This document shows positions 1 through 55,949 of a stretch of DNA of 55,949 nucleotides, piece after piece (within the stretch, counting starts at the first letter, position 1; the number at the start of each line of letters is the position of its first letter). Source of the DNA: a virus. Both the position numbers and the translations under genes were made by a program. The stretch is taken from the IMG/VR virus record IMGVR_UViG_3300047170_000113, positions 1 to 55,949 of that record. One strand, given 5' to 3'. Below the pieces are notes generated by a model, which had not been told where the DNA came from, made no database searches, and worked only from the letters and a program-made list of their open reading frames with translations.

Positions 1-70
1 TTTTAAATTTATTTTCCATTTTACGATTTTACGATAACCGCCCTAGAATTTCAAGCATAAAGTATACTGC

Positions 71-83
71 GGGGGGGGGGGGG
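71..83. repeat. G13 homopolymer
   Basis: A run of 13 G lies just downstream (minus sense) of the small membrane gene at 88-210. On the minus strand it reads as C13 directly after the stop. Such a run slips easily in replication and sequencing, so its length may be variable or wrong. No function is evident. Confidence 0.8.
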
Positions 84-87
84 AAGA

Positions 88-210
88 TTAGCAGAAGGCA
101 CCGGCTAAGCAGATAAGGCCTATGAGGCCGTTAAGTATACTTCCCGTGGTGTAGTAGAGGTAAAAGTTGATCGCGGACAGTGCTAGGTTCAGTAAAATAT
201 AGCCTCTCAT
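88..210 (-). CDS. small hydrophobic membrane protein, 40 aa
   Basis: This 40-residue protein starts MRGYILLNLALS and is almost entirely hydrophobic, with one or two predicted membrane spans. Its ATG overlaps the stop of the upstream zinc-ribbon gene as ATGA, typical of translational coupling, and this is the main support for a gene this short. It is the last gene of the minus-strand accessory operon visible here. Function is unknown; holin-like, antiholin-like or exclusion roles are possible but nothing in the sequence decides between them. Confidence 0.6.
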   Translation of the reverse strand: MRGYILLNLALSAINFYLYYTTGSILNGLIGLICLAGAFC

Positions 211-455
211 GGGATTCCTTTCAAGAAATCATCGTAACAGTAAGGGCATTGAAGGTCCGGGCAAAAATCCTTAACATGTTCGTAATGGGCGCCACCACCG
301 CCGCTATTTACCGTTTCTGGCTTGTGATAAACAAAAGTGGTGGGAGCTTCCTTTACCGCTTCTAACTCCAGTTCAACCCTGCAAGTGCGGCAATAGTAAT
401 AGTTTTTACCTAGAACCGTACACAATACCCCGGAATCCCCACATTTACAAATCAT
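207..455 (-). CDS. zinc-ribbon protein, 82 aa
   Basis: Starts MICKCGDSG. Paired cysteines (CKC near residue 3, CRTC near residue 22, CPYC near the C-terminus) suggest one or two zinc sites. The start was placed at 455 because it overlaps the preceding stop as ATGA with an AGAGGC ribosome site just upstream; an in-frame extension to 509 would enter the upstream gene. It is one of several zinc-ribbon proteins in the window. These often bind nucleic acid or RNA polymerase, but no target can be read from the sequence. Confidence 0.7.
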   Translation of the reverse strand: MICKCGDSGVLCTVLGKNYYYCRTCRVELELEAVKEAPTTFVYHKPETVNSGGGGAHYEHVKDFCPDLQCPYCYDDFLKGIP

Positions 456-688
456 GATGCCTCTTTCGCAGACTCGCCCCAGAAGAGTGCGTGTTCGCAG
501 TCCGGGCAAAAGGTTTCGCTCTTCGGGACGTTGACAAGTTTAGGACCTTTCGTTACCCAGCGACCCTTTTTGCCCTTCGTCATAGTGCATAGGGGGGAGG
601 TGCAGTAGGCGTTCACTTTGCGCCGGGGAGTGGCAACAATCTCAAGCTCAGTCTCTTCGTCTAAAGAATCAATTTGATCAGCAATCAT
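452..688 (-). CDS. zinc-ribbon protein, 78 aa
   Basis: Starts MIADQIDSL and carries a C-x4-C (CTSPLC) and a C-x2-C (CPDC) separated by a basic lysine-rich loop, the layout of a small zinc ribbon. A GGGAGG ribosome site lies immediately before the ATG at 688, so that start is preferred over an upstream in-frame ATG at 700, which would place the ribosome site inside the gene. It overlaps the 47-residue gene upstream and the next zinc ribbon downstream. Function is unknown. Confidence 0.7.
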   Translation of the reverse strand: MIADQIDSLDEETELEIVATPRRKVNAYCTSPLCTMTKGKKGRWVTKGPKLVNVPKSETFCPDCEHALFWGESAKEAS

Positions 689-828
689 GCTACCTCCCAA
701 TGGTTGATGTAGATACAGTTTGGAAACATATCGATGACTTGATCAAAGGCGCCAGTGAGCGTAGTGCTTACGGCGAAGGTTTCAGTTCTGCGGCCTTCGT
801 ACATGATGTAAAATTTAAAGCGTGTCAT
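685..828 (-). CDS. small conserved-looking protein, 47 aa
   Basis: A 47-residue frame starting MTRFKFYIMYEGRR fills the gap between the subtilase and the zinc ribbons. Its TGA overlaps the ATG of the downstream zinc ribbon as ATGA, and its start lies two bases after the subtilase stop. The position and overlap argue that it is translated. No family is recognised. Confidence 0.6.
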   Translation of the reverse strand: MTRFKFYIMYEGRRTETFAVSTTLTGAFDQVIDMFPNCIYINHWEVA

Positions 829-830
829 GA

Positions 831-1547
831 TTAAAGCCTATTCTCCCTTTCTTTTACACTGTCAAGGGCCCTTTTAACGAGTTTACCAGTTCGGATAGCG
901 GTTGCCATACTAGTACCGGACAGGTAACGTAGGCCGCCGGGCACGGTGCTTAGGACGTTCTCCCCTACCTCCCAGACTAGCCAGGGGGCATAATTTGAAC
1001 TCTTAGCGCCTAGGTTACCTACTGCTAAGGTGTTAGGGAGTCGGTAGGAGGCGGGGTAGAACTCATTGCCTTTTGTGTCTAAATCTTGGCCATTGTTCCC
1101 CGCTGCCACCACAAATATCGTGTCTGTAGCACGCCGCATGGTGTTATATTCGAGAAGGGAGTGCATGGTACCTCCTCCTGAAAAGTTCACGACGTCTGCA
1201 CCGTCTTTAATGGCTTGAGAGAAAGCGGTAACCTCCCATTCAAAGGCGTGATCCTCCTCGCCTAGAATCGTATCATGATCGTAATACTTGTAAATGAGGA
1301 GGCAGTATCCAGAATCGCCTGCGTACTGCTTAATCAGCCCCGCCACGTGGGTGCCGTGCCCGTTTCTGTCCACGATACCCGTTCCCGTGAAGTCCTTGTG
1401 GCCAGTTGGGCAGAGGGCGGAGGCAAACCTCGGGTCCTTGAGGTCAAGCCCCGTATCCACTATTGCCACCTTGAGCTGGGCGGCTGCCATAGTGCTTATG
1501 AAGAGGAGGGGGAGCAGCAGTAATAGTGGGGACAATTTAATCTTCAA
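831..1547 (-). CDS. secreted subtilisin-like serine protease
   Basis: A 238-residue S8-type protease. Residues 1-23 form a strong signal peptide with a leucine-rich core ending AAA. The triad is visible as D31 (VDTG), H64 (GHGTHVAG) and S213 (GTSMA), with an AAGN oxyanion-type segment between them. There is no propeptide or C-terminal extension, so this is a minimal catalytic domain exported to the periplasm or beyond. The start is TTG at 1547, overlapping the end of the alanine-rich gene upstream. Secreted subtilases are rare in phages. Linkage to a MoxR-vWA pair recalls protease-containing vWA-MoxR conflict systems, but that is inference. Confidence 0.9.
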   Translation of the reverse strand: MKIKLSPLLLLLPLLFISTMAAAQLKVAIVDTGLDLKDPRFASALCPTGHKDFTGTGIVDRNGHGTHVAGLIKQYAGDSGYCLLIYKYYDHDTILGEEDHAFEWEVTAFSQAIKDGADVVNFSGGGTMHSLLEYNTMRRATDTIFVVAAGNNGQDLDTKGNEFYPASYRLPNTLAVGNLGAKSSNYAPWLVWEVGENVLSTVPGGLRYLSGTSMATAIRTGKLVKRALDSVKERENRL

Positions 1548-2016
1548 GGCCTAGTACCGCTTTCTCAAACTTAGTTAATTCCTTATCAATCTTAGTAAGT
1601 AGTAACTGCTTATAGTAATCGTCACCTTTACCGGAAGAGGAGGCGCGGGCGGCGTTGGAGGCGGCGTTGGCGGCGTTGGAGGCGGCGTTGGCGGCGTCGA
1701 GGGCGGCGTTGGAGGCGGCGTTGGAGGCGGCGTTGGCGGCGTTGGCGGCGGCGGCGTAGTCGGTGGCGGCGGCGAGGGCGGCGTAGTAGGCGGCGTAGTA
1801 GGCGCGGGCGGCGTTGGAGGCGGCGTCACTAACTTCCTGTAAGGTAGCGTTTCCTTGTAACCAGCGGGATACGGTTTCTAGGGTGGTTCTAGGACGGTTA
1901 TCGTTGGGGTGTTGCTTTTCAAATAGTGGTAGTACGTCCATAGCGCAATCGTAAGAGTAACTTACTAGGAATTTATGCGAGAAGGGGTAGCTTTTTAAAA
2001 TGTCATCGATTTTCAC
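1537..2016 (-). CDS. alanine-rich Imm-5-like protein, copy 1
   Basis: 159 residues, GTG start at 2016 with a GAGGTGAAGA ribosome site. The N-terminal ~65 residues contain CAMDVLPLFEKQHPNDNRPR, which matches what I remember of the putative immunity (Imm-5-like) family, whose members have C-A-x2-V-L-P-L-F-E then D-x-R-P-R and an alanine-rich helical tail. Here the tail is an almost pure Ala repeat (AASNAA, AAYYAA units) of about 60 residues. The C-terminus is constant and ends LTKFEKAVLGLED, the shared motif of this genome. Copies 2 and 3 lie at 35908 and 55302. It overlaps the vWA gene upstream and the subtilase downstream. Whether it neutralises a toxin is unknown. Confidence 0.75.
   Translation of the reverse strand: MKIDDILKSYPFSHKFLVSYSYDCAMDVLPLFEKQHPNDNRPRTTLETVSRWLQGNATLQEVSDAASNAARAYYAAYYAALAAATDYAAAANAANAASNAASNAALDAANAASNAANAASNAARASSSGKGDDYYKQLLLTKIDKELTKFEKAVLGLED
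1645..1824 (-). repeat. GCC-rich in-frame repeat core of copy 1
   Basis: Degenerate trinucleotide-based repeat whose coding strand is built from GCC codons interrupted by TCC-AAC, TAC-TAC or CTC. GC content is far above that of the flanks. Units are multiples of three bases, so changes in unit number keep the frame. The cores in copies 2 and 3 differ in length and order. Confidence 0.85.
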
Positions 2017-3184
2017 TCTTCACCTCAACTCGTGTCACTGACCCCCAGGTTGCAGGCGGTTTTTGAGTGCCGACTACAGCCCAGAGTACTGGATATTTTG
2101 GTTGCTTGAGTTCCTCAGAATCGCAGGTGTCCATGTCCCCGAAATAAATGACACCGTCCACTTCAGTTTCCTTCGTGAAGTAGTCTAGGGCGGGGGCGTA
2201 AGCGGTACCGCCGCGACCTTTTATCGTGTATTGCTTCTTAGGGTCGTAGACGTAGCTGTTTTTCACCTCTGAATCCGCTTCCACCACGGTCACTAATGCA
2301 TATTTGGCAATGTTACCGATTTCGGCCATGAACTGGTTTAGCTGCTCATCTGAGATTGAGCCAGAGGTATCAATGGCAACTCCAATGTGAAGCTCCTCAT
2401 TCTTAACGTACCCTGGTATTGTAATGCCATAGCGTCTATTACGCTTCTTTTTGCTGCTCTCTAAGCTAGTAGTGAGGTTACGAGCAACGAACCGGCGGAG
2501 GTCTCCCTTCCAGTCTCTTGCTTTGTAGTTCACTTTATCTACGAGCAGCTCGTTATCCGCAGTCATCCGGCCAGCCGCTCTCGTGTTCTGGGCTGCGCGG
2601 TTCACGTGCTGTCTTAGCTTCTCCTTCAGCTCCTCTTTACTCCCCTCCGACTCAGACCAAAGCGAGTGTTCATCAAACTCTGTGATATTCTTAGCTTTTT
2701 TATTGTTTTTTAGGTTCTCAAGGTACCACTCCATCGTTTGTCCTTTCGCTAGCTCAAACTTTTCAGGAGTGCAGGCGAAATCGGGAAGGTCGGCGATACC
2801 GGAGTTAATGGCGCAATCGGCAGCGACGTTCAGCAGCATATGCTTATCGCCATTGATCAATGCGTCAACGACGTCCTTATCTCCCGTCTTAGCGTACACC
2901 TCGGGGGCAATTTCCTTGGCCCTGGCGATGTGGTCGTTTAAGATATGCTGACACTCGTGCTTCAGTATAGCTACCTGCTCGTTGACAGAGAGCTTCGAAA
3001 AGAACTCGGGATTCACATAAAGCTGAATCTTGTCCTTAATGCATACGCCAGCGGTTGGCACCTTATTGCTGATAATTCGGTCCATCGCGACCACCACTTC
3101 AGCGTAGAACCTCTCGGTGTCAAATAGCTTGATAATCGCTTTCGTTAATAGGTCTTCCACACTATGCCGCCGCCTTCTGGGCAC
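2003..3184 (-). CDS. vWA-domain protein with HExxH metallopeptidase-like region
   Basis: 393 residues. The N-terminal half carries HECQH at residues 76-80 with another His at 85, as in the DUF2201 putative metallopeptidases. The C-terminal half is a vWA domain with the metal-adhesion motif DTSGS at residues 272-276 and a later GRGGT/D-rich region. It follows and overlaps a MoxR ATPase, the classic MoxR-vWA partnership in which the ATPase remodels complexes and the vWA protein recruits targets. The start is GTG at 3184; a GTG at 3160, right after the MoxR stop, is also possible. A phage target is unknown. Confidence 0.85.
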   Translation of the reverse strand: MPRRRRHSVEDLLTKAIIKLFDTERFYAEVVVAMDRIISNKVPTAGVCIKDKIQLYVNPEFFSKLSVNEQVAILKHECQHILNDHIARAKEIAPEVYAKTGDKDVVDALINGDKHMLLNVAADCAINSGIADLPDFACTPEKFELAKGQTMEWYLENLKNNKKAKNITEFDEHSLWSESEGSKEELKEKLRQHVNRAAQNTRAAGRMTADNELLVDKVNYKARDWKGDLRRFVARNLTTSLESSKKKRNRRYGITIPGYVKNEELHIGVAIDTSGSISDEQLNQFMAEIGNIAKYALVTVVEADSEVKNSYVYDPKKQYTIKGRGGTAYAPALDYFTKETEVDGVIYFGDMDTCDSEELKQPKYPVLWAVVGTQKPPATWGSVTRVEVKSENR

Positions 3185-4265
3185 GCGTGATCGCTAAGAT
3201 TCGGCTTTCGTATTTCTTATTGCTTGCAAAGTCAAGGAAAACACTCACCTTTTCTTTAACGATGCGGCTAAAGAGGGCATAGATGATGTCCTTGGGGGCG
3301 CTCTCAAGGAAATCCATCAAGGCGTCTGCCTGCTTTCCTTTCAACTCCTTCTTTTCTTTATCCCAAGCTTGCAGCGTGGCAAGCAGGTTGTCACAGGTAA
3401 TGCTTAACAGACTTGCTTTAATGTCCAAGGGGTTTGACCATTTGGCAATCTTGTCCTTATTTTTACCTTCCAGCACCTGCTCCCCGGTTAGAGGCTTATC
3501 TGAGTTTTGGAGGTGGGCTTTGTAGGCGACAACTCTTTCGGGTCCGATAATACCTAACATGAGCTGCTCAAGAAGGTTCTGGGGAGTACCAACTTTGAAT
3601 AAGCGGTTCAAGCGCTCGTAGGAACGGGGGTCCACTTTCACAGGTAAAGTGAAACTGCTCTTAGCATCTTGCAAGAGGTCGGGCTGCTCTTGCAGAAACC
3701 CCACCAGGGTATCGTCAAAGGAGGCTGCTTTCGCGTAGTCTAGCCACTCTTGGAAGGTGGGCTCAAGTTTAATGTGAACGAAACGGGACATAAGGGCGGT
3801 TTCATTCACGTCCGTGGTGAAGTACTCATCCGTTGGCGGGTTACCGGCAGCAATAATATGGCAATTGTCTGGCAACTTCATCGTGTGGAAGGTTTTGTCT
3901 AAGGCAAGCGAGAACATTCCATTGAGAACATCTCGACGAGCGCGGTTGAACTCGTCGAGCAGGATGATAGCACCGCTGTCTGGGTTCTGGTTACAGTAGT
4001 CAATCATATCCTTAATCCACTTTGGGGGTGCAAAGGAGGTAGCAATCTCACTCCCGTTCTCGTCTTTCACAAAGGAAGCAAGTCCCAGGATATCCCCTAA
4101 GTCCGACTGAGTACCCAGGTAAAAGGGAAAATACTTGTAGCCCAGCTCCTCGGCTAACTGCTTAGCAATAGAAGACTTGCCAATGCCTGCGTGGCCCCAC
4201 ACAAACGGGGTAACATTAGCCTTAAACATGTACGGAAGCGCTGCTTTAAATTCACTGATTTTCAT
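3162..4265 (-). CDS. MoxR-family AAA+ ATPase
   Basis: 367 residues with Walker A GHAGIGKSS (residues 24-32), Walker B IILLDEFNRA, sensor AAGNPP and an arginine-finger segment (ALMSRF). This is the order and spacing of MoxR ATPases. A strong AAGGAG ribosome site precedes the ATG. It is paired with the vWA protein that it overlaps by 23 bases. Known MoxR proteins work as chaperone-like remodelers of protein or cofactor complexes; here the substrate may be a neighbour in the operon or a host complex. Confidence 0.9.
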   Translation of the reverse strand: MKISEFKAALPYMFKANVTPFVWGHAGIGKSSIAKQLAEELGYKYFPFYLGTQSDLGDILGLASFVKDENGSEIATSFAPPKWIKDMIDYCNQNPDSGAIILLDEFNRARRDVLNGMFSLALDKTFHTMKLPDNCHIIAAGNPPTDEYFTTDVNETALMSRFVHIKLEPTFQEWLDYAKAASFDDTLVGFLQEQPDLLQDAKSSFTLPVKVDPRSYERLNRLFKVGTPQNLLEQLMLGIIGPERVVAYKAHLQNSDKPLTGEQVLEGKNKDKIAKWSNPLDIKASLLSITCDNLLATLQAWDKEKKELKGKQADALMDFLESAPKDIIYALFSRIVKEKVSVFLDFASNKKYESRILAITRAQKAAA

Positions 4266-4294
4266 TAGTTATCTCCTTGGGATGAGTGACGTTC

Positions 4295-4939
4295 CTATTC
4301 TAAGTCGTTTGTGTATCGAAGGTCAAAGTTTTCGGATTTAGTCACTTTGTTATTCTCTACTAGCACCATGCAGTGATTAGGATACATGCCATTGCTGTAT
4401 TTGTCACTACACATTTGGCCCTGGTAGTAAAATATTTTAGTCTCCCCTTCAAAGCCTAAGGTGCCTACGCTAGCGGGGGCGCCAAAAGCTTTCAGAAGGT
4501 CGGCCTTTCGCATACCGGGGGTAACTTTGGGGTACTGGGTCGTCTGGGAGTAGATGAAAGGCTCAAAAGATTCCGTGCGGAGATTAGGGGTGTTATCGCT
4601 CTCCGAACTGGGTTGGCGGCCAGACGCCGCTCCTAAGACGAAGGAGAGGAGTCGTCGGCAAGTAAAGGAACCTAGTTTCTCTTCACAAACGGTTCGTTTG
4701 GGCACTACCGTCACTAAATGCCCTTGACAATCGGCGGAGGCGGTGCAGACGCGGTTAAACTCCACTTTAGCGTTATCAAAGGCAGCGAGCCGGGCAGCGT
4801 TCTCGTCAGCACCTTTCCCAATCCCGCAAGACAGTACTTCGTTGCCTTGGCGTTGAGAGGCTTCTTCAGAGCAGAGCCAAGTCGCCTCTTTCGCGTGAGC
4901 GGTAAAGCTAAAAAGCATGAGTAATAAGATAATAATCAT
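4295..4939 (-). CDS. secreted protein with SmpA/BamE-like domain
   Basis: 214 residues starting MIIILLLMLFSFTAHA, a clear signal peptide. The first mature part has cysteines and a GADENAARLAAF segment resembling LPP20-type repeats. The C-terminal part contains PGMRKADLLKAFGAPA followed by a YYQG strand, the signature of the SmpA/OmlA (BamE) fold, a small periplasmic protein-binding domain. The start at 4939 has AGGAGA nine bases upstream; a longer frame to 4990 lacks such support. It is the first gene of the minus-strand accessory operon. Location is likely periplasmic. Role unknown. Confidence 0.7.
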   Translation of the reverse strand: MIIILLLMLFSFTAHAKEATWLCSEEASQRQGNEVLSCGIGKGADENAARLAAFDNAKVEFNRVCTASADCQGHLVTVVPKRTVCEEKLGSFTCRRLLSFVLGAASGRQPSSESDNTPNLRTESFEPFIYSQTTQYPKVTPGMRKADLLKAFGAPASVGTLGFEGETKIFYYQGQMCSDKYSNGMYPNHCMVLVENNKVTKSENFDLRYTNDLE

Positions 4940-4961
4940 AAACGTGTATCTCCTATCTAAA

Positions 4962-4990
4962 AGCGTACATCCTCCCTTGACTCCTGTCAA
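4962..4990 (-). promoter_or_regulatory. sigma70-type promoter of the accessory operon
   Basis: Minus strand TTGACA, 17-base spacer, TACGCT, with the predicted transcript starting near 4955 just ahead of the ribosome site for the gene at 4295-4939. Its -35 is the right half of TTGACTCCTGTCAA; the left half is the -35 of the divergent promoter. Confidence 0.6.
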
Positions 4991-5005
4991 CCTGTGTCAT
5001 AGAAT
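4977..5005 (+). promoter_or_regulatory. sigma70-type promoter, leaderless arrangement
   Basis: TTGACT, 17-base spacer, TAGAAT. The -10 ends seven bases before the ATG at 5013, so the transcript is expected to begin at or next to the start codon. The -35 boxes of this promoter and the divergent one are the two halves of one palindrome. Confidence 0.65.
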
Positions 5006-5012
5006 AATGGTT

Positions 5013-5240
5013 ATGAGTAGAGAAACTGTTATATTAGAGCTGGCACGGAGTAGGGGGCTACTATTCCCTATCGGCATAAGTACCTCTGCCATTACACAAG
5101 CTTATACGCTCAACGGGTATTTAACTTTTATAATCGCCGATACAAGCATTTATAATCTCTCACTCGAGTACTACCACCGCTTGGAGCAGCAAGTGCGCTC
5201 TAATCTAACTCCATTTGAGAAAGCAGTGCTCGGACTATGA
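5013..5240 (+). CDS. small protein with C-terminal LTPFEKAVLGL motif
   Basis: 75 residues starting MSRETVILELARS and ending NLTPFEKAVLGL, the clearest form of the motif shared by at least eight proteins here. The middle part is a mix of strands and a helix with no recognised family. The start was chosen from promoter geometry; ATG at 5007 is an alternative two codons upstream. The stop overlaps the next ATG. No ribosome site is visible, as expected if the mRNA is leaderless. Confidence 0.65.
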   Translation: MSRETVILELARSRGLLFPIGISTSAITQAYTLNGYLTFIIADTSIYNLSLEYYHRLEQQVRSNLTPFEKAVLGL

Positions 5241-5413
5241 CTCCTTTTCTGCTCTCAATCCTGGTCCTAAGCTTTATCCTCTCAGTTCGTGCCCTGGATG
5301 CTAAGTCGAAGCCCAAAACCCCTTGCAAGCGTCATACTTGGTCTTATGATTCGACGGGGCGCATGTTCTGCGACGTCTGTAAGAACAGTCCCTTTAACGG
5401 AGGCTTGGCATGA
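5237..5413 (+). CDS. small exported Cys-rich protein, 58 aa
   Basis: A 58-residue protein starting MTPFLLSILVLSFILS, a signal peptide with likely cleavage near VRA. The mature part is about 38 residues with one Cys and then CDVC, compatible with a metal site or a disulphide. It is held between two ATGA-type overlaps (stop-start at 5237 and at 5410), which strongly supports translation. Function unknown. Confidence 0.65.
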   Translation: MTPFLLSILVLSFILSVRALDAKSKPKTPCKRHTWSYDSTGRMFCDVCKNSPFNGGLA

Positions 5414-5646
5414 AGTTTAAAGAGGGGGGTAAGGTTGTAGCTACCGTTTCTGCGTCGGGGGATCGACTATACCTGGGTACTGTTAGAGACTGCGTTTCAA
5501 TTTTTGATAAAAACTACTACAAGGTGGTGGACACAGATCAGTTTACGACTTATCGGGTGGAGGAGGAATTAACACCGGCTACCCCGTTCGTCCTTGCAGT
5601 CTTAGGTTTAGATGCCGAGGACGGCGCGCTCAAACGGCGTGAATAG
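5410..5646 (+). CDS. SH3-like small protein with variant C-terminal motif
   Basis: 78 residues starting MKFKEGGKVV, a pattern typical of small SH3-like barrels (KxGxxV, then strands). Residues near 55-68 read LTPATPFVLAVLGLD, a variant of the shared motif, followed by a short charged tail. It resembles the protein at 35684-35911 in both the N-terminal KFKxG start and the motif, so the two are likely paralogues. Its 3' end overlaps the convergent gene at 5550-5876. Confidence 0.65.
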   Translation: MKFKEGGKVVATVSASGDRLYLGTVRDCVSIFDKNYYKVVDTDQFTTYRVEEELTPATPFVLAVLGLDAEDGALKRRE

Positions 5647-5876
5647 GTGGAGGGTTTCAATCGGGCTAAATCCTCTATAGTAGCTTCGACGATCATATTG
5701 TTGTATTGATCAACAAAAACTATGTGGGACGCGCAAGCTACTTGGTTCGCACTAAAATAACAATTTAAAGGTTCTGCATCGATCAGGGGCTTCATACCTG
5801 ACCAACTACTAATAAATTTTTTGTTTCTCATATACAAGGCTTGCAGAAAAGCTGCGTACTCGTCTATGTCAGTCAC
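5550..5876 (-). CDS. hypothetical protein, 108 aa
   Basis: GTG start at 5876 overlaps the preceding stop as GTGA. The first ~75 residues look like a normal folded protein (MTDIDEYAAFLQALYM). The last ~30 are Ser/Arg/Pro-rich and are antisense to the end of the gene at 5410-5646. The tail may simply reflect the overlapping frame. No family recognised. Confidence 0.6.
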   Translation of the reverse strand: MTDIDEYAAFLQALYMRNKKFISSWSGMKPLIDAEPLNCYFSANQVACASHIVFVDQYNNMIVEATIEDLARLKPSTYSRRLSAPSSASKPKTARTNGVAGVNSSSTR

Positions 5877-6055
5877 GATGACAAGCCCCGTAGGTATTCA
5901 TCACAATAACGGTCAATGCTGTCATCGTCCATATCTTCGAATTCTCGATCGTCGTTGTGGTAGGTACTGGCGATGTATTCGATGTCATCAAACCAGATTC
6001 GGCGTTCCTTGGAGTGGTCGCCACCTTCGTAGTAAAAAAATCTTTCGTTTTTCAT
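5873..6055 (-). CDS. acidic small protein, 60 aa
   Basis: 60 residues starting MKNERFFYYEGGDH, rich in Asp and Glu after residue 35 (DDREFEDMDDDSIDRY). The start has a GAGGTAG ribosome site and a strong upstream promoter at 6077-6105. It is followed by an overlapping gene. Small acidic early proteins sometimes mimic DNA, but this one has no recognisable relationship to a known mimic. Confidence 0.65.
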   Translation of the reverse strand: MKNERFFYYEGGDHSKERRIWFDDIEYIASTYHNDDREFEDMDDDSIDRYCDEYLRGLSS

Positions 6056-6076
6056 AACTTGCTACCTCTTGATACC

Positions 6077-6105
6077 ACTATACCAAGCTAGACAGACCCT
6101 GTCAA
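6077..6105 (-). promoter_or_regulatory. strong sigma70-type promoter
   Basis: Minus strand TTGACA, 17-base spacer, TATAGT, near consensus. The predicted start is about 15 bases before the ATG at 6055, leaving room for the GAGGTAG ribosome site. It drives the 6055 and 5876 genes. Confidence 0.75.
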
Positions 6106-6126
6106 TAGGCAAAATCATTGGGAAAT

Positions 6127-6315
6127 TTAGGCCGCCTGGATCAAGTCGGTCTTGTCCCGGTTGCCTAGCACTGGGTGGTTAAGATCTGGGCTCATCTTAC
6201 CGTCTAAGAAGACGGCTCTAATCCAGACGCCGTCACTATCGGTCAGGTACTCAAGTCCCACACCGGTGAGGTTTTCAATCTTATCGGTTGCTCGAACTAA
6301 GTTAAGTGTGTTCAT
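6127..6315 (-). CDS. small protein, 62 aa, predicted leaderless
   Basis: 62 residues starting MNTLNLVRATDKIENL. No domain is recognised; the composition is that of a small soluble protein. The ATG lies six bases after a TAATAT -10 box, so the mRNA should start at the ATG and no ribosome site is present. Single-gene unit between two promoters and the capsid terminator. Confidence 0.65.
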   Translation of the reverse strand: MNTLNLVRATDKIENLTGVGLEYLTDSDGVWIRAVFLDGKMSPDLNHPVLGNRDKTDLIQAA

Positions 6316-6321
6316 AGGTCC

Positions 6322-6349
6322 ATATTAGCATAATGCTTAAGGGAGTCAA
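6322..6349 (-). promoter_or_regulatory. sigma70-type promoter, leaderless arrangement
   Basis: Minus strand TTGACT, 16-base spacer, TAATAT. Six bases separate the -10 from the ATG at 6315, so the start of transcription and the start codon should coincide. Confidence 0.7.
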
Positions 6350-6357
6350 TAGCTAAT

Positions 6358-6391
6358 AAAAAAGGCCCCAAGAACTTAATCCTGGGGCCTT
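6358..6391 (-). terminator. intrinsic terminator after the capsid gene
   Basis: Perfect nine-base inverted repeat AAGGCCCCA / TGGGGCCTT with a 12-base loop, followed on the minus strand by TTTTTT. It lies about 27 bases after the capsid stop and should end the structural transcript. Confidence 0.9.
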
Positions 6392-6417
6392 AATTAGTTG
6401 CTTTAACTAACTGTTAT

Positions 6418-7695
6418 TTAAGCAGAAAGTTGGACTTGCATGTTAAAGCCGGGCGCTGAGCAAATCAGGTTGCCGTAGTACGCAATTCTGATTTCCAAAG
6501 CATCGGCGTTACCCACACGCAGGCCCTCTAGCCCTTCCATACCGTACGTTAAGATGTGTGGTACTTTCCCAAGGCTTCTGAGCTTCCAAGTTGACATTGT
6601 CAACACGAAAGCAGTCTGCGAGGGGCAGGAACGATCTGCTAGCACAGTGACGCGTCCGTAAGCGCTTTGAAAGGTAATCCCATCAAAAGCCACTTCAACT
6701 TCATCGTGTTTCACTTGAACATACTGCACCTTAGCTCCTAGGCTGTTCACAAGAGCAGCATAAGAGGCAAAGTCCATAATGCAGAGGTCGGGTTTTGCAC
6801 CTTCGCGGTTGGCAAATGCCAAGGCGTTGGTGAGACCTTCTTCAATGGTGTAGGAAGTTGCGTTATAGCGCAAGCCCCCTAAGCGGGTCGGGTCGGCACT
6901 GCGGTTCACGCCCCAGAAACTGTCTGAGGTCAGAGGAGACACAGCAGGGATCCAGGCTTGAAGACCGGCTAAGCAAACGCTCGTCCCAGTATTCACTGCA
7001 CCAGCGATGATGTCCCCTTGAACGCCTAAGCTGTTACCAGCCGTAGCCCAAGAAGCATCCGTACCGGAGGCAAGGATAGTGACAATCCCGTTAGCGCGGT
7101 CAACTGCAGTCACGGAACCAGTGGTTGCCGAGATTGCAGAGATAACGCCTGCGGAATAAGCATAATTCACCAGGGTCATGCCCACTTCGAAGTTCACGAT
7201 TTGCTGAATGTTAGCAAGCGTAATCGTGTAAGTCGGAGCAGCCGAAACCGTGCTTCCAATCGATCCACGGGTACCGCTGCCATCGCCGAACAACTCGAAA
7301 GCGATGTTGTTGGTGAGGTTGCGGAAACCGCCGTCCATTTGAAGCTTAGCAGCGTCTACGAAGGCACCGGCATTGCTCTTGGTTTGTTCCATGAGCAAGT
7401 TGGTGATCGTGACGAGCTGGTAATCCTGGATGACGTAGACGAAAAACGACGCAAGTTGCGTAGGAGTTTGATTTCCTTGAGCATTTGCGAAGTTATGGCT
7501 ACGACCTTCCGGGACGCCATATTCTAACGGCACCGGGATATATTTACCGGCAAAACCGTCTGGAGACTCGTCTTTTGGTACGAGTGCGAAGAATGGGTTT
7601 TCTTTATAAACCAAGTCCTTCATGTATTCTTTGTCGTCCTTATAGAGTTCTTTAAGGGCGGCAATTTGATTAGCTGAGGTTGCGTAAGTCGACAT
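6418..7695 (-). CDS. major capsid protein
   Basis: 425 residues starting MSTYATSANQIAALKELYKD. The N-terminal helix, the loop region, the later segments on aromatic and Gly-rich strands, and the position directly after a scaffold and portal gene are as expected for an HK97-fold capsid of scaffold-using short-tailed phages. There is no N-terminal protease domain. AGAAAGAGA precedes the ATG. The gene is followed by a strong terminator, consistent with high late expression. Identification rests on gene order and overall sequence character rather than a catalytic motif. Confidence 0.85.
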   Translation of the reverse strand: MSTYATSANQIAALKELYKDDKEYMKDLVYKENPFFALVPKDESPDGFAGKYIPVPLEYGVPEGRSHNFANAQGNQTPTQLASFFVYVIQDYQLVTITNLLMEQTKSNAGAFVDAAKLQMDGGFRNLTNNIAFELFGDGSGTRGSIGSTVSAAPTYTITLANIQQIVNFEVGMTLVNYAYSAGVISAISATTGSVTAVDRANGIVTILASGTDASWATAGNSLGVQGDIIAGAVNTGTSVCLAGLQAWIPAVSPLTSDSFWGVNRSADPTRLGGLRYNATSYTIEEGLTNALAFANREGAKPDLCIMDFASYAALVNSLGAKVQYVQVKHDEVEVAFDGITFQSAYGRVTVLADRSCPSQTAFVLTMSTWKLRSLGKVPHILTYGMEGLEGLRVGNADALEIRIAYYGNLICSAPGFNMQVQLSA

Positions 7696-7771
7696 TGCTG
7701 TCTCTTTCTAATAGTGCATTGGCAATAGAGCCAGGATTGAGCTGGTTACTCCCTTACACCGGGTTAAGTTA

Positions 7772-8821
7772 TTAAGATTTCAATTCCCCTCGGAACGCTA
7801 AAACTGCTCTTTCCTTAGCGGTAAGGCTTCGGGTAGAGCTTTGAGCATTCGTTAGAGTTTTGCTTTGTGGCTTCGGTTGTGACGCCTGAGTAGCGGCTTC
7901 TTTCGCTACCGGCTCGGACTTAGATCCAAACCTATTTCTGACCTTACTGATCTTATTGCTGTATCTGTAAAATCTCTCGGAGAGTTCATCCTCGACGAGC
8001 TTGGCTGCCTGTTCTACATCCATGACGTAGCCATCCTCTTTAAAAGTCTTTTCGATGAGATCTCGGACTTCTCTTACCTGGCCGGTTGCTCGGATAGACT
8101 CAAAGTAGGGGTCGTTTTTAACGAGGTCCCTGGCTTCGCGTTCAATCTGATTTAAGGCTTGCTGGTAGGATTGAGTGTTTTGATCTTCGAAATTCTTTTT
8201 AACACCGTTCGTTTCGTCTCGTAGGGCTCGGATTTCCGCTTTGAGAGATTCGATCTCGGTCTTGTAGGCGATATCTTGTTGAGAGGGGGCATTCAGTGCA
8301 AGCTGGGTGATTTGGTCAGAGGAGAGTCCAAGTTCAGCAAGAACGTTCAGAGGATCCTTTGTGATTCGGTCCCTAGGAATGTACTTACTTTCGTACTCGG
8401 CCCGTTGCTGTTCAGCCTGCAGTTTGATTGCTTCTTCTCGTGCAGCGATCTGGGCCTCACGTTGACGAATAGCTTGCTCTTGAGCTTGCTGTTTCGCTCG
8501 TAACGCCTTTTCTTTGCGTGCAAGAATTGCATACTGCGTAGAAAGAGGTTCTTCTGGTCTCTTGGTTACTTCTGTAGAGGCATCGTTTTCCGGAGCGGCC
8601 TCACTATTGTCGGAACTTACTTTTTGTTGGGGAGGGCGGATAGCGCTCAGCTCCTCGACAGACACCTGGGAAGGGTTTCGGACTGCTTCCCGTTGAGGGG
8701 GCGGCACTTCTCCACCTGCCTCTTTAAAAGCGTTTATAGCCCGTTGGCGGGGCGATTCCTGGGTTGGTGTGGCGTTGGTATTGGGCAGTGCTGGGCCGTT
8801 TAAGGGCGTAATGGTAGGCAT
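7772..8821 (-). CDS. capsid scaffolding protein
   Basis: 349 residues, Pro/Gln-rich at the N-terminus, then a long charged coiled coil (residues ~100-230, rich in KALRAKQQAQEQ-type heptads), then a basic C-terminus. This is the usual build of a phage scaffold and it sits between portal and capsid. The extreme C-terminus reads LTAKERAVLAFRGELKS, which resembles the shared LTxFExAVLGL motif of the small proteins and could be a distant version or chance. Scaffold C-termini normally bind the capsid protein. Confidence 0.8.
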   Translation of the reverse strand: MPTITPLNGPALPNTNATPTQESPRQRAINAFKEAGGEVPPPQREAVRNPSQVSVEELSAIRPPQQKVSSDNSEAAPENDASTEVTKRPEEPLSTQYAILARKEKALRAKQQAQEQAIRQREAQIAAREEAIKLQAEQQRAEYESKYIPRDRITKDPLNVLAELGLSSDQITQLALNAPSQQDIAYKTEIESLKAEIRALRDETNGVKKNFEDQNTQSYQQALNQIEREARDLVKNDPYFESIRATGQVREVRDLIEKTFKEDGYVMDVEQAAKLVEDELSERFYRYSNKISKVRNRFGSKSEPVAKEAATQASQPKPQSKTLTNAQSSTRSLTAKERAVLAFRGELKS

Positions 8822-8906
8822 TGTTTCTTCCTTTTGAGTTATAGCTGTAGACGCTTTTCAGGGCGTCGGTTTGGTTTGTCGCTTCTAGATAGGGTCTTAC
8901 TGAAAC

Positions 8907-10823
8907 TTATTGGCCAGCCCCTGGTGCATTGGGCAGTAGCTCAGACACCGGGGGCGGCTGAGGTACGGCTTGCGGGGGGTTTGCTCCACCGGGGGCAGCA
9001 TCTGGTGGTGGCATCGGTGGAGGGGTGGCGGCAGTGATTAAATCATTGATTTGATTAAAGAATGTAATTAACTTTTGCTTTTTTGCTTCTTCAAGTTTGG
9101 CTGCGAAGTAAAGATTGATGTACTGCACCGTGATGTCTTTGGCGAGTGCTAGGTCTAGGAACGGGTCAGGAGGCGTATACTTACCTGTGTCAATAATATC
9201 GTCTAGCATCTGGTAGATGCGCTCTTCAGAAGCGTTAGCAAGCTTTTCTACTTGATCGAGGTCTGGGAAATCGAGGAGGCGGCGACCTTCTTTAATCGTC
9301 ACCATGCCTGATTGGATCATCTCAGCGACTTTCTGATAGCGACCGGCCGGGTCTCTAGGGAGGGAGGATTGGTTAAAGCATTGGATAACGAAGGGGTCCT
9401 GAATCAAAGACATCTTAGGAAGGTCAATTTCCTTAGTGCCGTTTTTGTTCGGATAAATGGTGCTATAGGACCCTTCCCGTTCGGCAATTTCCTTAGCGAG
9501 ATCAATTACTTGATACGCAAGAGCAATAAAGAAATCATCATAGCGCCGGCTAAGAGCAGCAAAGCGGTCAGTGCTGATATCGTCATAAGAGCGGATAGCT
9601 TCGCCCGAATTAAGGCCTGCCGGTTTCTGACTCGTTGCTTGCAAAGCAGACACACCACATTGTTGGTAGCCATATTCGATAAGACGTTGGAGTTGTGCAT
9701 ACATTTCTTCTGGAACACAGGGAGCAACCTCATATGACGGTTTAGTGCCAGAATACTCGATGATAACGCCTACATCGTTGTTATTACTAGCTTTTGATAC
9801 TTTAGATCCTTTTTCGATAAACACGCGGGGGACGCCCACGAGCTTAATGGCTTTTGAGATGGTGTAGAGGAGGGAGTTGATTTCCATCTGAGTGCCCATG
9901 AGCTGCTCTGCTAGTCCCTGTGCCCAGAATCCTAAGAGGCGCTGAGAGTAGTGAAGGAAAACGAAGGGAAAAGAATCTTTAGTCCACTCTTCGTCAAAGC
10001 ACTCGCCAGCGGAGCAGGCAATGGTGTGTCTGCCGTCGCCTGCGTCTTTGCCGGAGGGGAGTCTCCAGCCTTCTACTACGATCACCATGTCAGAGACTGT
10101 TTTTGAGGCGTCAGCGGAGTTGTCAGGGGTTGCTTTCTCCGCCTTTTCGATAATATCTTTAAATTTCGGGAAGTTATCGATTAGTACGTCCCGGTCGATG
10201 AGCTTCAGTTGGTAGAGTTGGCGGGGCTCGCTGTAGATGCCTTCACTGGGGTCGGTTAGGAGTTCCGTGAGGAGGACTCTCTCTAAGCCTACTTTGTTGT
10301 CTCTACCCTCAAAGATTTTCATGCAGCCAGTACCGGTTACTAGGGCGTCTCTTAGAACGACAGCGGCCTTCTCATAGGCTTTGGCTTGGTAAAACTCACC
10401 TAGGATAAAGTTGTTGAGCTTTTTCGCTAGGTTACGTTCGCGGTAGTCGCCATTATCGGTAAGGAAGACTGGGGCGGGGCGGGACTGGCTAATCCGCGAT
10501 ACCAGGGTATCGGTGGCGGATTGGATCACGTTCATGGTGGGGCGATCGATGGGCAGCGTATTGGTTTGCTGGTCCAGTTTGGACATGTTGGCGCCAATGA
10601 ACGTGTAGAGGCTCATATTCCCGTAGAGGCGGGCGTAGGTGGCAGTTTGGCGAAACCTATATTGTTGGTTCTCTTTTAAGAATGCAGCAGTGTCAATAAG
10701 ACCAGCGGCGCGCTTGGAAGCGTCTTTCTCAATCCACCACTTGGACACCTGCGAAGCTTGCTTCTTCGAGGTGGTTCGCATGGTGATAGTGGCGTCGCCT
10801 TTTGGCTTATTAATTACTTTCAT
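8907..10823 (-). CDS. portal protein
   Basis: 638 residues. The pattern of an N-terminal helical part, the RPTMNVIQSATDTLVSRISQ segment, the DP-rich strand region and the long helical end is that of the podovirus head-tail connector (portal). The last ~40 residues are Pro/Gly-rich. It forms the dodecameric ring at the packaging vertex. The gene directly precedes the scaffold gene and overlaps the small gene upstream by one base. Confidence 0.9.
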   Translation of the reverse strand: MKVINKPKGDATITMRTTSKKQASQVSKWWIEKDASKRAAGLIDTAAFLKENQQYRFRQTATYARLYGNMSLYTFIGANMSKLDQQTNTLPIDRPTMNVIQSATDTLVSRISQSRPAPVFLTDNGDYRERNLAKKLNNFILGEFYQAKAYEKAAVVLRDALVTGTGCMKIFEGRDNKVGLERVLLTELLTDPSEGIYSEPRQLYQLKLIDRDVLIDNFPKFKDIIEKAEKATPDNSADASKTVSDMVIVVEGWRLPSGKDAGDGRHTIACSAGECFDEEWTKDSFPFVFLHYSQRLLGFWAQGLAEQLMGTQMEINSLLYTISKAIKLVGVPRVFIEKGSKVSKASNNNDVGVIIEYSGTKPSYEVAPCVPEEMYAQLQRLIEYGYQQCGVSALQATSQKPAGLNSGEAIRSYDDISTDRFAALSRRYDDFFIALAYQVIDLAKEIAEREGSYSTIYPNKNGTKEIDLPKMSLIQDPFVIQCFNQSSLPRDPAGRYQKVAEMIQSGMVTIKEGRRLLDFPDLDQVEKLANASEERIYQMLDDIIDTGKYTPPDPFLDLALAKDITVQYINLYFAAKLEEAKKQKLITFFNQINDLITAATPPPMPPPDAAPGGANPPQAVPQPPPVSELLPNAPGAGQ

Positions 10824-11059
10824 TAGGGACTACTCGAGGGGGTATCTGTTACTGACCAGAAGAGGAGGGTTTCGTCGTCAGGGCGGTCAGTTTCAACATC
10901 CCCTTGGGATTCATTGGCTAACTGTTTGATATTACTAGATTTTGGTTGTGGCTCGTCACCGAGTTCGAACTCGAAATCACCAGACTTAAATTTAGTAATA
11001 CCAGCTTTTCTGCAAGCCTTAGCAAGCTTCATAAGCTCGCTTGGTTTTGGTAGTGTCAT
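10823..11059 (-). CDS. small protein upstream of portal, 78 aa
   Basis: 78 residues starting MTLPKPSELMKLAKACRKAG. The first half is a basic helix followed by a strand (KFKSGDFEFELG), and the tail is acidic and disordered. The ATG at 11059 has GAGGTGG just upstream and is preferred over the in-frame GTG at 11065. Its stop overlaps the portal ATG. It may be a minor head protein; no family recognised. Confidence 0.65.
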   Translation of the reverse strand: MTLPKPSELMKLAKACRKAGITKFKSGDFEFELGDEPQPKSSNIKQLANESQGDVETDRPDDETLLFWSVTDTPSSSP

Positions 11060-11066
11060 AACCACC

Positions 11067-12035
11067 TCACTCAGAGCGTTTTGCTCTCATTTTCTTACGA
11101 ATAGCGCTTAAAAGGCTTTCGTTATGCTCGTCTTCGTCAGACAGCTCGTCGCCTTTTTGGTTGGAATTTTCCGGCTGAGGGCTGATTTGACTATCGTCGT
11201 AGCGCATTTCGTTAGCGACTTTACCGTCGATGGGGACGTATTGGTTTGGCTCTTCTTCAGAGAGGGCGTCAAGGTCCACCATGCCGGACTGGTCCGGGTT
11301 CATCTGCTCTCGGCGCCGTTTCATGATGACGTCAGAGATAGTTTGATCCCCGTCTTCATCAACTTCGCCGCCTTCGGCGAATTGGGGGCGCATGTTGCCG
11401 TCCATGTATTCACTCGAAGGAGGTCCCATCTGATCGTCGTCTTCTTCAAGGCCGGCAGGTTCGTCTAAGTTATCGTTTTCAGACATCTTTCCGTGTCGAC
11501 CCGTGTCTCCCATGAGGCTAGAGGCTTCGGCGGACTCTTCGTCAGCACTACCAGCCCAGCCCCCTTCAGCCATCATTTTGCGTTTACGAACGATTGAGTC
11601 AGAGACAGACATGCTCATATCAGGGTCAGAACCGTGACGGTTTGGGTCTACTTCATTGAGACGGGATTTGGGTTGTTCACCGTAGGGGCCAGGGGATTCC
11701 GAACTTTGGAGGTCTCTTTCATCCATGACATCGTCTTGATCCTCGCCTAAAGAGAGGGGGGGCATGCTCGGTTTAGCGGGTGAGGGGTCCTGGGCGTCTC
11801 TTACCGTGGGGCTGTCGTCCCATTGTGAGGATTTAAGCGGCTTATTGCCTCTGTTCATCTTTACGCTGTCTTCGTCGTGGTAGAGGTTCTCAGGCATAGG
11901 GCGCTTTTGGTCGTTAGCGCTCACTTCGCCGCCTTCGGCCATTTTCTTTGGCTTTTTCTTACCCATTCGCTTCATGTTTAAAGCGATGGCAAGTGATTGT
12001 TTTTGGGGGGCCATGGGGTTTTTAGAGTTTGCCAT
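11067..12035 (-). CDS. acidic disordered virion-associated protein with AEGGEV repeats
   Basis: 322 residues, very acidic and mostly disordered. It contains repeated motifs: MAEGGEV near residue 32, MMAEGGW near 154 and FAEGGEV near 217, plus two related segments SDSIVRKRK and SDVIMKRRR. Similar AxGGxV motifs occur in the ejection-type proteins at 45696 and 47816, which links this protein to the virion. Position directly upstream of the portal suggests a head or connector role. The function of the motif is not known to me. Confidence 0.7.
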   Translation of the reverse strand: MANSKNPMAPQKQSLAIALNMKRMGKKKPKKMAEGGEVSANDQKRPMPENLYHDEDSVKMNRGNKPLKSSQWDDSPTVRDAQDPSPAKPSMPPLSLGEDQDDVMDERDLQSSESPGPYGEQPKSRLNEVDPNRHGSDPDMSMSVSDSIVRKRKMMAEGGWAGSADEESAEASSLMGDTGRHGKMSENDNLDEPAGLEEDDDQMGPPSSEYMDGNMRPQFAEGGEVDEDGDQTISDVIMKRRREQMNPDQSGMVDLDALSEEEPNQYVPIDGKVANEMRYDDSQISPQPENSNQKGDELSDEDEHNESLLSAIRKKMRAKRSE

Positions 12036-12293
12036 TTATTCGTTTTCATCCTGTTCGGAGTTAAGGTGTGGACCTTCGACATGGGGCTCACTGTCCATGA
12101 TGTCGAAAGCAGCGCGAAGTGCGGAAGCTAGAAGTTTTTTATCTTTATTATGGAAAGCGGTGAGGAGGTCGTCAGCGCAGCTTAAAAGCCCTGACTCATC
12201 TCCTTGATTTTTATCAGAATTTTCGTCAGGTTTCCTGACGTCGATTGAAATACCACCGGAGCCTTTTTCTTTAGTGAGCCAAGGAAGCGACAT
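12036..12293 (-). CDS. small structural-operon protein, 85 aa
   Basis: 85 residues starting MSLPWLTKEKGSGGISID. A central helix (DDLLTAFHNKDKKLLASALRAAFDIM) resembles small head-operon proteins found upstream of portal genes in podophages. The ends are charged and flexible. It is the first gene of the head operon; the 113-base region upstream is shared with the divergent lipoprotein gene. Confidence 0.65.
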   Translation of the reverse strand: MSLPWLTKEKGSGGISIDVRKPDENSDKNQGDESGLLSCADDLLTAFHNKDKKLLASALRAAFDIMDSEPHVEGPHLNSEQDENE

Positions 12294-12406
12294 TTTATAC
12301 CCTCTAATTGTCTGTTTTTACTGTTTTCGTTCATTTTTTAGTACTTTTTTGACACATATTGCATTTATTTAGTGCTTATGCGATGATTTGACTAGGAGTA
12401 AGGCAT
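12294..12406. other. divergent intergenic region
   Basis: AT-rich gap between the head operon (minus) and the lipoprotein gene (plus). A TTGACA is present at 12349-12354, but no -10 lies at normal spacing. No convincing hairpin or promoter was found for either side. Confidence 0.5.
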
Positions 12407-12859
12407 ATGATTAAAACTTTAACGATCTTAGTAGCGGTTATTGTAAGCGGTTGTGGTAAGGGTACTAACACCATCGACCCAGCGTTGCTCCCTATGTACA
12501 ACAACTTTGTATCCGATGCGGCAGCCGCTGGGGTAGATGTGAGCAACAATCAAGGAATTACGGTTCAGTTTGCTCAGCTCGAAGAGCAGAACTCCTTGGG
12601 AGAGTTGATAGGGGAGTGCTCTGACTTGGGCTATGGGGGCGGCACTGTCAGTATTGACACTAACTTTTGGACACACTCTACTCCTATTGCTCAAAAGCTA
12701 CTAATGTACCACGAGCTGGGGCACTGCCTCCTTGACGAGGGGCACAGCACAGATCCGAACGCGATTATGTATCCAATTATTAACAATTCTGAAAATTACG
12801 CCATAACTGGCTTACAAGAACAGCTTGACCAGCTATTTGCTAACCAGGGGAATAATTAA
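12407..12859 (+). CDS. metzincin-like zinc protease lipoprotein
   Basis: 150 residues. The N-terminus MIKTLTILVAVIVSGC is a lipoprotein signal with the acylated Cys at 16. The zinc motif HELGH at 102-106 is followed by H113, and IMYP at 120-123 supplies a Met-turn, as in metzincins. The usual HExxHxxGxxH spacing is longer by one residue here (HExxHxxxxxxH). The protein should be anchored in the envelope and act on periplasmic or surface proteins. AGGAGT precedes the ATG. It is a single gene, transcribed away from the head operon. Substrate unknown. Confidence 0.8.
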   Translation: MIKTLTILVAVIVSGCGKGTNTIDPALLPMYNNFVSDAAAAGVDVSNNQGITVQFAQLEEQNSLGELIGECSDLGYGGGTVSIDTNFWTHSTPIAQKLLMYHELGHCLLDEGHSTDPNAIMYPIINNSENYAITGLQEQLDQLFANQGNN

Positions 12860-12898
12860 TAGGCACTTTGGTGCGCTTAAAACGCATTAAAACGACTA

Positions 12899-12927
12899 TT
12901 GACAAGGCACGGCAAGTGCAATATAAG
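12899..12927 (+). promoter_or_regulatory. sigma70-type promoter
   Basis: TTGACA, 17-base spacer, TATAAG, close to consensus. The predicted leader of about 36 bases contains the AAGGAG site for the gene at 12970. Confidence 0.75.
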
Positions 12928-12969
12928 TCTCCATACGAAGCAATAATGCTTTAAACAAGGAGATGGAAA

Positions 12970-13500
12970 ATGGATACTTTAAGTATGGTTCGAGGGTTAC
13001 AAGAAGAGGCCACTAAAGATAGCGCCTTTCGGGATGTCTGCCACGTGTTCGCCCAGCGCGAACGGGCTCGGTCCCAAGTGACGATTGCCTCGTTATCCCA
13101 GACTATGGTGGAAGAAGGATTTAAATACAACCGAGATGATTATGGTCGTGTCCTTCGAAAGCTTGGGGGGCTTGGCGTGGGTTCGTTAGAGAAGAATAAG
13201 AAAGGGCGTGTCATCGCGCTCAAGGATATTAAAGTCACTTTGCAGAGTATTGGCGCAGCTGCCCTAAAACAAAAAGAAAAACTGGAGAATTTTAAAATGC
13301 GTAATAATTACAGAACCTTAACCGCTGTCGCTGAAATGATTAAACCGAAAGAGAATCCGCTTGCTGGTCCAGGTGGTTTTCCTGTGTCGATTACAGTTGT
13401 AATTAATGGAAAGCCTGTTAACTTCCGAGTCCCTAAAGAACTTAACGAAACCGAAATTGCGGACCTTGTTGTCCGCTTCAGAGACAAAGGAGAAAACTAA
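12970..13500 (+). CDS. hypothetical protein, 176 aa
   Basis: Starts MDTLSMVRGLQEEATKDSAF. The first ~85 residues look like a winged-helix-type domain (helix, strand of TIASLSQTMVEEG, then a basic KNKKGRVIAL wing). The C-terminal ~60 residues form a separate strand-rich segment (SITVVINGKPVNFRVPKEL). This suggests a nucleic-acid-binding or regulatory protein, but it is an inference from layout. It has its own strong promoter and an AAGGAG ribosome site. Confidence 0.65.
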   Translation: MDTLSMVRGLQEEATKDSAFRDVCHVFAQRERARSQVTIASLSQTMVEEGFKYNRDDYGRVLRKLGGLGVGSLEKNKKGRVIALKDIKVTLQSIGAAALKQKEKLENFKMRNNYRTLTAVAEMIKPKENPLAGPGGFPVSITVVINGKPVNFRVPKELNETEIADLVVRFRDKGEN

Positions 13501-13502
13501 GC

Positions 13503-13865
13503 ATGAAACTAGCCTACGTTATAGATAAATCAATTGGACTTGCCCAGACGGTACACTCTACTTTACTTGATCTAGGGTATAAGTCAATGCTACTCGAAAA
13601 CGAGGCAGCCGTGATTAGGGCGTTTTTAAAGAGAGAGCCGGACGTTGCAATCTTAAACTTTGGTATAGAAGGCGACGCGCTCTATAACACCGCGGTTCAG
13701 ATGCTCGGAGATTTTCCGAGCACTCGGGTAGTGGTGATGACTAGTCTGGGCACGGACGCCCCGAATCCTAGGCCAGGTAACACTAACTTTCATGTTTTAA
13801 AATTATTGTTTACTCTGGAAAACTTTGAAAAAGCAGTAGGTTACGTTAGATACAGTCTTAATTGA
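13503..13865 (+). CDS. pseudo-receiver (CheY-like) domain protein
   Basis: 120 residues that follow the alpha/beta order of response-regulator receivers: strand LAYVID (first acidic residue D8), strand DVAILN with N52 at the phospho-acceptor position, strand VVVMTSLG (T80), and a late strand with K100. The Asp to Asn change at the phosphorylation site and the single acidic residue in the first loop suggest it cannot be phosphorylated. There is no output domain. It could mimic or titrate a host receiver partner. Two bases separate it from the upstream gene. Confidence 0.6.
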   Translation: MKLAYVIDKSIGLAQTVHSTLLDLGYKSMLLENEAAVIRAFLKREPDVAILNFGIEGDALYNTAVQMLGDFPSTRVVVMTSLGTDAPNPRPGNTNFHVLKLLFTLENFEKAVGYVRYSLN

Positions 13866-13889
13866 CTAAATTAGTAGCTATGGTAATCT
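13862..13889 (+). promoter_or_regulatory. putative sigma70-type promoter
   Basis: TTGACT, 16-base spacer, TAATCT, placed over the stop of the pseudo-receiver gene. The predicted start is about 12 bases before the ATG at 13908, which has a GAGGTG ribosome site. Confidence 0.55.
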
Positions 13890-13907
13890 TAATGAAAGAG
13901 GTGACAT

Positions 13908-14213
13908 ATGAAAGATGCAGTACGAACGATGGCAATAGTTGACCGAATCGCAGCGGTAAAGGACTTGCTCGAGGGGGTAAAACCTCTCTACGACGAGCTA
14001 GATATCCTGACTTTAGAGTTAAAAGATTTAGTGAACGTGGGGGAGACGCTAAGCACCGAGGACAAACGGTTTGTCACCTTGATAGACAATTATTCCGAGA
14101 AGAATACTGTCTTTCGAGTCGCTGCAGTGCGTAGATACGAGGTGGAGCTGTGTACGGTAGAGGAAATGGTTAAAAAGCAAAACAAAGCCGCTAAGGCAAG
14201 TAAAAAGGTTTAA
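13908..14213 (+). CDS. helical hypothetical protein, 101 aa
   Basis: Starts MKDAVRTMAIVDRIAAVKDLL, almost all helix with a long amphipathic N-terminal half and a basic C-terminus. Its end overlaps the convergent terminase gene by four bases. It has a ribosome site (GAGGTG) and probably its own promoter. No family recognised. Confidence 0.65.
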   Translation: MKDAVRTMAIVDRIAAVKDLLEGVKPLYDELDILTLELKDLVNVGETLSTEDKRFVTLIDNYSEKNTVFRVAAVRRYEVELCTVEEMVKKQNKAAKASKKV

Positions 14214-15652
14214 TCATAGCCCTCTTCAGTCCACCTTCGGAAGGCTTCCTCGTTTTGGAGGCCTTCCATTTCTTTTTCGAACATCTCTACTTCAACCTGT
14301 TTTGCCCATTCGGGGGTGCCCGGGGTGAGCCTAGCTGCCGTTGCCTGGTAGGTGAACGCAGGGGATTCCTTGGCAGCATAGAGGACCGCGTCAATGATAT
14401 CCGAGTGGTATTTGTCAGAAACGATAATTTTGTCTGGTCTAGTCTTATCTCGATCAATCTCTACCAGCATGGAGTCTTGGGCAAACCGGGAGTCGGATTT
14501 AGCTTTAAATTTTCCGGTTCGAAGCATATCGTTAAGAAATTCAATGCTCTCCATTTTTCGGACTTTGTCCGCCCCTTGTACAGGCAAATGATGCCGGCGG
14601 CGCATCTCTTCAGCGAGCTTCTTACCGAGGCCCCCCTCGTCGATTACCATTTTAGAGATATCGTACCGCGTTTGTAGTTCTTTTACCTGGTCTACTAGCT
14701 CTGTAAGGCCTTGTTTAGTTGCAACTTTTTCTTCAATAAGGTAGGTGTTAGGGTCATTCTCTGACCAAGCGATTAAAGCTAGGGCGTCCGCGTCCTTAAA
14801 CCCTACGTCGATGCCAAGGATGTAGTTGTACTTGATTTTGTCCTTGAGAGCTGTGAAATGGTTAACTTCGGCATTATAGCGGATGAGGAGAGAGTTTGTG
14901 TCTAAAACCCATTTACCAAACCACTCGCGTTGGATAGAGGGGTCTGTAGCGCTAACTCCTCGACGCCTAAGTTCTCTATCTAGCAGCTCTTGGTGGGTTT
15001 TTTTAGACTTAATGGGGATAAAAGGATTATCAAAAAAGGTCCATGAGTGCTTGGACCAGTGGGCAGACTTTTCGGCGCAATCGTGAAAATACCCAGCGGG
15101 TATAGGGCCGGGGGTGCCGATGAGCACTAGGGTGCCGGCGTAGTCCATTAGGGCCGGGGAAAGGATATCGTCAATTAGCTCTTGGATATAGGCTCGAAAA
15201 GATTGACACTCGTCAATATAGCAGATTTTAAGGGCAAGACCTCGAAACTTTTCAATTTCGGAGGAGTCCTTAGCACCGGAGCAGTAGATCATGGCACCAT
15301 TGGGAAATGTCATGGACAGCTCTGTAGCATCTTCTGCGCCCCCAAGCCCGTATTCCTTATTAATCCTTTGCATCTCCTTCCACACCAGCTTTTTGGCGTT
15401 ATTCCGAGAAAGCGTGATGTAGAGGGAGGTGGTGTTAGGACTATTTATCGCCGTATCGATTAAATGGGCAGCGCAAGCTACTGATTTTCCGCTTCGTCTG
15501 CTGCACACAGCCACTTTGAATGGACGAGGGTCTTCGACAAACTTGAGCTGTTTATCAAATAGAAAAGTCTGTAGCTTAAACGGCGGCGGGGGCGCCTGCT
15601 TAACATAGGCGCCAGAGGCGTCTTTAACGCCCTGGCCTATGATTTTTCTCAC
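14210..15652 (-). CDS. terminase large subunit
   Basis: 480 residues. ATPase: Walker A CSRRSGKS (residues 50-57), Walker B CYIDECQ (near 145), coupling motif GTPGP. Nuclease: acidic residues in GIDVGFKDAD, VIDEGGLG and a late SDIIDAVLYA. This is the packaging motor that cuts and translocates phage DNA at the portal. The start overlaps the end of the gene at 15649. The length is typical. Confidence 0.95.
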   Translation of the reverse strand: MRKIIGQGVKDASGAYVKQAPPPPFKLQTFLFDKQLKFVEDPRPFKVAVCSRRSGKSVACAAHLIDTAINSPNTTSLYITLSRNNAKKLVWKEMQRINKEYGLGGAEDATELSMTFPNGAMIYCSGAKDSSEIEKFRGLALKICYIDECQSFRAYIQELIDDILSPALMDYAGTLVLIGTPGPIPAGYFHDCAEKSAHWSKHSWTFFDNPFIPIKSKKTHQELLDRELRRRGVSATDPSIQREWFGKWVLDTNSLLIRYNAEVNHFTALKDKIKYNYILGIDVGFKDADALALIAWSENDPNTYLIEEKVATKQGLTELVDQVKELQTRYDISKMVIDEGGLGKKLAEEMRRRHHLPVQGADKVRKMESIEFLNDMLRTGKFKAKSDSRFAQDSMLVEIDRDKTRPDKIIVSDKYHSDIIDAVLYAAKESPAFTYQATAARLTPGTPEWAKQVEVEMFEKEMEGLQNEEAFRRWTEEGYD

Positions 15653-15870
15653 TTGCTATTTTTATCGTAAACGGCAATCTTGACATTGGCCATAGGGACA
15701 AGGGTAGTAACTCCGCCGGCTGAAATTTCAAGGCCCAGTTCGGTGAGATACATCTCAAGATCCTTTACAGTCTTACTGGGGGACGGAAGTTGCTTATCAA
15801 GGTTGCCCCCAATACCGGGGACGTTAACGCTTAGGTCATGGAACATTGCTCGGGAAATCTTTTGTCTCAT
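15649..15870 (-). CDS. small protein next to terminase, 73 aa
   Basis: Starts MRQKISRAMFHDLSVNV. It overlaps the terminase start by four bases and its own start overlaps the stop of the gene upstream. The C-terminal half is strand-rich (GGVTTLVPMANVKIAVYD). No family recognised. Its tight coupling suggests a packaging-related or head-related function. Confidence 0.65.
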   Translation of the reverse strand: MRQKISRAMFHDLSVNVPGIGGNLDKQLPSPSKTVKDLEMYLTELGLEISAGGVTTLVPMANVKIAVYDKNSK

Positions 15871-16115
15871 TTGCTTTCTTCTTCACTTTCTTGTTTAGGT
15901 TCGTCTTTTGGGGCTTCCACAATCTCAACTGGCTGGGGCGCTTCGTCTGCTTGCGGATATTCTAGATTTAACGACAACATAGAGTCGTTAAGTAGGCTAA
16001 GATCCCTTTTAAGGGCGTGGATTTGGTACTGTATATTCCCTGCTTTAAAAGCAAGGTTCGAGTACTCTCTGCTGACTTCTTCTTTAGTTCTTTTGGGTTT
16101 TTTCTCTTCTGACAC
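15867..16115 (-). CDS. coiled-coil protein, 82 aa
   Basis: Basic N-terminus (EEKKPKRTKEE), a central helix of about 45 residues with coiled-coil character (IQYQIHALKRDLSLLNDSML), then an acidic Pro-rich tail. Such small coiled-coil proteins beside the large terminase are candidates for small-terminase functions, but there is no recognisable DNA-binding domain. Overlaps the next gene by four bases. Confidence 0.6.
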   Translation of the reverse strand: MSEEKKPKRTKEEVSREYSNLAFKAGNIQYQIHALKRDLSLLNDSMLSLNLEYPQADEAPQPVEIVEAPKDEPKQESEEESK

Positions 16116-16130
16116 TTATTTATCTCCTCT

Positions 16131-16550
16131 TTAGGTTAATAGGAAAGGGTTAAAAACCACCTCGGGGTGGTTCTTTAGTATAGACACGCCAGCTTTAGTG
16201 ACGTGAGTAACAGTTTTTACATTCTGAGATAAAAGTTTTGCGATACCGATGTGGCGCCAAGCTGACTTAACAAAAACCCAGTGAAGGACGGACCCGTCTT
16301 TGTTAAGCACTGAGTAGCCTAGGATAGTGTCTGGGTCGTCCCTTAGCGACGCTACAAGCACCTGGGTGGTGGGTACGTTCAAGATAGCTTCAATTGCTTT
16401 GTGGTAGTTGGTATAGTAAGCGTTCTGCTCTATGAGCTTATACCAGTCGTTGCCGTATCTAAGGCCCTTAAGCCAGGTAGACAAAACGAGGTTGTGATCC
16501 TCTGCTTTATAGGGCCGAATCAGGATGAGCTCGCGTTCTTCAGGTTTCAT
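16131..16550 (-). CDS. GNAT-like acetyltransferase
   Basis: 139 residues. The order IRPYKAEDHNLVLSTW, then TQVLVASL, then ILGYSVLNKDG, then LHWVFVKSAWRHIGIAKLL fits the GNAT fold, the last being the acetyl-CoA-binding strand and helix (R-x-x-G-I/A). Proteins like this are common near terminase genes of podophages; the substrate is not known. It overlaps the next upstream gene by 11 bases. Confidence 0.7.
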   Translation of the reverse strand: MKPEERELILIRPYKAEDHNLVLSTWLKGLRYGNDWYKLIEQNAYYTNYHKAIEAILNVPTTQVLVASLRDDPDTILGYSVLNKDGSVLHWVFVKSAWRHIGIAKLLSQNVKTVTHVTKAGVSILKNHPEVVFNPFLLT

Positions 16551-16911
16551 TTTGCAACATTATCCTGGCTAATTTTTTTACTGTATTTCTGACTACGTCC
16601 ATGTAACACTTTCTGCCTTTTCTTTTAACAAACGCGATAGTTTCGTGAAGAGTCATTCCTTCAGAGTGGCACTGCCAAATCAATTTTTCGCGGTAGCTGG
16701 AAAATTCATAGTCATGTAGAAATTGACCGGCTAATTGAAAATATCTTTCTTTGTCTTCATAACTTTGGTCGTCGTACCAGGTCCTGAAGTGCCCAGACCA
16801 GCGCTTAAGATTGTCGGGGTCTTGCTCGGCGTCTTTAAAACCTTTTTTAGCAAGCTTTGCGTACCAGATCTTTTGGAGCTGCTTAAGCGACTGGGGTTTG
16901 GTTGGGCGCAA
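16540..16911 (-). CDS. hypothetical protein, possible small terminase, 123 aa
   Basis: All-helical, starting MRPTKPQSLKQLQKIWYAKL. The C-terminal third (EGMTLHETIAFVKRKGRK then YMDVVRNTVKKL) looks like a helix-turn-helix region. Together with its place in the terminase operon it is a candidate for the small terminase, which recognises DNA, but no diagnostic motif confirms it. It overlaps its upstream neighbour by 29 bases. Confidence 0.55.
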   Translation of the reverse strand: MRPTKPQSLKQLQKIWYAKLAKKGFKDAEQDPDNLKRWSGHFRTWYDDQSYEDKERYFQLAGQFLHDYEFSSYREKLIWQCHSEGMTLHETIAFVKRKGRKCYMDVVRNTVKKLARIMLQNET

Positions 16912-17329
16912 CTGGAGTGACCGGGAGTGTGAGTACAGTCGCTTCAGTGGTATTTTTGGATGATTCCGCTGCCTTTCGGGCTTTTTCTTCAGCAGCTTGT
17001 TTTTGCTTTAAATCGTACATATAGGCGCTAGCAACTTGATTTGCCATGGCCTTATTCAGTCGGCGCAGCATGAACTCGTGGGAGACAGCGTCAACGTCGT
17101 GCTTAAGCTCTAACACGATAGCGGCCAATGTCCATCGAGTGGAGTCGTTGTCGGGGGCTTTCGACTTCGCAACGATCGTATCGGCCCAAGTCTTAAACTC
17201 GCTAAGGCCGACGGGCAGTGCGTGCTCAATCTCCCCTAGTTCATTTCTAACAACTTCTTCCTCGTGCTGAAAGAAAGCTTTTATTTTATTAATGGTAGTG
17301 CTTATAAAACTTTTTAATTTAATCAACAT
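16883..17329 (-). CDS. hypothetical protein, 148 aa, predicted leaderless
   Basis: Starts MLIKLKSFISTTINKIKAFF, an amphipathic helix that could associate with membranes, then a helical body (residues ~35-120) and an Ala/Thr/Pro-rich tail. The ATG at 17329 was chosen because the upstream in-frame GTG lies inside the promoter and the -10 box ends six bases before this ATG. First gene of the terminase operon. Confidence 0.65.
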   Translation of the reverse strand: MLIKLKSFISTTINKIKAFFQHEEEVVRNELGEIEHALPVGLSEFKTWADTIVAKSKAPDNDSTRWTLAAIVLELKHDVDAVSHEFMLRRLNKAMANQVASAYMYDLKQKQAAEEKARKAAESSKNTTEATVLTLPVTPVAPNQTPVA

Positions 17330-17335
17330 GTATCT

Positions 17336-17364
17336 ACTATGACACACCGTGTGTAATAGTGCAA
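17336..17364 (-). promoter_or_regulatory. sigma70-type promoter, leaderless arrangement
   Basis: Minus strand TTGCAC, 17-base spacer, CATAGT, then six bases to the ATG at 17329. The box pair closely resembles the promoter at 32341-32369 (TTGCAT / CATAGT). Confidence 0.6.
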
Positions 17365-17405
17365 GGGGAAAATGAATAATTATTTACAGAGTTAAGTGTT
17401 TGAAA

Positions 17406-17618
17406 TCATGCGGCTTTTTTAAAATCTTCGGTTAAGTCCAAATCGCGCATAAGGCTTGTGACCTCAATTACAAGGCAGGCCTCTAAGGCGCTCAAGTTAC
17501 ACATAAGCTCTACGTGGCGGGTCATATTGCCTTCCACAAAGGCTTTATTAGCCTCCCGACGAACTGAAGCGATTGACTCTAAAGTTTCTTGGACCATGTA
17601 CTTTGATTGATTACGCAT
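17406..17618 (-). CDS. helical small protein, 70 aa
   Basis: Starts MRNQSKYMVQETLESIASV, two helices, ending LTEDFKKAA. It has its own promoter at 17641-17669 and an AGGAGA ribosome site, so it is a separately expressed single gene between polymerase and the terminase operon. No family recognised. Confidence 0.65.
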   Translation of the reverse strand: MRNQSKYMVQETLESIASVRREANKAFVEGNMTRHVELMCNLSALEACLVIEVTSLMRDLDLTEDFKKAA

Positions 17619-17640
17619 TTGACGTTCTCCTATTCCTTAG

Positions 17641-17669
17641 ACAGTAGCGCTTATGGCGCCATTTGTCAA
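17641..17669 (-). promoter_or_regulatory. sigma70-type promoter
   Basis: Minus strand TTGACA, 17-base spacer, TACTGT, lying directly after the polymerase stop. Predicted leader about 16 bases with AGGAGA. Confidence 0.7.
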
Positions 17670-17671
17670 TA

Positions 17672-19735
17672 TCACTTTAAGCCTGCCAAATCTCTGGAAA
17701 CTTGAGGTTCTGCAACTAAAGGAACACCTTCGAGAACTACGGTGTTTTCCATACAGTCTTGCAAAATAGCGCTAACAGCCGCAGAATCCTCTTCTTTGCA
17801 TTCTACGCAAAGACTGTCGTGGACTTGGAGTACAAGTCTAGCGTCTATGCCTGCATTTTTAAATTTTTCAACCATTTTTATAGAAGATCTGTTAACAATG
17901 CTCCCTGCAGTTGCTTGAATAGGGTAATTCACGCCCAAGTTCAGCAAGGTGCGTTCCTTGTACTGAAGGTCCTTATGCTCAGCATTCGGGTACATCTGGT
18001 TGATCTCAAGCGCTTCGGGAACGTGGCGCTTGCGCCCGAAAATATTCTTAGCGTAACCAAGCTTCTTGATATTGTTGTGGGCTTCTAGCATCATTAGTTC
18101 TATTCTCGGAAACTGTGCTAAGTAGTTGTCCCTAACAATTTGAGCCTCTTCAACGCTAATGCCCAGTTCCGAAGCTATATCTCGAACGTTCTTACCGTAG
18201 ACGATGGAGAGGGCAAAAATCTTAGTTTTGTCTCGAAGGTCCGGGTACATAGTTCCAAAGAAGTTTGGGTCCTTCTTGTAAACGGAACACTCGGACTTGT
18301 TATACACCTTGGTGCCGACGACGCTGTAGAAGTCCTGTCCTTTCTGAAAGGAGCCCATGAGCGCTTCGTCTTTACTGAGGTAGGCGAACACCCGCGGCTC
18401 AAGCTGGCTGTAATCGGCGCCCACGAAGACTTTACCTGGGCGGGAGACGATGCACTTCTTAATGCGATTGTCCTTCCGGGGGAGGTTTTGAAAGTTTGGG
18501 TCCCTAGAGCTGTAGCGGGTGCCATCTGTGCCCGTTTGTAAGAAACTCGGACGGATTACCCCATAACGTACCCTTTCAGCAATTCCCTCTACGTAAGTGT
18601 TTAATATCTTATAGGTTTTTTTGTACTTTAAAAGCTCTTCAACCCACTTATACTTGTCTGCATAGAGGGTGAGCGCCTCTTCGTCGGTAGAGAAATACCA
18701 CCAGTGGTCTCGGACGGTTCTACCTCCGACCTTGGCGCCTTTGAACTCCTTTAGCTTCTCAATAAACTCTCGCTTCGCTCTATTGGTGTAGGGAACTTTT
18801 AGATAGAACGCTTCACACAGCTCCTTTCCGGCGTCGGTAACTCGCCCCGGTACGTTCTGAAGACGCTCAAAGAGGAGCCACGCTAGCTGCTGGCCAGAGC
18901 CAATATTGAACGTGTTCTTGGCACTCCCGCCAGGGTAGAGGTCGCAAATGTGCTCTTGAATCTCCTTTAGGATGAAAGATTGTCTTTCAATTAGCTCTGC
19001 CTCTAGATGAGATTTTAGGTCGTTCAGTTTAGCTACATCCACCTTGAGGCCAGTAGTATTTAACTGGTAGGTAGGGCCTCGGAGAAGCGGCATGGATTCC
19101 TGGAAAAAGAAGTCAACAAGTTCTTGCTCAGCGAAAAGCTGTTCCATTAGCTCGTAGAAGAGGTTAAAAGTGAGGATAGCGTCCTTGGCGCCGTAGGTGC
19201 CTAACTTGTCACTATCTGCCTTGAACATTTCATGCTGGCCTTTCGTGAGGAGTCCACCGTTTGCGATCACAGAGGCCTCCATTGCTTCCTGCTCTGCCTT
19301 TGCGGTCGGGCCGTAGAAGAGGGTTCCTAGGTCTTTTAGGCCCTTGGGGCGGTTCTCGTCCACCAGGTGGGAGAGGACCATCGTATCACAGTAGCAGTCG
19401 TCGATGAGATCGACTTTATAGTTTCGAGAAATCATAGCGGCGTCAAAGACAAAGTTATGCCCGACCAACTTCTTTCCGGTCAGCGTCGAGAAAAATTCAG
19501 GGGAAGATTTGTGGGTTTCTAAGGGGATAAGGTCTTGCTTCTCTTTATCCCACTCGTGTGTGATTACATAAAAGGCAAGTCCCGGCTCAGCACAAATGCT
19601 GTATCCGATAATGAGGGCTTCTTCAGTGAGCCCGTTCGTTTCGGTATCAACTATAACTAAATCTTTGTCAGCTAGGTAGGAGGTAAGCTCCTCAATGCCT
19701 TGATTGTCTCGGATTAACTTCAGTTGGTCCTTCAT
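17672..19735 (-). CDS. polA: DNA polymerase I-like (family A) replicative polymerase
   Basis: 687 residues. The N-terminal 3'-5' exonuclease has DTETNG (near 31) and HNFVFDAAM (near 95). The polymerase domain shows motif A DYSQLEPR, motif B R501-D-K-T-K505 ending VYG with Y513, and motif C LQVHDSL (H639, D640). The residue equivalent to E. coli Phe762 aligns with Leu509. There is no 5'-3' exonuclease domain, as is common in phage enzymes. It overlaps the primase-helicase gene by 44 bases and is the main replicase of the phage. Confidence 0.95.
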   Translation of the reverse strand: MKDQLKLIRDNQGIEELTSYLADKDLVIVDTETNGLTEEALIIGYSICAEPGLAFYVITHEWDKEKQDLIPLETHKSSPEFFSTLTGKKLVGHNFVFDAAMISRNYKVDLIDDCYCDTMVLSHLVDENRPKGLKDLGTLFYGPTAKAEQEAMEASVIANGGLLTKGQHEMFKADSDKLGTYGAKDAILTFNLFYELMEQLFAEQELVDFFFQESMPLLRGPTYQLNTTGLKVDVAKLNDLKSHLEAELIERQSFILKEIQEHICDLYPGGSAKNTFNIGSGQQLAWLLFERLQNVPGRVTDAGKELCEAFYLKVPYTNRAKREFIEKLKEFKGAKVGGRTVRDHWWYFSTDEEALTLYADKYKWVEELLKYKKTYKILNTYVEGIAERVRYGVIRPSFLQTGTDGTRYSSRDPNFQNLPRKDNRIKKCIVSRPGKVFVGADYSQLEPRVFAYLSKDEALMGSFQKGQDFYSVVGTKVYNKSECSVYKKDPNFFGTMYPDLRDKTKIFALSIVYGKNVRDIASELGISVEEAQIVRDNYLAQFPRIELMMLEAHNNIKKLGYAKNIFGRKRHVPEALEINQMYPNAEHKDLQYKERTLLNLGVNYPIQATAGSIVNRSSIKMVEKFKNAGIDARLVLQVHDSLCVECKEEDSAAVSAILQDCMENTVVLEGVPLVAEPQVSRDLAGLK

Positions 19736-21611
19736 GTTTCACAATGTCCTTTCCTGTGTTCACGCGGAGCTTCGTCATTTTCTTGGGCTCTCGTTTCCTA
19801 TCCTTGTTTCTTAGCGTGCTTGCTTGACTTGCGTAAAAGTCATAGGCTGACTCCTCTTGTTGCGTCATTTCTCTAAGGCGCTCGGTGGCGGGGTCAAACT
19901 TTAGGACGAAGTTGTCCTCCTCGGTGATCCTGTCTTTCAAGGTGTTCTTGTGTCTGATTTTTGGCATCGCGAATGCAGAGCAAGTTAGGTGGGGGGCTTG
20001 CGGATAGATCCTCTTTAATGGCTGCCACGTTGTCACTACATAGTCGCAGTACCATTCGAATACCGTGCTTCCGTAAGCCCCATCCTTTCCAATCTCCTGA
20101 TCCCCGTTACCGGCTTTCTCTCGACTAGTCTGAGACTGCATCATGAGAAAACACTTGGTGCGGTTGGCGAACGCCTTCATTTGGTGAAAAATATCTATGA
20201 GCGCCTGCCCCTCTCCGTTACGGGACTCCTTGCGAAGGACGCCAACGTGGTCGATACAGACACACCCGATTTCGGTCCCAGTCTCTTCTTTCAGCTTCAC
20301 AATGTAGTCTTCGATTTCAGGCAAGCTTAGGTTACGGTAGGTGCCGTCGGGGTTGTAGTTGCCAAGGACGTGAATTCTATCGTGCAGATTGCTGTCCTCT
20401 CCCGCAATCTTTAGCCAGCGCTGGGCGATTTCACCCTCAGGCTGCTCAAGAGAGACGAACACGTGGGTATAAGAAGGGTTTCTAAGAGCGAAATGATAAA
20501 ACATGTTTAAGGCAAAGGTAGTTTTACCGCTGCCCGAGCCTCCGATGAGCCCCATTACCTGGGTGAGTCGGAAACCTGACTCCGTTCGGTCAAAAATGTC
20601 CCAAGATTGGAAACGAGTGCCGGCAGTAACTCCACCTGCTCGTAGGATATCCTTTACTGACTTCGAGAGTTTTGTAGTAGATTTGTCTTCAGCCTTTTCA
20701 TACTCCCAAATCTTATCAACGATATTAGCAGCGTAGGAGATGCGATGGGCGGGGGCTCGGTCCAGGGCCTTGCGACAGTTTACCATGACTGACATGGCCT
20801 CGTCTCTGGTGAAGTTATCCGCGTAGAGGAGGTGCGCTAGCTTGTAGTCGCCTTTACTGCGATCTCGCCCACTGCCCTGGTAGAGTTGTTTCACTTCTTT
20901 TGAGGCTCGAAGTAGATCTAAGAACTTGCGCGGGAGCTCCTCATTGACCTTGACTTCACCGCCTAGTTTGTAAGTTTTCTCGTAATGATGTTTACAGTAT
21001 TCCTGATCCTTGGCAGATAATGGCGGAAAGGTGGCGGATAGCTGCTCGGCGGTGTAGACGTTTCCGGGCTCTTCGAAAAGGGCCTCGCAGGGTCGGAGAT
21101 GGTCTTTATTCTTAACGTTGATCGTGCCAGGGACTCGCATGAGCTGACAAATCTTACCGACGGCTTCGTCAGTGGCGAAGTACCTGCAGAGGTTGCGTTG
21201 GAGCTTAACGTAGCTCAGTGCATCAAGGTCCGATACAGCCCAATAAGCATGTAGCCCATGGCCACTATCCACAACCATGGTGGGTGGCAGTTCGTACGTA
21301 AGGAGCTTTTCCAGAAACTCTTCTTTAGAGGCATAAACTTTGTCCTTAAGATCGCAGTCAACGAAAACGTACTTGAACTGGTCTATTTGACTGCCATCCA
21401 CCGCAGTCCCAGGCTCGTAATGGCTTGGGCCATTAGGAAACCAGTAACAATTATAGCCTCGGGCGTTATGATAGGTAATTTCTTCATCTGTAAATTCTCC
21501 TTCTAGTGTCTTCGGCAGATCAGGACTTTCCTGTTTCGCCCACTCGCTCAGGATTAGCCTGAATATTTTCATCTTTAAACCCACTTTGAGTGGTGGGACT
21601 TCCTTGTCCAA
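19692..21611 (-). CDS. AEP-type primase fused to DnaB-like helicase
   Basis: About 639 residues from a TTG at 21611; an ATG at 21572 would give 626. The N-terminal half has FVDCDL (D85, D87) and SGHGLHAYW (H118, H121), followed by RVPGTINVKN, which is the archaeo-eukaryotic primase (RepB-like) pattern and not the TOPRIM/zinc type of T7. The C-terminal half is a RecA-type ring helicase with Walker A GGSGSGKTT (357-365), Walker B IDHVG and a glutamine-rich sensor (MMQSQTS). It should prime and unwind at the fork with the adjacent polymerase. Confidence 0.9.
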   Translation of the reverse strand: MDKEVPPLKVGLKMKIFRLILSEWAKQESPDLPKTLEGEFTDEEITYHNARGYNCYWFPNGPSHYEPGTAVDGSQIDQFKYVFVDCDLKDKVYASKEEFLEKLLTYELPPTMVVDSGHGLHAYWAVSDLDALSYVKLQRNLCRYFATDEAVGKICQLMRVPGTINVKNKDHLRPCEALFEEPGNVYTAEQLSATFPPLSAKDQEYCKHHYEKTYKLGGEVKVNEELPRKFLDLLRASKEVKQLYQGSGRDRSKGDYKLAHLLYADNFTRDEAMSVMVNCRKALDRAPAHRISYAANIVDKIWEYEKAEDKSTTKLSKSVKDILRAGGVTAGTRFQSWDIFDRTESGFRLTQVMGLIGGSGSGKTTFALNMFYHFALRNPSYTHVFVSLEQPEGEIAQRWLKIAGEDSNLHDRIHVLGNYNPDGTYRNLSLPEIEDYIVKLKEETGTEIGCVCIDHVGVLRKESRNGEGQALIDIFHQMKAFANRTKCFLMMQSQTSREKAGNGDQEIGKDGAYGSTVFEWYCDYVVTTWQPLKRIYPQAPHLTCSAFAMPKIRHKNTLKDRITEEDNFVLKFDPATERLREMTQQEESAYDFYASQASTLRNKDRKREPKKMTKLRVNTGKDIVKHEGPTEVNPRQSRH

Positions 21612-21673
21612 CCGACATCAAATTAAGGTACGGTGTACCTATTCCATTCCTCTATTTCCTTGAGGGACTCTCT

Positions 21674-22150
21674 TTAAGCAGTTTTACGAAGACGTTCTTG
21701 CATCTTAGCAATGGCGTCTGCGGTAGGACGTTGGGCCTTAGCGGCAGCTGGGGCCGGCACGTAAGTTTCTTCGTCACCGAAGTCATTGTCTGGCTCTTCA
21801 GACTCAGTAGCGTCTACCTGATCCAAGATTTCAGCGGAGTCAAGGACTTGATCCGCGTCAATTTCAAGGTCATAGACTTTCATCGGGTTGCCTTTTTTAC
21901 CTTTTTTGGTGCCTTCAAAGGTAACGCGTACCAAGGTGCCTGGTGCGACTGGGTCACTGCCGGTGAGGAGGTTAGTGAGGTAGCCTTGACCAATCACAAT
22001 CTTGACGCCAGTTTCCGTCTTAAATAAGTGCTTCTTAGTCGGACCGAAGTCGCCTTGAAAATCTTGACTGCCCAGATAATAACCCGTAAGGCTATCGCCT
22101 TTGGTTTCAAATTTAAAAATATCGCCTGATTGTTTACGTTTAAATGCCAT
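21674..22150 (-). CDS. putative single-stranded DNA-binding protein
   Basis: 158 residues. Strand-rich first half (GDSLTGYYLGSQDFQG, KIVIGQGYLTNLL, GTLVRVTFEG) consistent with an OB fold, then an acidic linker (ESEEPDNDFGDEETY) and a basic end. The place between helicase and dNMP kinase and the acidic segment fit an SSB. No exact motif proves it. It has a small 62-base gap from the primase-helicase with a GGTAC/GTACC inverted repeat. Confidence 0.6.
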   Translation of the reverse strand: MAFKRKQSGDIFKFETKGDSLTGYYLGSQDFQGDFGPTKKHLFKTETGVKIVIGQGYLTNLLTGSDPVAPGTLVRVTFEGTKKGKKGNPMKVYDLEIDADQVLDSAEILDQVDATESEEPDNDFGDEETYVPAPAAAKAQRPTADAIAKMQERLRKTA

Positions 22151-22173
22151 TTTCTTATTCCTTCTGTTATGCG

Positions 22174-22719
22174 CTAGAGGACATTTTTAAAAACTTCATC
22201 TAGAGCGTTGTGAAACTCTTCTAGAGAGTAGTCGTTATGGATCACATAATCAAGGTAATTCTTATCAAGACCATTTTCAGAGGCGTGGTTTTGGATACCG
22301 GATTTAGTATCAATGCGCTCGTTATTCTTAGTTGTGGTGATTTGAACGACGACACCACCAAATTCTTTAACTGCCTCCCCTTCATTTGGGAATCGGCAAT
22401 CGTCACAAACCACGACTGCGTTGGAGTAGTTATCCCGAATGTAGCCCACCTCCCGTTTCCAAAGGTCTACCCATAAGGTGGGGCTAATAGAGCGCCCCCA
22501 TTCAGTCCCTAGCCACTGGAGTAGCTTTCGGTCTTTAACAAACGTGGGGGGGCGGGAGTAGACTTCAGAGATCCTGCGATAGAGGAATTCCTGGGCATCG
22601 TAGAGGGGGGCTGCAAATTTAACCAGCTCAATCTTCTTTTCTAAGTGAGTATCTTTGAGGCGTTGAATAGCAGTGCTTTTGCCGGCGCCCATCGGGCCTG
22701 TGAATGCAATTAATTTCAT
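22174..22719 (-). CDS. deoxynucleoside monophosphate kinase
   Basis: 181 residues. P-loop GPMGAGKST at 8-16, then FAAPLY, a WGR lid region (LGTEWGRSI) and VCDDCRFPNE, all seen in phage dNMP kinases of the T4 gp1 / T5 type. It makes dNDPs for phage DNA synthesis. It overlaps the CYTH gene upstream by four bases. Confidence 0.9.
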   Translation of the reverse strand: MKLIAFTGPMGAGKSTAIQRLKDTHLEKKIELVKFAAPLYDAQEFLYRRISEVYSRPPTFVKDRKLLQWLGTEWGRSISPTLWVDLWKREVGYIRDNYSNAVVVCDDCRFPNEGEAVKEFGGVVVQITTTKNNERIDTKSGIQNHASENGLDKNYLDYVIHNDYSLEEFHNALDEVFKNVL

Positions 22720-23294
22720 TTATTTCTCTCCTTACAGAACATCTCATAGAGGCTACGCCTAACCCTGTTCTGAGGGGTTAGGCCGATCTCTTTACAAAGT
22801 TTCTCAATAATCACCAGCTCGCCGTAGGCTTCTTGCTCGGTAGCCCAAGAGTGCTCCTCGCTCATTTCTATCTCGATAAAACGGCCAAGTTCCTTCATTC
22901 CCGTGTCATAGCAGATGTAATAAACGAGTGTGTACTTGTCGTAGTTGTATACAAAGCAGGTTTTAAAAAGTGCAGTATTGAAGTTATATTTAAACCGCGC
23001 GAGAAAGGCCCTAACATGCTCTGGGGTTTCTTTCGGATCCAAGTTTACGTTCTGCTCGTCCCGGATAACATTGTTTACATCGCTCTTTTTCTTCTTGTAC
23101 GTGAGTTGGTTGGTGTCTGCGCCCACTCGGTGGCGGTAAAAGGAGTCTGGGTCCTTAGCGTTATCGAAAAAATAGTCAAATCCAGACGCTTGTATAGTTT
23201 TTCTAGGGTTTCTGGCCTCACAAAAAGTTCTAAAGCCTTCCAATGAGATATTATCCGCTTTGTACTTAAATTCAATTTCTTTAAACTGAATCAT
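22716..23294 (-). CDS. CYTH-domain (triphosphate tunnel) protein
   Basis: 192 residues. The ExExK signature EIEFK (E6, E8, K10) opens the protein, followed by YRHRVG, QLTYKKKK, later FIEIEM and a final basic helix. This is the triphosphate tunnel metalloenzyme layout found in class IV adenylate cyclases, thiamine triphosphatase and RNA triphosphatases. The substrate cannot be decided. In a phage replication operon it may hydrolyse nucleotides, modify RNA 5' ends or change signalling. ATGA overlap with the upstream gene. Confidence 0.75.
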   Translation of the reverse strand: MIQFKEIEFKYKADNISLEGFRTFCEARNPRKTIQASGFDYFFDNAKDPDSFYRHRVGADTNQLTYKKKKSDVNNVIRDEQNVNLDPKETPEHVRAFLARFKYNFNTALFKTCFVYNYDKYTLVYYICYDTGMKELGRFIEIEMSEEHSWATEQEAYGELVIIEKLCKEIGLTPQNRVRRSLYEMFCKERNK

Positions 23295-23527
23295 CCGATA
23301 GACTCCCGGATACTCGTTCGATTTACGGGAACGATCCCGAACCTGGTGTAAACAAATATTTCAGTGTCTTTCTTAAACTCTGGCCACTTCTCTTTAATGT
23401 GGACGGGAACGTATTGCCACTCGATGGGACGAACAAAAGCGCCAATGGGGATTATTTTTTCGTCTTGCCGACCGTTAGAGATTCGAATGACTTCGTTAGT
23501 GACGTAGTTAGGAGTCCGCATCGACAT
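23291..23527 (-). CDS. small strand-rich protein, 78 aa
   Basis: Starts MSMRTPNYVTNEVIRISNGR (a second ATG lies two codons in). Predicted as mostly beta with a WPEF segment. It overlaps the CYTH gene start. No family recognised. Confidence 0.6.
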   Translation of the reverse strand: MSMRTPNYVTNEVIRISNGRQDEKIIPIGAFVRPIEWQYVPVHIKEKWPEFKKDTEIFVYTRFGIVPVNRTSIRESIG

Positions 23528-23536
23528 GAGTAAAGA

Positions 23537-23872
23537 CTACTCGATAATGGGGGCATTTACTAGGGAATAAAGCTTAGCGCCGAGTTTCTGCATCTCTGCG
23601 CCCCGTTTTGAAAATAACTCCGCCTGAATTTCTTCAACACTGTCTTCGTCCAGATCGGCACTATGGATACAAATTTCGCCCTGGTAGGCGTGCCAGACCT
23701 CATGAAGGATGGTCTCAAGGTCCGTACCCTTCGGACTAAGGGCTATGATTCGCTTGTTAACGTCAGTGATAGCGACGCTGTCCTTTCCGTACTTTTCTCT
23801 ATAATCTCGCTTTGACATCGCCTTCAGTGTCCACTTTTTGCCCATTACCTTGAAGAGTAGAACTTTAATCAT
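23537..23872 (-). CDS. zinc metallopeptidase-like protein (HExxH), 111 aa
   Basis: HEVWH at residues 57-61 in a helix after two strands (AITDVNKRIIALSP), then an acidic helix with EIQAELFSKRG that could supply the third ligand. This is the minimal gluzincin layout seen in ImmA/IrrE-like and similar phage peptidases. Start ATG overlaps the stop of the lytic transglycosylase as ATGA. Its role might be cleavage of a host repressor or simply a structural fold; the sequence does not say. Confidence 0.65.
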   Translation of the reverse strand: MIKVLLFKVMGKKWTLKAMSKRDYREKYGKDSVAITDVNKRIIALSPKGTDLETILHEVWHAYQGEICIHSADLDEDSVEEIQAELFSKRGAEMQKLGAKLYSLVNAPIIE

Positions 23873-24252
23873 CGGCCTTTTTCCCAGTAGTGAATTACTT
23901 TTTTGATATATCCCGGATTTTTCTCTGTGTAATGGCCTGAGTTGTAAGCGCCCATTGCTTTGTAGATATTACCGTTGTAACGTTTTAACAAATAAGCCAA
24001 ATAAGTCCCAGCATAAGTAACATTAGTTTTTGGGTCAAAAAGACCCTGAATATTTCCCTTGTATCCCAGCCATTTTGCCGTGCTGAGGTGCAACTGACAC
24101 AGTCCGACTGAGTCCTGCCCGCCATCGTCTCTATGGATAGCGTCTACGCGGTGACTACTCTCAGTGAAGCAGACAGCAGATAGCAGCCCCGGAGGGAGGT
24201 GATATTGCTGAGTGACTGAAGCAAATAAAAGGGCTAGAGTGGCGCTTGTCAT
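23869..24252 (-). CDS. lytic transglycosylase (SLT-type), predicted leaderless
   Basis: 127 residues. Catalytic E31 in the TESS motif, GLCQL (50-54) in place of the usual GxMQ, AGTYLAYLL and the YNSG segment of Slt lysozyme domains. It starts with a hydrophobic helix (MTSATLALLFASV), possibly an export or anchoring signal. It cleaves peptidoglycan glycan strands. It is encoded in the early-side module rather than with the endolysin, and has a promoter whose -10 is six bases from the ATG, so the mRNA is predicted leaderless. Confidence 0.85.
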   Translation of the reverse strand: MTSATLALLFASVTQQYHLPPGLLSAVCFTESSHRVDAIHRDDGGQDSVGLCQLHLSTAKWLGYKGNIQGLFDPKTNVTYAGTYLAYLLKRYNGNIYKAMGAYNSGHYTEKNPGYIKKVIHYWEKGR

Positions 24253-24258
24253 GCCTTA

Positions 24259-24288
24259 AGAATAGCACAGCTAAAGCTTACCTGTCCA
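24259..24288 (-). promoter_or_regulatory. sigma70-type promoter, leaderless arrangement
   Basis: Minus strand TGGACA, 18-base spacer, TATTCT, six bases before the ATG at 24252. A weaker -35 than the others. Confidence 0.55.
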
Positions 24289-24313
24289 GAAAATATATAA
24301 GTAATTGTAACTA

Positions 24314-25045
24314 CTACACTTTCATTCCGGGGACGTAATCAATAAAATAAGGTACGCCGTACTTTACCACTCCAAAGCCCACTGAGGAGCCGACTGGGTT
24401 AGCGGCAGCGTACTTGGCGGCCTTTGACTCAGTATCCATAATGCAACCCATCTCTGCACCGAATATGGTGCCCTTTAACGTTGACGTATAGGTTACTGAA
24501 GCTTTGTGGGTGTGCCCCTGAACGAGAGAGAGACCTAAAATTCTAGATTTTTGGGCGGGAGTTCCTCCCTGCTCATCTCCATGCACGAATAGGATTGGGC
24601 CTCTGATAGTGTTTACTACGAGCTTATCAGTGGACTTGCACCATTGCCAACCCGGATAACTAAACACCTGGTCAACATCTTTAAACATTTGGGCGGGGAT
24701 TCCCGCTTCTACGGCCCGGGAAAGGATTCGAACGTCATGGTTGCCTCTCAAGATAATCATTTTGGGAAACAATTTATGAAGTTTTTTTAAGCACTTCTCG
24801 GCCTCGATAAATTCGTCAGAAGGACTAACGTCGTCAACGTCTTTCTGCCATCTTGACCAAATCTTTTGGTCCGTAAGATCGCCTAGGCACACAACCAAGT
24901 CGGGCTTATGCTTTTTGTACCACTTGTGCGCCTGCATAATTGCGGGCCAATTGACCCAAGGGGCGTGCGCATCCGGAATTACAAGAATCTTTTTATAGAC
25001 CTTATTCTTTTTAGAATAGCGAGCGTTGACTTCTTTTCTAGTCAT
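24314..25045 (-). CDS. metallophosphoesterase
   Basis: 243 residues with all five blocks of calcineurin-like phosphoesterases: PDAH (near 25), GDLTD, RGNHD, VHGDE and GHTH. The enzyme uses two metal ions on phosphodiester or phosphomonoester substrates. Similar single-domain phosphoesterases are common in phage replication modules; the substrate is unknown. GGAGGAC precedes the ATG, and the start overlaps the upstream stop (TAATG). Confidence 0.85.
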   Translation of the reverse strand: MTRKEVNARYSKKNKVYKKILVIPDAHAPWVNWPAIMQAHKWYKKHKPDLVVCLGDLTDQKIWSRWQKDVDDVSPSDEFIEAEKCLKKLHKLFPKMIILRGNHDVRILSRAVEAGIPAQMFKDVDQVFSYPGWQWCKSTDKLVVNTIRGPILFVHGDEQGGTPAQKSRILGLSLVQGHTHKASVTYTSTLKGTIFGAEMGCIMDTESKAAKYAAANPVGSSVGFGVVKYGVPYFIDYVPGMKV

Positions 25046-25317
25046 TAGTCCTCCTTAACTGTCTTGATTTCCTTATTCACTGGGGGGGCGGGGGGAGTAA
25101 GCTGTCTAATCATATAACTTTGAAAGTCTTTTTGTCTCTCCTCGATGCTTTTCAAATAGTCCATCATGTTTTTAGTGATGGTATCCATCGAGTCAGCGAT
25201 GGACGCACGTAGCTCTTTGGCAACATCTTGTTGAAGCTCTGAGGAGAGGATCGCGGGGAGTTCCTCCTTCACTAGGGTCCGTAGCTGCTTTCGTAATTCT
25301 TTAATCGGGTTACTCAT
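25045..25317 (-). CDS. coiled-coil protein, 90 aa
   Basis: Starts MSNPIKELRKQLRTLVKEEL; one long amphipathic helix over residues 1-70 then a Pro-rich tail. Likely oligomeric. It is translationally coupled to the phosphoesterase. No family recognised. Confidence 0.6.
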   Translation of the reverse strand: MSNPIKELRKQLRTLVKEELPAILSSELQQDVAKELRASIADSMDTITKNMMDYLKSIEERQKDFQSYMIRQLTPPAPPVNKEIKTVKED

Positions 25318-25328
25318 ATTTTCGCTCC

Positions 25329-25901
25329 TTACAGGGTTACTAGGTTGGGGACACAGACTTGGTCAATTAGACCTAAGCGCTTAAACTCTTCGGCGGTCAG
25401 GTGCCAGTCGACGTTGCCGTTCTTCTTAATCATCTTCTTAAAGTAATCTTTTTCTTTCCTATTGGAGCACTTGGTAAGGAACTCGAACATAAAGTTATTC
25501 AACTTCGTCGTCTGCTTAGTGCTGGTTTGGAGTTCACTGGTTTTGCCGTGGTCGCCGCTTGAAACTTCATGGATCATGATATCCGTATTCGGTGCCGCAA
25601 AACGAAGGCCCTTGGTACCGGCGGCAAGTAGGACGGCCCCGCAACTCATGGCCTTTCCCACGGCGATCGTAGCGACGGGCTTAGGGGAGGCTTGGATAAG
25701 GTCTATCATGGCTAGGAGTGCATGGAGGTAGCCGCCATAGCTTGAGATCACTACCGGGATTACTTGGTACTTGGGGTCAAGCTGCATAATAACCATTTCT
25801 TTAAGAAAGTCGGCGACGGCAGCGTCGTTAAACGAAGTAACAAAAATGTACTTCACTTCCGTCGCTTGTGGGGTGTGGGAGCAGACAAGATTCTTTTGCA
25901 T
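25329..25901 (-). CDS. ClpP-family serine protease
   Basis: 190 residues. Oxyanion loop SSYGGYLHA (53-61), nucleophile S86 in GKAMSCGA, H111 in IMIHE, and a late LTAEEFKRLGLID segment as in ClpP. Triad residues are present, so it should be active. Phage ClpP-like enzymes often act as prohead proteases, but this one lies about 18 kb from the capsid gene, among replication genes, and could instead degrade host or phage proteins. Overlaps the HNH gene stop. Confidence 0.85.
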   Translation of the reverse strand: MQKNLVCSHTPQATEVKYIFVTSFNDAAVADFLKEMVIMQLDPKYQVIPVVISSYGGYLHALLAMIDLIQASPKPVATIAVGKAMSCGAVLLAAGTKGLRFAAPNTDIMIHEVSSGDHGKTSELQTSTKQTTKLNNFMFEFLTKCSNRKEKDYFKKMIKKNGNVDWHLTAEEFKRLGLIDQVCVPNLVTL

Positions 25902-26266
25902 TATTTAGCCTTCTTTCTCTGTTTTCTCTCTTGAGAGGACTTCAATTTATGGCAAGGTGTACAAATTAACTGGAGATTAGAAACATCGCACCAAAGGCGC
26001 TCCACGACTTCGTCCCAGCTCATATCCTCCAAAGTTTTATCTATGGGTACGAGAGGGATCCGGTGGTCTACGGCCATAGTGTACGCTGGTAGTACTTCGC
26101 CGCACACTTCGCACCATGCCCATTTCTTGACTCTGGGGCGCTTAGGGTCGCTATGCTCTATCAGGTTACGCTTAAGCACTTGCTGGCGTAGTTCGGAGCG
26201 ACTAAAAACGCGTCGCATAGCTCCTTTCACAAGATTCCGCTCTTTTGGTGAAGTAGGTTTCTTCAT
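25901..26266 (-). CDS. HNH endonuclease
   Basis: 121 residues, basic. CEVC, then AVDHRIPL, then SNLQLICTPCHKLKSSQE: the H-N-H core with two zinc Cys pairs. Such small HNH proteins may be homing nucleases or packaging and repair helpers. It overlaps the SbcC-like gene by four bases, so it is integrated in the operon and does not look like a recent insertion. Confidence 0.85.
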   Translation of the reverse strand: MKKPTSPKERNLVKGAMRRVFSRSELRQQVLKRNLIEHSDPKRPRVKKWAWCEVCGEVLPAYTMAVDHRIPLVPIDKTLEDMSWDEVVERLWCDVSNLQLICTPCHKLKSSQERKQRKKAK

Positions 26267-27801
26267 TCTTGCTCAATCCTAGAGAAATCATCTTGTAAAG
26301 TCACGGTAAATCGTTTAGTGAAGTGCTCTTTAAGCTCTGAAGTATGGTCTATGACGAGAACCGTGGAATGGTCTACAGACAAAGCCTCAAAAAGCTCATA
26401 CGCCTTAACCTTAAGTTCGGGGTCGGCACCATCGGAGGGCTCGTCGAAAAATAGGGTGTCCATGTGGTTACCGGATTCGTTCGCTGCTGCCTCCATAATC
26501 GCTACGCCAAAACAAAGGCGGAGGATGGAGCGCTGTCCTCGGCTGAGCTGGGTGTAGGTGCATTCATGGGAATTCTTTTGGATTAGTACTTCTAGCTTGT
26601 CCGCGTCCTCAAGTAGAAACCTCACCGAGAACTCGCCGTCAAAGTATCGGAAAAGGTAGTTATTTGTCTTATCCTCGATGTCTGCGACCGTATCGGTTAG
26701 TATTTTACCTCGGAGGACGAAGGACAGCTCATAGAGGCGCTCTAGATCCGAATAGCGCTTATTAGCGGCTGCTAGCTCCCTTTCTAAGACGTTAATGTCA
26801 TTGGCGGATTCCATGACCTCAACCACTAGGTTCGTGAGCTGCCCCTTGTAGGGGGTTGTTTTCCGCTTCTCGATTTCAAGTTGGTTCTTAGCAGTATTTT
26901 CTTGGTTCTTTAGGATAGAGAGGCGGGTTTCAAGGGCTGAGATTTCTGCCTTAATTCTTAACTTCTCTTCATAATGTTCGGGATTGATACAGGCACCGCA
27001 GGCGGGGCAAAGCTCTTTGGAGGGGGCTGGCCCAGATTGGTCATAGGACAAAAGTCGTGCTTCTAGCTCCTTGATTTTATTATATTTATTTGTATCAAAT
27101 GCTAATGCTTGGGCCTCTACCGCAGCGATCACTTTAGCCTGCTCTTCAGCCCAGGAAGCCGCCGCTTTCTCAGTGCGGTCCATAGTGACTTGAAGCTGTT
27201 CATGCTTGGCTTTTAAGCGGAGGTTTTGGGCCTCTAGTTCCTTAACAGCCTTGTTAGCTTCTTTTTTGGCTAAAACGCACTTTTCAGCGATTTTAACGGG
27301 GAGGCTAAGGTTAGCAATTTTCTCTAGAACCTCTCTTCGATCCTTGGGCTTAACTAAGAAAAAAAGCGAATTAGGAGAGCTATCGCTCGCATATGAAGTG
27401 GTTGTGTAGAGATCAAAGTCGACTCCCATGCGAGTTTCAAGGAGCTTTTGGGTTTCCGTAATGTCCTTGCCACGCTGCGGATCGTTTTCGCGACCTTCTT
27501 CTGTGTAGTAGAGATCATTTTCATGTTGAGTCCCCCTGATTCTGGTGACGGTGATATTTCCTGTTTTAGTGGTTACCTGAAGTGTACCCGAAGTGGGCTC
27601 TTTGGAATTCCAGGCTCGCACTTCGTCCGACTTGCCATTCTTAGCGGTTTTCCCGTAAAGCGTCCAGCAGGCGGCATCGAAGAGAGTGGATTTGCCCGCG
27701 CCGGTAGGCCCTGTAATAAGCGCTAATCCTACTTCGTTAAAATCAAACTCAAGCGTTTTGTATGAGCCGAAATTAGCAAAAATGCCTTTATTTAGTTTCA
27801 T
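26263..27801 (-). CDS. SbcC/gp46-like recombination ATPase
   Basis: 512 residues. Walker A GPTGAGKST (31-39), a central coiled coil split by a CPACGAC zinc hook (near residue 260), ABC signature LSRGQRS and Walker B TLFFDEPSDG. It is the ATPase half of an SbcCD/Mre11-Rad50 complex. The coiled coils are short compared with cellular SbcC, similar to T4 gp46. It works with the nuclease encoded immediately upstream, with which it overlaps. Confidence 0.9.
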   Translation of the reverse strand: MKLNKGIFANFGSYKTLEFDFNEVGLALITGPTGAGKSTLFDAACWTLYGKTAKNGKSDEVRAWNSKEPTSGTLQVTTKTGNITVTRIRGTQHENDLYYTEEGRENDPQRGKDITETQKLLETRMGVDFDLYTTTSYASDSSPNSLFFLVKPKDRREVLEKIANLSLPVKIAEKCVLAKKEANKAVKELEAQNLRLKAKHEQLQVTMDRTEKAAASWAEEQAKVIAAVEAQALAFDTNKYNKIKELEARLLSYDQSGPAPSKELCPACGACINPEHYEEKLRIKAEISALETRLSILKNQENTAKNQLEIEKRKTTPYKGQLTNLVVEVMESANDINVLERELAAANKRYSDLERLYELSFVLRGKILTDTVADIEDKTNNYLFRYFDGEFSVRFLLEDADKLEVLIQKNSHECTYTQLSRGQRSILRLCFGVAIMEAAANESGNHMDTLFFDEPSDGADPELKVKAYELFEALSVDHSTVLVIDHTSELKEHFTKRFTVTLQDDFSRIEQE

Positions 27802-28852
27802 CCAAGATCTCTTTCCACAAAGCCTTTAGAGCGCTCTTCTGTTCTACTGGGTCTGTAGTAGCGTCTATGATTGTGTCAAAAAGATCGTGATTATTCAAGG
27901 TAGGAATTCTTGCTAGAAGACTTTTAACGTAGCCCGTGTTGCTGGGTATGAAATCAAGTTTAAAATTGGAGTTTCCAACCGTCCACCTGCCAATGTCCTC
28001 CTTTGAGGGAAGTAGGCTCTGCTCAAATTTAGTATCCACATCAAGCACCCGCACCCAAAGAAGGTCGTCGGGCAAGAACCTTACAAAAAGGCCACGGAGC
28101 GTTTCTGAGAGCCTGGGCAGGAAATCTTTACTTGTTTCGACTATAACGTGCTTTCGGAGGTTTGTAGGCACACAATAAGTGGACCCGTCATCCTCGAGGA
28201 TAGCAAACCCCTTGGGGGGGTCGTAAGCCTCCCCAAAGGATAGTGTGTAAGGGTTACCGATGTAAGTGGCAACCCCTACTTGGTCTTTATTTATGAATGA
28301 TCCGTTGCAGAGTAAGTCCTGATAGCAATGGTAGTGAGAGGCAATCGTCCTGTACTGAGCTAGCCACTCTCTGGGGATGGAGCTTGAATCTACAACGTAG
28401 TGGCCCATCCTGGCCCCCTGAATTCCATTATGGATTATAATTCGAGATCCAGGCTTAATTTGGTCTAAGATCCATTTAAACTCAAGAGCAAAACTCTGGT
28501 AGGGAATAATCCAGGAATCTATTTTCTTGATAAAAGTAGGGGAGGAAATGACTTGCGTAACGTAGGGTTTTAAGAAGTTTAAACTGCTTTCTTTTGACTT
28601 TTCGTGCACTAGGTCGTGGTTGCCGGTGTTGACGTAGACTTCAAGGCCCGACCCATCCAAAAGCTCGATGAGACGATTCATTACTCTGCCTCGGACAATG
28701 TCTTTCGAATCCAAGGTGTCACCGTTAATAATCAGTGGTACTTTCAACTCCCTTGCCTTGTCCATGGCTTGCTTGAGCGCGCTCGTGGCAAGCTCCAAGG
28801 TTGGAATAGTGAAGTGCACGTCACCGATGATGACGGCGATTCTCTTACTCAC
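27788..28852 (-). CDS. SbcD/gp47-like nuclease
   Basis: 354 residues. Phosphoesterase blocks GDVHF (near 10), NGDTLDS, TGNHD, an IHNG segment and a SHYHCYQ segment correspond to Mre11-type nucleases, followed by a C-terminal domain. GTG start at 28852 overlaps the preceding stop as GTGA. Together with the ATPase it processes DNA ends during recombination-dependent replication and repair. Confidence 0.9.
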   Translation of the reverse strand: MSKRIAVIIGDVHFTIPTLELATSALKQAMDKARELKVPLIINGDTLDSKDIVRGRVMNRLIELLDGSGLEVYVNTGNHDLVHEKSKESSLNFLKPYVTQVISSPTFIKKIDSWIIPYQSFALEFKWILDQIKPGSRIIIHNGIQGARMGHYVVDSSSIPREWLAQYRTIASHYHCYQDLLCNGSFINKDQVGVATYIGNPYTLSFGEAYDPPKGFAILEDDGSTYCVPTNLRKHVIVETSKDFLPRLSETLRGLFVRFLPDDLLWVRVLDVDTKFEQSLLPSKEDIGRWTVGNSNFKLDFIPSNTGYVKSLLARIPTLNNHDLFDTIIDATTDPVEQKSALKALWKEILDETK

Positions 28853-28992
28853 TCGGCACCGACGACGGCTTTAGCCTTATCCTTATTCTGTAAGTACCAT
28901 TCTCTTTGCTTACGCCGAATCTTAAGTCTATTCTTTTCTCTGTACTGAGCATAGTATTGCTTACTCTGTTTCCGCTGACCCTTGTCCTGCAT
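28849..28992 (-). CDS. basic small protein, 47 aa
   Basis: A 47-residue Lys/Arg/Tyr-rich frame starting MQDKGQRKQSKQYYAQYREK. Its spacing of Y and K residues is reminiscent of the basic linker found at the N-terminus of phage HNH and endonuclease VII-like proteins. It overlaps the RecA-like gene by 32 bases and its TGA overlaps the SbcD-like GTG, supporting coupled translation. A nucleic-acid-binding role is inferred from charge alone. Confidence 0.55.
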   Translation of the reverse strand: MQDKGQRKQSKQYYAQYREKNRLKIRRKQREWYLQNKDKAKAVVGAE

Positions 28993-29836
28993 ATTCTATT
29001 CCTTCAGAAGTAATTTTAAGAGTAAAAGATTTCTTATTATTTCCGCTTTTATCTAAATGATTTTTAAACATGGTCCAATTTACTAAAGCCCCGCATCTTA
29101 CTTTCTCCCCTTTGATAGTTTTTTCAACCCACGCTTTACGCGTCGTTTGAAAAGTTAGAGAAGAAAAAAAGTTGACTGCTTTTCCCCCTGCATTCGTCTT
29201 GCCTGGAGAGCCTATATTGGAGTAAGTGTAATTTATAATAAGGATGCTAGTATTCCCGTCGGAACCTTTTGAGACCATCCTATTAATCCCTAGTCTATTA
29301 ATCTTACCTTTTCCGCCTGGTTTGGAGTCTTGTTCCATAAGGTCAATTTCAGAGTCCCTTTGAGACACCACGTTTCCAATAGAATCAAAAACCACAAGCA
29401 ATTTTTCGCCAGGGTAGCTCTCTTTGAAGCCATCCCATGCAGCAAACAAAAGTTCAAAAGCTTCTTCTGCGATCGAAGACTGAATAAGAAGAATCGATGA
29501 AGGATCGACTCCCCAAGCTTGCAAATCTCTTTCCGTAGTTTTTCCTTCAGTCTCGACATAAATCACTCCAACGTCTTGGGCTTGCGCCGCTTTCATTGCT
29601 TCGATGGCAGCAGAAGTTTTTCCACTATCTGAGTCGCCTGCAACCATGACAAGCTTCCCGAATGGCAAGCCCGGCACGCCCGTGCACTGCTTCCACCAAT
29701 CCGGGAGGATGATGTAATCCTTGTCAGTCAGTTTCGAGAGATTAGATCCCACTCCGATTCTTTTTGCAAGCTTTGGTTTGTCTTTGAAATTCTTTCGAAT
29801 ATCGTTGGCGAGGCCAGACATGTCAAATTTAGGCAT
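28961..29836 (-). CDS. RecA/UvsX-like recombinase
   Basis: 291 residues. Walker A GDSDSGKTS (67-75), VIYVETEGK (motif with catalytic Glu), Walker B LLVVFDSIG and a loop region GGKAVNFFSS. The size and motif spelling are close to phage UvsX/RecA proteins. It should form filaments for strand exchange, acting with the SbcCD-like complex. It overlaps by one base with the gene upstream. Confidence 0.85.
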   Translation of the reverse strand: MPKFDMSGLANDIRKNFKDKPKLAKRIGVGSNLSKLTDKDYIILPDWWKQCTGVPGLPFGKLVMVAGDSDSGKTSAAIEAMKAAQAQDVGVIYVETEGKTTERDLQAWGVDPSSILLIQSSIAEEAFELLFAAWDGFKESYPGEKLLVVFDSIGNVVSQRDSEIDLMEQDSKPGGKGKINRLGINRMVSKGSDGNTSILIINYTYSNIGSPGKTNAGGKAVNFFSSLTFQTTRKAWVEKTIKGEKVRCGALVNWTMFKNHLDKSGNNKKSFTLKITSEGIEYAGQGSAETE

Positions 29837-30222
29837 TAGAAACTCTCCGACTTAGCCATGGTGCGATAAAATATGTGTGAATTATTGTAGATTTCGTAAA
29901 ACGCTTTCAGGTAAGAAATATCGTTCTCAAGACGCTCCAAATCCTCCCGAGCTGCGATATACTCGGGCGAAGCCTCTGCAGTGACCTTGTTGGCTGTAAT
30001 AGTGCTAGCGGTACCTTGGGAGAGCTGCTCGGAGTAGGTGGCAGACTGTACAGTAAGAGCTTTAATTTTCTCCTCAGAAAGCTGGTGGCGGTACTCGGTG
30101 ATGACTGCCATCGCTTCTAGGAACTTACTCGCTCGTTTCTCTGCATCCGACGAGCTAATCGACTTAGCTAAGGGTAGGTATTGCTCAAACTCTCTAACGT
30201 GGTCTTTCATTTCTTTATTCAT
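29836..30222 (-). CDS. helical protein upstream of recombinase, 128 aa
   Basis: Starts MNKEMKDHVREFEQYLPLAK. Helical throughout with a Thr/Ala-rich middle and a coiled-coil C-terminal third. One-base overlap with the recombinase suggests a partner role, perhaps a mediator, but no family is recognised. Confidence 0.6.
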   Translation of the reverse strand: MNKEMKDHVREFEQYLPLAKSISSSDAEKRASKFLEAMAVITEYRHQLSEEKIKALTVQSATYSEQLSQGTASTITANKVTAEASPEYIAAREDLERLENDISYLKAFYEIYNNSHIFYRTMAKSESF

Positions 30223-30358
30223 AGGATCTCCAAATATAGTTACAGCGGATCAGATTCGATACTGACAAATGCGGAATATTCTGGCACTTATTATCCGCTC
30301 CCCGGGCATCGGGATTAATGTGTCCTTTAGGATTGCCACATCGCCGCCGTAAACTCAT
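30215..30358 (-). CDS. small Cys-containing protein, 47 aa
   Basis: A 47-residue frame starting MSLRRRCGNPKGHINPDARG that fills the gap between two coupled genes: its ATG overlaps the upstream TAA (TAATG) and its end overlaps the downstream start. Cys and His residues at 7, 13, 25 and 39 could bind zinc. Not recognised; support is mainly the geometry. Confidence 0.5.
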   Translation of the reverse strand: MSLRRRCGNPKGHINPDARGADNKCQNIPHLSVSNLIRCNYIWRSYE

Positions 30359-30834
30359 TAAAAACTCAAACCAACGCTCATGCCAGCGTTATTGTTGCTT
30401 AGGTACCAGGCTCCGATTCCAACCGGACCTAAAACTTCCTTGTAGATTTGGCCACCGTAGATGGGAGTGACGGCACCTCCGAAGCTAACGGGGATTCCGA
30501 CCATTCCGGACAAGATAAGGTGCGAAGTAGATCTACTAGTTGTCTTACTAGTTTCTGCGTCCACTTTTTCTTTTTCTGTAGAGTTACTGGCTGACTGAGT
30601 GTCTGAGTTAGTTGTAGTAACTGTCGTAATAACTTTTGTCCCGTCAGGTTTGTCAGTTTCAGTTTTGACTGTTTTGGTATTCTTTTTGGCATCAGTTTTA
30701 GTTTCATCCTTCTTTGTGTCTACGGTGACGGTCTTAGTGACTACGACTGTTTTATTGGGGGCAAGCCAACGGCCTGTAGCAAACGCTGAGGCGAGAGCGA
30801 CTACAGCTATAATTATTTTGTACTTAGTTGCCAT
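30358..30834 (-). CDS. membrane-anchored Lys/Thr-rich protein, 158 aa
   Basis: An N-terminal membrane span (residues 5-25), then about 75 residues of repetitive K/T/D (VTKTVTVDTKKDETKTDAKK), then a Gly-rich hydrophobic C-terminal domain (ILSGMVGIPVSFGG). Proteins with an anchor, a low-complexity linker and a small globular end can be spanin-like or envelope-crossing, but no lipobox or partner is present. Located among other small membrane genes. Confidence 0.6.
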   Translation of the reverse strand: MATKYKIIIAVVALASAFATGRWLAPNKTVVVTKTVTVDTKKDETKTDAKKNTKTVKTETDKPDGTKVITTVTTTNSDTQSASNSTEKEKVDAETSKTTSRSTSHLILSGMVGIPVSFGGAVTPIYGGQIYKEVLGPVGIGAWYLSNNNAGMSVGLSF

Positions 30835-31028
30835 TTTCCATTTCTCTTTTCTAGCCCAAGGACCGCAGCTTCAAACTTGGTTAGGTCCTCAGGAAATCTT
30901 TCGCAATCTAAGCAATACCTGTAATCACGGCATAGACCAAAAAAACACCGGGGAGTTCTCCTGTAAGCTTCTTTAAATGCAGCAAACATAGAGCTTGCGG
31001 TTGCGGTTGCGTAACTATTATTCGCCAT
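30813..31028 (-). CDS. small Cys-rich protein with LTKFEAAVLGLEKR motif
   Basis: 71 residues starting MANNSYATATASSMF. The middle has four cysteines (CFFGLCRDYRYCLDC), a potential zinc site, and the segment DLTKFEAAVLGLEKR is a close copy of the motif that ends other small proteins in this genome, here followed by nine further residues. It overlaps both neighbours. Function unknown. Confidence 0.65.
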   Translation of the reverse strand: MANNSYATATASSMFAAFKEAYRRTPRCFFGLCRDYRYCLDCERFPEDLTKFEAAVLGLEKRNGKWQLSTK

Positions 31029-31296
31029 CGGGGTCCTCGGGTTTTAGGTTACTCCCGTTTAGGGGCTCAAAGCTGGTCGTGCGTGACGCCATGAATCCGT
31101 GAGTGCCCAGGATCGGCGATAAGAACGCAGCATAAACACCACCGTCGGTGTGGGGGACGGACACCACGTGGTTTGCCACCGTCACCGTCACCCCGTCAAA
31201 TGCAAACTTCAAAGCCGCTACCGTCACTGCGATAGCCGTAAGCGTCAGCATAAGATCGGGGCGGCCAGAGACGGGGTGTTTCAGTAACCAGTTCAC
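31018..31296 (-). CDS. membrane protein, 92 aa
   Basis: GTG start at 31296 (GTGA overlap). A hydrophobic segment spans residues 16-38 (LMLTLTAIAVTVAALKFAF) and a second weaker one follows. The C-terminus is polar. Holin-like topology is possible given neighbouring small membrane proteins, but there is no diagnostic feature. Confidence 0.6.
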   Translation of the reverse strand: MNWLLKHPVSGRPDLMLTLTAIAVTVAALKFAFDGVTVTVANHVVSVPHTDGGVYAAFLSPILGTHGFMASRTTSFEPLNGSNLKPEDPDGE

Positions 31297-31388
31297 TGGG
31301 TTTGAAAAATGATGGCAAGCAGGAATATCAGTCCCACCGCAATCACCGTCCCTCCGGTGTAGAGGAGGATTTCGTTAAAGATTTTCAT
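31293..31388 (-). CDS. single-span membrane peptide, 31 aa
   Basis: 31 residues starting MKIFNEILLYTGGTV, with a membrane span over residues 12-28. Its ATG overlaps the upstream stop and its TGA overlaps the next GTG. A gene this small is credible because both junctions show coupling. Function unknown. Confidence 0.5.
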   Translation of the reverse strand: MKIFNEILLYTGGTVIAVGLIFLLAIIFQTQ

Positions 31389-31771
31389 TAATGCACCTTC
31401 TTGCTAACGGGTTGAGAGACAGGTTTGATCGTACAGTAGTACTCGATTTCTTTACCGCTGTAGTTGTAAAGAGCGGCTTCGAAACCTAAAGACACCGCTT
31501 CTGCAATGTCTTGCTTCACAGAGAGGAGATTTGCTTGCGTGAATTTCATAAGCTCTTCTTTACTATTCACGCTATCGGTTTTAGCAGGCGTTCGGCTTAG
31601 AGCAGTGATTGCCATACTACCAACGAAGCTTGAAAGGAAGTTGTTTAGAAGCTTTCTCAGTACCGCTGGGTCCTTCTGCTCTTTTTGCATGTTCACCATA
31701 ACAAACAGCTCAGAGAGCATTTGCTTTGAAAAGCTTTTAATCCAAGTGTGGGTTTTGATGTCCTCAGTCAT
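31388..31771 (-). CDS. hypothetical protein, 127 aa
   Basis: Starts MTEDIKTHTWIKSFSKQML. Mostly helical with a hydrophobic central segment (LLNNFLSSFVGSMAITAL) that could be buried or membrane-associated. Four-base overlap with the upstream gene. No family recognised. Confidence 0.6.
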   Translation of the reverse strand: MTEDIKTHTWIKSFSKQMLSELFVMVNMQKEQKDPAVLRKLLNNFLSSFVGSMAITALSRTPAKTDSVNSKEELMKFTQANLLSVKQDIAEAVSLGFEAALYNYSGKEIEYYCTIKPVSQPVSKKVH

Positions 31772-31995
31772 TTTTTAATTTCCCAATGGGAAACACACTG
31801 ATTAGGCCCAGTTTGAACCGTCTGGCCGGAAGGCACAAAAATAGTTGGATTTAAGGGTAGCATACTTTTCTTAGCCACCAGCTCTCGCAAGTCGTTAGCA
31901 GCGTCGCTTACAGCGTGCCAATCTTTTTCATCCACTTTCATTTTTAAATAATTAATCATAGTTTCAATTCTATATTCAATTTCTTGTAAACTCAT
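31768..31995 (-). CDS. hypothetical protein, 75 aa
   Basis: Starts MSLQEIEYRIETMINYLKMK; a helical hairpin in the first 45 residues and a flexible Pro/Gln-rich tail. Coupled to its neighbours at both ends by start-stop overlaps. No family recognised. Confidence 0.6.
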   Translation of the reverse strand: MSLQEIEYRIETMINYLKMKVDEKDWHAVSDAANDLRELVAKKSMLPLNPTIFVPSGQTVQTGPNQCVSHWEIKK

Positions 31996-32099
31996 TGCCC
32001 TAACACCACACGGACTAAACTTGAGACGATCACCATGGCTAGCAAGGACCCTGCAACGCTAAAGGCACTCAGTAGAATCCAGAATAAAAAAGTTTTCAT
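31992..32099 (-). CDS. single-span membrane peptide, 35 aa
   Basis: 35 residues starting MKTFLFWILLSAFSVAGSLL, almost entirely a membrane span with a short Arg-containing end. Its ATG overlaps the zinc-ribbon stop upstream and its TGA overlaps the downstream ATG. Function unknown. Confidence 0.55.
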   Translation of the reverse strand: MKTFLFWILLSAFSVAGSLLAMVIVSSLVRVVLGQ

Positions 32100-32236
32100 T
32101 AGAAAAACACAGCCTCTTCTTGTTTCCCGCACCGAGTGCAAGTTCTCGTTTTCCTACCTAGCTCTAAAAACAGAGATTTCACTCCGTTCTTACTCCAGTC
32201 GCCCCATTTGTGAAAAAACCAACATTTCCAGTTCAT
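32099..32236 (-). CDS. zinc-ribbon protein, 45 aa
   Basis: 45 residues starting MNWKCWFFHKWGDWSKNG and ending RTCTRCGKQEEAVFF. The pattern C-x3-H-x2-W ... C-x2-C-G-K is a known small zinc-ribbon type in bacteria and phages (Cys, His, Cys, Cys ligands). TAGAGG lies close before the ATG. It is the first gene of the long minus-strand operon that leaves the promoter hub and has a ~98-base leader with a strong hairpin. Confidence 0.65.
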   Translation of the reverse strand: MNWKCWFFHKWGDWSKNGVKSLFLELGRKTRTCTRCGKQEEAVFF

Positions 32237-32263
32237 AACCTCTAGTCACTCGAGTGGGAGAAA

Positions 32264-32317
32264 ATGCCGGTAGGTAGAAGGGAGGTGGGAAGTAGGGGGG
32301 ATCTACTCTACCGGCAT
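32264..32317 (-). promoter_or_regulatory. leader hairpin before the minus-strand early operon
   Basis: Inverted repeat of 15-16 bases with one bulge: ATGCCGGTAGAGTAGA pairs with TCTACCTACCGGCAT around a 23-base loop that is pyrimidine-rich (CCTCCC) on the RNA strand. It lies in the predicted 5' leader between the promoter at 32341 and the ATG at 32236. No T-run follows. It could control stability, translation or act as a processing site. Confidence 0.6.
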
Positions 32318-32340
32318 CCAAGGAGGGACCGTTCTTAGCC

Positions 32341-32369
32341 ACTATGGCATAGGCGCTACCTGGATGCAA
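32341..32369 (-). promoter_or_regulatory. sigma70-type promoter of the long minus operon
   Basis: Minus strand TTGCAT, 17-base spacer, CATAGT. The predicted transcript starts near 32334, about 98 bases before the first ATG. Confidence 0.6.
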
Positions 32370-32409
32370 GGGGAAAAAATTAATGCGGTAAACCGCTATA
32401 ATGTTCAAT

Positions 32410-32438
32410 TTGACAGGACCTGTTTATTTTGATAAGCT
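32410..32438 (+). promoter_or_regulatory. putative sigma70-type promoter in the hub
   Basis: TTGACA, 17-base spacer, TAAGCT on the plus strand. No coding gene follows for more than 500 bases, so it would transcribe the hairpin-rich region. Confidence 0.5.
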
Positions 32439-32461
32439 TTAGGGAAAAAATTAGTACAATT

Positions 32462-32490
32462 AAATTAACATTTGCATTGACTTTTGTCAA
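32462..32490 (-). promoter_or_regulatory. putative sigma70-type promoter, divergent partner
   Basis: Minus strand TTGACA, 17-base spacer, TAATTT. Its -35 is the right half of TTGACTTTTGTCAA, the same layout as the divergent pair at 4977-4990. Confidence 0.5.
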
Positions 32491-32506
32491 GGATTATGCC
32501 TAAAGT
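32477..32506 (+). promoter_or_regulatory. putative sigma70-type promoter before the non-coding stretch
   Basis: TTGACT, 18-base spacer, TAAAGT. Predicted start near 32513, directly before a set of short stems and with no coding gene until 32998. Confidence 0.5.
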
Positions 32507-32512
32507 GGTAAT

Positions 32513-32625
32513 AACGTCGATGCGTAGCCTGTAAAGACGGTAAACCAGGCAAGGTCCAGGAACCTAATAAGTGCTGGCACTAGTAAATTCGACAGCTGTG
32601 TCAAGTGACCAATTTTTGTTTTCGT
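32513..32625 (+). ncRNA. candidate small structured RNA
   Basis: Directly after a putative promoter, several short complementary pairs are nested or adjacent: GTCGA (32516) with TCGAC (32589), GCCTG (32527) with CAGGC (32546), AGGT (32552) with ACCT (32562), AGTG (32570) with CACT (32578). They could form a multi-branched fold ending before ATTTTTGTTTT at 32612-32622, a terminator-like T tract. No tRNA features and no known RNA family were recognised. The stems are short, so chance is not excluded. Confidence 0.35.
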
Positions 32626-32863
32626 AGTTATAGTAGTGGGTCATGGTAGGCAGTAATAGTGGGGTTTCTAGTAGATTTAATAGCGGGTAGTGGCTACAGT
32701 TACCACTACTGCTATCGTAACAGTTTTACCTAGGGGTAGCGGCACTAGGTTTAGAGTACAGGTAATACCTACATGTACTGAAGCAAGAGCGGTAGTAATA
32801 GCGTTTCCCCTTACTCGCGTCCGTTGAGTAGGTAGGGGAATGCCGCTCCTATGCCCTGAAACA
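32626..32863. other. gene-free region with inverted repeats
   Basis: No supportable gene on either strand. It contains GTAGTGG...CCACTAC near 32685-32707, an AGTACA...TGTACT pair near 32754-32779, and a larger nested inverted repeat at 32787-32848 (GAGCGG/CCGCTC, TTCCCC/GGGGAA, TACTC/GAGTA in order). The low-complexity frames present on the minus strand come from the repeats that follow. Confidence 0.6.
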
Positions 32864-32935
32864 GTAACCGCTACCGTAAGCGCTGCCGTAAGCGCTGCCG
32901 TAAGCGCTGCCGTAAGCGCTGCCGTAAGCGCTGCC
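32864..32935. repeat. 12-bp tandem repeats (iteron-like)
   Basis: Five perfect head-to-tail copies of GTAAGCGCTGCC (32876-32935) preceded by one degenerate copy GTAACCGCTACC (32864-32875). Each unit has the palindromic core AGCGCT. The array ends 14 bases before the -35 of the promoter for the gene at 32998. Iterons of this kind bind initiators or regulators; unequal exchange may change copy number. Confidence 0.85.
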
Positions 32936-32949
32936 GCAACCAAATATCC

Positions 32950-32978
32950 TTGACTAGGTGCCCACTACCTGCTATAGT
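32950..32978 (+). promoter_or_regulatory. sigma70-type promoter of the plus-strand cluster
   Basis: TTGACT, 17-base spacer, TATAGT, near consensus. Its leader of about 13 bases contains TGGAGG, a good ribosome site for the ATG at 32998. Confidence 0.75.
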
Positions 32979-32997
32979 TAGTACTACTGGAGGATTT

Positions 32998-33255
32998 ATG
33001 AATAAAATCGATAAGTTAACTAAACAATTAGGAATTGAGAAGGTAAAAGAACTGGAAGCCTTATCCAAGGAACACCTGGAGCAGGTAATCATTACGGCGG
33101 AAAAGGCTATGAAGCTTGCTAAAGAAGAAATTGAAGCTAACCCCCGCTACCAGGAGCTGAAAGAGAGCCTGGGCGCCTTAACTGCGGGGCTTAAAGAAGT
33201 CAACGGCCGCCAACGAGCTTTAATCCAAATGGCTCTTATCTTACTCGGAGAATAG
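32998..33255 (+). CDS. coiled-coil protein, 85 aa
   Basis: Starts MNKIDKLTKQLGIEKVKELE; nearly all helix with heptad-like spacing and a hydrophobic end (MALILLGE). The ATG at 32998 follows TGGAGGATTT; an upstream in-frame start would lie inside the promoter. First gene after the hub promoter, so probably early. No family recognised. Confidence 0.7.
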   Translation: MNKIDKLTKQLGIEKVKELEALSKEHLEQVIITAEKAMKLAKEEIEANPRYQELKESLGALTAGLKEVNGRQRALIQMALILLGE

Positions 33256-33259
33256 TACC

Positions 33260-33451
33260 ATGGTCCGCACCCTAGTCCCTACCAAGAATGGAGAACTTTG
33301 TCCTGGCTGCAACATAACAGGCGGCTGTGCCTGCGCTTCGATCGACGACATGTCCTGTGAGCGGTGCCAGATGCATAAAAATCATTGTGTCTGCTTAAGC
33401 GTCCAGAAGGTGCTTAAGGCATGCAGGGCGTCAAGCCGGTACGAAACGTGA
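33260..33451 (+). CDS. double zinc-knuckle-like Cys-rich protein, 63 aa
   Basis: Two similar cysteine blocks: CPGCNITGGCAC (C-x2-C-x5-C-x-C) and CERCQMHKNHCVC (C-x2-C-x6-C-x-C). This suggests two tandem zinc sites made by duplication. A basic C-terminus follows. Four bases separate it from the upstream gene. Function unknown. Confidence 0.65.
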   Translation: MVRTLVPTKNGELCPGCNITGGCACASIDDMSCERCQMHKNHCVCLSVQKVLKACRASSRYET

Positions 33452-33485
33452 TCCAGGTAGACTTTATCAACAAGAGGAAACGAAA

Positions 33486-33797
33486 ATGAACCTGTCTAGG
33501 GATTACACCCAGTATGACTTTAAGCGCATGCTGCATGGTTTTTTGTGGTACACGGATAAGTCAGACCCAGAAACTTGGATTCTTTTAGGCAGGAACGGCG
33601 AAATAGTCACTACGGACAACGGACAGAATTTTACTGTGCTGCTAACAGACCAAAAACTAGCTACCTGCGATTTTCAAGATAAAGTTGAGGGTAACCAGGT
33701 TATTAAGGCTAAGAAGTTTAATATTAGACCTCTGGTAGACCATCTTCAACCTTTCAAAACTTCGATTTTAGAACGAGGTAAAAAACAGCGTTTATGA
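33486..33797 (+). CDS. hypothetical protein, 103 aa
   Basis: Starts MNLSRDYTQYDFKRMLHGFL; a mixed alpha/beta protein with a strand-turn pattern (WILLGRNGEIVTTDNGQNF). AGAGGAAACG precedes the ATG. Its TGA overlaps the next ATG. No family recognised. Confidence 0.65.
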   Translation: MNLSRDYTQYDFKRMLHGFLWYTDKSDPETWILLGRNGEIVTTDNGQNFTVLLTDQKLATCDFQDKVEGNQVIKAKKFNIRPLVDHLQPFKTSILERGKKQRL

Positions 33798-34075
33798 CTG
33801 AAAAACAAGCCTTACAGGATGTTGAAACCATTGAGGAATTTCCCCCGTCCGCCTATGCCCTAGCCACTACCCCCCTAAATGGCATTCCCTATAGCAAAGT
33901 TAATGGCAATCAAGACGGGTTAACTCCAGAGCAAGTGGAGCAAATAAGGGCTTTATCTAAAGGCGCAGTAGAAGTGGGAAAAGGGAGAATTTCTCACGCC
34001 AGGATCGCAGAGCACTACGGTATCGACGTTGGTCACGTTAAGTATATAGCAAATAGAGAGAAAGAGGATAAATAA
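33794..34075 (+). CDS. putative helix-turn-helix protein, 93 aa
   Basis: The C-terminal half (TPEQVEQIRALSKGAVEVGK, then ISHARIAEHYGIDVGHVKYI) fits a helix-turn-helix as in transposase-like and regulator families. The N-terminal 40 residues are Pro-rich and probably flexible. It could regulate the hub promoters, but this is inference. Coupled to its neighbours. Confidence 0.65.
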   Translation: MTEKQALQDVETIEEFPPSAYALATTPLNGIPYSKVNGNQDGLTPEQVEQIRALSKGAVEVGKGRISHARIAEHYGIDVGHVKYIANREKEDK

Positions 34076-34396
34076 ATGAAAAAGTTGTTTTTATTACTAT
34101 TTTTTACCGCTTGCGGTACGGCAGTTCAAGTACCCATTCCAGGGCCGGCGGGACCTCAAGGCCTACCCGGTATTGCAGGCGTGTCCCCGACCCCTGTCCA
34201 GCTCTGTGCCGGCACCACAACCTATCCGACGACTTTCTGTGAGGTGGTTTGGTGCAGTAATGGAAATCTCTATGGCGTTTACAGTGTTAACGACGCCTTT
34301 GCGTCAGAACTGCCCCAGGGCTTATACTCGAGCAACGGCATCAACTGCTCGTGCCAAGTTTTAATCGGTCCCGGCTGTGAGGTAACGCAGCAGTGA
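34076..34396 (+). CDS. lipoprotein with short collagen-like segment, 106 aa
   Basis: Signal MKKLFLLLFFTAC with acylation Cys at 13. The segment GPAGPQGLPGIAG is four to five Gly-X-Y triplets. The C-terminal part has six cysteines (for example CEVVWC and CSCQ), likely disulphide-bonded outside the cytoplasm. It may lie on the inner or outer membrane surface; phage lipoproteins often mediate superinfection exclusion. The stop overlaps the GTG of the helicase. Confidence 0.65.
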   Translation: MKKLFLLLFFTACGTAVQVPIPGPAGPQGLPGIAGVSPTPVQLCAGTTTYPTTFCEVVWCSNGNLYGVYSVNDAFASELPQGLYSSNGINCSCQVLIGPGCEVTQQ

Positions 34397-35709
34397 ACGT
34401 AGTTGTCACGGTAGACAATTCGGTCAGTCGGATCGAAGGTCTTGAGTTTGAGGACTTTAAGAAGTTGAGGGATGACCTGTCCTACACCCCCCCTGCCGCT
34501 ACTAGCTACTACACGGGGAGGCAAGCCTACAAGAAATACCTCGTCGACAAGAAGGGGTACTTCCCCACGGGCCTCTTAAACCGAGTGAAGAAGTTCCTCT
34601 TTCACTGCTTTTCCCCGGAAGTCTACACCCAGGACGACCGTAGAATCAAACCTAATAAGGCCTCTAAACGGCTGTTTAAGCCCACTTTACCCCATCCCCC
34701 ATACCTGGAGCAGGAAAAAGCCGTGGAGGCCGCCATTTCGGCAGATAGAGGGGTTATATCGGCTTGTACGGGGAGCGGCAAAAGCCTCATGATGGCGCTC
34801 CTCATTGCGAAACTCCAGCTCCGAACCTTAGTTATCGTCCCCTCCCTGCACTTGAAAGAGCAACTTAAATCGACCTTCCTGGATGCGTTTGGGTCTTTAG
34901 ACCATATCGTCGTTGAGAACATTGACTCCAATACCCTAAAGTCCCACACCAAGTTTGACGTCTTAATCATCGACGAAGCCCACCACTCAGCTTCCCGGAC
35001 CTACCGGAAGCTCAACCAAACGGCTTGGAAGGGCATTTATCATCGGTTCTTTTTCACCGCCACCCCCTACCGCAACCAAGAAGAGGAGCAAATTCTCTTC
35101 GAAAGCGTCGCTGGCGAGATAGTGTATGATCTACCGTACAGCGTGGCCGTTAAGAGAGGCTTTGTCGTCCCAGTCGAAGCCTACTACATCGAGCTGCCTA
35201 AAACCAAAGTCAAAGGCACGACTTGGGCTCAAGTCTACTCGGAATTGGTCACGAAAAATGTTATCAGAAATGATAAGATTTTTAACCTCCTCTCCCGTCT
35301 CCATGAACAGAAACTGAGCACCCTCTGCCTGGTGAAAGAGATTGCCCACGGGAAAGCCATCGCCCGGGACATCATCGGATTTGCCAATGGCGAGGACGAA
35401 TTCACCAAGATGTACATCAACGCCTTTAATAATCGACATCTCACAACGTTGGTTGGCACTAACGGGGTCCTCGGGGAGGGCGTAGACACCAGGCCAGCGG
35501 AGTATGTGATCATAGCGGGCCTTGGAAAATCAAAGCCTGTCTTCCAGCAGCAAATAGGCCGAGTCATGCGAAAGTACCCCGGTAAAGAGTCTGGCAAGGT
35601 GATTCTGGTCAAGGATGCCTCGCATAAGTGGACGAAGGCACACTTTGCTGCCCAAGTCAAGTACCTACGAGAGGAGTACGGCGTTGAACCAGAAAAAATC
35701 GAAGTTTAA
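34393..35709 (+). CDS. SF2 DNA helicase (UvsW/RadD-like)
   Basis: 438 residues, GTG start at 34393. Motif I SACTGSGKS, motif II IIDEAHH, motif III FTATP, and late motifs VLGEGVDTR (V) and QQQIGRVMRK (VI). The N-terminal ~90 residues precede the first motif as in UvsW-type proteins. It should remodel forks or recombination intermediates, complementing the recombination genes on the other strand. Gene order places it in the plus-strand early cluster. Confidence 0.9.
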   Translation: MNVVVTVDNSVSRIEGLEFEDFKKLRDDLSYTPPAATSYYTGRQAYKKYLVDKKGYFPTGLLNRVKKFLFHCFSPEVYTQDDRRIKPNKASKRLFKPTLPHPPYLEQEKAVEAAISADRGVISACTGSGKSLMMALLIAKLQLRTLVIVPSLHLKEQLKSTFLDAFGSLDHIVVENIDSNTLKSHTKFDVLIIDEAHHSASRTYRKLNQTAWKGIYHRFFFTATPYRNQEEEQILFESVAGEIVYDLPYSVAVKRGFVVPVEAYYIELPKTKVKGTTWAQVYSELVTKNVIRNDKIFNLLSRLHEQKLSTLCLVKEIAHGKAIARDIIGFANGEDEFTKMYINAFNNRHLTTLVGTNGVLGEGVDTRPAEYVIIAGLGKSKPVFQQQIGRVMRKYPGKESGKVILVKDASHKWTKAHFAAQVKYLREEYGVEPEKIEV

Positions 35710-35911
35710 AGTGGGGGATCGTATGGTTGTTAATAACGACTATTTTGAGGAAGCAGCGGTTGTATTAAATTTTATTCCCTATCCTAAAAATAAGGGGTCG
35801 TTATTCGTAATACTTTCTGATGGGGGTTTTTACTCAATAGATCCAAGCTGCGCAACGCGTGTTTGCGATTTGACGCCTTTTGAGCGAGCTGTGTATGGGG
35901 TTGAGTTATGA
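35684..35911 (+). CDS. SH3-like small protein with LTPFERAVYGV motif
   Basis: 75 residues from a TTG start at 35684, which has AGGAG seven bases upstream inside the helicase gene; ATG at 35723 is an alternative. It reads NQKKSKFKVGDRMVV at the N-terminus (SH3-like barrel pattern) and ends DLTPFERAVYGVEL. It is related in layout to the protein at 5410. The homology of the KFKxGD start supports the TTG. Its TGA overlaps the ATG of the alanine-rich gene. Confidence 0.6.
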   Translation: MNQKKSKFKVGDRMVVNNDYFEEAAVVLNFIPYPKNKGSLFVILSDGGFYSIDPSCATRVCDLTPFERAVYGVEL

Positions 35912-36450
35912 AGACTAGTCTCTGCATATGCATACAAGACATCTTAAAAAGCTACCCCTTCTCGCATAAATTCCTAGTAAGTTACTCTTACGATTGCGCT
36001 ATGGACGTACTACCACTATTTGAAAAGCAACACCCCAACGATAACCGTCCTAGAACCACCCTAGAAACCGTATCCCGCTGGTTACAAGGAAACGCTACCT
36101 TACAGGAAGTTAGTGACGCCGCCTCCAACGCCGCCCGCGCCTACTACGCCGCCTACTACGCCGCCCTCGCCGCCGCCACCGACTACGCCGCCGCCGCCAA
36201 CGCCGCCAACGCCGCCTCCAACGCCGCCCTCGCCGCCGCCAACGCCGCCGCCAACGCCGCCTCCAACGCCGCCTTCGCCGCCCACTCCAACGCCGCCCAC
36301 TACGCCGCCCACTACGCCGCCTTCGCCGCCTCCAACGCCGCCTCCTCTTCCGGTAAAGGTCACGATTACTATAAGCAGTTACTACTTACTAAGATTGATA
36401 AGGAATTAACTAAGTTTGAACTAGCAATGTTAGGAGTTTTAGATGAGTGA
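35908..36450 (+). CDS. alanine-rich Imm-5-like protein, copy 2
   Basis: 180 residues on the plus strand. The first ~12 residues differ from copy 1, but from ILKSYPFSHKFL onward the two are nearly identical in DNA, including synonymous sites, through the first part of the Ala repeat. The repeat core then diverges (units AAHSNAAHYAAHYAAFAA), and the last ~30 residues match again before ending LTKFELAMLGVLDE. ATGA overlap with the gene upstream and an 8-base overlap downstream. Such conservation points to recent duplication or gene conversion. Confidence 0.75.
   Translation: MKTSLCICIQDILKSYPFSHKFLVSYSYDCAMDVLPLFEKQHPNDNRPRTTLETVSRWLQGNATLQEVSDAASNAARAYYAAYYAALAAATDYAAAANAANAASNAALAAANAAANAASNAAFAAHSNAAHYAAHYAAFAASNAASSSGKGHDYYKQLLLTKIDKELTKFELAMLGVLDE
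36116..36342 (+). repeat. GCC-rich in-frame repeat core of copy 2
   Basis: Degenerate repeat of GCC codons with TCC-AAC, TAC-TAC, CAC-TAC, TTC and CTC interruptions. Its first part equals copy 1 and the second part is different and longer. Length changes stay in multiples of three. Confidence 0.85.
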
Positions 36451-36757
36451 TCAGGAGTTGGTAGATAAGCATTGGTACGAGATTTGGGACCTTCTGGTGA
36501 GTACGAATAGTCATATCATCAACCCTTACTATACCCAACGTTACCCTGACATTAAAACTATTTCTATCACCGCTATCCTTGCCATGACTGAATTCGAAAG
36601 AGAGGTTTTAGGAATCAATGAGATTCTTAGGAAAGGAAAAGCGCCCGTTCTGCCTCGCGCCTTTTCAGCAACCCAGAAGCAACTTTCCCTGAAACCTGGT
36701 CCCACCTTAAAAACTCGTCTGCGCAACCTGCTACGTCGCCTGCGTTTAGTTTCTTAA
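36443..36757 (+). CDS. small protein with MTEFEREVLGIN motif
   Basis: 104 residues. The first ~55 look like a compact protein (MSDQELVDKHWYEIWDLLV) and reach the shared motif as AMTEFEREVLGIN. The remaining ~50 residues are basic and antisense to the 3' end of the endolysin gene (131-base convergent overlap). In the related proteins the motif ends the chain or nearly so, so the tail may be an extension after loss of the stop. Confidence 0.6.
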   Translation: MSDQELVDKHWYEIWDLLVSTNSHIINPYYTQRYPDIKTISITAILAMTEFEREVLGINEILRKGKAPVLPRAFSATQKQLSLKPGPTLKTRLRNLLRRLRLVS

Positions 36758-37052
36758 GCAAGTGGCTATGCTCTAAAGCACCAAGTCCCACGTTATAAGC
36801 AAAAGAACAGAGGGCATCAAATTGGTTTTGGTTTATAGGAACTTGCACGAGGGGCGTAACCCCCTGCTCAAATTTAATTAGGTCCTGTGCCAATAAATTG
36901 TTAGCTTCTTCTAAAGTTATAGCTGCGCCAACGGGTAGATCAGTTCTGTGCCCGTAACCAACAGTAGCTAAGCCGCCCTCGTCAAGGTAAACAGTAAGGG
37001 ATAATCCTTCAAACCGTTTTATTAAGTTTTTTCCTTTTTCTCCAATGATCAT
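36627..37052 (-). CDS. endolysin, GH24 (T4 lysozyme type)
   Basis: 141 residues with E15, D24 and T30 in the spacing of the T4 lysozyme triad (RFEG, LDEGG, ATVGYGH). A later FDALCSFAYNVG segment is typical. It lacks an export signal, so a holin is expected; the small membrane protein at 38104 is the nearest candidate. It cleaves the peptidoglycan backbone for lysis. Confidence 0.9.
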   Translation of the reverse strand: MIIGEKGKNLIKRFEGLSLTVYLDEGGLATVGYGHRTDLPVGAAITLEEANNLLAQDLIKFEQGVTPLVQVPINQNQFDALCSFAYNVGLGALEHSHLLKKLNAGDVAGCADEFLRWDQVSGKVASGLLKRREAERALFLS

Positions 37053-37315
37053 GCGTAGCCCTGTACCTTCTACCTCTGTTTAGTATGCAAGTCCTGCAGT
37101 TTCTTTTACCTTGATAAATAGCTGTGTTTTCCGCAGAATACTCGTGCCCTTAAATGTTTAAAATTACTCTTTAACATCCCGTAGCCTTGATCATTCTTTC
37201 GCCCAGACCATTCCCAGCAAGTGTGAAATGGGATTAATTGAGCAAATCTCCAAAACTTAGAATCCAGAGGCTCTATATCGCTTGTAAAATGACCTTTAGA
37301 ATTTCTTACTCTCAT
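37009..37315 (-). pseudogene. decayed HNH endonuclease remnant
   Basis: A frame from 37315 to 37106 (69 residues) starts MRVRNSKGHFTSDIEPLD and contains FWRFAQLIP...CWEWSGRKNDQGYG, the N-terminal part of phage HNH_3-type homing endonucleases. It then ends abruptly. In the next frame, from 37149 to 37009, GHEYSAENTAIYQGKRNCRTC follows, which is the C-terminal GH..t.eNT...g.r.CrtC segment of the same families. The HNH core between them is missing. So this is an internally deleted, frame-disrupted remnant. The first part keeps a promoter at 37323 and might still be translated. Confidence 0.65.
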
Positions 37316-37322
37316 AGCCTTT

Positions 37323-37351
37323 ATTCTGGACGAGAGTTAAGAAATTGTCAA
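37323..37351 (-). promoter_or_regulatory. sigma70-type promoter, leaderless arrangement
   Basis: Minus strand TTGACA, 17-base spacer, CAGAAT, seven bases before the ATG at 37315. Confidence 0.6.
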
Positions 37352-38107
37352 TTAATAGTTAGCTAAGAAGTCTTGAATATCGCTTAAGCGCACCAGGTAA
37401 CCAAACCCGTCGCCCCCAGCGGATACCACTCCCGTCAACTCGCCGCTGTCGTTCACAACCATCCCGCCACTACTTCCTGGCACCATAAATGCAGTTGTCA
37501 CCACTTCATCAACGCTGAGAACGCATACGGACACCTTACCAAAGAACGTATCAATGGAAACAAGACTGTTCTTAGGCATCGCTTTACATTTCGCCGTCAA
37601 TTTGTCCGTTTCCGGGTCCCCAGGCATGATCGGAAACAAAATCGCTTCCACTTTATTATTATCAATCAACTCGCCTTCACTCTTATAGGTACGAAAGCCA
37701 TTACCGTGGGTAAACGTGCGGACGTGGTCACCGATGGACTGGTGCTTGGCGATCGGAATGCCCTCCATGTTAGGAATTCCTTCAATTAACAATAAGTCAG
37801 ACTTGGCGTCTTCGGCAATAACGCGGCGCTCCATTACTCGACCATCTTCACTATGCACTTCAATACTACCGTCAATGGCAAGCTCGTCGCAGTGACCAGC
37901 GCTTAGAATATAATCAGTACCAAAAGCCGTATGCACCTGCTCGCCGCTGCAGATGTAGCCATTCCCCATCAACTTCACTACCCGGGAGCGTAGGAAAGTT
38001 TCACTACGAGCGGAGTGCATGCCAACTGCACTCACCCCCAGCCCCAAAGCTATCAATAAGCAACCAATTCCCTTGACAATGTCCCGACGTCCTGATTTAT
38101 TTTTCAT
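37352..38107 (-). CDS. secreted trypsin-like (S1) serine protease
   Basis: 251 residues. Signal or anchor helix at residues 11-30 (GIGCLLIALGLGVSAVG). Triad H72 (SAGHC), D104 (SDLLLI) and S213 (PGSSGG) are all present in correct order, with a final GVVSAGG strand as in S1 proteases. It should act in the periplasm or outside. It is the last gene of the tail-lysis operon, joined by ATGA overlap to the holin-like gene. Possible targets are envelope proteins or virion proteins; the sequence gives no clue. Confidence 0.85.
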   Translation of the reverse strand: MKNKSGRRDIVKGIGCLLIALGLGVSAVGMHSARSETFLRSRVVKLMGNGYICSGEQVHTAFGTDYILSAGHCDELAIDGSIEVHSEDGRVMERRVIAEDAKSDLLLIEGIPNMEGIPIAKHQSIGDHVRTFTHGNGFRTYKSEGELIDNNKVEAILFPIMPGDPETDKLTAKCKAMPKNSLVSIDTFFGKVSVCVLSVDEVVTTAFMVPGSSGGMVVNDSGELTGVVSAGGDGFGYLVRLSDIQDFLANY

Positions 38108-38367
38108 AATTTAAGATAATTTAACAATGCAACAGCCCCTTCAGCCGCCGCCCCAATTAATGCCAAAACACCAATCAGCTTTAAAATGCCTTGCAGCATA
38201 TTGTCGTGTTTTACCAAAGGCTTTACCGCCTCCTCGAGAAGCTCTGTGCGATGAATATGCGTTTTTAAACTCTCGTGCTGAGCGGCAAGAGTGGTATCAA
38301 TTTTACCGATGTGGTCTACAACCTTATCAATCTTGTTTTCAATTCTCATGAGCCTGTCTTCGTTCAT
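38104..38367 (-). CDS. holin-like membrane protein (XhlA-type layout)
   Basis: 87 residues. A long coiled-coil N-terminal part (MNEDRLMRIENKIDKVVDHI...) then a C-terminal membrane span (ILKLIGVLALIGAAAEGAVALL). This layout is that of XhlA-like lysis helpers. It lies about 1 kb upstream of the endolysin in the same direction. ATGA overlaps both sides. Confidence 0.65.
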   Translation of the reverse strand: MNEDRLMRIENKIDKVVDHIGKIDTTLAAQHESLKTHIHRTELLEEAVKPLVKHDNMLQGILKLIGVLALIGAAAEGAVALLNYLKL

Positions 38368-38732
38368 ATGCCCATCCCGAACATGGACACTTTAACTGTG
38401 CTGCTACCACCAGAAGAATGAGTATAAACAGCTCGTAACCACCGGTAAGACATCTCTGATAAGGAGATGATTGCGCTTCCGCCGGCAGTGATCGTGGCCG
38501 TGGCATTAGGGATATTTGTCCAGTTCGTGGCAACAAACTGAGCACTGCTACTGCCACTATAGTTCAGGGGTGCCACGTCGTTACTTGCTTGAATTAAAAA
38601 GGTACCGGCCGCGCTTGAATCTCCAAATACTGCTTGGAAACTAGCATTAATCAACTGATTGCTATCGATCTGAACGCCGTTCTGGCTAGCAGTGTCTACG
38701 GCGCTTAAAACGACTTGGTTTACCTGACGCAT
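38364..38732 (-). CDS. beta-rich virion-associated protein, 122 aa
   Basis: Starts MRQVNQVVLSAVDTASQNGV. It shares a pattern with the protein at 42153-42524: GTFLIQASND, then TNWTNIP, a Gly-rich turn, and RWLRAVYT before a final strand. This looks like a duplicated small beta-sandwich of the kind found in phage fibres or baseplates. Coupled to the holin-like gene. Confidence 0.65.
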   Translation of the reverse strand: MRQVNQVVLSAVDTASQNGVQIDSNQLINASFQAVFGDSSAAGTFLIQASNDVAPLNYSGSSSAQFVATNWTNIPNATATITAGGSAIISLSEMSYRWLRAVYTHSSGGSSTVKVSMFGMGI

Positions 38733-38741
38733 AATAACACC

Positions 38742-39074
38742 TTACAGTCCCTGATAAATACTAATAAACGTTACGATATTGTTAAGTAGAGCGGTATCCA
38801 TAGCGGTAGAAGAGCTGGTAACGATTGTGATCGCGTCTCCGGCTGTACAATTTACATTCGCAAGTAAAGTAACCACTCCCTGCGCTGCGCTAGGTGCCGG
38901 GGAGGTAGCTACTGGAGTTCCATTCTGATTAATGACAATACTAATGCCGGACGTGGGCTGAACTTCGGACATCACCTTAATTTTGTGCCTACCCGTGGTA
39001 ACGATATTATAAGTTTGCGTGCCAAGCCCTGATACCACATTTTGCTTAGACGCTTGGATTGTATTATTTGCCAT
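38742..39074 (-). CDS. beta-rich small structural protein, 110 aa
   Basis: Starts MANNTIQASKQNVVSGLGTQ; strands with Ser/Thr/Gly loops and a segment KIKVMSEVQPTSGISIVINQNG. Position between fibre and lysis genes suggests a decoration or fibre-associated protein. No family recognised. Confidence 0.6.
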   Translation of the reverse strand: MANNTIQASKQNVVSGLGTQTYNIVTTGRHKIKVMSEVQPTSGISIVINQNGTPVATSPAPSAAQGVVTLLANVNCTAGDAITIVTSSSTAMDTALLNNIVTFISIYQGL

Positions 39075-39089
39075 GTTTATTTTCCCCTT

Positions 39090-39272
39090 TTATTGCCCCT
39101 GGACTATGAAACTTTGACTGGGAACATCCCAGCGATACTGAAGTCCGTCAGTATCGGTGTAAATAGAGGCGGCCACCGTGTCATTCCAATCCGCCGCGCC
39201 TGAAATCTGAGCAGCGATCGTTCCGTCTGCTAAGGTGATTGTAATTACTCCTGAATCATTCGTTAAAGTCAT
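39090..39272 (-). CDS. small fibre-adjacent protein, 60 aa
   Basis: Starts MTLTNDSGVITITLADGTIA; a short beta protein. Four-base overlap with the long fibre gene upstream, so it is translationally coupled and may be a fibre partner or chaperone. Nothing further can be seen. Confidence 0.6.
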   Translation of the reverse strand: MTLTNDSGVITITLADGTIAAQISGAADWNDTVAASIYTDTDGLQYRWDVPSQSFIVQGQ

Positions 39273-42151
39273 AGATTTGCCTGTGTGACTTGTCCGGCCT
39301 TTTGAGCCCCGCCCGTTGTTCCTGACGCCGCGTTCGGAGTTTGAACCGTTCCACCAAAGCTTTCAGTTCCCACTCCCGTCGTAGCGTTAAATAAGTCAAT
39401 ACGTCCGCCCGCACCGCCACCGCCGCTGCCAGCGCCGCCGGATGCGTTCGTTCCGTTTCCACCCGCACCACCCGCACCACCCGAAGCATCGACCGCGTTT
39501 GTAATGGTTGATCCGGTGAGCGCTCCGTAGACGATGTGAATTTCTCCACCGCCGCCGCCTGATCCTCCCGATCCGCCGCCCCGAGATCCGGCTACCGCTG
39601 CCCCACCCGCGCCGCCCGCACCACCGATTGCTTGAATGATTGAAGGGTTCGTATTGGTTCCACGCGCAATGGTATTTGCTAAGAGCGAAAGAATACCCGC
39701 ACCGGCACCACCACCACCGCCGCCGCCTCCTGCAGTTCCGTCGCCGCCGCCGCCCGATCCTCCGTTACCGCTGCATCCACCCGTGTATAAACTAACGCCT
39801 CGGATAAACTCGGGGACATACCTCACCATCGCGGCGCCGTTCACGGGGGCAACCGATGCTCTGAGCGCTCCGCCTGCTCCGCTTGATCCTGTTCCTCCGG
39901 CTAGGGTTGCTCCGGAGCTTCCTCCTAGTCCAGGGGAAGCCGCCGCACCAGCGGATCCTTGAGATCCTGTCGTGGTTCCACCCGCTCCGCCTGCTCCGCC
40001 GATGGTCGCGCCGCCGCCCAAGGTCCCGATGCCGGGCACTGCGCCCGCCGTTCCACCGGTACCCGCAGTGAGTCCCGCATTACCCGCACCACCGTTGGTG
40101 ATGATCGCGCCCGTTTGGGCCGCAGTAATATCGAGCAAGCCATTGACGAAGACCCGGAAGCCATTGGTGTTCAGCACCCCGGTGTTTGCCATCGTGAGGT
40201 TCGAGTAGTACATGTCTCGGGTTAGCGTCGTCGTTCCGCTAATCGTGACGGCCCCATCGCTCCCGCCGCCGTAGATGAAGGCAGGGCCGGTAGTCGCTCC
40301 CGAAGTGGAGAGCTGCACCACGCTCCACTCAATACCTACGCCAGGGGAGACGGTAGATCCAAGACCTGACGTTCCAGAACTCGCTGCGACTTGAAGTTTT
40401 AATGTCACCGCATTGGTTGTTCCGGGAACATAGACCCCAGTGATGACTATAGAATCCGTCGCACCGACGGGGGTTTGAACTTCCGGCGCAACCGCAACCA
40501 CGGTGGTTCCGTCGGTGAGTCGAACGCTGGTACCGCCGCCGGCCACCGATGAATAAACTCCTGCGGAAACTGAAATTAAATAAACCGCCTGGGCGGAAGA
40601 AGGCGTGAAAGTAATCCCTGGAAGATCGCTAGCTGCAGCAGTCAATGTGATGTTATTGGACTGTCTAACGGTAAGGGTGTCGTTGCCACCTCCGGTGAAG
40701 GTAGGGTCAGCAAACGTAGTCGATGTTGTGGTCCAGTTATTCGTATAATCAAAATAGGCCTGGGCATAGTTTGCCGGAAAGCCTTGGGTAACGCTCTGCC
40801 AGACCGTTCCATTGCTCTGTAAAATATTCCCGTTTGCCCCGGGGGCGATAAAATTAGGGTTCCCCGTGCCGTTTCCGACAATGAGGTTATTTGCGGTCAG
40901 CGTGGTGAGACCGGTACCGCCTGCGGCAACCCCGACCGTTCCCCAACTCGTGGCGCTCCCGGCGCCAGATAAAAGCGGTTGGCCGGAGGTTCCGCCGCTG
41001 CTTGGAAGGATGAAAGACCAAGATCCTGCGGCAGCTTGAGGCTTGATGTTGACGGTACCGGAGGTATTTCCTGAAAGATTAAGAATTCCAAGCGTGCCCA
41101 CCGCGCCCAGCGTAGGTGTTGCTGAGTTCCCATACGAACCGCCCACGTAGGTGAGAACGGCCCCGGCTACGGGGGAAACCTGATTAATGCCAGAGGTTCC
41201 ATTCCCAAGAAGAACAGCGCCCGAGGCCAGCGTGTTAAAACCCGTTCCACCGCCTGAGACCGAGAGAGTCCCATAAATCTGAGCTGTCGATCCGCCACCA
41301 CCTGACAGCAAAGGCTGCCCGGACGTTCCTGCAGAGGTGGGTAAGTTGAAGTTATACGTGCCTGCAGCGGCATTGCCGGGATTGATCGTAACTGCGCCCG
41401 AAGTGCTTCCTGCTAAGACGAGAGATCCGGCACCCGTTCCGTTTAATCCCAAGGTCGGCGACGACGTAAACGTGGGAGCAGAGCTAGCACCATTTCCCTG
41501 TAAGACTTGCCCCGAATTAGCAGAAGAGACCGTAGAAACGTTGCTTGTCCCTTCGCCAAGCATGACGCTATTTGCTGGAATCGTGCTTAGTCCGGTTCCC
41601 CCGTTAGCAACAGGTAGTGCCGTGCCGCTATAGCTTAAAGCAAGGGTTCCACTACTTGTGACGGGGGATCCGCTGACGGTAAAAAGGGCAGGAGCAGAAA
41701 GACCAACACTTGTGACTGTTCCAGACGGGCCACCAGTCACTTGAGAATAAGGAAGGCTTAATGCTGAAAGAGTCGTGATACCAGTTAGGTCAGAATTTCC
41801 AATAGCTCTAAACGTCGGTTGAGCTGCACTACCGCTAGTGGGGCCGGCAAAGAACGTATTTGCACTTGCAGTGTTAAGAGTGAGGGTGAGCGTACCCGAA
41901 GTCGTGACAGGGCTACCAGAAATGCTAAAGATAGGGGAGGTAGATGCGTCCGCAAGTCCAACACTCGTGACTGTTCCCCCGGAGCTAGGGGCGGTGTTCG
42001 TAACCGTAATTGTGGTGCCTGCGTTTGTGACAGAAATGCCCGTACCGCCAGCGATGGTGAGTGCACCTACTTCGCTGTTAACGCTAGTGACGCCGCCGCC
42101 AACGCCGCTTCCACCTACTGGGCTATATCTACCGTAGTTCCCGACTGCCAT
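39269..42151 (-). CDS. tail fibre or adhesin with polyglycine-rich tip
   Basis: 960 residues. Residues ~20-480 are beta-repeat fibre sequence with recurring segments such as GTSGQPLLSG, VAAGGTGLTTL and TSVGLA...SGSPVTSSGTL, as in long fibres. The C-terminal ~320 residues are extraordinarily Gly-rich (GGAGGAGG, GGGGGGGGAG) with short aliphatic segments, like the polyglycine-II sandwich of T-even gp38-type adhesins. This is the likely receptor-binding protein. The Gly codons give a GC-rich stretch. Confidence 0.75.
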   Translation of the reverse strand: MAVGNYGRYSPVGGSGVGGGVTSVNSEVGALTIAGGTGISVTNAGTTITVTNTAPSSGGTVTSVGLADASTSPIFSISGSPVTTSGTLTLTLNTASANTFFAGPTSGSAAQPTFRAIGNSDLTGITTLSALSLPYSQVTGGPSGTVTSVGLSAPALFTVSGSPVTSSGTLALSYSGTALPVANGGTGLSTIPANSVMLGEGTSNVSTVSSANSGQVLQGNGASSAPTFTSSPTLGLNGTGAGSLVLAGSTSGAVTINPGNAAAGTYNFNLPTSAGTSGQPLLSGGGGSTAQIYGTLSVSGGGTGFNTLASGAVLLGNGTSGINQVSPVAGAVLTYVGGSYGNSATPTLGAVGTLGILNLSGNTSGTVNIKPQAAAGSWSFILPSSGGTSGQPLLSGAGSATSWGTVGVAAGGTGLTTLTANNLIVGNGTGNPNFIAPGANGNILQSNGTVWQSVTQGFPANYAQAYFDYTNNWTTTSTTFADPTFTGGGNDTLTVRQSNNITLTAAASDLPGITFTPSSAQAVYLISVSAGVYSSVAGGGTSVRLTDGTTVVAVAPEVQTPVGATDSIVITGVYVPGTTNAVTLKLQVAASSGTSGLGSTVSPGVGIEWSVVQLSTSGATTGPAFIYGGGSDGAVTISGTTTLTRDMYYSNLTMANTGVLNTNGFRVFVNGLLDITAAQTGAIITNGGAGNAGLTAGTGGTAGAVPGIGTLGGGATIGGAGGAGGTTTGSQGSAGAAASPGLGGSSGATLAGGTGSSGAGGALRASVAPVNGAAMVRYVPEFIRGVSLYTGGCSGNGGSGGGGDGTAGGGGGGGGAGAGILSLLANTIARGTNTNPSIIQAIGGAGGAGGAAVAGSRGGGSGGSGGGGGEIHIVYGALTGSTITNAVDASGGAGGAGGNGTNASGGAGSGGGGAGGRIDLFNATTGVGTESFGGTVQTPNAASGTTGGAQKAGQVTQANL

Positions 42152-42152
42152 A

Positions 42153-42524
42153 TTAGGTCACTTTTCCAGCAAATAAAGCGTTTAAGTTTCCAGTACCAGA
42201 GGCAGCGGTGTAAGTAAGACGCACCCAAGTAATCCCTGTTAAAGCAATATCGTAGATACCATTCCCCGAGGTGCCAGCGGCAGCAATCGTGTTCGATACT
42301 GGTAAGGTATTCCAAGTACCGGTGTTAAGTACCGTCCCATCGGTTTTTACCGTGTAGTCATCGCTGCCTTCAAGAGTGAAGGTGCCAACGGGGACACCCG
42401 TCCACACAAAGGAGTAGGAGGCAAGGGAGAGTTGCTGGATATTGGTAGGGGAACTATGTACGGTCGTCGCCATACTCGCATTAGTGATTACAGCATAGGG
42501 TGGAATATACGGACGGGCAGCCAT
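42153..42524 (-). CDS. beta-rich virion-associated protein, 123 aa
   Basis: Starts MAARPYIPPYAVITNASM. GTFTLEGSDD, GTWNTLPV, then WVRLTYTAASGTGN matches the layout of the protein at 38364, so the two probably arose by duplication. It is one base from the fibre start codon and may sit at the fibre-tail junction. Confidence 0.65.
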   Translation of the reverse strand: MAARPYIPPYAVITNASMATTVHSSPTNIQQLSLASYSFVWTGVPVGTFTLEGSDDYTVKTDGTVLNTGTWNTLPVSNTIAAAGTSGNGIYDIALTGITWVRLTYTAASGTGNLNALFAGKVT

Positions 42525-42585
42525 TTAGAACGCTCCTTTTGGGTAAGGCGTCTTGGCGCCTAGCATTAACCTTGTCATGGATTAC

Positions 42586-45500
42586 TTAAGCCTTTCCATC
42601 GTTTGCGTGCCGACTCTGGGCACTTTGGAGGGCGGTTTGATAGGATGAGGGGAGTTTATTCAGCGAACTTGTTGATCTTTTAGGATTAGAAGCCGGTTGA
42701 GTGGGCGTCTGGGGTTGCTGCATCTGGGGCTTAGGTTGGGCAGCGGCTATGGATTGCTGAGATAAGCTACTATCTAAGGGATGTCCCAAGAATAGACTAG
42801 TGGAGGCCAGTACGTGGTAAGGAATTGTCTCACCTCGGTGACTTGCGTCAGCGAGTTCGTTGGTGATTTTTTGGGATAGATCCCCTAAGAGGTTTGGATA
42901 GAGGGCTTTCCCATGCTGCATGTCTGCAGAGGTAAGACTTCCTTGCTTAATCTTATTTAAAAGGGTTAGGGGCTGATGGGCGATGTCTAAGGCGTTGTTG
43001 TAAGCGGCTTTTTTATCAATCGTCGCTGAACCCTCTTCTGGAGACCCTTTTAAAAACCCTTGAGGCTTATTGACAGGGCGGAGGCTATTCAAGTACCGGA
43101 CAGCGTTAGCACTCGTAGCACTCATGGCAGCGGCGTGCTCGGGCATATAGTGAGAAATTTGGTTACTACTGTTAATCAATGGACTTGGGTTTTCTTGCAA
43201 AGCCTTAAGCTTCTTATCCAATCGATCGCGATCATCGGCGCTAGATAAGTACTTTGAGTCTAAAACCTCTTGACCGGGTGTAAAGAGCGCTTTCGTTGCC
43301 TTACCAGTAAGTGCTGCGCCCTTTATTGTGCTTTGGATCATGTCTACAGCAGCTTTAAAGCCACCCGCATTAATTGGCTTTTCGCTGCCCATGAACTTGA
43401 GCATGGCAAGTCGGATAGCGTTGGGCGCGTCTTTAGCAAGAGCATTACCCGCCTCACCTAATATGAAACCTACAGCAGGGTTGTGGCCAAAGATAGCCGA
43501 AGCGGTTGCCGCTACGCCACCAAGTACATGTTTATTGACTTTACTCTGCCACCCAGCAGTTCCCGAGGACTTAAAGTCAGGCAAAGAGTCAGCTAGTAGC
43601 TTTGCAGCACGGATTTTATTCAAAGCTCCAGACTGAACTCCACTTGAGGCGCCCTTCTCAAGCATTTGAGTGGAATTAGCAAGGGAGGTCTCTAGTGCAT
43701 TCACATTGCCCATATGCTCATGTGCGCCGATGCTATCTTTTCTAGCCAAAGCCTCTGCTGCGAGTTTCTTTTGCGTCTGGATAGACTCAGAGAGGTACTT
43801 AATGCCCTCTCGTAGACTTTGTTCGTTTTGACCACCAGCTGCTTCACCCTTAAAGACGAATTGTTTCATTTCAGGGGATAGGTTGTTGATGCCTGACTCT
43901 AAAGTCTTAATATCAATGGGGTGGTCGCCTTTGGCGCGCCTCACCGCTGGCTCTATGAGCTGTTGTAGCTCATTGGCGCGAACTCGCTCTAAAGTGGCAG
44001 GGAAGTGCTCCTGAAGAAAAGGGATGATTTCAGCGTTGCCTTTAGGGGAGAGCTTTCTTAAAAACTCTTCTGGCGTTCTTTTAGCAGCAATTTTGTCTAA
44101 GAAGTCTTGGGGACCCTTAACTTTACCAAGGGAGAGGTGGTCAGCTGCCTCTCGAGTCATTTTCATCAAGTTAGCGTAACCGGTACGGGCATTCTTAAAT
44201 TTACCTAGTAGCTCAGCGCTTCCAGCGGCACCAATCTTGCGCTGCATAACGTCTTGTTCAGCGTTTAAGAAGAAGTCACTGAGTTGCCCCCCTAAACGTC
44301 TCGTGGCAGGGTTACCATAGGCGATACCTCCCACATTTGAGGCAAGGTTTTGTAACTCCTTGATGTTTCTGACACTTTGTAATCCCTTTTGTGCCTGCTG
44401 GATAATATCGTTATGGGGTAGGCCTGGCTGATCGTATCCATGCTCTTTAGCAAATGCGTCAAGCTTTTCAGCAATTATATCAGCATCACCGGGGGTGGAG
44501 ACGGTCTCAAACTGTGGGTTTAAGTAAGGGTTTTTCTTTGTTGCCTCTGTCTGAACCTGATTCACTTTCCTTGGTTCAAACTCAGCTTCTTGAAACGGCT
44601 TAGCTACTTCGTCGTAAGCCTTCTGTACCGGGGCACGCTTTAGCTCATACTCGTTTTTAAAGTCATCAATGCCTTTTCGCCCCTGCTCAGCCTCCGAATA
44701 GTTTGAGACTTCTTCCGGAGTTTTACCTAACGCCTCCATGGACTTTTCAGAAGCTTGTTGCTGCAAGTCTTTAATACCATCCAGGATCTCGGGGCGTTGC
44801 TGCTCTCGTAAAACGTTGAAGGTATCAGCGGCGTAGGCGTTGCCGGTCATGGCCGCTCTTACCGGTTGTGAGAGTTCAATTCCAGAGTCCTGGACGGCCT
44901 TGTCAATGGATTCCGGCAGAGCAGTAGGAGTACCCTCAGCGACGTTTTTAAAACTTTGGAGAAATTTCCCCACCCTTGGCCCTACGGTAGCGTCCCAAAG
45001 AGGGCTAATGACACCCGCCCCAGCAGCTCCGGTCCCGGCGCCTAAAAGGCCTGCAAGCCCCATGTTCACAACGGAGCCCTCGACAGAGGTAGCAGGGTCG
45101 CCCATAACCATCTTGTCAATGTCACTGCCTCCCTGATACACAGCGTTTTCAATCCCTAACCGAACGGCAGCTGAGCCGATCTTAGCCATGCGGGTAGCAG
45201 GGGCGGCAAGCCCTGCAGCAGAAACAGCAGCGTCGCCAATCTTACCGAGGACAGCTCCTTCTCCAACTCCAAGCATCGAACCCGCGACTAGAGTGGCGGT
45301 TTGGCCGGCGGCGTCAATCCAAGGGTGCGCTTTCTCTCGGTTTAAAATCTCTTCAGGATCATCGTCACCGAAGGCGTGCAGAACAGCACCGGCTGCAGGG
45401 CCTACTGCGCCACGAACAACACTTTCGCCCGCGACGGCAGCTAATTGGCCTGGCGTATTGTACTTCTCGTCTTGCGCCCGCTGCGCCTGCATTTCAGGCG

Positions 45501-45690
45501 TATCTAGGCTGTACCCTTCGTTTAGAGCTTGGTTGACCTGCTCGTGCGGAATGTAGACGGGGCTACCTGACGGGTCAAGGGCGGGGACACCTTGTGAGGA
45601 GGGGGCGGCGGACGCAGGCGCTGGGTCTGCGTTAGCTACTGGCTGGCTTTGAGATTGCCCGCTGCTTGATTGTGAATCGTCTGTTGCCAT
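42586..45690 (-). CDS. internal virion (ejection) protein, 1034 aa
   Basis: Low-complexity Ser/Gln N-terminus, then several Gly/Ala-rich hydrophobic segments (residues ~95-230, such as GPAAGAVLHAFG and AGLLGAGTGAAGAG) that could insert in membranes, then ~600 helical residues and a Gln/Pro-rich end. Very long proteins with this build in the order tail-ejection-fibre are the internal ejection proteins of podophages that form a conduit at infection. Identification is by build and place. Confidence 0.7.
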   Translation of the reverse strand: MATDDSQSSSGQSQSQPVANADPAPASAAPSSQGVPALDPSGSPVYIPHEQVNQALNEGYSLDTPEMQAQRAQDEKYNTPGQLAAVAGESVVRGAVGPAAGAVLHAFGDDDPEEILNREKAHPWIDAAGQTATLVAGSMLGVGEGAVLGKIGDAAVSAAGLAAPATRMAKIGSAAVRLGIENAVYQGGSDIDKMVMGDPATSVEGSVVNMGLAGLLGAGTGAAGAGVISPLWDATVGPRVGKFLQSFKNVAEGTPTALPESIDKAVQDSGIELSQPVRAAMTGNAYAADTFNVLREQQRPEILDGIKDLQQQASEKSMEALGKTPEEVSNYSEAEQGRKGIDDFKNEYELKRAPVQKAYDEVAKPFQEAEFEPRKVNQVQTEATKKNPYLNPQFETVSTPGDADIIAEKLDAFAKEHGYDQPGLPHNDIIQQAQKGLQSVRNIKELQNLASNVGGIAYGNPATRRLGGQLSDFFLNAEQDVMQRKIGAAGSAELLGKFKNARTGYANLMKMTREAADHLSLGKVKGPQDFLDKIAAKRTPEEFLRKLSPKGNAEIIPFLQEHFPATLERVRANELQQLIEPAVRRAKGDHPIDIKTLESGINNLSPEMKQFVFKGEAAGGQNEQSLREGIKYLSESIQTQKKLAAEALARKDSIGAHEHMGNVNALETSLANSTQMLEKGASSGVQSGALNKIRAAKLLADSLPDFKSSGTAGWQSKVNKHVLGGVAATASAIFGHNPAVGFILGEAGNALAKDAPNAIRLAMLKFMGSEKPINAGGFKAAVDMIQSTIKGAALTGKATKALFTPGQEVLDSKYLSSADDRDRLDKKLKALQENPSPLINSSNQISHYMPEHAAAMSATSANAVRYLNSLRPVNKPQGFLKGSPEEGSATIDKKAAYNNALDIAHQPLTLLNKIKQGSLTSADMQHGKALYPNLLGDLSQKITNELADASHRGETIPYHVLASTSLFLGHPLDSSLSQQSIAAAQPKPQMQQPQTPTQPASNPKRSTSSLNKLPSSYQTALQSAQSRHANDGKA

Positions 45691-45695
45691 AAAAC

Positions 45696-47816
45696 CTATC
45701 TAGGCGTGGACTGAACAGGCCTATAATTTGGAATGAATTGCTGATTCACAGCTTGTATCTTTTTAGTTAACGAAGCCTTGAGCTGCTTAGTGGCGGAGTT
45801 TCCAGATAACAAGGTGCTGAATGCAGTTGGATCAGTGAACCTGCCTTTTTCAAAGCCAATATCGCTTTCAGAAATACGATGAGATTTGGCAAGATCGTTT
45901 AAACCTACCGTGAGGCTGCCCTTTAAGCTCTCTGCTCTTGCCCGCTGCGCAGGGGAGAGTCGGCTTCCTATTGTATTCAGCTGGTCAAGCTCATTGAGGT
46001 CAGACATAATAGGCTTATAGGCTGTAATAGCTTCCGTATACTCCTTGGCGTTCGCTGCACTACCAGTATTGTAGTACTTACCGTCTGACGCTAGCACCGT
46101 AGCTTGTCTTGCCTCATTGTCTAAGTAAGGGAGGATGTTAGCGCTTCCGCCTTGAGTACTAACAACTCGGTTAGCGATCATATTGGCCATCTTCGAGTCA
46201 CCATTCATGGCAGCTACTTGAGCAGCGCTCTCTGGAGCACCCTGCATCATATGCATGTAAGCCTGATTGGTAGCGATATTGTCCATTAAGTTAGTGGAGC
46301 TTTGTTCTCCCACCATCCGGGCGGAGGCGAGTTGCTGCTGGATGTTTGCATTCTGAGGGTAGCGGGCGGCAAGTTTCACCAGGTGGTGAAGTTGCGCGTC
46401 CATCATGTTAATTTTGCTAAACTTTAAAGCGTCAGGAAGGTTGTTAAAAAGCTGCATGTTATTCGAAAGGAGAGACTCAGACTTACCGAGGTTCAGTTGC
46501 TGAGCTTTTAAGTCGTTATCAATCTGACTCTGCATGGCTTGCAATACTGGGTTCTGCTGGTGCAAAACACCGCTGCCCATGCCCCCTAAGAGCAGGCCAG
46601 CCAAAGTACCCATCTTGCCTAAAGTATCTTTTTTACCAAATAACGAACTTAGGGTTTCAGGAGTGATATGCTCATTCTCTAAGTCAGTTTGAAAGGCGCC
46701 CCGCTCGTTCATAATGCTCTGATAACCTAACTGCTTTGCATTCTGGTAGAGCTGCTGAGGATCTGTAGGCTTTCGATTTGCAGGCTGATCTTGCAGAGGA
46801 GCCGCTCCAGTCCCTACACCGTAGTTACTGCCGGTCGGAATATCTGAGCCTTGGCCGTTCAACTGAGCAAGCTCTGCGTCGCCAGGCTGTGCGGCTGGGG
46901 TAGCGTCTGCTGGGGGTTGAGCTGAACCAGGAGCGGCTTGGGGCGCTCTGGTGGGTTGCGGGATGGAAATACCGGCATCCGCTTTAGCTGAAGACTCTAG
47001 CGCTTGTTTTTGCGCAGTAGCGGTAGAAGCAGCTGCCTGTTGAGCTTGCTCTATTTTAAACTGGGGAAGGACTTTGTTATTCCAAAGGTCGGCGTTGAAG
47101 TTTTGTGGTGGTTCCCCGTTAGCGCCAAAAGACATCTTGGCCACCTGCTCGTTATCAGGGGCACCGTCGCCTTTGGCCATATTGTAGGGGCTTTGAGTAA
47201 CGCCTAAAGCGGCCTGCACAGCGTTGTTGTAGATTTGTCGTTTCCTTTGGAGGCTAGGGTCGACGTCTGGAGTAGTAGGGACGGCGGTCGCTGGGGGAAC
47301 GGCTTGTTGAGGAGTCGCAGCGGGATCTTGTTGCTGAGCAGCTGCCGCGTCGGGTGCGGGGGCTTGTGCTTGATCGTCTGAAGCAGTTTGATCAGAACTA
47401 TCCGTTGCACTATCCGCTTCTACAGGGGCGGCACCGTTCGCAAATCTTGGTTTATCTTGATCTTTTTTCTTTTTAGGGTTGGCGTAATTCTCTTTAAGAT
47501 CCGCCCCTAGGTTACTTTGCTGAAGCTTGGGGTTCATTGCCTCTCCCCCCTCAGCCATCATCTTGGGTTTACCGGAGCCCGGGTAGCCAATCTTTTGCCC
47601 TAAGGTTTCTTGATCGGTATCACCACCGTCAGCTAAGTGCTTAGGCGCAGCTTTTGCTCCCAGGGAGGGCAAATCTTTTAGTTGTGCCATCGTTTTTGCT
47701 GGGATGGATTTATGGGCAAGAGTGATCTGGTGACCAGCAGGATGCTGCAGCGTGGTGGTATGAGGCGTGCTCGATACCTTTTTAAACTTACTAAAGTCCA
47801 GCTGGAATTTTGACAT
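45696..47816 (-). CDS. internal virion protein with AEGGE motifs, 706 aa
   Basis: Basic N-terminus, then motifs LADGGDTDQ (near 61) and MMAEGGEAM (near 87), a long Ala/Gln/Pro-rich disordered stretch (residues ~110-340) and a helical C-terminal half. AxGG motifs link it with the proteins at 11067 and 47816. Probably a DNA-ejection or core protein. One-base overlap with the next gene. Confidence 0.65.
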   Translation of the reverse strand: MSKFQLDFSKFKKVSSTPHTTTLQHPAGHQITLAHKSIPAKTMAQLKDLPSLGAKAAPKHLADGGDTDQETLGQKIGYPGSGKPKMMAEGGEAMNPKLQQSNLGADLKENYANPKKKKDQDKPRFANGAAPVEADSATDSSDQTASDDQAQAPAPDAAAAQQQDPAATPQQAVPPATAVPTTPDVDPSLQRKRQIYNNAVQAALGVTQSPYNMAKGDGAPDNEQVAKMSFGANGEPPQNFNADLWNNKVLPQFKIEQAQQAAASTATAQKQALESSAKADAGISIPQPTRAPQAAPGSAQPPADATPAAQPGDAELAQLNGQGSDIPTGSNYGVGTGAAPLQDQPANRKPTDPQQLYQNAKQLGYQSIMNERGAFQTDLENEHITPETLSSLFGKKDTLGKMGTLAGLLLGGMGSGVLHQQNPVLQAMQSQIDNDLKAQQLNLGKSESLLSNNMQLFNNLPDALKFSKINMMDAQLHHLVKLAARYPQNANIQQQLASARMVGEQSSTNLMDNIATNQAYMHMMQGAPESAAQVAAMNGDSKMANMIANRVVSTQGGSANILPYLDNEARQATVLASDGKYYNTGSAANAKEYTEAITAYKPIMSDLNELDQLNTIGSRLSPAQRARAESLKGSLTVGLNDLAKSHRISESDIGFEKGRFTDPTAFSTLLSGNSATKQLKASLTKKIQAVNQQFIPNYRPVQSTPR

Positions 47817-49225
47817 TATTTTCCACTCTTTTTAGAAAGCATGCCCTTGTTTTTGCCTTTAGCAATGTAAGCACTTACAAACTTAGCTGCCTCAGCGGCT
47901 GGGTCCTTGGCTTGGGTAACGCTGCGGGGGAGGACGATGCCGCCTGCTTCTAAGGTTTTTGGCACCGTATCATTGGCGTAGGAGTTCTTAGCGCCGCCGA
48001 CTTTCGGTTTACCGGGGATTTTTTCAGCTTTATCAAGCGCTGCATGCCCTTTGTCTTTTGATTGAGCAACTTCTTTAACTTTATCTGGAGTCAGATAGCC
48101 TTCACCTGGGGATACTAGAGCGGGTACTTTACCACCTTTAGCAAGTCCTGGCATCGCATCGGCTGCGCTCATTGAGGGAGCGTCTGGAGTAGGAGCGGCA
48201 GCAATTTGGTTATCTTGCAAGGGTGCTCCGCCCATAAGTCCGGGGGTAGTGGGAGCGCCGCCGCTTAGGGGCGCTCCGCCAGCTAAGCCAGGAAGCGGTT
48301 GTGGGCTTGCATCTGTGTAGTCGACGTTGGAATCGCCCGCATAGGGATTGTTAGGATCGCTAGAGCCGCTGCTAAAGAGTTTCCCTAGTGCTGAAAAGAT
48401 GCCGTTCCCTAATGATTGACCCGCTTGGTTAGCGGCTGAAGCCATACCACTGGCCCCAGTAGCGTTACCTATAGCTAGAGCTTGGCCTATTTTAGACTTA
48501 GGACCTGCCGGGTTTGCCGCTAGAGGACTATTAGATGGGTCGGGCGCGTTGTTTTGAGCTGTTCGGGGCACCCCACCACCATTTGCTAAGGCAAGCATGG
48601 CTAAAGGGGCTAATTGTTTTACCATCCCCATGGGACCAGAAGAAGATGGAACTTGGCCCCCATCAGCGAGCCCCAGAGCTGAACCTACTGAGCTGAGTGC
48701 GCCCGCCGTGAGGCTGTTAGAGCCTTGTGCGTTGGTGTTTGCTATGCCAGCGTTCGCGGTGTTAGCGCTACTAAGCCCACTTTGTCCGATTTGGGACAAA
48801 TTGAGGTCCTGGGAACCTTGTTGCCCGAGTAGACTTGCTTGGGCGTTTTGGGCGGCCATGGAGTTTTGAGCAGTGAGGCTTGCGGCGTTGTTAGCGGCAG
48901 CTTGTTGGTTGGCACCGGCTTGTTGGCTACCTAGGTACGCAGCAAGAGCGGGGTTAATCCCCTTGGTGCTAGCAATGCTACCCATTTGTTGCTGGTTTAC
49001 CTGGTTCGTGGCGTTAGTTAAGGCAGCTTGGGTGGCCTGGTTCACGGCACCGCCGCCTTGGCCTTCTTGCTGTAGAGTGTTGCCTAGAGCGTTTTCGTTG
49101 GCTTGGTTAGTGCCATAGTTGATAGCACCGGTGTTAATTAAATTGTTATCTTGGTCCATGCCGGCAGCTTGAAAGCCTGCACCGTTACTTGCTCCGCCAC
49201 CAAAAAGACCAGTAAGACTGCTCAT
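47816..49225 (-). CDS. internal virion protein with GGxVP motifs, 469 aa
   Basis: Asn/Gln/Ala-rich N-terminal half with helical repeats, then a series of motifs LADGGQVPS, LANGGGVPR, LAKGGKVPALVSPGEGYLTP and LEAGGIVLPRS. The last, GKVPALVSPGEGYL, resembles the GG-x-VP...PGE segment seen in phage tape-measure and ejection proteins. The C-terminus is Lys-rich. Likely part of the ejection apparatus. Confidence 0.65.
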   Translation of the reverse strand: MSSLTGLFGGGASNGAGFQAAGMDQDNNLINTGAINYGTNQANENALGNTLQQEGQGGGAVNQATQAALTNATNQVNQQQMGSIASTKGINPALAAYLGSQQAGANQQAAANNAASLTAQNSMAAQNAQASLLGQQGSQDLNLSQIGQSGLSSANTANAGIANTNAQGSNSLTAGALSSVGSALGLADGGQVPSSSGPMGMVKQLAPLAMLALANGGGVPRTAQNNAPDPSNSPLAANPAGPKSKIGQALAIGNATGASGMASAANQAGQSLGNGIFSALGKLFSSGSSDPNNPYAGDSNVDYTDASPQPLPGLAGGAPLSGGAPTTPGLMGGAPLQDNQIAAAPTPDAPSMSAADAMPGLAKGGKVPALVSPGEGYLTPDKVKEVAQSKDKGHAALDKAEKIPGKPKVGGAKNSYANDTVPKTLEAGGIVLPRSVTQAKDPAAEAAKFVSAYIAKGKNKGMLSKKSGK

Positions 49226-49581
49226 TAAATCTCTTTCCTAAGTAATATCAATAAATTAGAACTGCTCTCGACTTTAAAGCCGTAAGCGAGGAGAACTTTT
49301 AAACTGGTTGTGGGGTCTTTAATGGACATATTGACGCTCCCGTACAGGCATTTGCAACCTTTTTCCTTAGCAATTACCGCTACTTGGTCAGCCATGCGGC
49401 TAGCCTCGTCCTCATGACGATAAGAAGGGGTTACATAGATGTCTTCGATGTAAATCCCATCTTTTAGGAAAGAGTAGGTGGCAAACCCTCTTTCGCTCTC
49501 TACAATGCCCTTACCGTAGATTTCTCCAATGTAATTGGCGTAGAGACTCTTATCCTTGTCATAGGTTACTGGATTAGGCAT
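49225..49581 (-). CDS. GNAT-like acetyltransferase in the tail module
   Basis: 118 residues. IYIEDIYVTPSYRHEDEASRM is the GNAT core strand followed by the pyrophosphate-binding loop region (R-x-x-x-x-A/G), and LKVLLAYGFKVE is the usual final strand. It lies between two virion genes with overlaps at each side, so expression is late. It may modify a virion or host protein; the substrate is unknown. A second GNAT-like gene lies at 16131. Confidence 0.7.
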   Translation of the reverse strand: MPNPVTYDKDKSLYANYIGEIYGKGIVESERGFATYSFLKDGIYIEDIYVTPSYRHEDEASRMADQVAVIAKEKGCKCLYGSVNMSIKDPTTSLKVLLAYGFKVESSSNLLILLRKEI

Positions 49582-52528
49582 AGGTGCTCGAAGCAGGCAT
49601 CTTGTTCGGACCCTTCTTCACTCCTACTTCTAACGCAAGATTGGACAAGTTGATCCCTGCACCGTAGGGGGATTGCGGGGCATCGGAGATGGTGATACGT
49701 ACCGATTCGCACTTCTGTCTATTCAAAAATACGCGGTACTGCATGGGGCTAGAAGCCGCAATAATCGGGATAGTGGTGGTTTGGTTCACGACAGGGCTAA
49801 AGTCGTAGGTAAATTGTACTGTCAGGTTGGTAGGCGAGATAGCTTCACCTAGTATTAAAAGCTGCTTCACCCGCTCAAAGCCCTGCACCTGTCCCACTTG
49901 GATGCGGCCTAGGTTCATGAGCATGGGGATAGCAGTTCCGTTGTCTGTAAAGACGCCGGCTGTCTCTTCTTGAGGAAGCCCAGCAACGGATAACGTGCAG
50001 TAGTTGTTATTGTAAATACAAGTATCTACAGCGTTAATGTTTAGGAACTCACTCCACTGATTTACATAGTAATCGTAAACAAGAGCGGTACCGTCTGCTA
50101 AGGCAAACCGCACCTGGGTGGTACCTGGCGTCAATTGGGCAGACACCACGTGGATGTTGTTAAACTGCTCTACGCCCGCTCCGATGTAGGAGGTAGTGAG
50201 GGAGCGGTCAAGAAGATAAATCCCTTTAGCCGATTTAAACATTAAGCCCGCAGGGGTGAGTACAACTGAGTCCCGGTCAACACACCCCACGTCGGTGGTG
50301 ATGATTTGGGGGTAGGTGAAGTCGCTGTTAGCTCCGTTCGGGGAGGGCCCTTGACCAGTGACGTAAAAGATGACGTTTTCTTTAAAGAACACGATTTCCG
50401 CGTCCATTGCCGCTACCGCTGTAATAGCTCCGCCGCGCTGATCGATGTTGTTTACGAACACGGGGGAAAACTCGACCGGGAAATCATTAATCACTTGCTT
50501 TGAGTACCACCAGGATAGGGGTTGCTCGGAGGGGACTAAAATGAGCCGGTTATCATAAGAGCACATGATATCTGAAGCAGGGGCACTTCCATTAGGCACC
50601 TCGCCACCGGTGGTGTACAACTGTTCGTTTCCGGTTTGAGCACTGGTTGCTCCGGCACCGGTGCTTAAAAAAACATCTCCATAGCTTCCATAGGCGGCCG
50701 GGTTGTTTGGAATAATGCCTGTTTTGTAATAAATAGAACCATTGGCCGTAGTGCTATAGATAACAATGTTTACCTGGGAGGTAGAATTAAAAGTTTTATT
50801 GGTCATGTAAAGCCAAGGAATTTTTACAGTAATTAAATTAGTGCTTCCTGACCCAGTTGTGACACTAATGGAGGTGGAGGGGGCGCTTCTTTGCATTTGG
50901 CCGTAAGAGTCTGTCCATTCGTAAGTGACTTGAATTCCGTAAATGCCTTGAGGTAGAGTGCCGCCAGTGGTAGTGGTAGTTCCGGTAACATTTTCAGGAA
51001 ACAAAAAGAAATTGTTTTCAAAATTGGTAGAGCCGTCATAGGAACTTACAAAACCACCGGAGTAATTTAAATTGTTTGCAAGCTGCACACCCTGGGGCTT
51101 CGTGTTAAAATCAAAAATTCCAATGACTTCGTTGTTTTGCGGGTTACTGCCATTGGTTAGTTCTGAAGCGAGCACCGCTTGCAGGTAAGGGAAATTATAG
51201 TTTCCGGTTGTGCTATTAAAAACGACTTGAGGTAAACTACCGCCTTGGGTAATATTTTGAGCGCTAAAGTTACCTGGCGCAATTTTTGCTACAACTTGGT
51301 AGGAACTAGGCCCTAGGTACCGTAATATGAATCCAACCCTCTGCTCCGGGCTTGGATACCCCACAACAAAATGAATATAAGCCGTCGAACCTGCTGCGGG
51401 AGTAACTAGGAAAGGTTTGGAAGCCACTACCCCGCTAGATAAAAGAATGCTCGACGCCACCGTGCCGGTTGTCGTGCAGACGGCCGAGTAAATTGTGTCC
51501 TGATAAGTCGATAGAGCAGGGGAGTTGTTTTGAAGGCTGAAAAAAGTGGTTCCAACTCCGCCCACAACGATAGAACCTAAGCTATCTAGGCCAGTAGAGT
51601 AGGCTTGAACTACGGTGGGGCCAAGTATCTGCGTAGTGAGCGTGCTGTTATAAATTAAATATTTAACTACCCCATTGGCAGCGTAAAATACCCATACATA
51701 GTTATTTGTCGCATCGTAAGAAAGAGAAACCGATGGAAAACTACTGCTTAGAATTACCCCTGTATTAACGACAGCGGCAAGAGAAACAGTCGTCGTGGCT
51801 GTGTTCACGGCGGCAATTGTAAGGCCGTTAATACCTAATGCTTTATAAGCGGCGTAAGTTACAGAGCCGCTTGAGTTTTGGCAGACATCCAAGTAAGTAC
51901 CAGTGGCATCCGCGCTCGTTAGGTTAGTAGGAGAGCTTTGAGCGGCCGTGGCCGGGTTGATAGTGATGCAACTCAAATATTGGTTAACTTTGTCTAAATA
52001 AAAAACACCGTAGCTGCTTGCGACGGGGACTGGGATTACATAAGAGGCGCTCGTAACTCCGGTAGCAAGTTGAACACTTGAAAAAATAGGCAACTGAGTA
52101 ATATTATCGATTATTGAAAAAAAGGAATTAGCCAGACTTACCTGACTCCCAGTAGTGTAAATGCTTGTGTTTCCATTCACCTGCAAAAAGGGCAAATAAG
52201 TATTATTGACAGAAGTAAAAACGTTTTGTTGGTAGACGCTGCAAGTTTGCTTAATCCCCTTGTTATACCACTGAGACTCCGCCTCTGAGTAAGTCCAAAG
52301 ATTTAAACTGTCCAATTCCACCAGTTCACTTTGAAACGGGGATAATGCCACCCCGTAGCTCAGGGAGGGGAGTGCTACGTACCCGTTACGCTTCTGGATA
52401 CGATTAGGGGAGGTGAATATGGCATTCTGAAGCTGGAGCATCGAGGCAGGGATGACCTGCTTGGGGTCGCTCTTGGTATCGAGCCCTTTTGCTAAAGCAA
52501 TGCTCAAGGTTTGAGTTTGAACAGGCAT
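49574..52528 (-). CDS. large tail-hub-like structural protein, 984 aa
   Basis: The N-terminus GLDTKSDPKQVIPASMLQLQNAIFTSPNRIQKRNGY is quoted here in parts: GLDTKSDPKQVIP then LQNAIF then RIQKRNGY. It resembles the start of P22 gp10-like and tail tubular B-like proteins, and the rest is a long strand-rich protein with many Ser/Thr/Asn loops. It is likely the tail nozzle or hub joined to the adaptor encoded upstream. Overlaps the GNAT-like gene by eight bases. Confidence 0.65.
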   Translation of the reverse strand: MPVQTQTLSIALAKGLDTKSDPKQVIPASMLQLQNAIFTSPNRIQKRNGYVALPSLSYGVALSPFQSELVELDSLNLWTYSEAESQWYNKGIKQTCSVYQQNVFTSVNNTYLPFLQVNGNTSIYTTGSQVSLANSFFSIIDNITQLPIFSSVQLATGVTSASYVIPVPVASSYGVFYLDKVNQYLSCITINPATAAQSSPTNLTSADATGTYLDVCQNSSGSVTYAAYKALGINGLTIAAVNTATTTVSLAAVVNTGVILSSSFPSVSLSYDATNNYVWVFYAANGVVKYLIYNSTLTTQILGPTVVQAYSTGLDSLGSIVVGGVGTTFFSLQNNSPALSTYQDTIYSAVCTTTGTVASSILLSSGVVASKPFLVTPAAGSTAYIHFVVGYPSPEQRVGFILRYLGPSSYQVVAKIAPGNFSAQNITQGGSLPQVVFNSTTGNYNFPYLQAVLASELTNGSNPQNNEVIGIFDFNTKPQGVQLANNLNYSGGFVSSYDGSTNFENNFFLFPENVTGTTTTTGGTLPQGIYGIQVTYEWTDSYGQMQRSAPSTSISVTTGSGSTNLITVKIPWLYMTNKTFNSTSQVNIVIYSTTANGSIYYKTGIIPNNPAAYGSYGDVFLSTGAGATSAQTGNEQLYTTGGEVPNGSAPASDIMCSYDNRLILVPSEQPLSWWYSKQVINDFPVEFSPVFVNNIDQRGGAITAVAAMDAEIVFFKENVIFYVTGQGPSPNGANSDFTYPQIITTDVGCVDRDSVVLTPAGLMFKSAKGIYLLDRSLTTSYIGAGVEQFNNIHVVSAQLTPGTTQVRFALADGTALVYDYYVNQWSEFLNINAVDTCIYNNNYCTLSVAGLPQEETAGVFTDNGTAIPMLMNLGRIQVGQVQGFERVKQLLILGEAISPTNLTVQFTYDFSPVVNQTTTIPIIAASSPMQYRVFLNRQKCESVRITISDAPQSPYGAGINLSNLALEVGVKKGPNKMPASSTYA

Positions 52529-52890
52529 TAAAACACCGAGAGTTGCACCACGACATCGGCCGAAGTGTTTAAAAGAAGAGTGGTGGCAGGGGTAGGGTTT
52601 GTATCTTGGCTATCCCAGAGAGTGGCTTGCCCCTTAATGCGGGTGACAACCCACCCCTGCAGCGGCCCAGAAAGAATTGAGCCAAGCTGGATGACGTTGG
52701 GGTTATTAGCGGCCACTAGCGGGATATCGTAAGTAGTGCTCGTCGTACCGCCGCTAGAGCTATTGAGCGGTACAGGGGTCGCTGTAGCAAGCGAGCTTGA
52801 GAGGAGAGGCTGTAGCGCTTTCTGGATAAGGATCTGGTAGCGGTTAAATACAGAATCTTTAGATAGTACTTGGGGCAGCTTGATAGCCAT
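52528..52890 (-). CDS. small tail-associated protein, 120 aa
   Basis: ATG at 52890 overlaps the adaptor stop (TAATG) and is preferred over an in-frame TTG at 52896. It starts MAIKLPQVLSKDSVFNRYQI, with a helix and then strands ending VVVQLSVF. It lies between adaptor and hub genes in one operon, so it is probably a minor virion component. No family recognised. Confidence 0.65.
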   Translation of the reverse strand: MAIKLPQVLSKDSVFNRYQILIQKALQPLLSSSLATATPVPLNSSSGGTTSTTYDIPLVAANNPNVIQLGSILSGPLQGWVVTRIKGQATLWDSQDTNPTPATTLLLNTSADVVVQLSVF

Positions 52891-53927
52891 TACCAACCTC
52901 CGATGGACCCGTTCCCGATAGGACCCCAGCCGTTACCAGTATACCCAGTCCTAACATCGCTAATGGTGTCTGGACGCCCTTCGTCCCTATTCTGAGCAGA
53001 GGATTCGATTCTATCTTTAAGATATACAAGCTCTTGGGCAAGCGTACTGACATCACTCTCTTCTTTACCCAGGGCGAGGATAGCCGCTCGGATAATGACA
53101 TACTCGAGCCATCCAGACCAACCGATGGTGGTGATGTCGGTATCGTTGAGAAGCTGGGGCAGCCGGGGGACGTACCAGAGCTGCATGATCTGGTTTGAGG
53201 AGGGGGGAGGGATGAGAAAGAGGTTATTGCCCATTACTCGATACTGAAGGTTAAAAACGCCATAAATAGTAGAATTACTGTTAGGGTAAATATATTTATT
53301 CCTATCTATAAAGGTAAACTTATTCACAGTCACCCAGGCGTTCTGGGCGTTGTTAATGCTTAAGTCGAGCCCTTCAAGCTTATAGAAGGGGGGAGCGACA
53401 AAGGGGGTACCCGCCTGGCTAGTGAAAGTGAGAACGCCGTTGGGTAGGGGGTACTGCAGTTGATTTGCGACGGTAGTAAACTGGGCTGCAGGGGCTAGGA
53501 AGTAGTTTTCAAAGGTAGTAATCAGGAGATCGTACAGCTCGTACATGCTCTGGTTGATGTAACTGTTCCATTCGTCTTTGGTCACGAAGTTAGAGTTAAC
53601 CCTATCGGCTCGTTGCTGGGCGGATAGCCTGAGCTGGTAGAGGGACATCTCAGCGGTAGGGGCGGGTACGATGGTGAGGCTAGAAGTATAGGGACCAGTC
53701 CCAGATCCGTTAACAGCGGCAATTTGATAATAATATTCAACACCTACAAGGGCAGTAGTGTCTAGGTAGAAAGGGGTCGTGGGAGTGCCGACAACTGTGA
53801 AGTTGATGTTATCCGTAGAGCGCTGTACCGAGTAGCTGGTCGCTGTAGGGATAAAATCACAAGAAACAAGGACTTGTGAGTTTCCACATTGGATTACCGG
53901 ATTAGTGGGTTGAATTGGAACAGCCAT
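52890..53927 (-). CDS. head-tail adaptor (P22 gp4-like) with N-terminal FnIII domain
   Basis: 345 residues. Residues 1-90 form a fibronectin-III-like domain (SCDFIPTATSYSVQRSTD, then YYYQIAAVNGSGTGPYT). From ~95 on, the protein looks like a P22 gp4-like adaptor (RADRVNSNFVTKDEWNSYIN, MYELYDLLI, later WLEYVIIRAAILALGKEESD and a flexible Gly end). It should bind below the portal. FnIII modules are common add-ons in phage virion proteins and may bind carbohydrate or stabilise the particle. Confidence 0.75.
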   Translation of the reverse strand: MAVPIQPTNPVIQCGNSQVLVSCDFIPTATSYSVQRSTDNINFTVVGTPTTPFYLDTTALVGVEYYYQIAAVNGSGTGPYTSSLTIVPAPTAEMSLYQLRLSAQQRADRVNSNFVTKDEWNSYINQSMYELYDLLITTFENYFLAPAAQFTTVANQLQYPLPNGVLTFTSQAGTPFVAPPFYKLEGLDLSINNAQNAWVTVNKFTFIDRNKYIYPNSNSTIYGVFNLQYRVMGNNLFLIPPPSSNQIMQLWYVPRLPQLLNDTDITTIGWSGWLEYVIIRAAILALGKEESDVSTLAQELVYLKDRIESSAQNRDEGRPDTISDVRTGYTGNGWGPIGNGSIGGW

Positions 53928-53949
53928 TTACATACCCCATTTAGGGTGT

Positions 53950-53982
53950 GCGGGGCCGAAGCTTTTTAGACTCCGACCCCGA
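53950..53982 (-). terminator. hairpin between structural genes (possible attenuator)
   Basis: On the minus strand CGGGG-t-CG...CCCCG forms a stem of about 9-11 pairs around an AAAA loop. There is no T-run after it, so full termination is unlikely. A second inverted repeat GGTGC...GCACC with inner pairs lies at 53988-54013. They may moderate read-through or stabilise mRNA between genes at 54020 and 53927. Confidence 0.4.
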
Positions 53983-54019
53983 CGATGGTGCAGGCGCTAT
54001 AGCAGCCGCACCAAACTAA

Positions 54020-54679
54020 TTACTCGCCCTGAATTAGGATCGAACTATCGCCTAAGTAAAACGACAATTGGATAGTCGAATTGTTAGCGGGGGCGGTGAG
54101 AGTTCCTGCGCTATAGCACTGGAGCAGCATTTGAGCACTGCCTTGAGGGTTAGAAGCTAAGGATTGATTTGGGTCTCCTAAGACTTCGATGTGGTCAATG
54201 CCTGAAGAGGCTCCAGACGGAGCAACCGTTGCAGATCCGCCGATAGTGCCTGTAGCGATGGCAACAAAAGCTTGTCCAACCGTAGGGGTGAGCCCTTTAG
54301 GAAGGCCAGCGGCTTGCCATTGCGCGAGAGTAGCCGTACCGAGAGCGGTGATGACGTACGCAGTATTAGCAGTGGTCGTGGATTGGCTAGAACCAATTAA
54401 AGTTACTTGGCCAGAAAACCCGCCGAAATAGCGGTTGTAGTTGTCAGAGAGTTGAACGACAATAACCCCGGATGCCGGGTTTGGGTTCAGTACGCCGTTG
54501 TTGCTACCAGGGGTAGCGGAGGTGTGCATAAAGACGTTCTTAATGCAGGGACCTTTCAGGCTTCGAATGCCTAACCCGTTTCCGTTGGTGCTATCTACGA
54601 TGAAATTACAATCTAAAAGAATGGGTTTCACGTGCATGGAATAGATTTTTCCTGCACTTGCCCAGTTACGTTGTGCCAT
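54020..54679 (-). CDS. beta-rich structural protein, 219 aa
   Basis: Starts MAQRNWASAGKIYSMHVKPI. Strand-rich with loops containing GNGLGIRSLKG, VIVVQLSDNYNRYFGGFSG and a Thr/Ala-rich centre, and a late LQCYSAGTL strand. Its place just before the adaptor gene suggests a head decoration or minor capsid protein. First gene of the visible structural operon. ATCATGG start after GAGGATATC. Confidence 0.65.
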   Translation of the reverse strand: MAQRNWASAGKIYSMHVKPILLDCNFIVDSTNGNGLGIRSLKGPCIKNVFMHTSATPGSNNGVLNPNPASGVIVVQLSDNYNRYFGGFSGQVTLIGSSQSTTTANTAYVITALGTATLAQWQAAGLPKGLTPTVGQAFVAIATGTIGGSATVAPSGASSGIDHIEVLGDPNQSLASNPQGSAQMLLQCYSAGTLTAPANNSTIQLSFYLGDSSILIQGE

Positions 54680-54817
54680 GATATCCTCAGTATTTCCCTA
54701 TAATTAGCTTAGGCATATAGCCACCGCCTCACCTACTCGGGCCTAGGGGAAAAAACCCTTGAGGGAATAAGATTGAGGATATCTCAGCCTTACTACCTTG
54801 TCTGATTTTACTTATTT
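54680..54817. other. intergenic region with inverted repeat GATATCCTCA/TGAGGATATC
   Basis: No gene. GATATCCTCA at about 54680-54689 and TGAGGATATC at about 54772-54781 form a ten-base inverted repeat bracketing the region; the second is part of the palindrome TGAGGATATCTCA. On the minus strand a short CCCTCAAGGG stem followed by TTTTTT may end transcription of the PagL-like gene. A TTATAG-type -10 for the structural operon is possible but no good -35 was found. Confidence 0.45.
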
Positions 54818-55301
54818 TTAATATTTGACGGAGAGTTCGAGGAGGACGAAGTCGCGGCCTTGGTTAGGGGTGACTAGACCAGCGGAGGAGAAATGATTGT
54901 ATTTGATGCCGATTCCATTGCCTTGAGAGTCTCTAAGCCCCCCATACAGTTCGCCATGGAATTGAGGGAAGGCTCCGCCCAAGTACCCGTCAGGATTAGA
55001 GATTACGGCAAGCCCATAGGCGTTACGGATCTCAAACCAATTGAGGTCTACTTTGAAGCCTGGACCAGTGGAGAGGAAGAGGGAAGAGGATCGATTGGGG
55101 TTACCAGAGCTGTCAATCCAGCCCCCGCCTTCGTAGTTCCAATAGAGCCAAGAAATCATGTCTTGTCTAAGGCCTACGTCAAAAACCTTAGTTTCGGTGG
55201 CCGAGTACTGGGCAGACTCCCCTACTCCTAGGCCGTAGCTAATAAAAGCTTCATCGGCGGCGGCAAGAGGGGCCAAAAGGAATGCACACAAGGCCATGAA
55301 C

Positions 55302-55315
<14 letters not shown>
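54818..55315 (-). CDS. PagL-like outer-membrane lipid A deacylase homologue
   Basis: 165 residues with a signal peptide (ending LAAA) and alternating strands of an eight-stranded barrel. The C-terminal NHFSSAGLVTPNQGRD matches the PagL signature, with H141 and S143 as catalytic His and Ser; the acid position aligns with D155. PagL removes the 3-O acyl chain of lipid A at the outer membrane. Start is TTG at 55315 overlapping the alanine-rich gene; ATG at 55297 is an alternative. It implies a Gram-negative host and may alter the LPS receptor after infection. Confidence 0.75.

Positions 55316-55949
<634 letters not shown>

Follow-up and report, generated by a model that had tools for sequence, protein, structure and literature searches.

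The window analysed here is the whole of an IMG/VR virus record of 55,949 bp from an uncultivated tailed phage. At positions 32237-32997 it contains what the initial annotation had singled out as its largest gene-free gap, and the question that this locus raises is what the gap is for, the options offered being a phage non-coding RNA, an origin of replication or an early control region. When the ORF-poor stretches of the window were ranked, the gap was indeed the longest, with 711 nt without a plausible ORF (codon score >3) versus 419 nt for the next-longest stretch (4991-5409), part of which is filled by a small ORF. The window encodes the tailed-phage proteins portal, capsid, terminase, DnaB/primase and a UvsX/RecA-like protein. 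Its portal protein found no match among 50,697 phage records, and many relatives of the phage are present in IMG/VR. The gap separates a leftward arm with replication and recombination genes from a short rightward arm with a helicase and small genes, and in the relatives the equivalent divergent gap lies between a RecA-like arm and a helicase arm. Judged by the layout of the genes around it, the gap is also a divergent control region of the early type, in agreement with the third option.

We compared six syntenic gaps pairwise and found significant similarity only between the window and the relative L016, plus the close pair L016/L018. The window/L016 alignment spans 126 columns, comprising a promoter and ~70 nt after it, and scores z 13.7 relative to dinucleotide shuffles. 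From this 5' element we built a two-sequence covariance model (R1), which, when searched over loci from a RecA-profile scan, gave one notable match in the divergent gap of a third phage, L140, on the expected strand. The E value of 0.038 would be insufficient alone, without the independent 3' homology: the window and L140 (3685-4022, minus strand, in the syntenic gap) share three collinear blocks, with z values against shuffles of 4.2 for the 5' block, 7.3 for the middle block and 14.5 for the 3' block. Full-length homology is thus based on two phages and that of the 5' element on three. Window positions 32237-32450 and the repeats at 32860-32997 have no significant similarity to L140, so that, contrary to random drift of the entire region, the unit is conserved inside and the window flanks are not. 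Because of these non-aligning flanks and the promoter distance, the unit, for which the initial annotation had suggested a transcript from ~32440 or ~32513, is better placed from 32513 to about 32858, the 5' end being estimated from the promoter distance and the 3' end from where conservation stops. Since the RNA recurs at the same place in L140 and its first 72 nt in a third phage, a real RNA gene is likely, rather than empty control DNA. Judging from sequence comparison, the gap likely encodes an undescribed folded non-coding RNA of ~345 nt. The features of the locus are:

32513-32858, plus strand: predicted structured non-coding RNA, ~345 nt, from end-to-end homology with L140 and the consensus fold
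32510-32580, plus strand: 5' element of 72 nt with two hairpins, common to the window, L016/L026 and L140
32527-32531/32546-32550, plus strand: helix P1, with G-C, U-A and A-U as the fifth pair in the window, L016 and L140, respectively
32556-32559/32574-32577, plus strand: helix P2, with three compensatory pairs
32573-32665, plus strand: middle domain (conserved block, z 7.3; alifold z -3.9)
32735-32849, plus strand: 3' domain (conserved block, z 14.5; alifold z -4.7)
32477-32506, plus strand: sigma-70-like promoter, TTGACT-18-TAAAGT, from a promoter scan and conserved in L016
32950-32978, plus strand: separate promoter for the next gene (85 aa), TTGACT-17-TATAGT with TG before the -10, from the scan
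32998-33255, plus strand: first rightward gene, 85 aa (ORF, codon score 0.51, own RBS GGAGG)
32864-32936, no strand assigned: 12-bp tandem repeat GTAAGCGCTGCC (TRF: 6.1 copies, 96% match)
32264-32317, minus strand: putative leftward leader/terminator hairpin (folding z -5.9 on the minus strand)

Four promoters had been listed for the gap. The one at 32477 on the plus strand was borne out by the scan and by conservation, and the other three were not found by the scan, which detected 6 promoter-like sites in 31000-34500 versus 3.6 +/- 1.7, no excess. The best site in the region, with a 10/12 match, is that at 32950-32978. L016 has the same promoter block as the window at a nearly identical spacing from the RNA start (alignment z 13.7), with the letters TTTACT...TATGCCTATAAT versus TTGACT...TATGCCTAAAGT in the window, and L140 has TTGCAA-17-TGTAGT at the equivalent place. 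The 5' element follows directly on the promoter. In that element, a lead-in, GUCGAUGCGUA, precedes the hairpins, and the P2 loop ACCUAAUAAG (32562-32571) is conserved. The window and L016 share GUYGAUGCGUAGCCU, AGGCAA and ACCUAAUAAG, and the letters in which they differ preserve both hairpins, for example CCAG/CUGG of P2 in the window replaced by GUAA/UUAC in L016. The covariation score of the 5' element over the three phages was reached by 6 of 500 shuffles.

A check for covariation in related phages had been proposed. The consensus fold of the window and L140 (RNAalifold) contains 63 pairs, 16 with double changes and none broken, and the alifold energy of the full unit has a z of -5.3 against class-preserving column shuffles; these structure controls lean towards the fold, which came out of the very sequences used to test it, and two or three sequences are a small number. 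Single sequences are barely more stable than their shuffles (z about -1). In both phages, folding of the plus strand is more favourable than that of its complement by ~20-25 kcal/mol, but the complementary strand has a likewise strong column-shuffle z of -8.2, so that the strand call rests on the promoter, the absolute energy and the G-U pairs. The middle domain holds the strip UUAUAGUAGUGGGUCAUGGUAGGCAGUAAUAGUG at about 32627-32660. The 3' domain is built from an 8-bp closing helix, a side hairpin (32755-32779) and a nested hairpin (32805-32840). Seven of its 28 pairs are double-changed, a number reached by 4 of 500 shuffles, and sliding the partners by 1-3 columns left no double-changed pair. 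The nested inverted repeat described earlier is real, corresponds to the hairpin of this domain (32780-32856; folding z -3.0 on the plus and -2.7 on the minus strand) and is kept in L140 through a change from ACUC/GAGU to ACCC/GGGU. A long-range helix plausibly closes the modelled RNA in each phage in differing registers, GCGUA/UAUGC in the window, CGAUGC/GCAUUG in L140 and UUGAUGCGU/ACGC-U-AUCAA in L016. The series of stems at 32513-32625 ending in a T tract, by contrast with the nested repeat, did not hold up, being no stabler than shuffles (z about +1). The tract (32612-32622) is part of an internal loop and has no counterpart in the L140 homologue, and for that reason we do not regard it as a terminator; a small RNA ending there was ruled out.

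The possibility that the region hides a conserved protein was also raised. All ORFs within the RNA have negative codon scores (-0.06 to -0.23 bits per codon, compared with a gene mean of 0.30) and none looks coding, the indels in the window/L140 alignment are not multiples of three, and L140 has no ORF of at least 60 aa inside the unit. We rejected a protein reading of the tandem repeat through either of two ORFs, 32677-32943 on the minus strand, with a negative codon score, and 32840-32953 on the plus strand, with a score of 0.34 and lying mostly in the repeats beyond the conserved unit. Homology, covariation and non-coding character therefore support the non-coding RNA option. GOLLD and ROOL had been invoked as precedents in type only, and this is how they stand: a search of the window against Rfam 15, whose scope included GOLLD, ROOL, HEARO, group I intron, 6S, RNase P and SRP, gave no match at the gathering score, and at E<=10 the window region, L016 and L140 gave unrelated noise only, so that membership of either family finds no support. 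A likeness of 32541-32565 to 4.5S RNA, noticed by eye, found none in Rfam either. No similarity match to the region was found among phage and plasmid sequences, including the INPHARED phages; among unrelated viral loci (793 kb) the RNA models gave nothing at E<1, and related and control viral DNA totalling about 1.5 Mb yielded no further copies of the RNA. In scans of viral and bacterial collections with the pattern GATGCGTAGCC..CTAATAAG, the matches beyond the L016/L026 contigs look like chance, some falling in tRNA or coding DNA and none showing P1/P2 pairing by eye. At the end of contig L002 (1-277), 18-bp tandem repeats share a GCGCTGCCGTA core; these are not homologous and seem to code for a repeated protein motif of the VYGNA type.

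GOLLD and ROOL are structured non-coding RNAs encoded by phages with function unknown (PMC12286853). They differ from the present RNA in their greater length (GOLLD frequently exceeds 800 nt) and in commonly lying close to tRNA islands, whereas here the RNA is ~345 nt and ARAGORN found no tRNA or tmRNA in the window. A non-coding transcript of ~800 nt in phage ICP1 likewise arises in a phage-genome gap that lacks ORFs (PMC7567579), but it adjoins the lysis cluster, is longer and was seen in RNA-seq, unlike the RNA predicted here at the junction of divergent arms. For the ~345-nt RNA, the promoter is conserved, the ends are defined and the fold can be tested; because the portal protein is unmatched, the RNA would represent a new family in a group of phages that is so far uncharted. 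To our knowledge, phage non-coding RNAs of such size are few, and most await a functional assignment.

For the function of this RNA, we somewhat favour a stand-alone, multi-domain molecule acting in trans. The promoter at 32477-32506 would transcribe it as the first product of the rightward, probably early, arm, with the two-hairpin 5' element followed by the middle domain and then the 3' domain, and during infection the RNA would bind a host or phage factor. Action in trans is preferred over a leader of one gene because the following gene differs in all three phages: the 85-aa protein in the window, an HNH endonuclease in L016 and another small ORF in L140. A protein similar to the 85-aa product sits in the opposite arm of L016 (9055-9333), indicating that this gene and the RNA are not permanently linked. 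A stand-alone RNA is also favoured because the next gene of the window has its own promoter.

The main rival to a trans-acting RNA is a put-like antiterminator acting in cis, by which the 72-nt two-hairpin element would bind the elongating RNA polymerase and cause terminator read-through in the rightward arm, the rest being untranslated leader. We consider this reading, which is drawn by analogy, rather unlikely. The put RNA of phage HK022 binds the zinc-binding domain of the beta' subunit of RNA polymerase and suppresses termination. The putL and putR RNAs are ~70 nt long with two stem-loops and lie downstream of early promoters, putL right after its promoter (PMC9378689). The 5' element (32510-32580, 72 nt) resembles them in having two covarying helices, directly 3' of a presumably early promoter and only a few nt after its -10, and it is the sole part of the RNA common to all three phages; the lack of any terminator found at the 3' end of the RNA would also suit a leader. 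However, HK022 carries a related put in both early transcripts, whereas the element occurs here in one copy. A second copy in the leftward arm was rejected, as the leftward leader has no similarity to the plus-strand RNA in the window (z -0.4) or in L016 (z 0.6). Unlike in HK022, 270 nt more of conserved structure follow, and such a leader leaves these middle and 3' domains unexplained, as it does the separate promoter of the next gene.

It is quite improbable that the gap is a divergent promoter/operator region only, in which the similarity would reflect conserved protein-binding DNA and recent exchange instead of RNA. The unexceptional folding of single sequences would be expected then, as would palindromes at the -35: TTGAC-TTTT-GTCAA overlaps that of the 32477 promoter and is possibly an operator, and the L016 -35 also has one, AGTAAAG-AATG-CTTTACT. 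Protein-binding DNA does not account for compensatory double changes in long-range helices, with slid controls near zero, nor for 345 nt conserved downstream of the promoter with little upstream in L140. The 12-bp tandem repeats reported earlier are real but lie outside the conserved RNA and are not conserved, L140 having an unrelated 21-nt repeat at about the equivalent place. Weakest is an origin RNA, a structured transcript that would prime replication, the A+T-rich promoter zone and the 12-bp repeats belonging to the origin. The divergence of the arms at the gap, the direct repeats at 32371/32442 in the A+T-rich stretch and the tandem repeats adjoining the RNA might suggest it, but it is very improbable given that neither the repeats nor the A+T-rich zone is conserved, that cumulative GC skew turns near 36 and 40 kb without a clear turn at 32.5 kb, and that most relatives lack the RNA in an identically placed gap.

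Beyond a stand-alone RNA acting in trans, we tentatively suggest, with a little less than even confidence, a new and modular phage RNA family, in which a common 5' two-hairpin element would be joined to exchangeable 3' parts and act in trans early in infection, with an HNH endonuclease gene next to it in one phage. L018, whose left side is very like that of L016, carries a different sequence 3' of the promoter, which argues for exchange of a module between these close relatives. L016 5398-6165 (the two-hairpin RNA and the HNH endonuclease gene) has been swapped against L018 3585-4000 (another short sequence with hairpins), and this has the look of a module exchange in which the HNH enzyme may have assisted.

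A second element of the gap is a leftward hairpin that recurs in relatives and bears an anti-Shine-Dalgarno-like CCUCC motif. In the window, it has a 10-bp stem and a C/U-rich 34-nt loop with CCUCC, a second CCUCC just 5', and it stops 27 nt short of the start codon of the first leftward gene. Of 16 syntenic gaps, 10 have a leftward stem of 10-15 perfect pairs whose distance to the first leftward start codon is 15-54 nt. All eight G+C-richer gaps (the window, L016, L018, L033, L132, L140, L143 and L150) have a CCUCC or CUCCC, located either within the loop or immediately 5' of the stem, and the stem sequences are wholly different among the eight save for the close pair L016/L018. The hairpin lies directly before the RBS in the window, L033 and L143. 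Several hairpins have a T run after them and, beyond it, a promoter-like site (for example in L132 and L150), and these may therefore end a short leftward RNA. We infer that the hairpin is a terminator or attenuator of the leftward arm, the CCUCC motif perhaps having an anti-Shine-Dalgarno role.

Elsewhere in the window, seven small ORFs, at 1578(-), 5205(+), 30884(-), 35870(+), 36406(+), 36584(+) and 55340(-), have in common the motif LTxFExAVLGLE, located within 12 residues of the stop in six of them. Three of the seven also share SYPFSHKFLVSYSYDCAMDVLPLF... or its later part, plus variable Ala/Asn/Ser repeats. The motif is possibly a common tail tag of small phage proteins.
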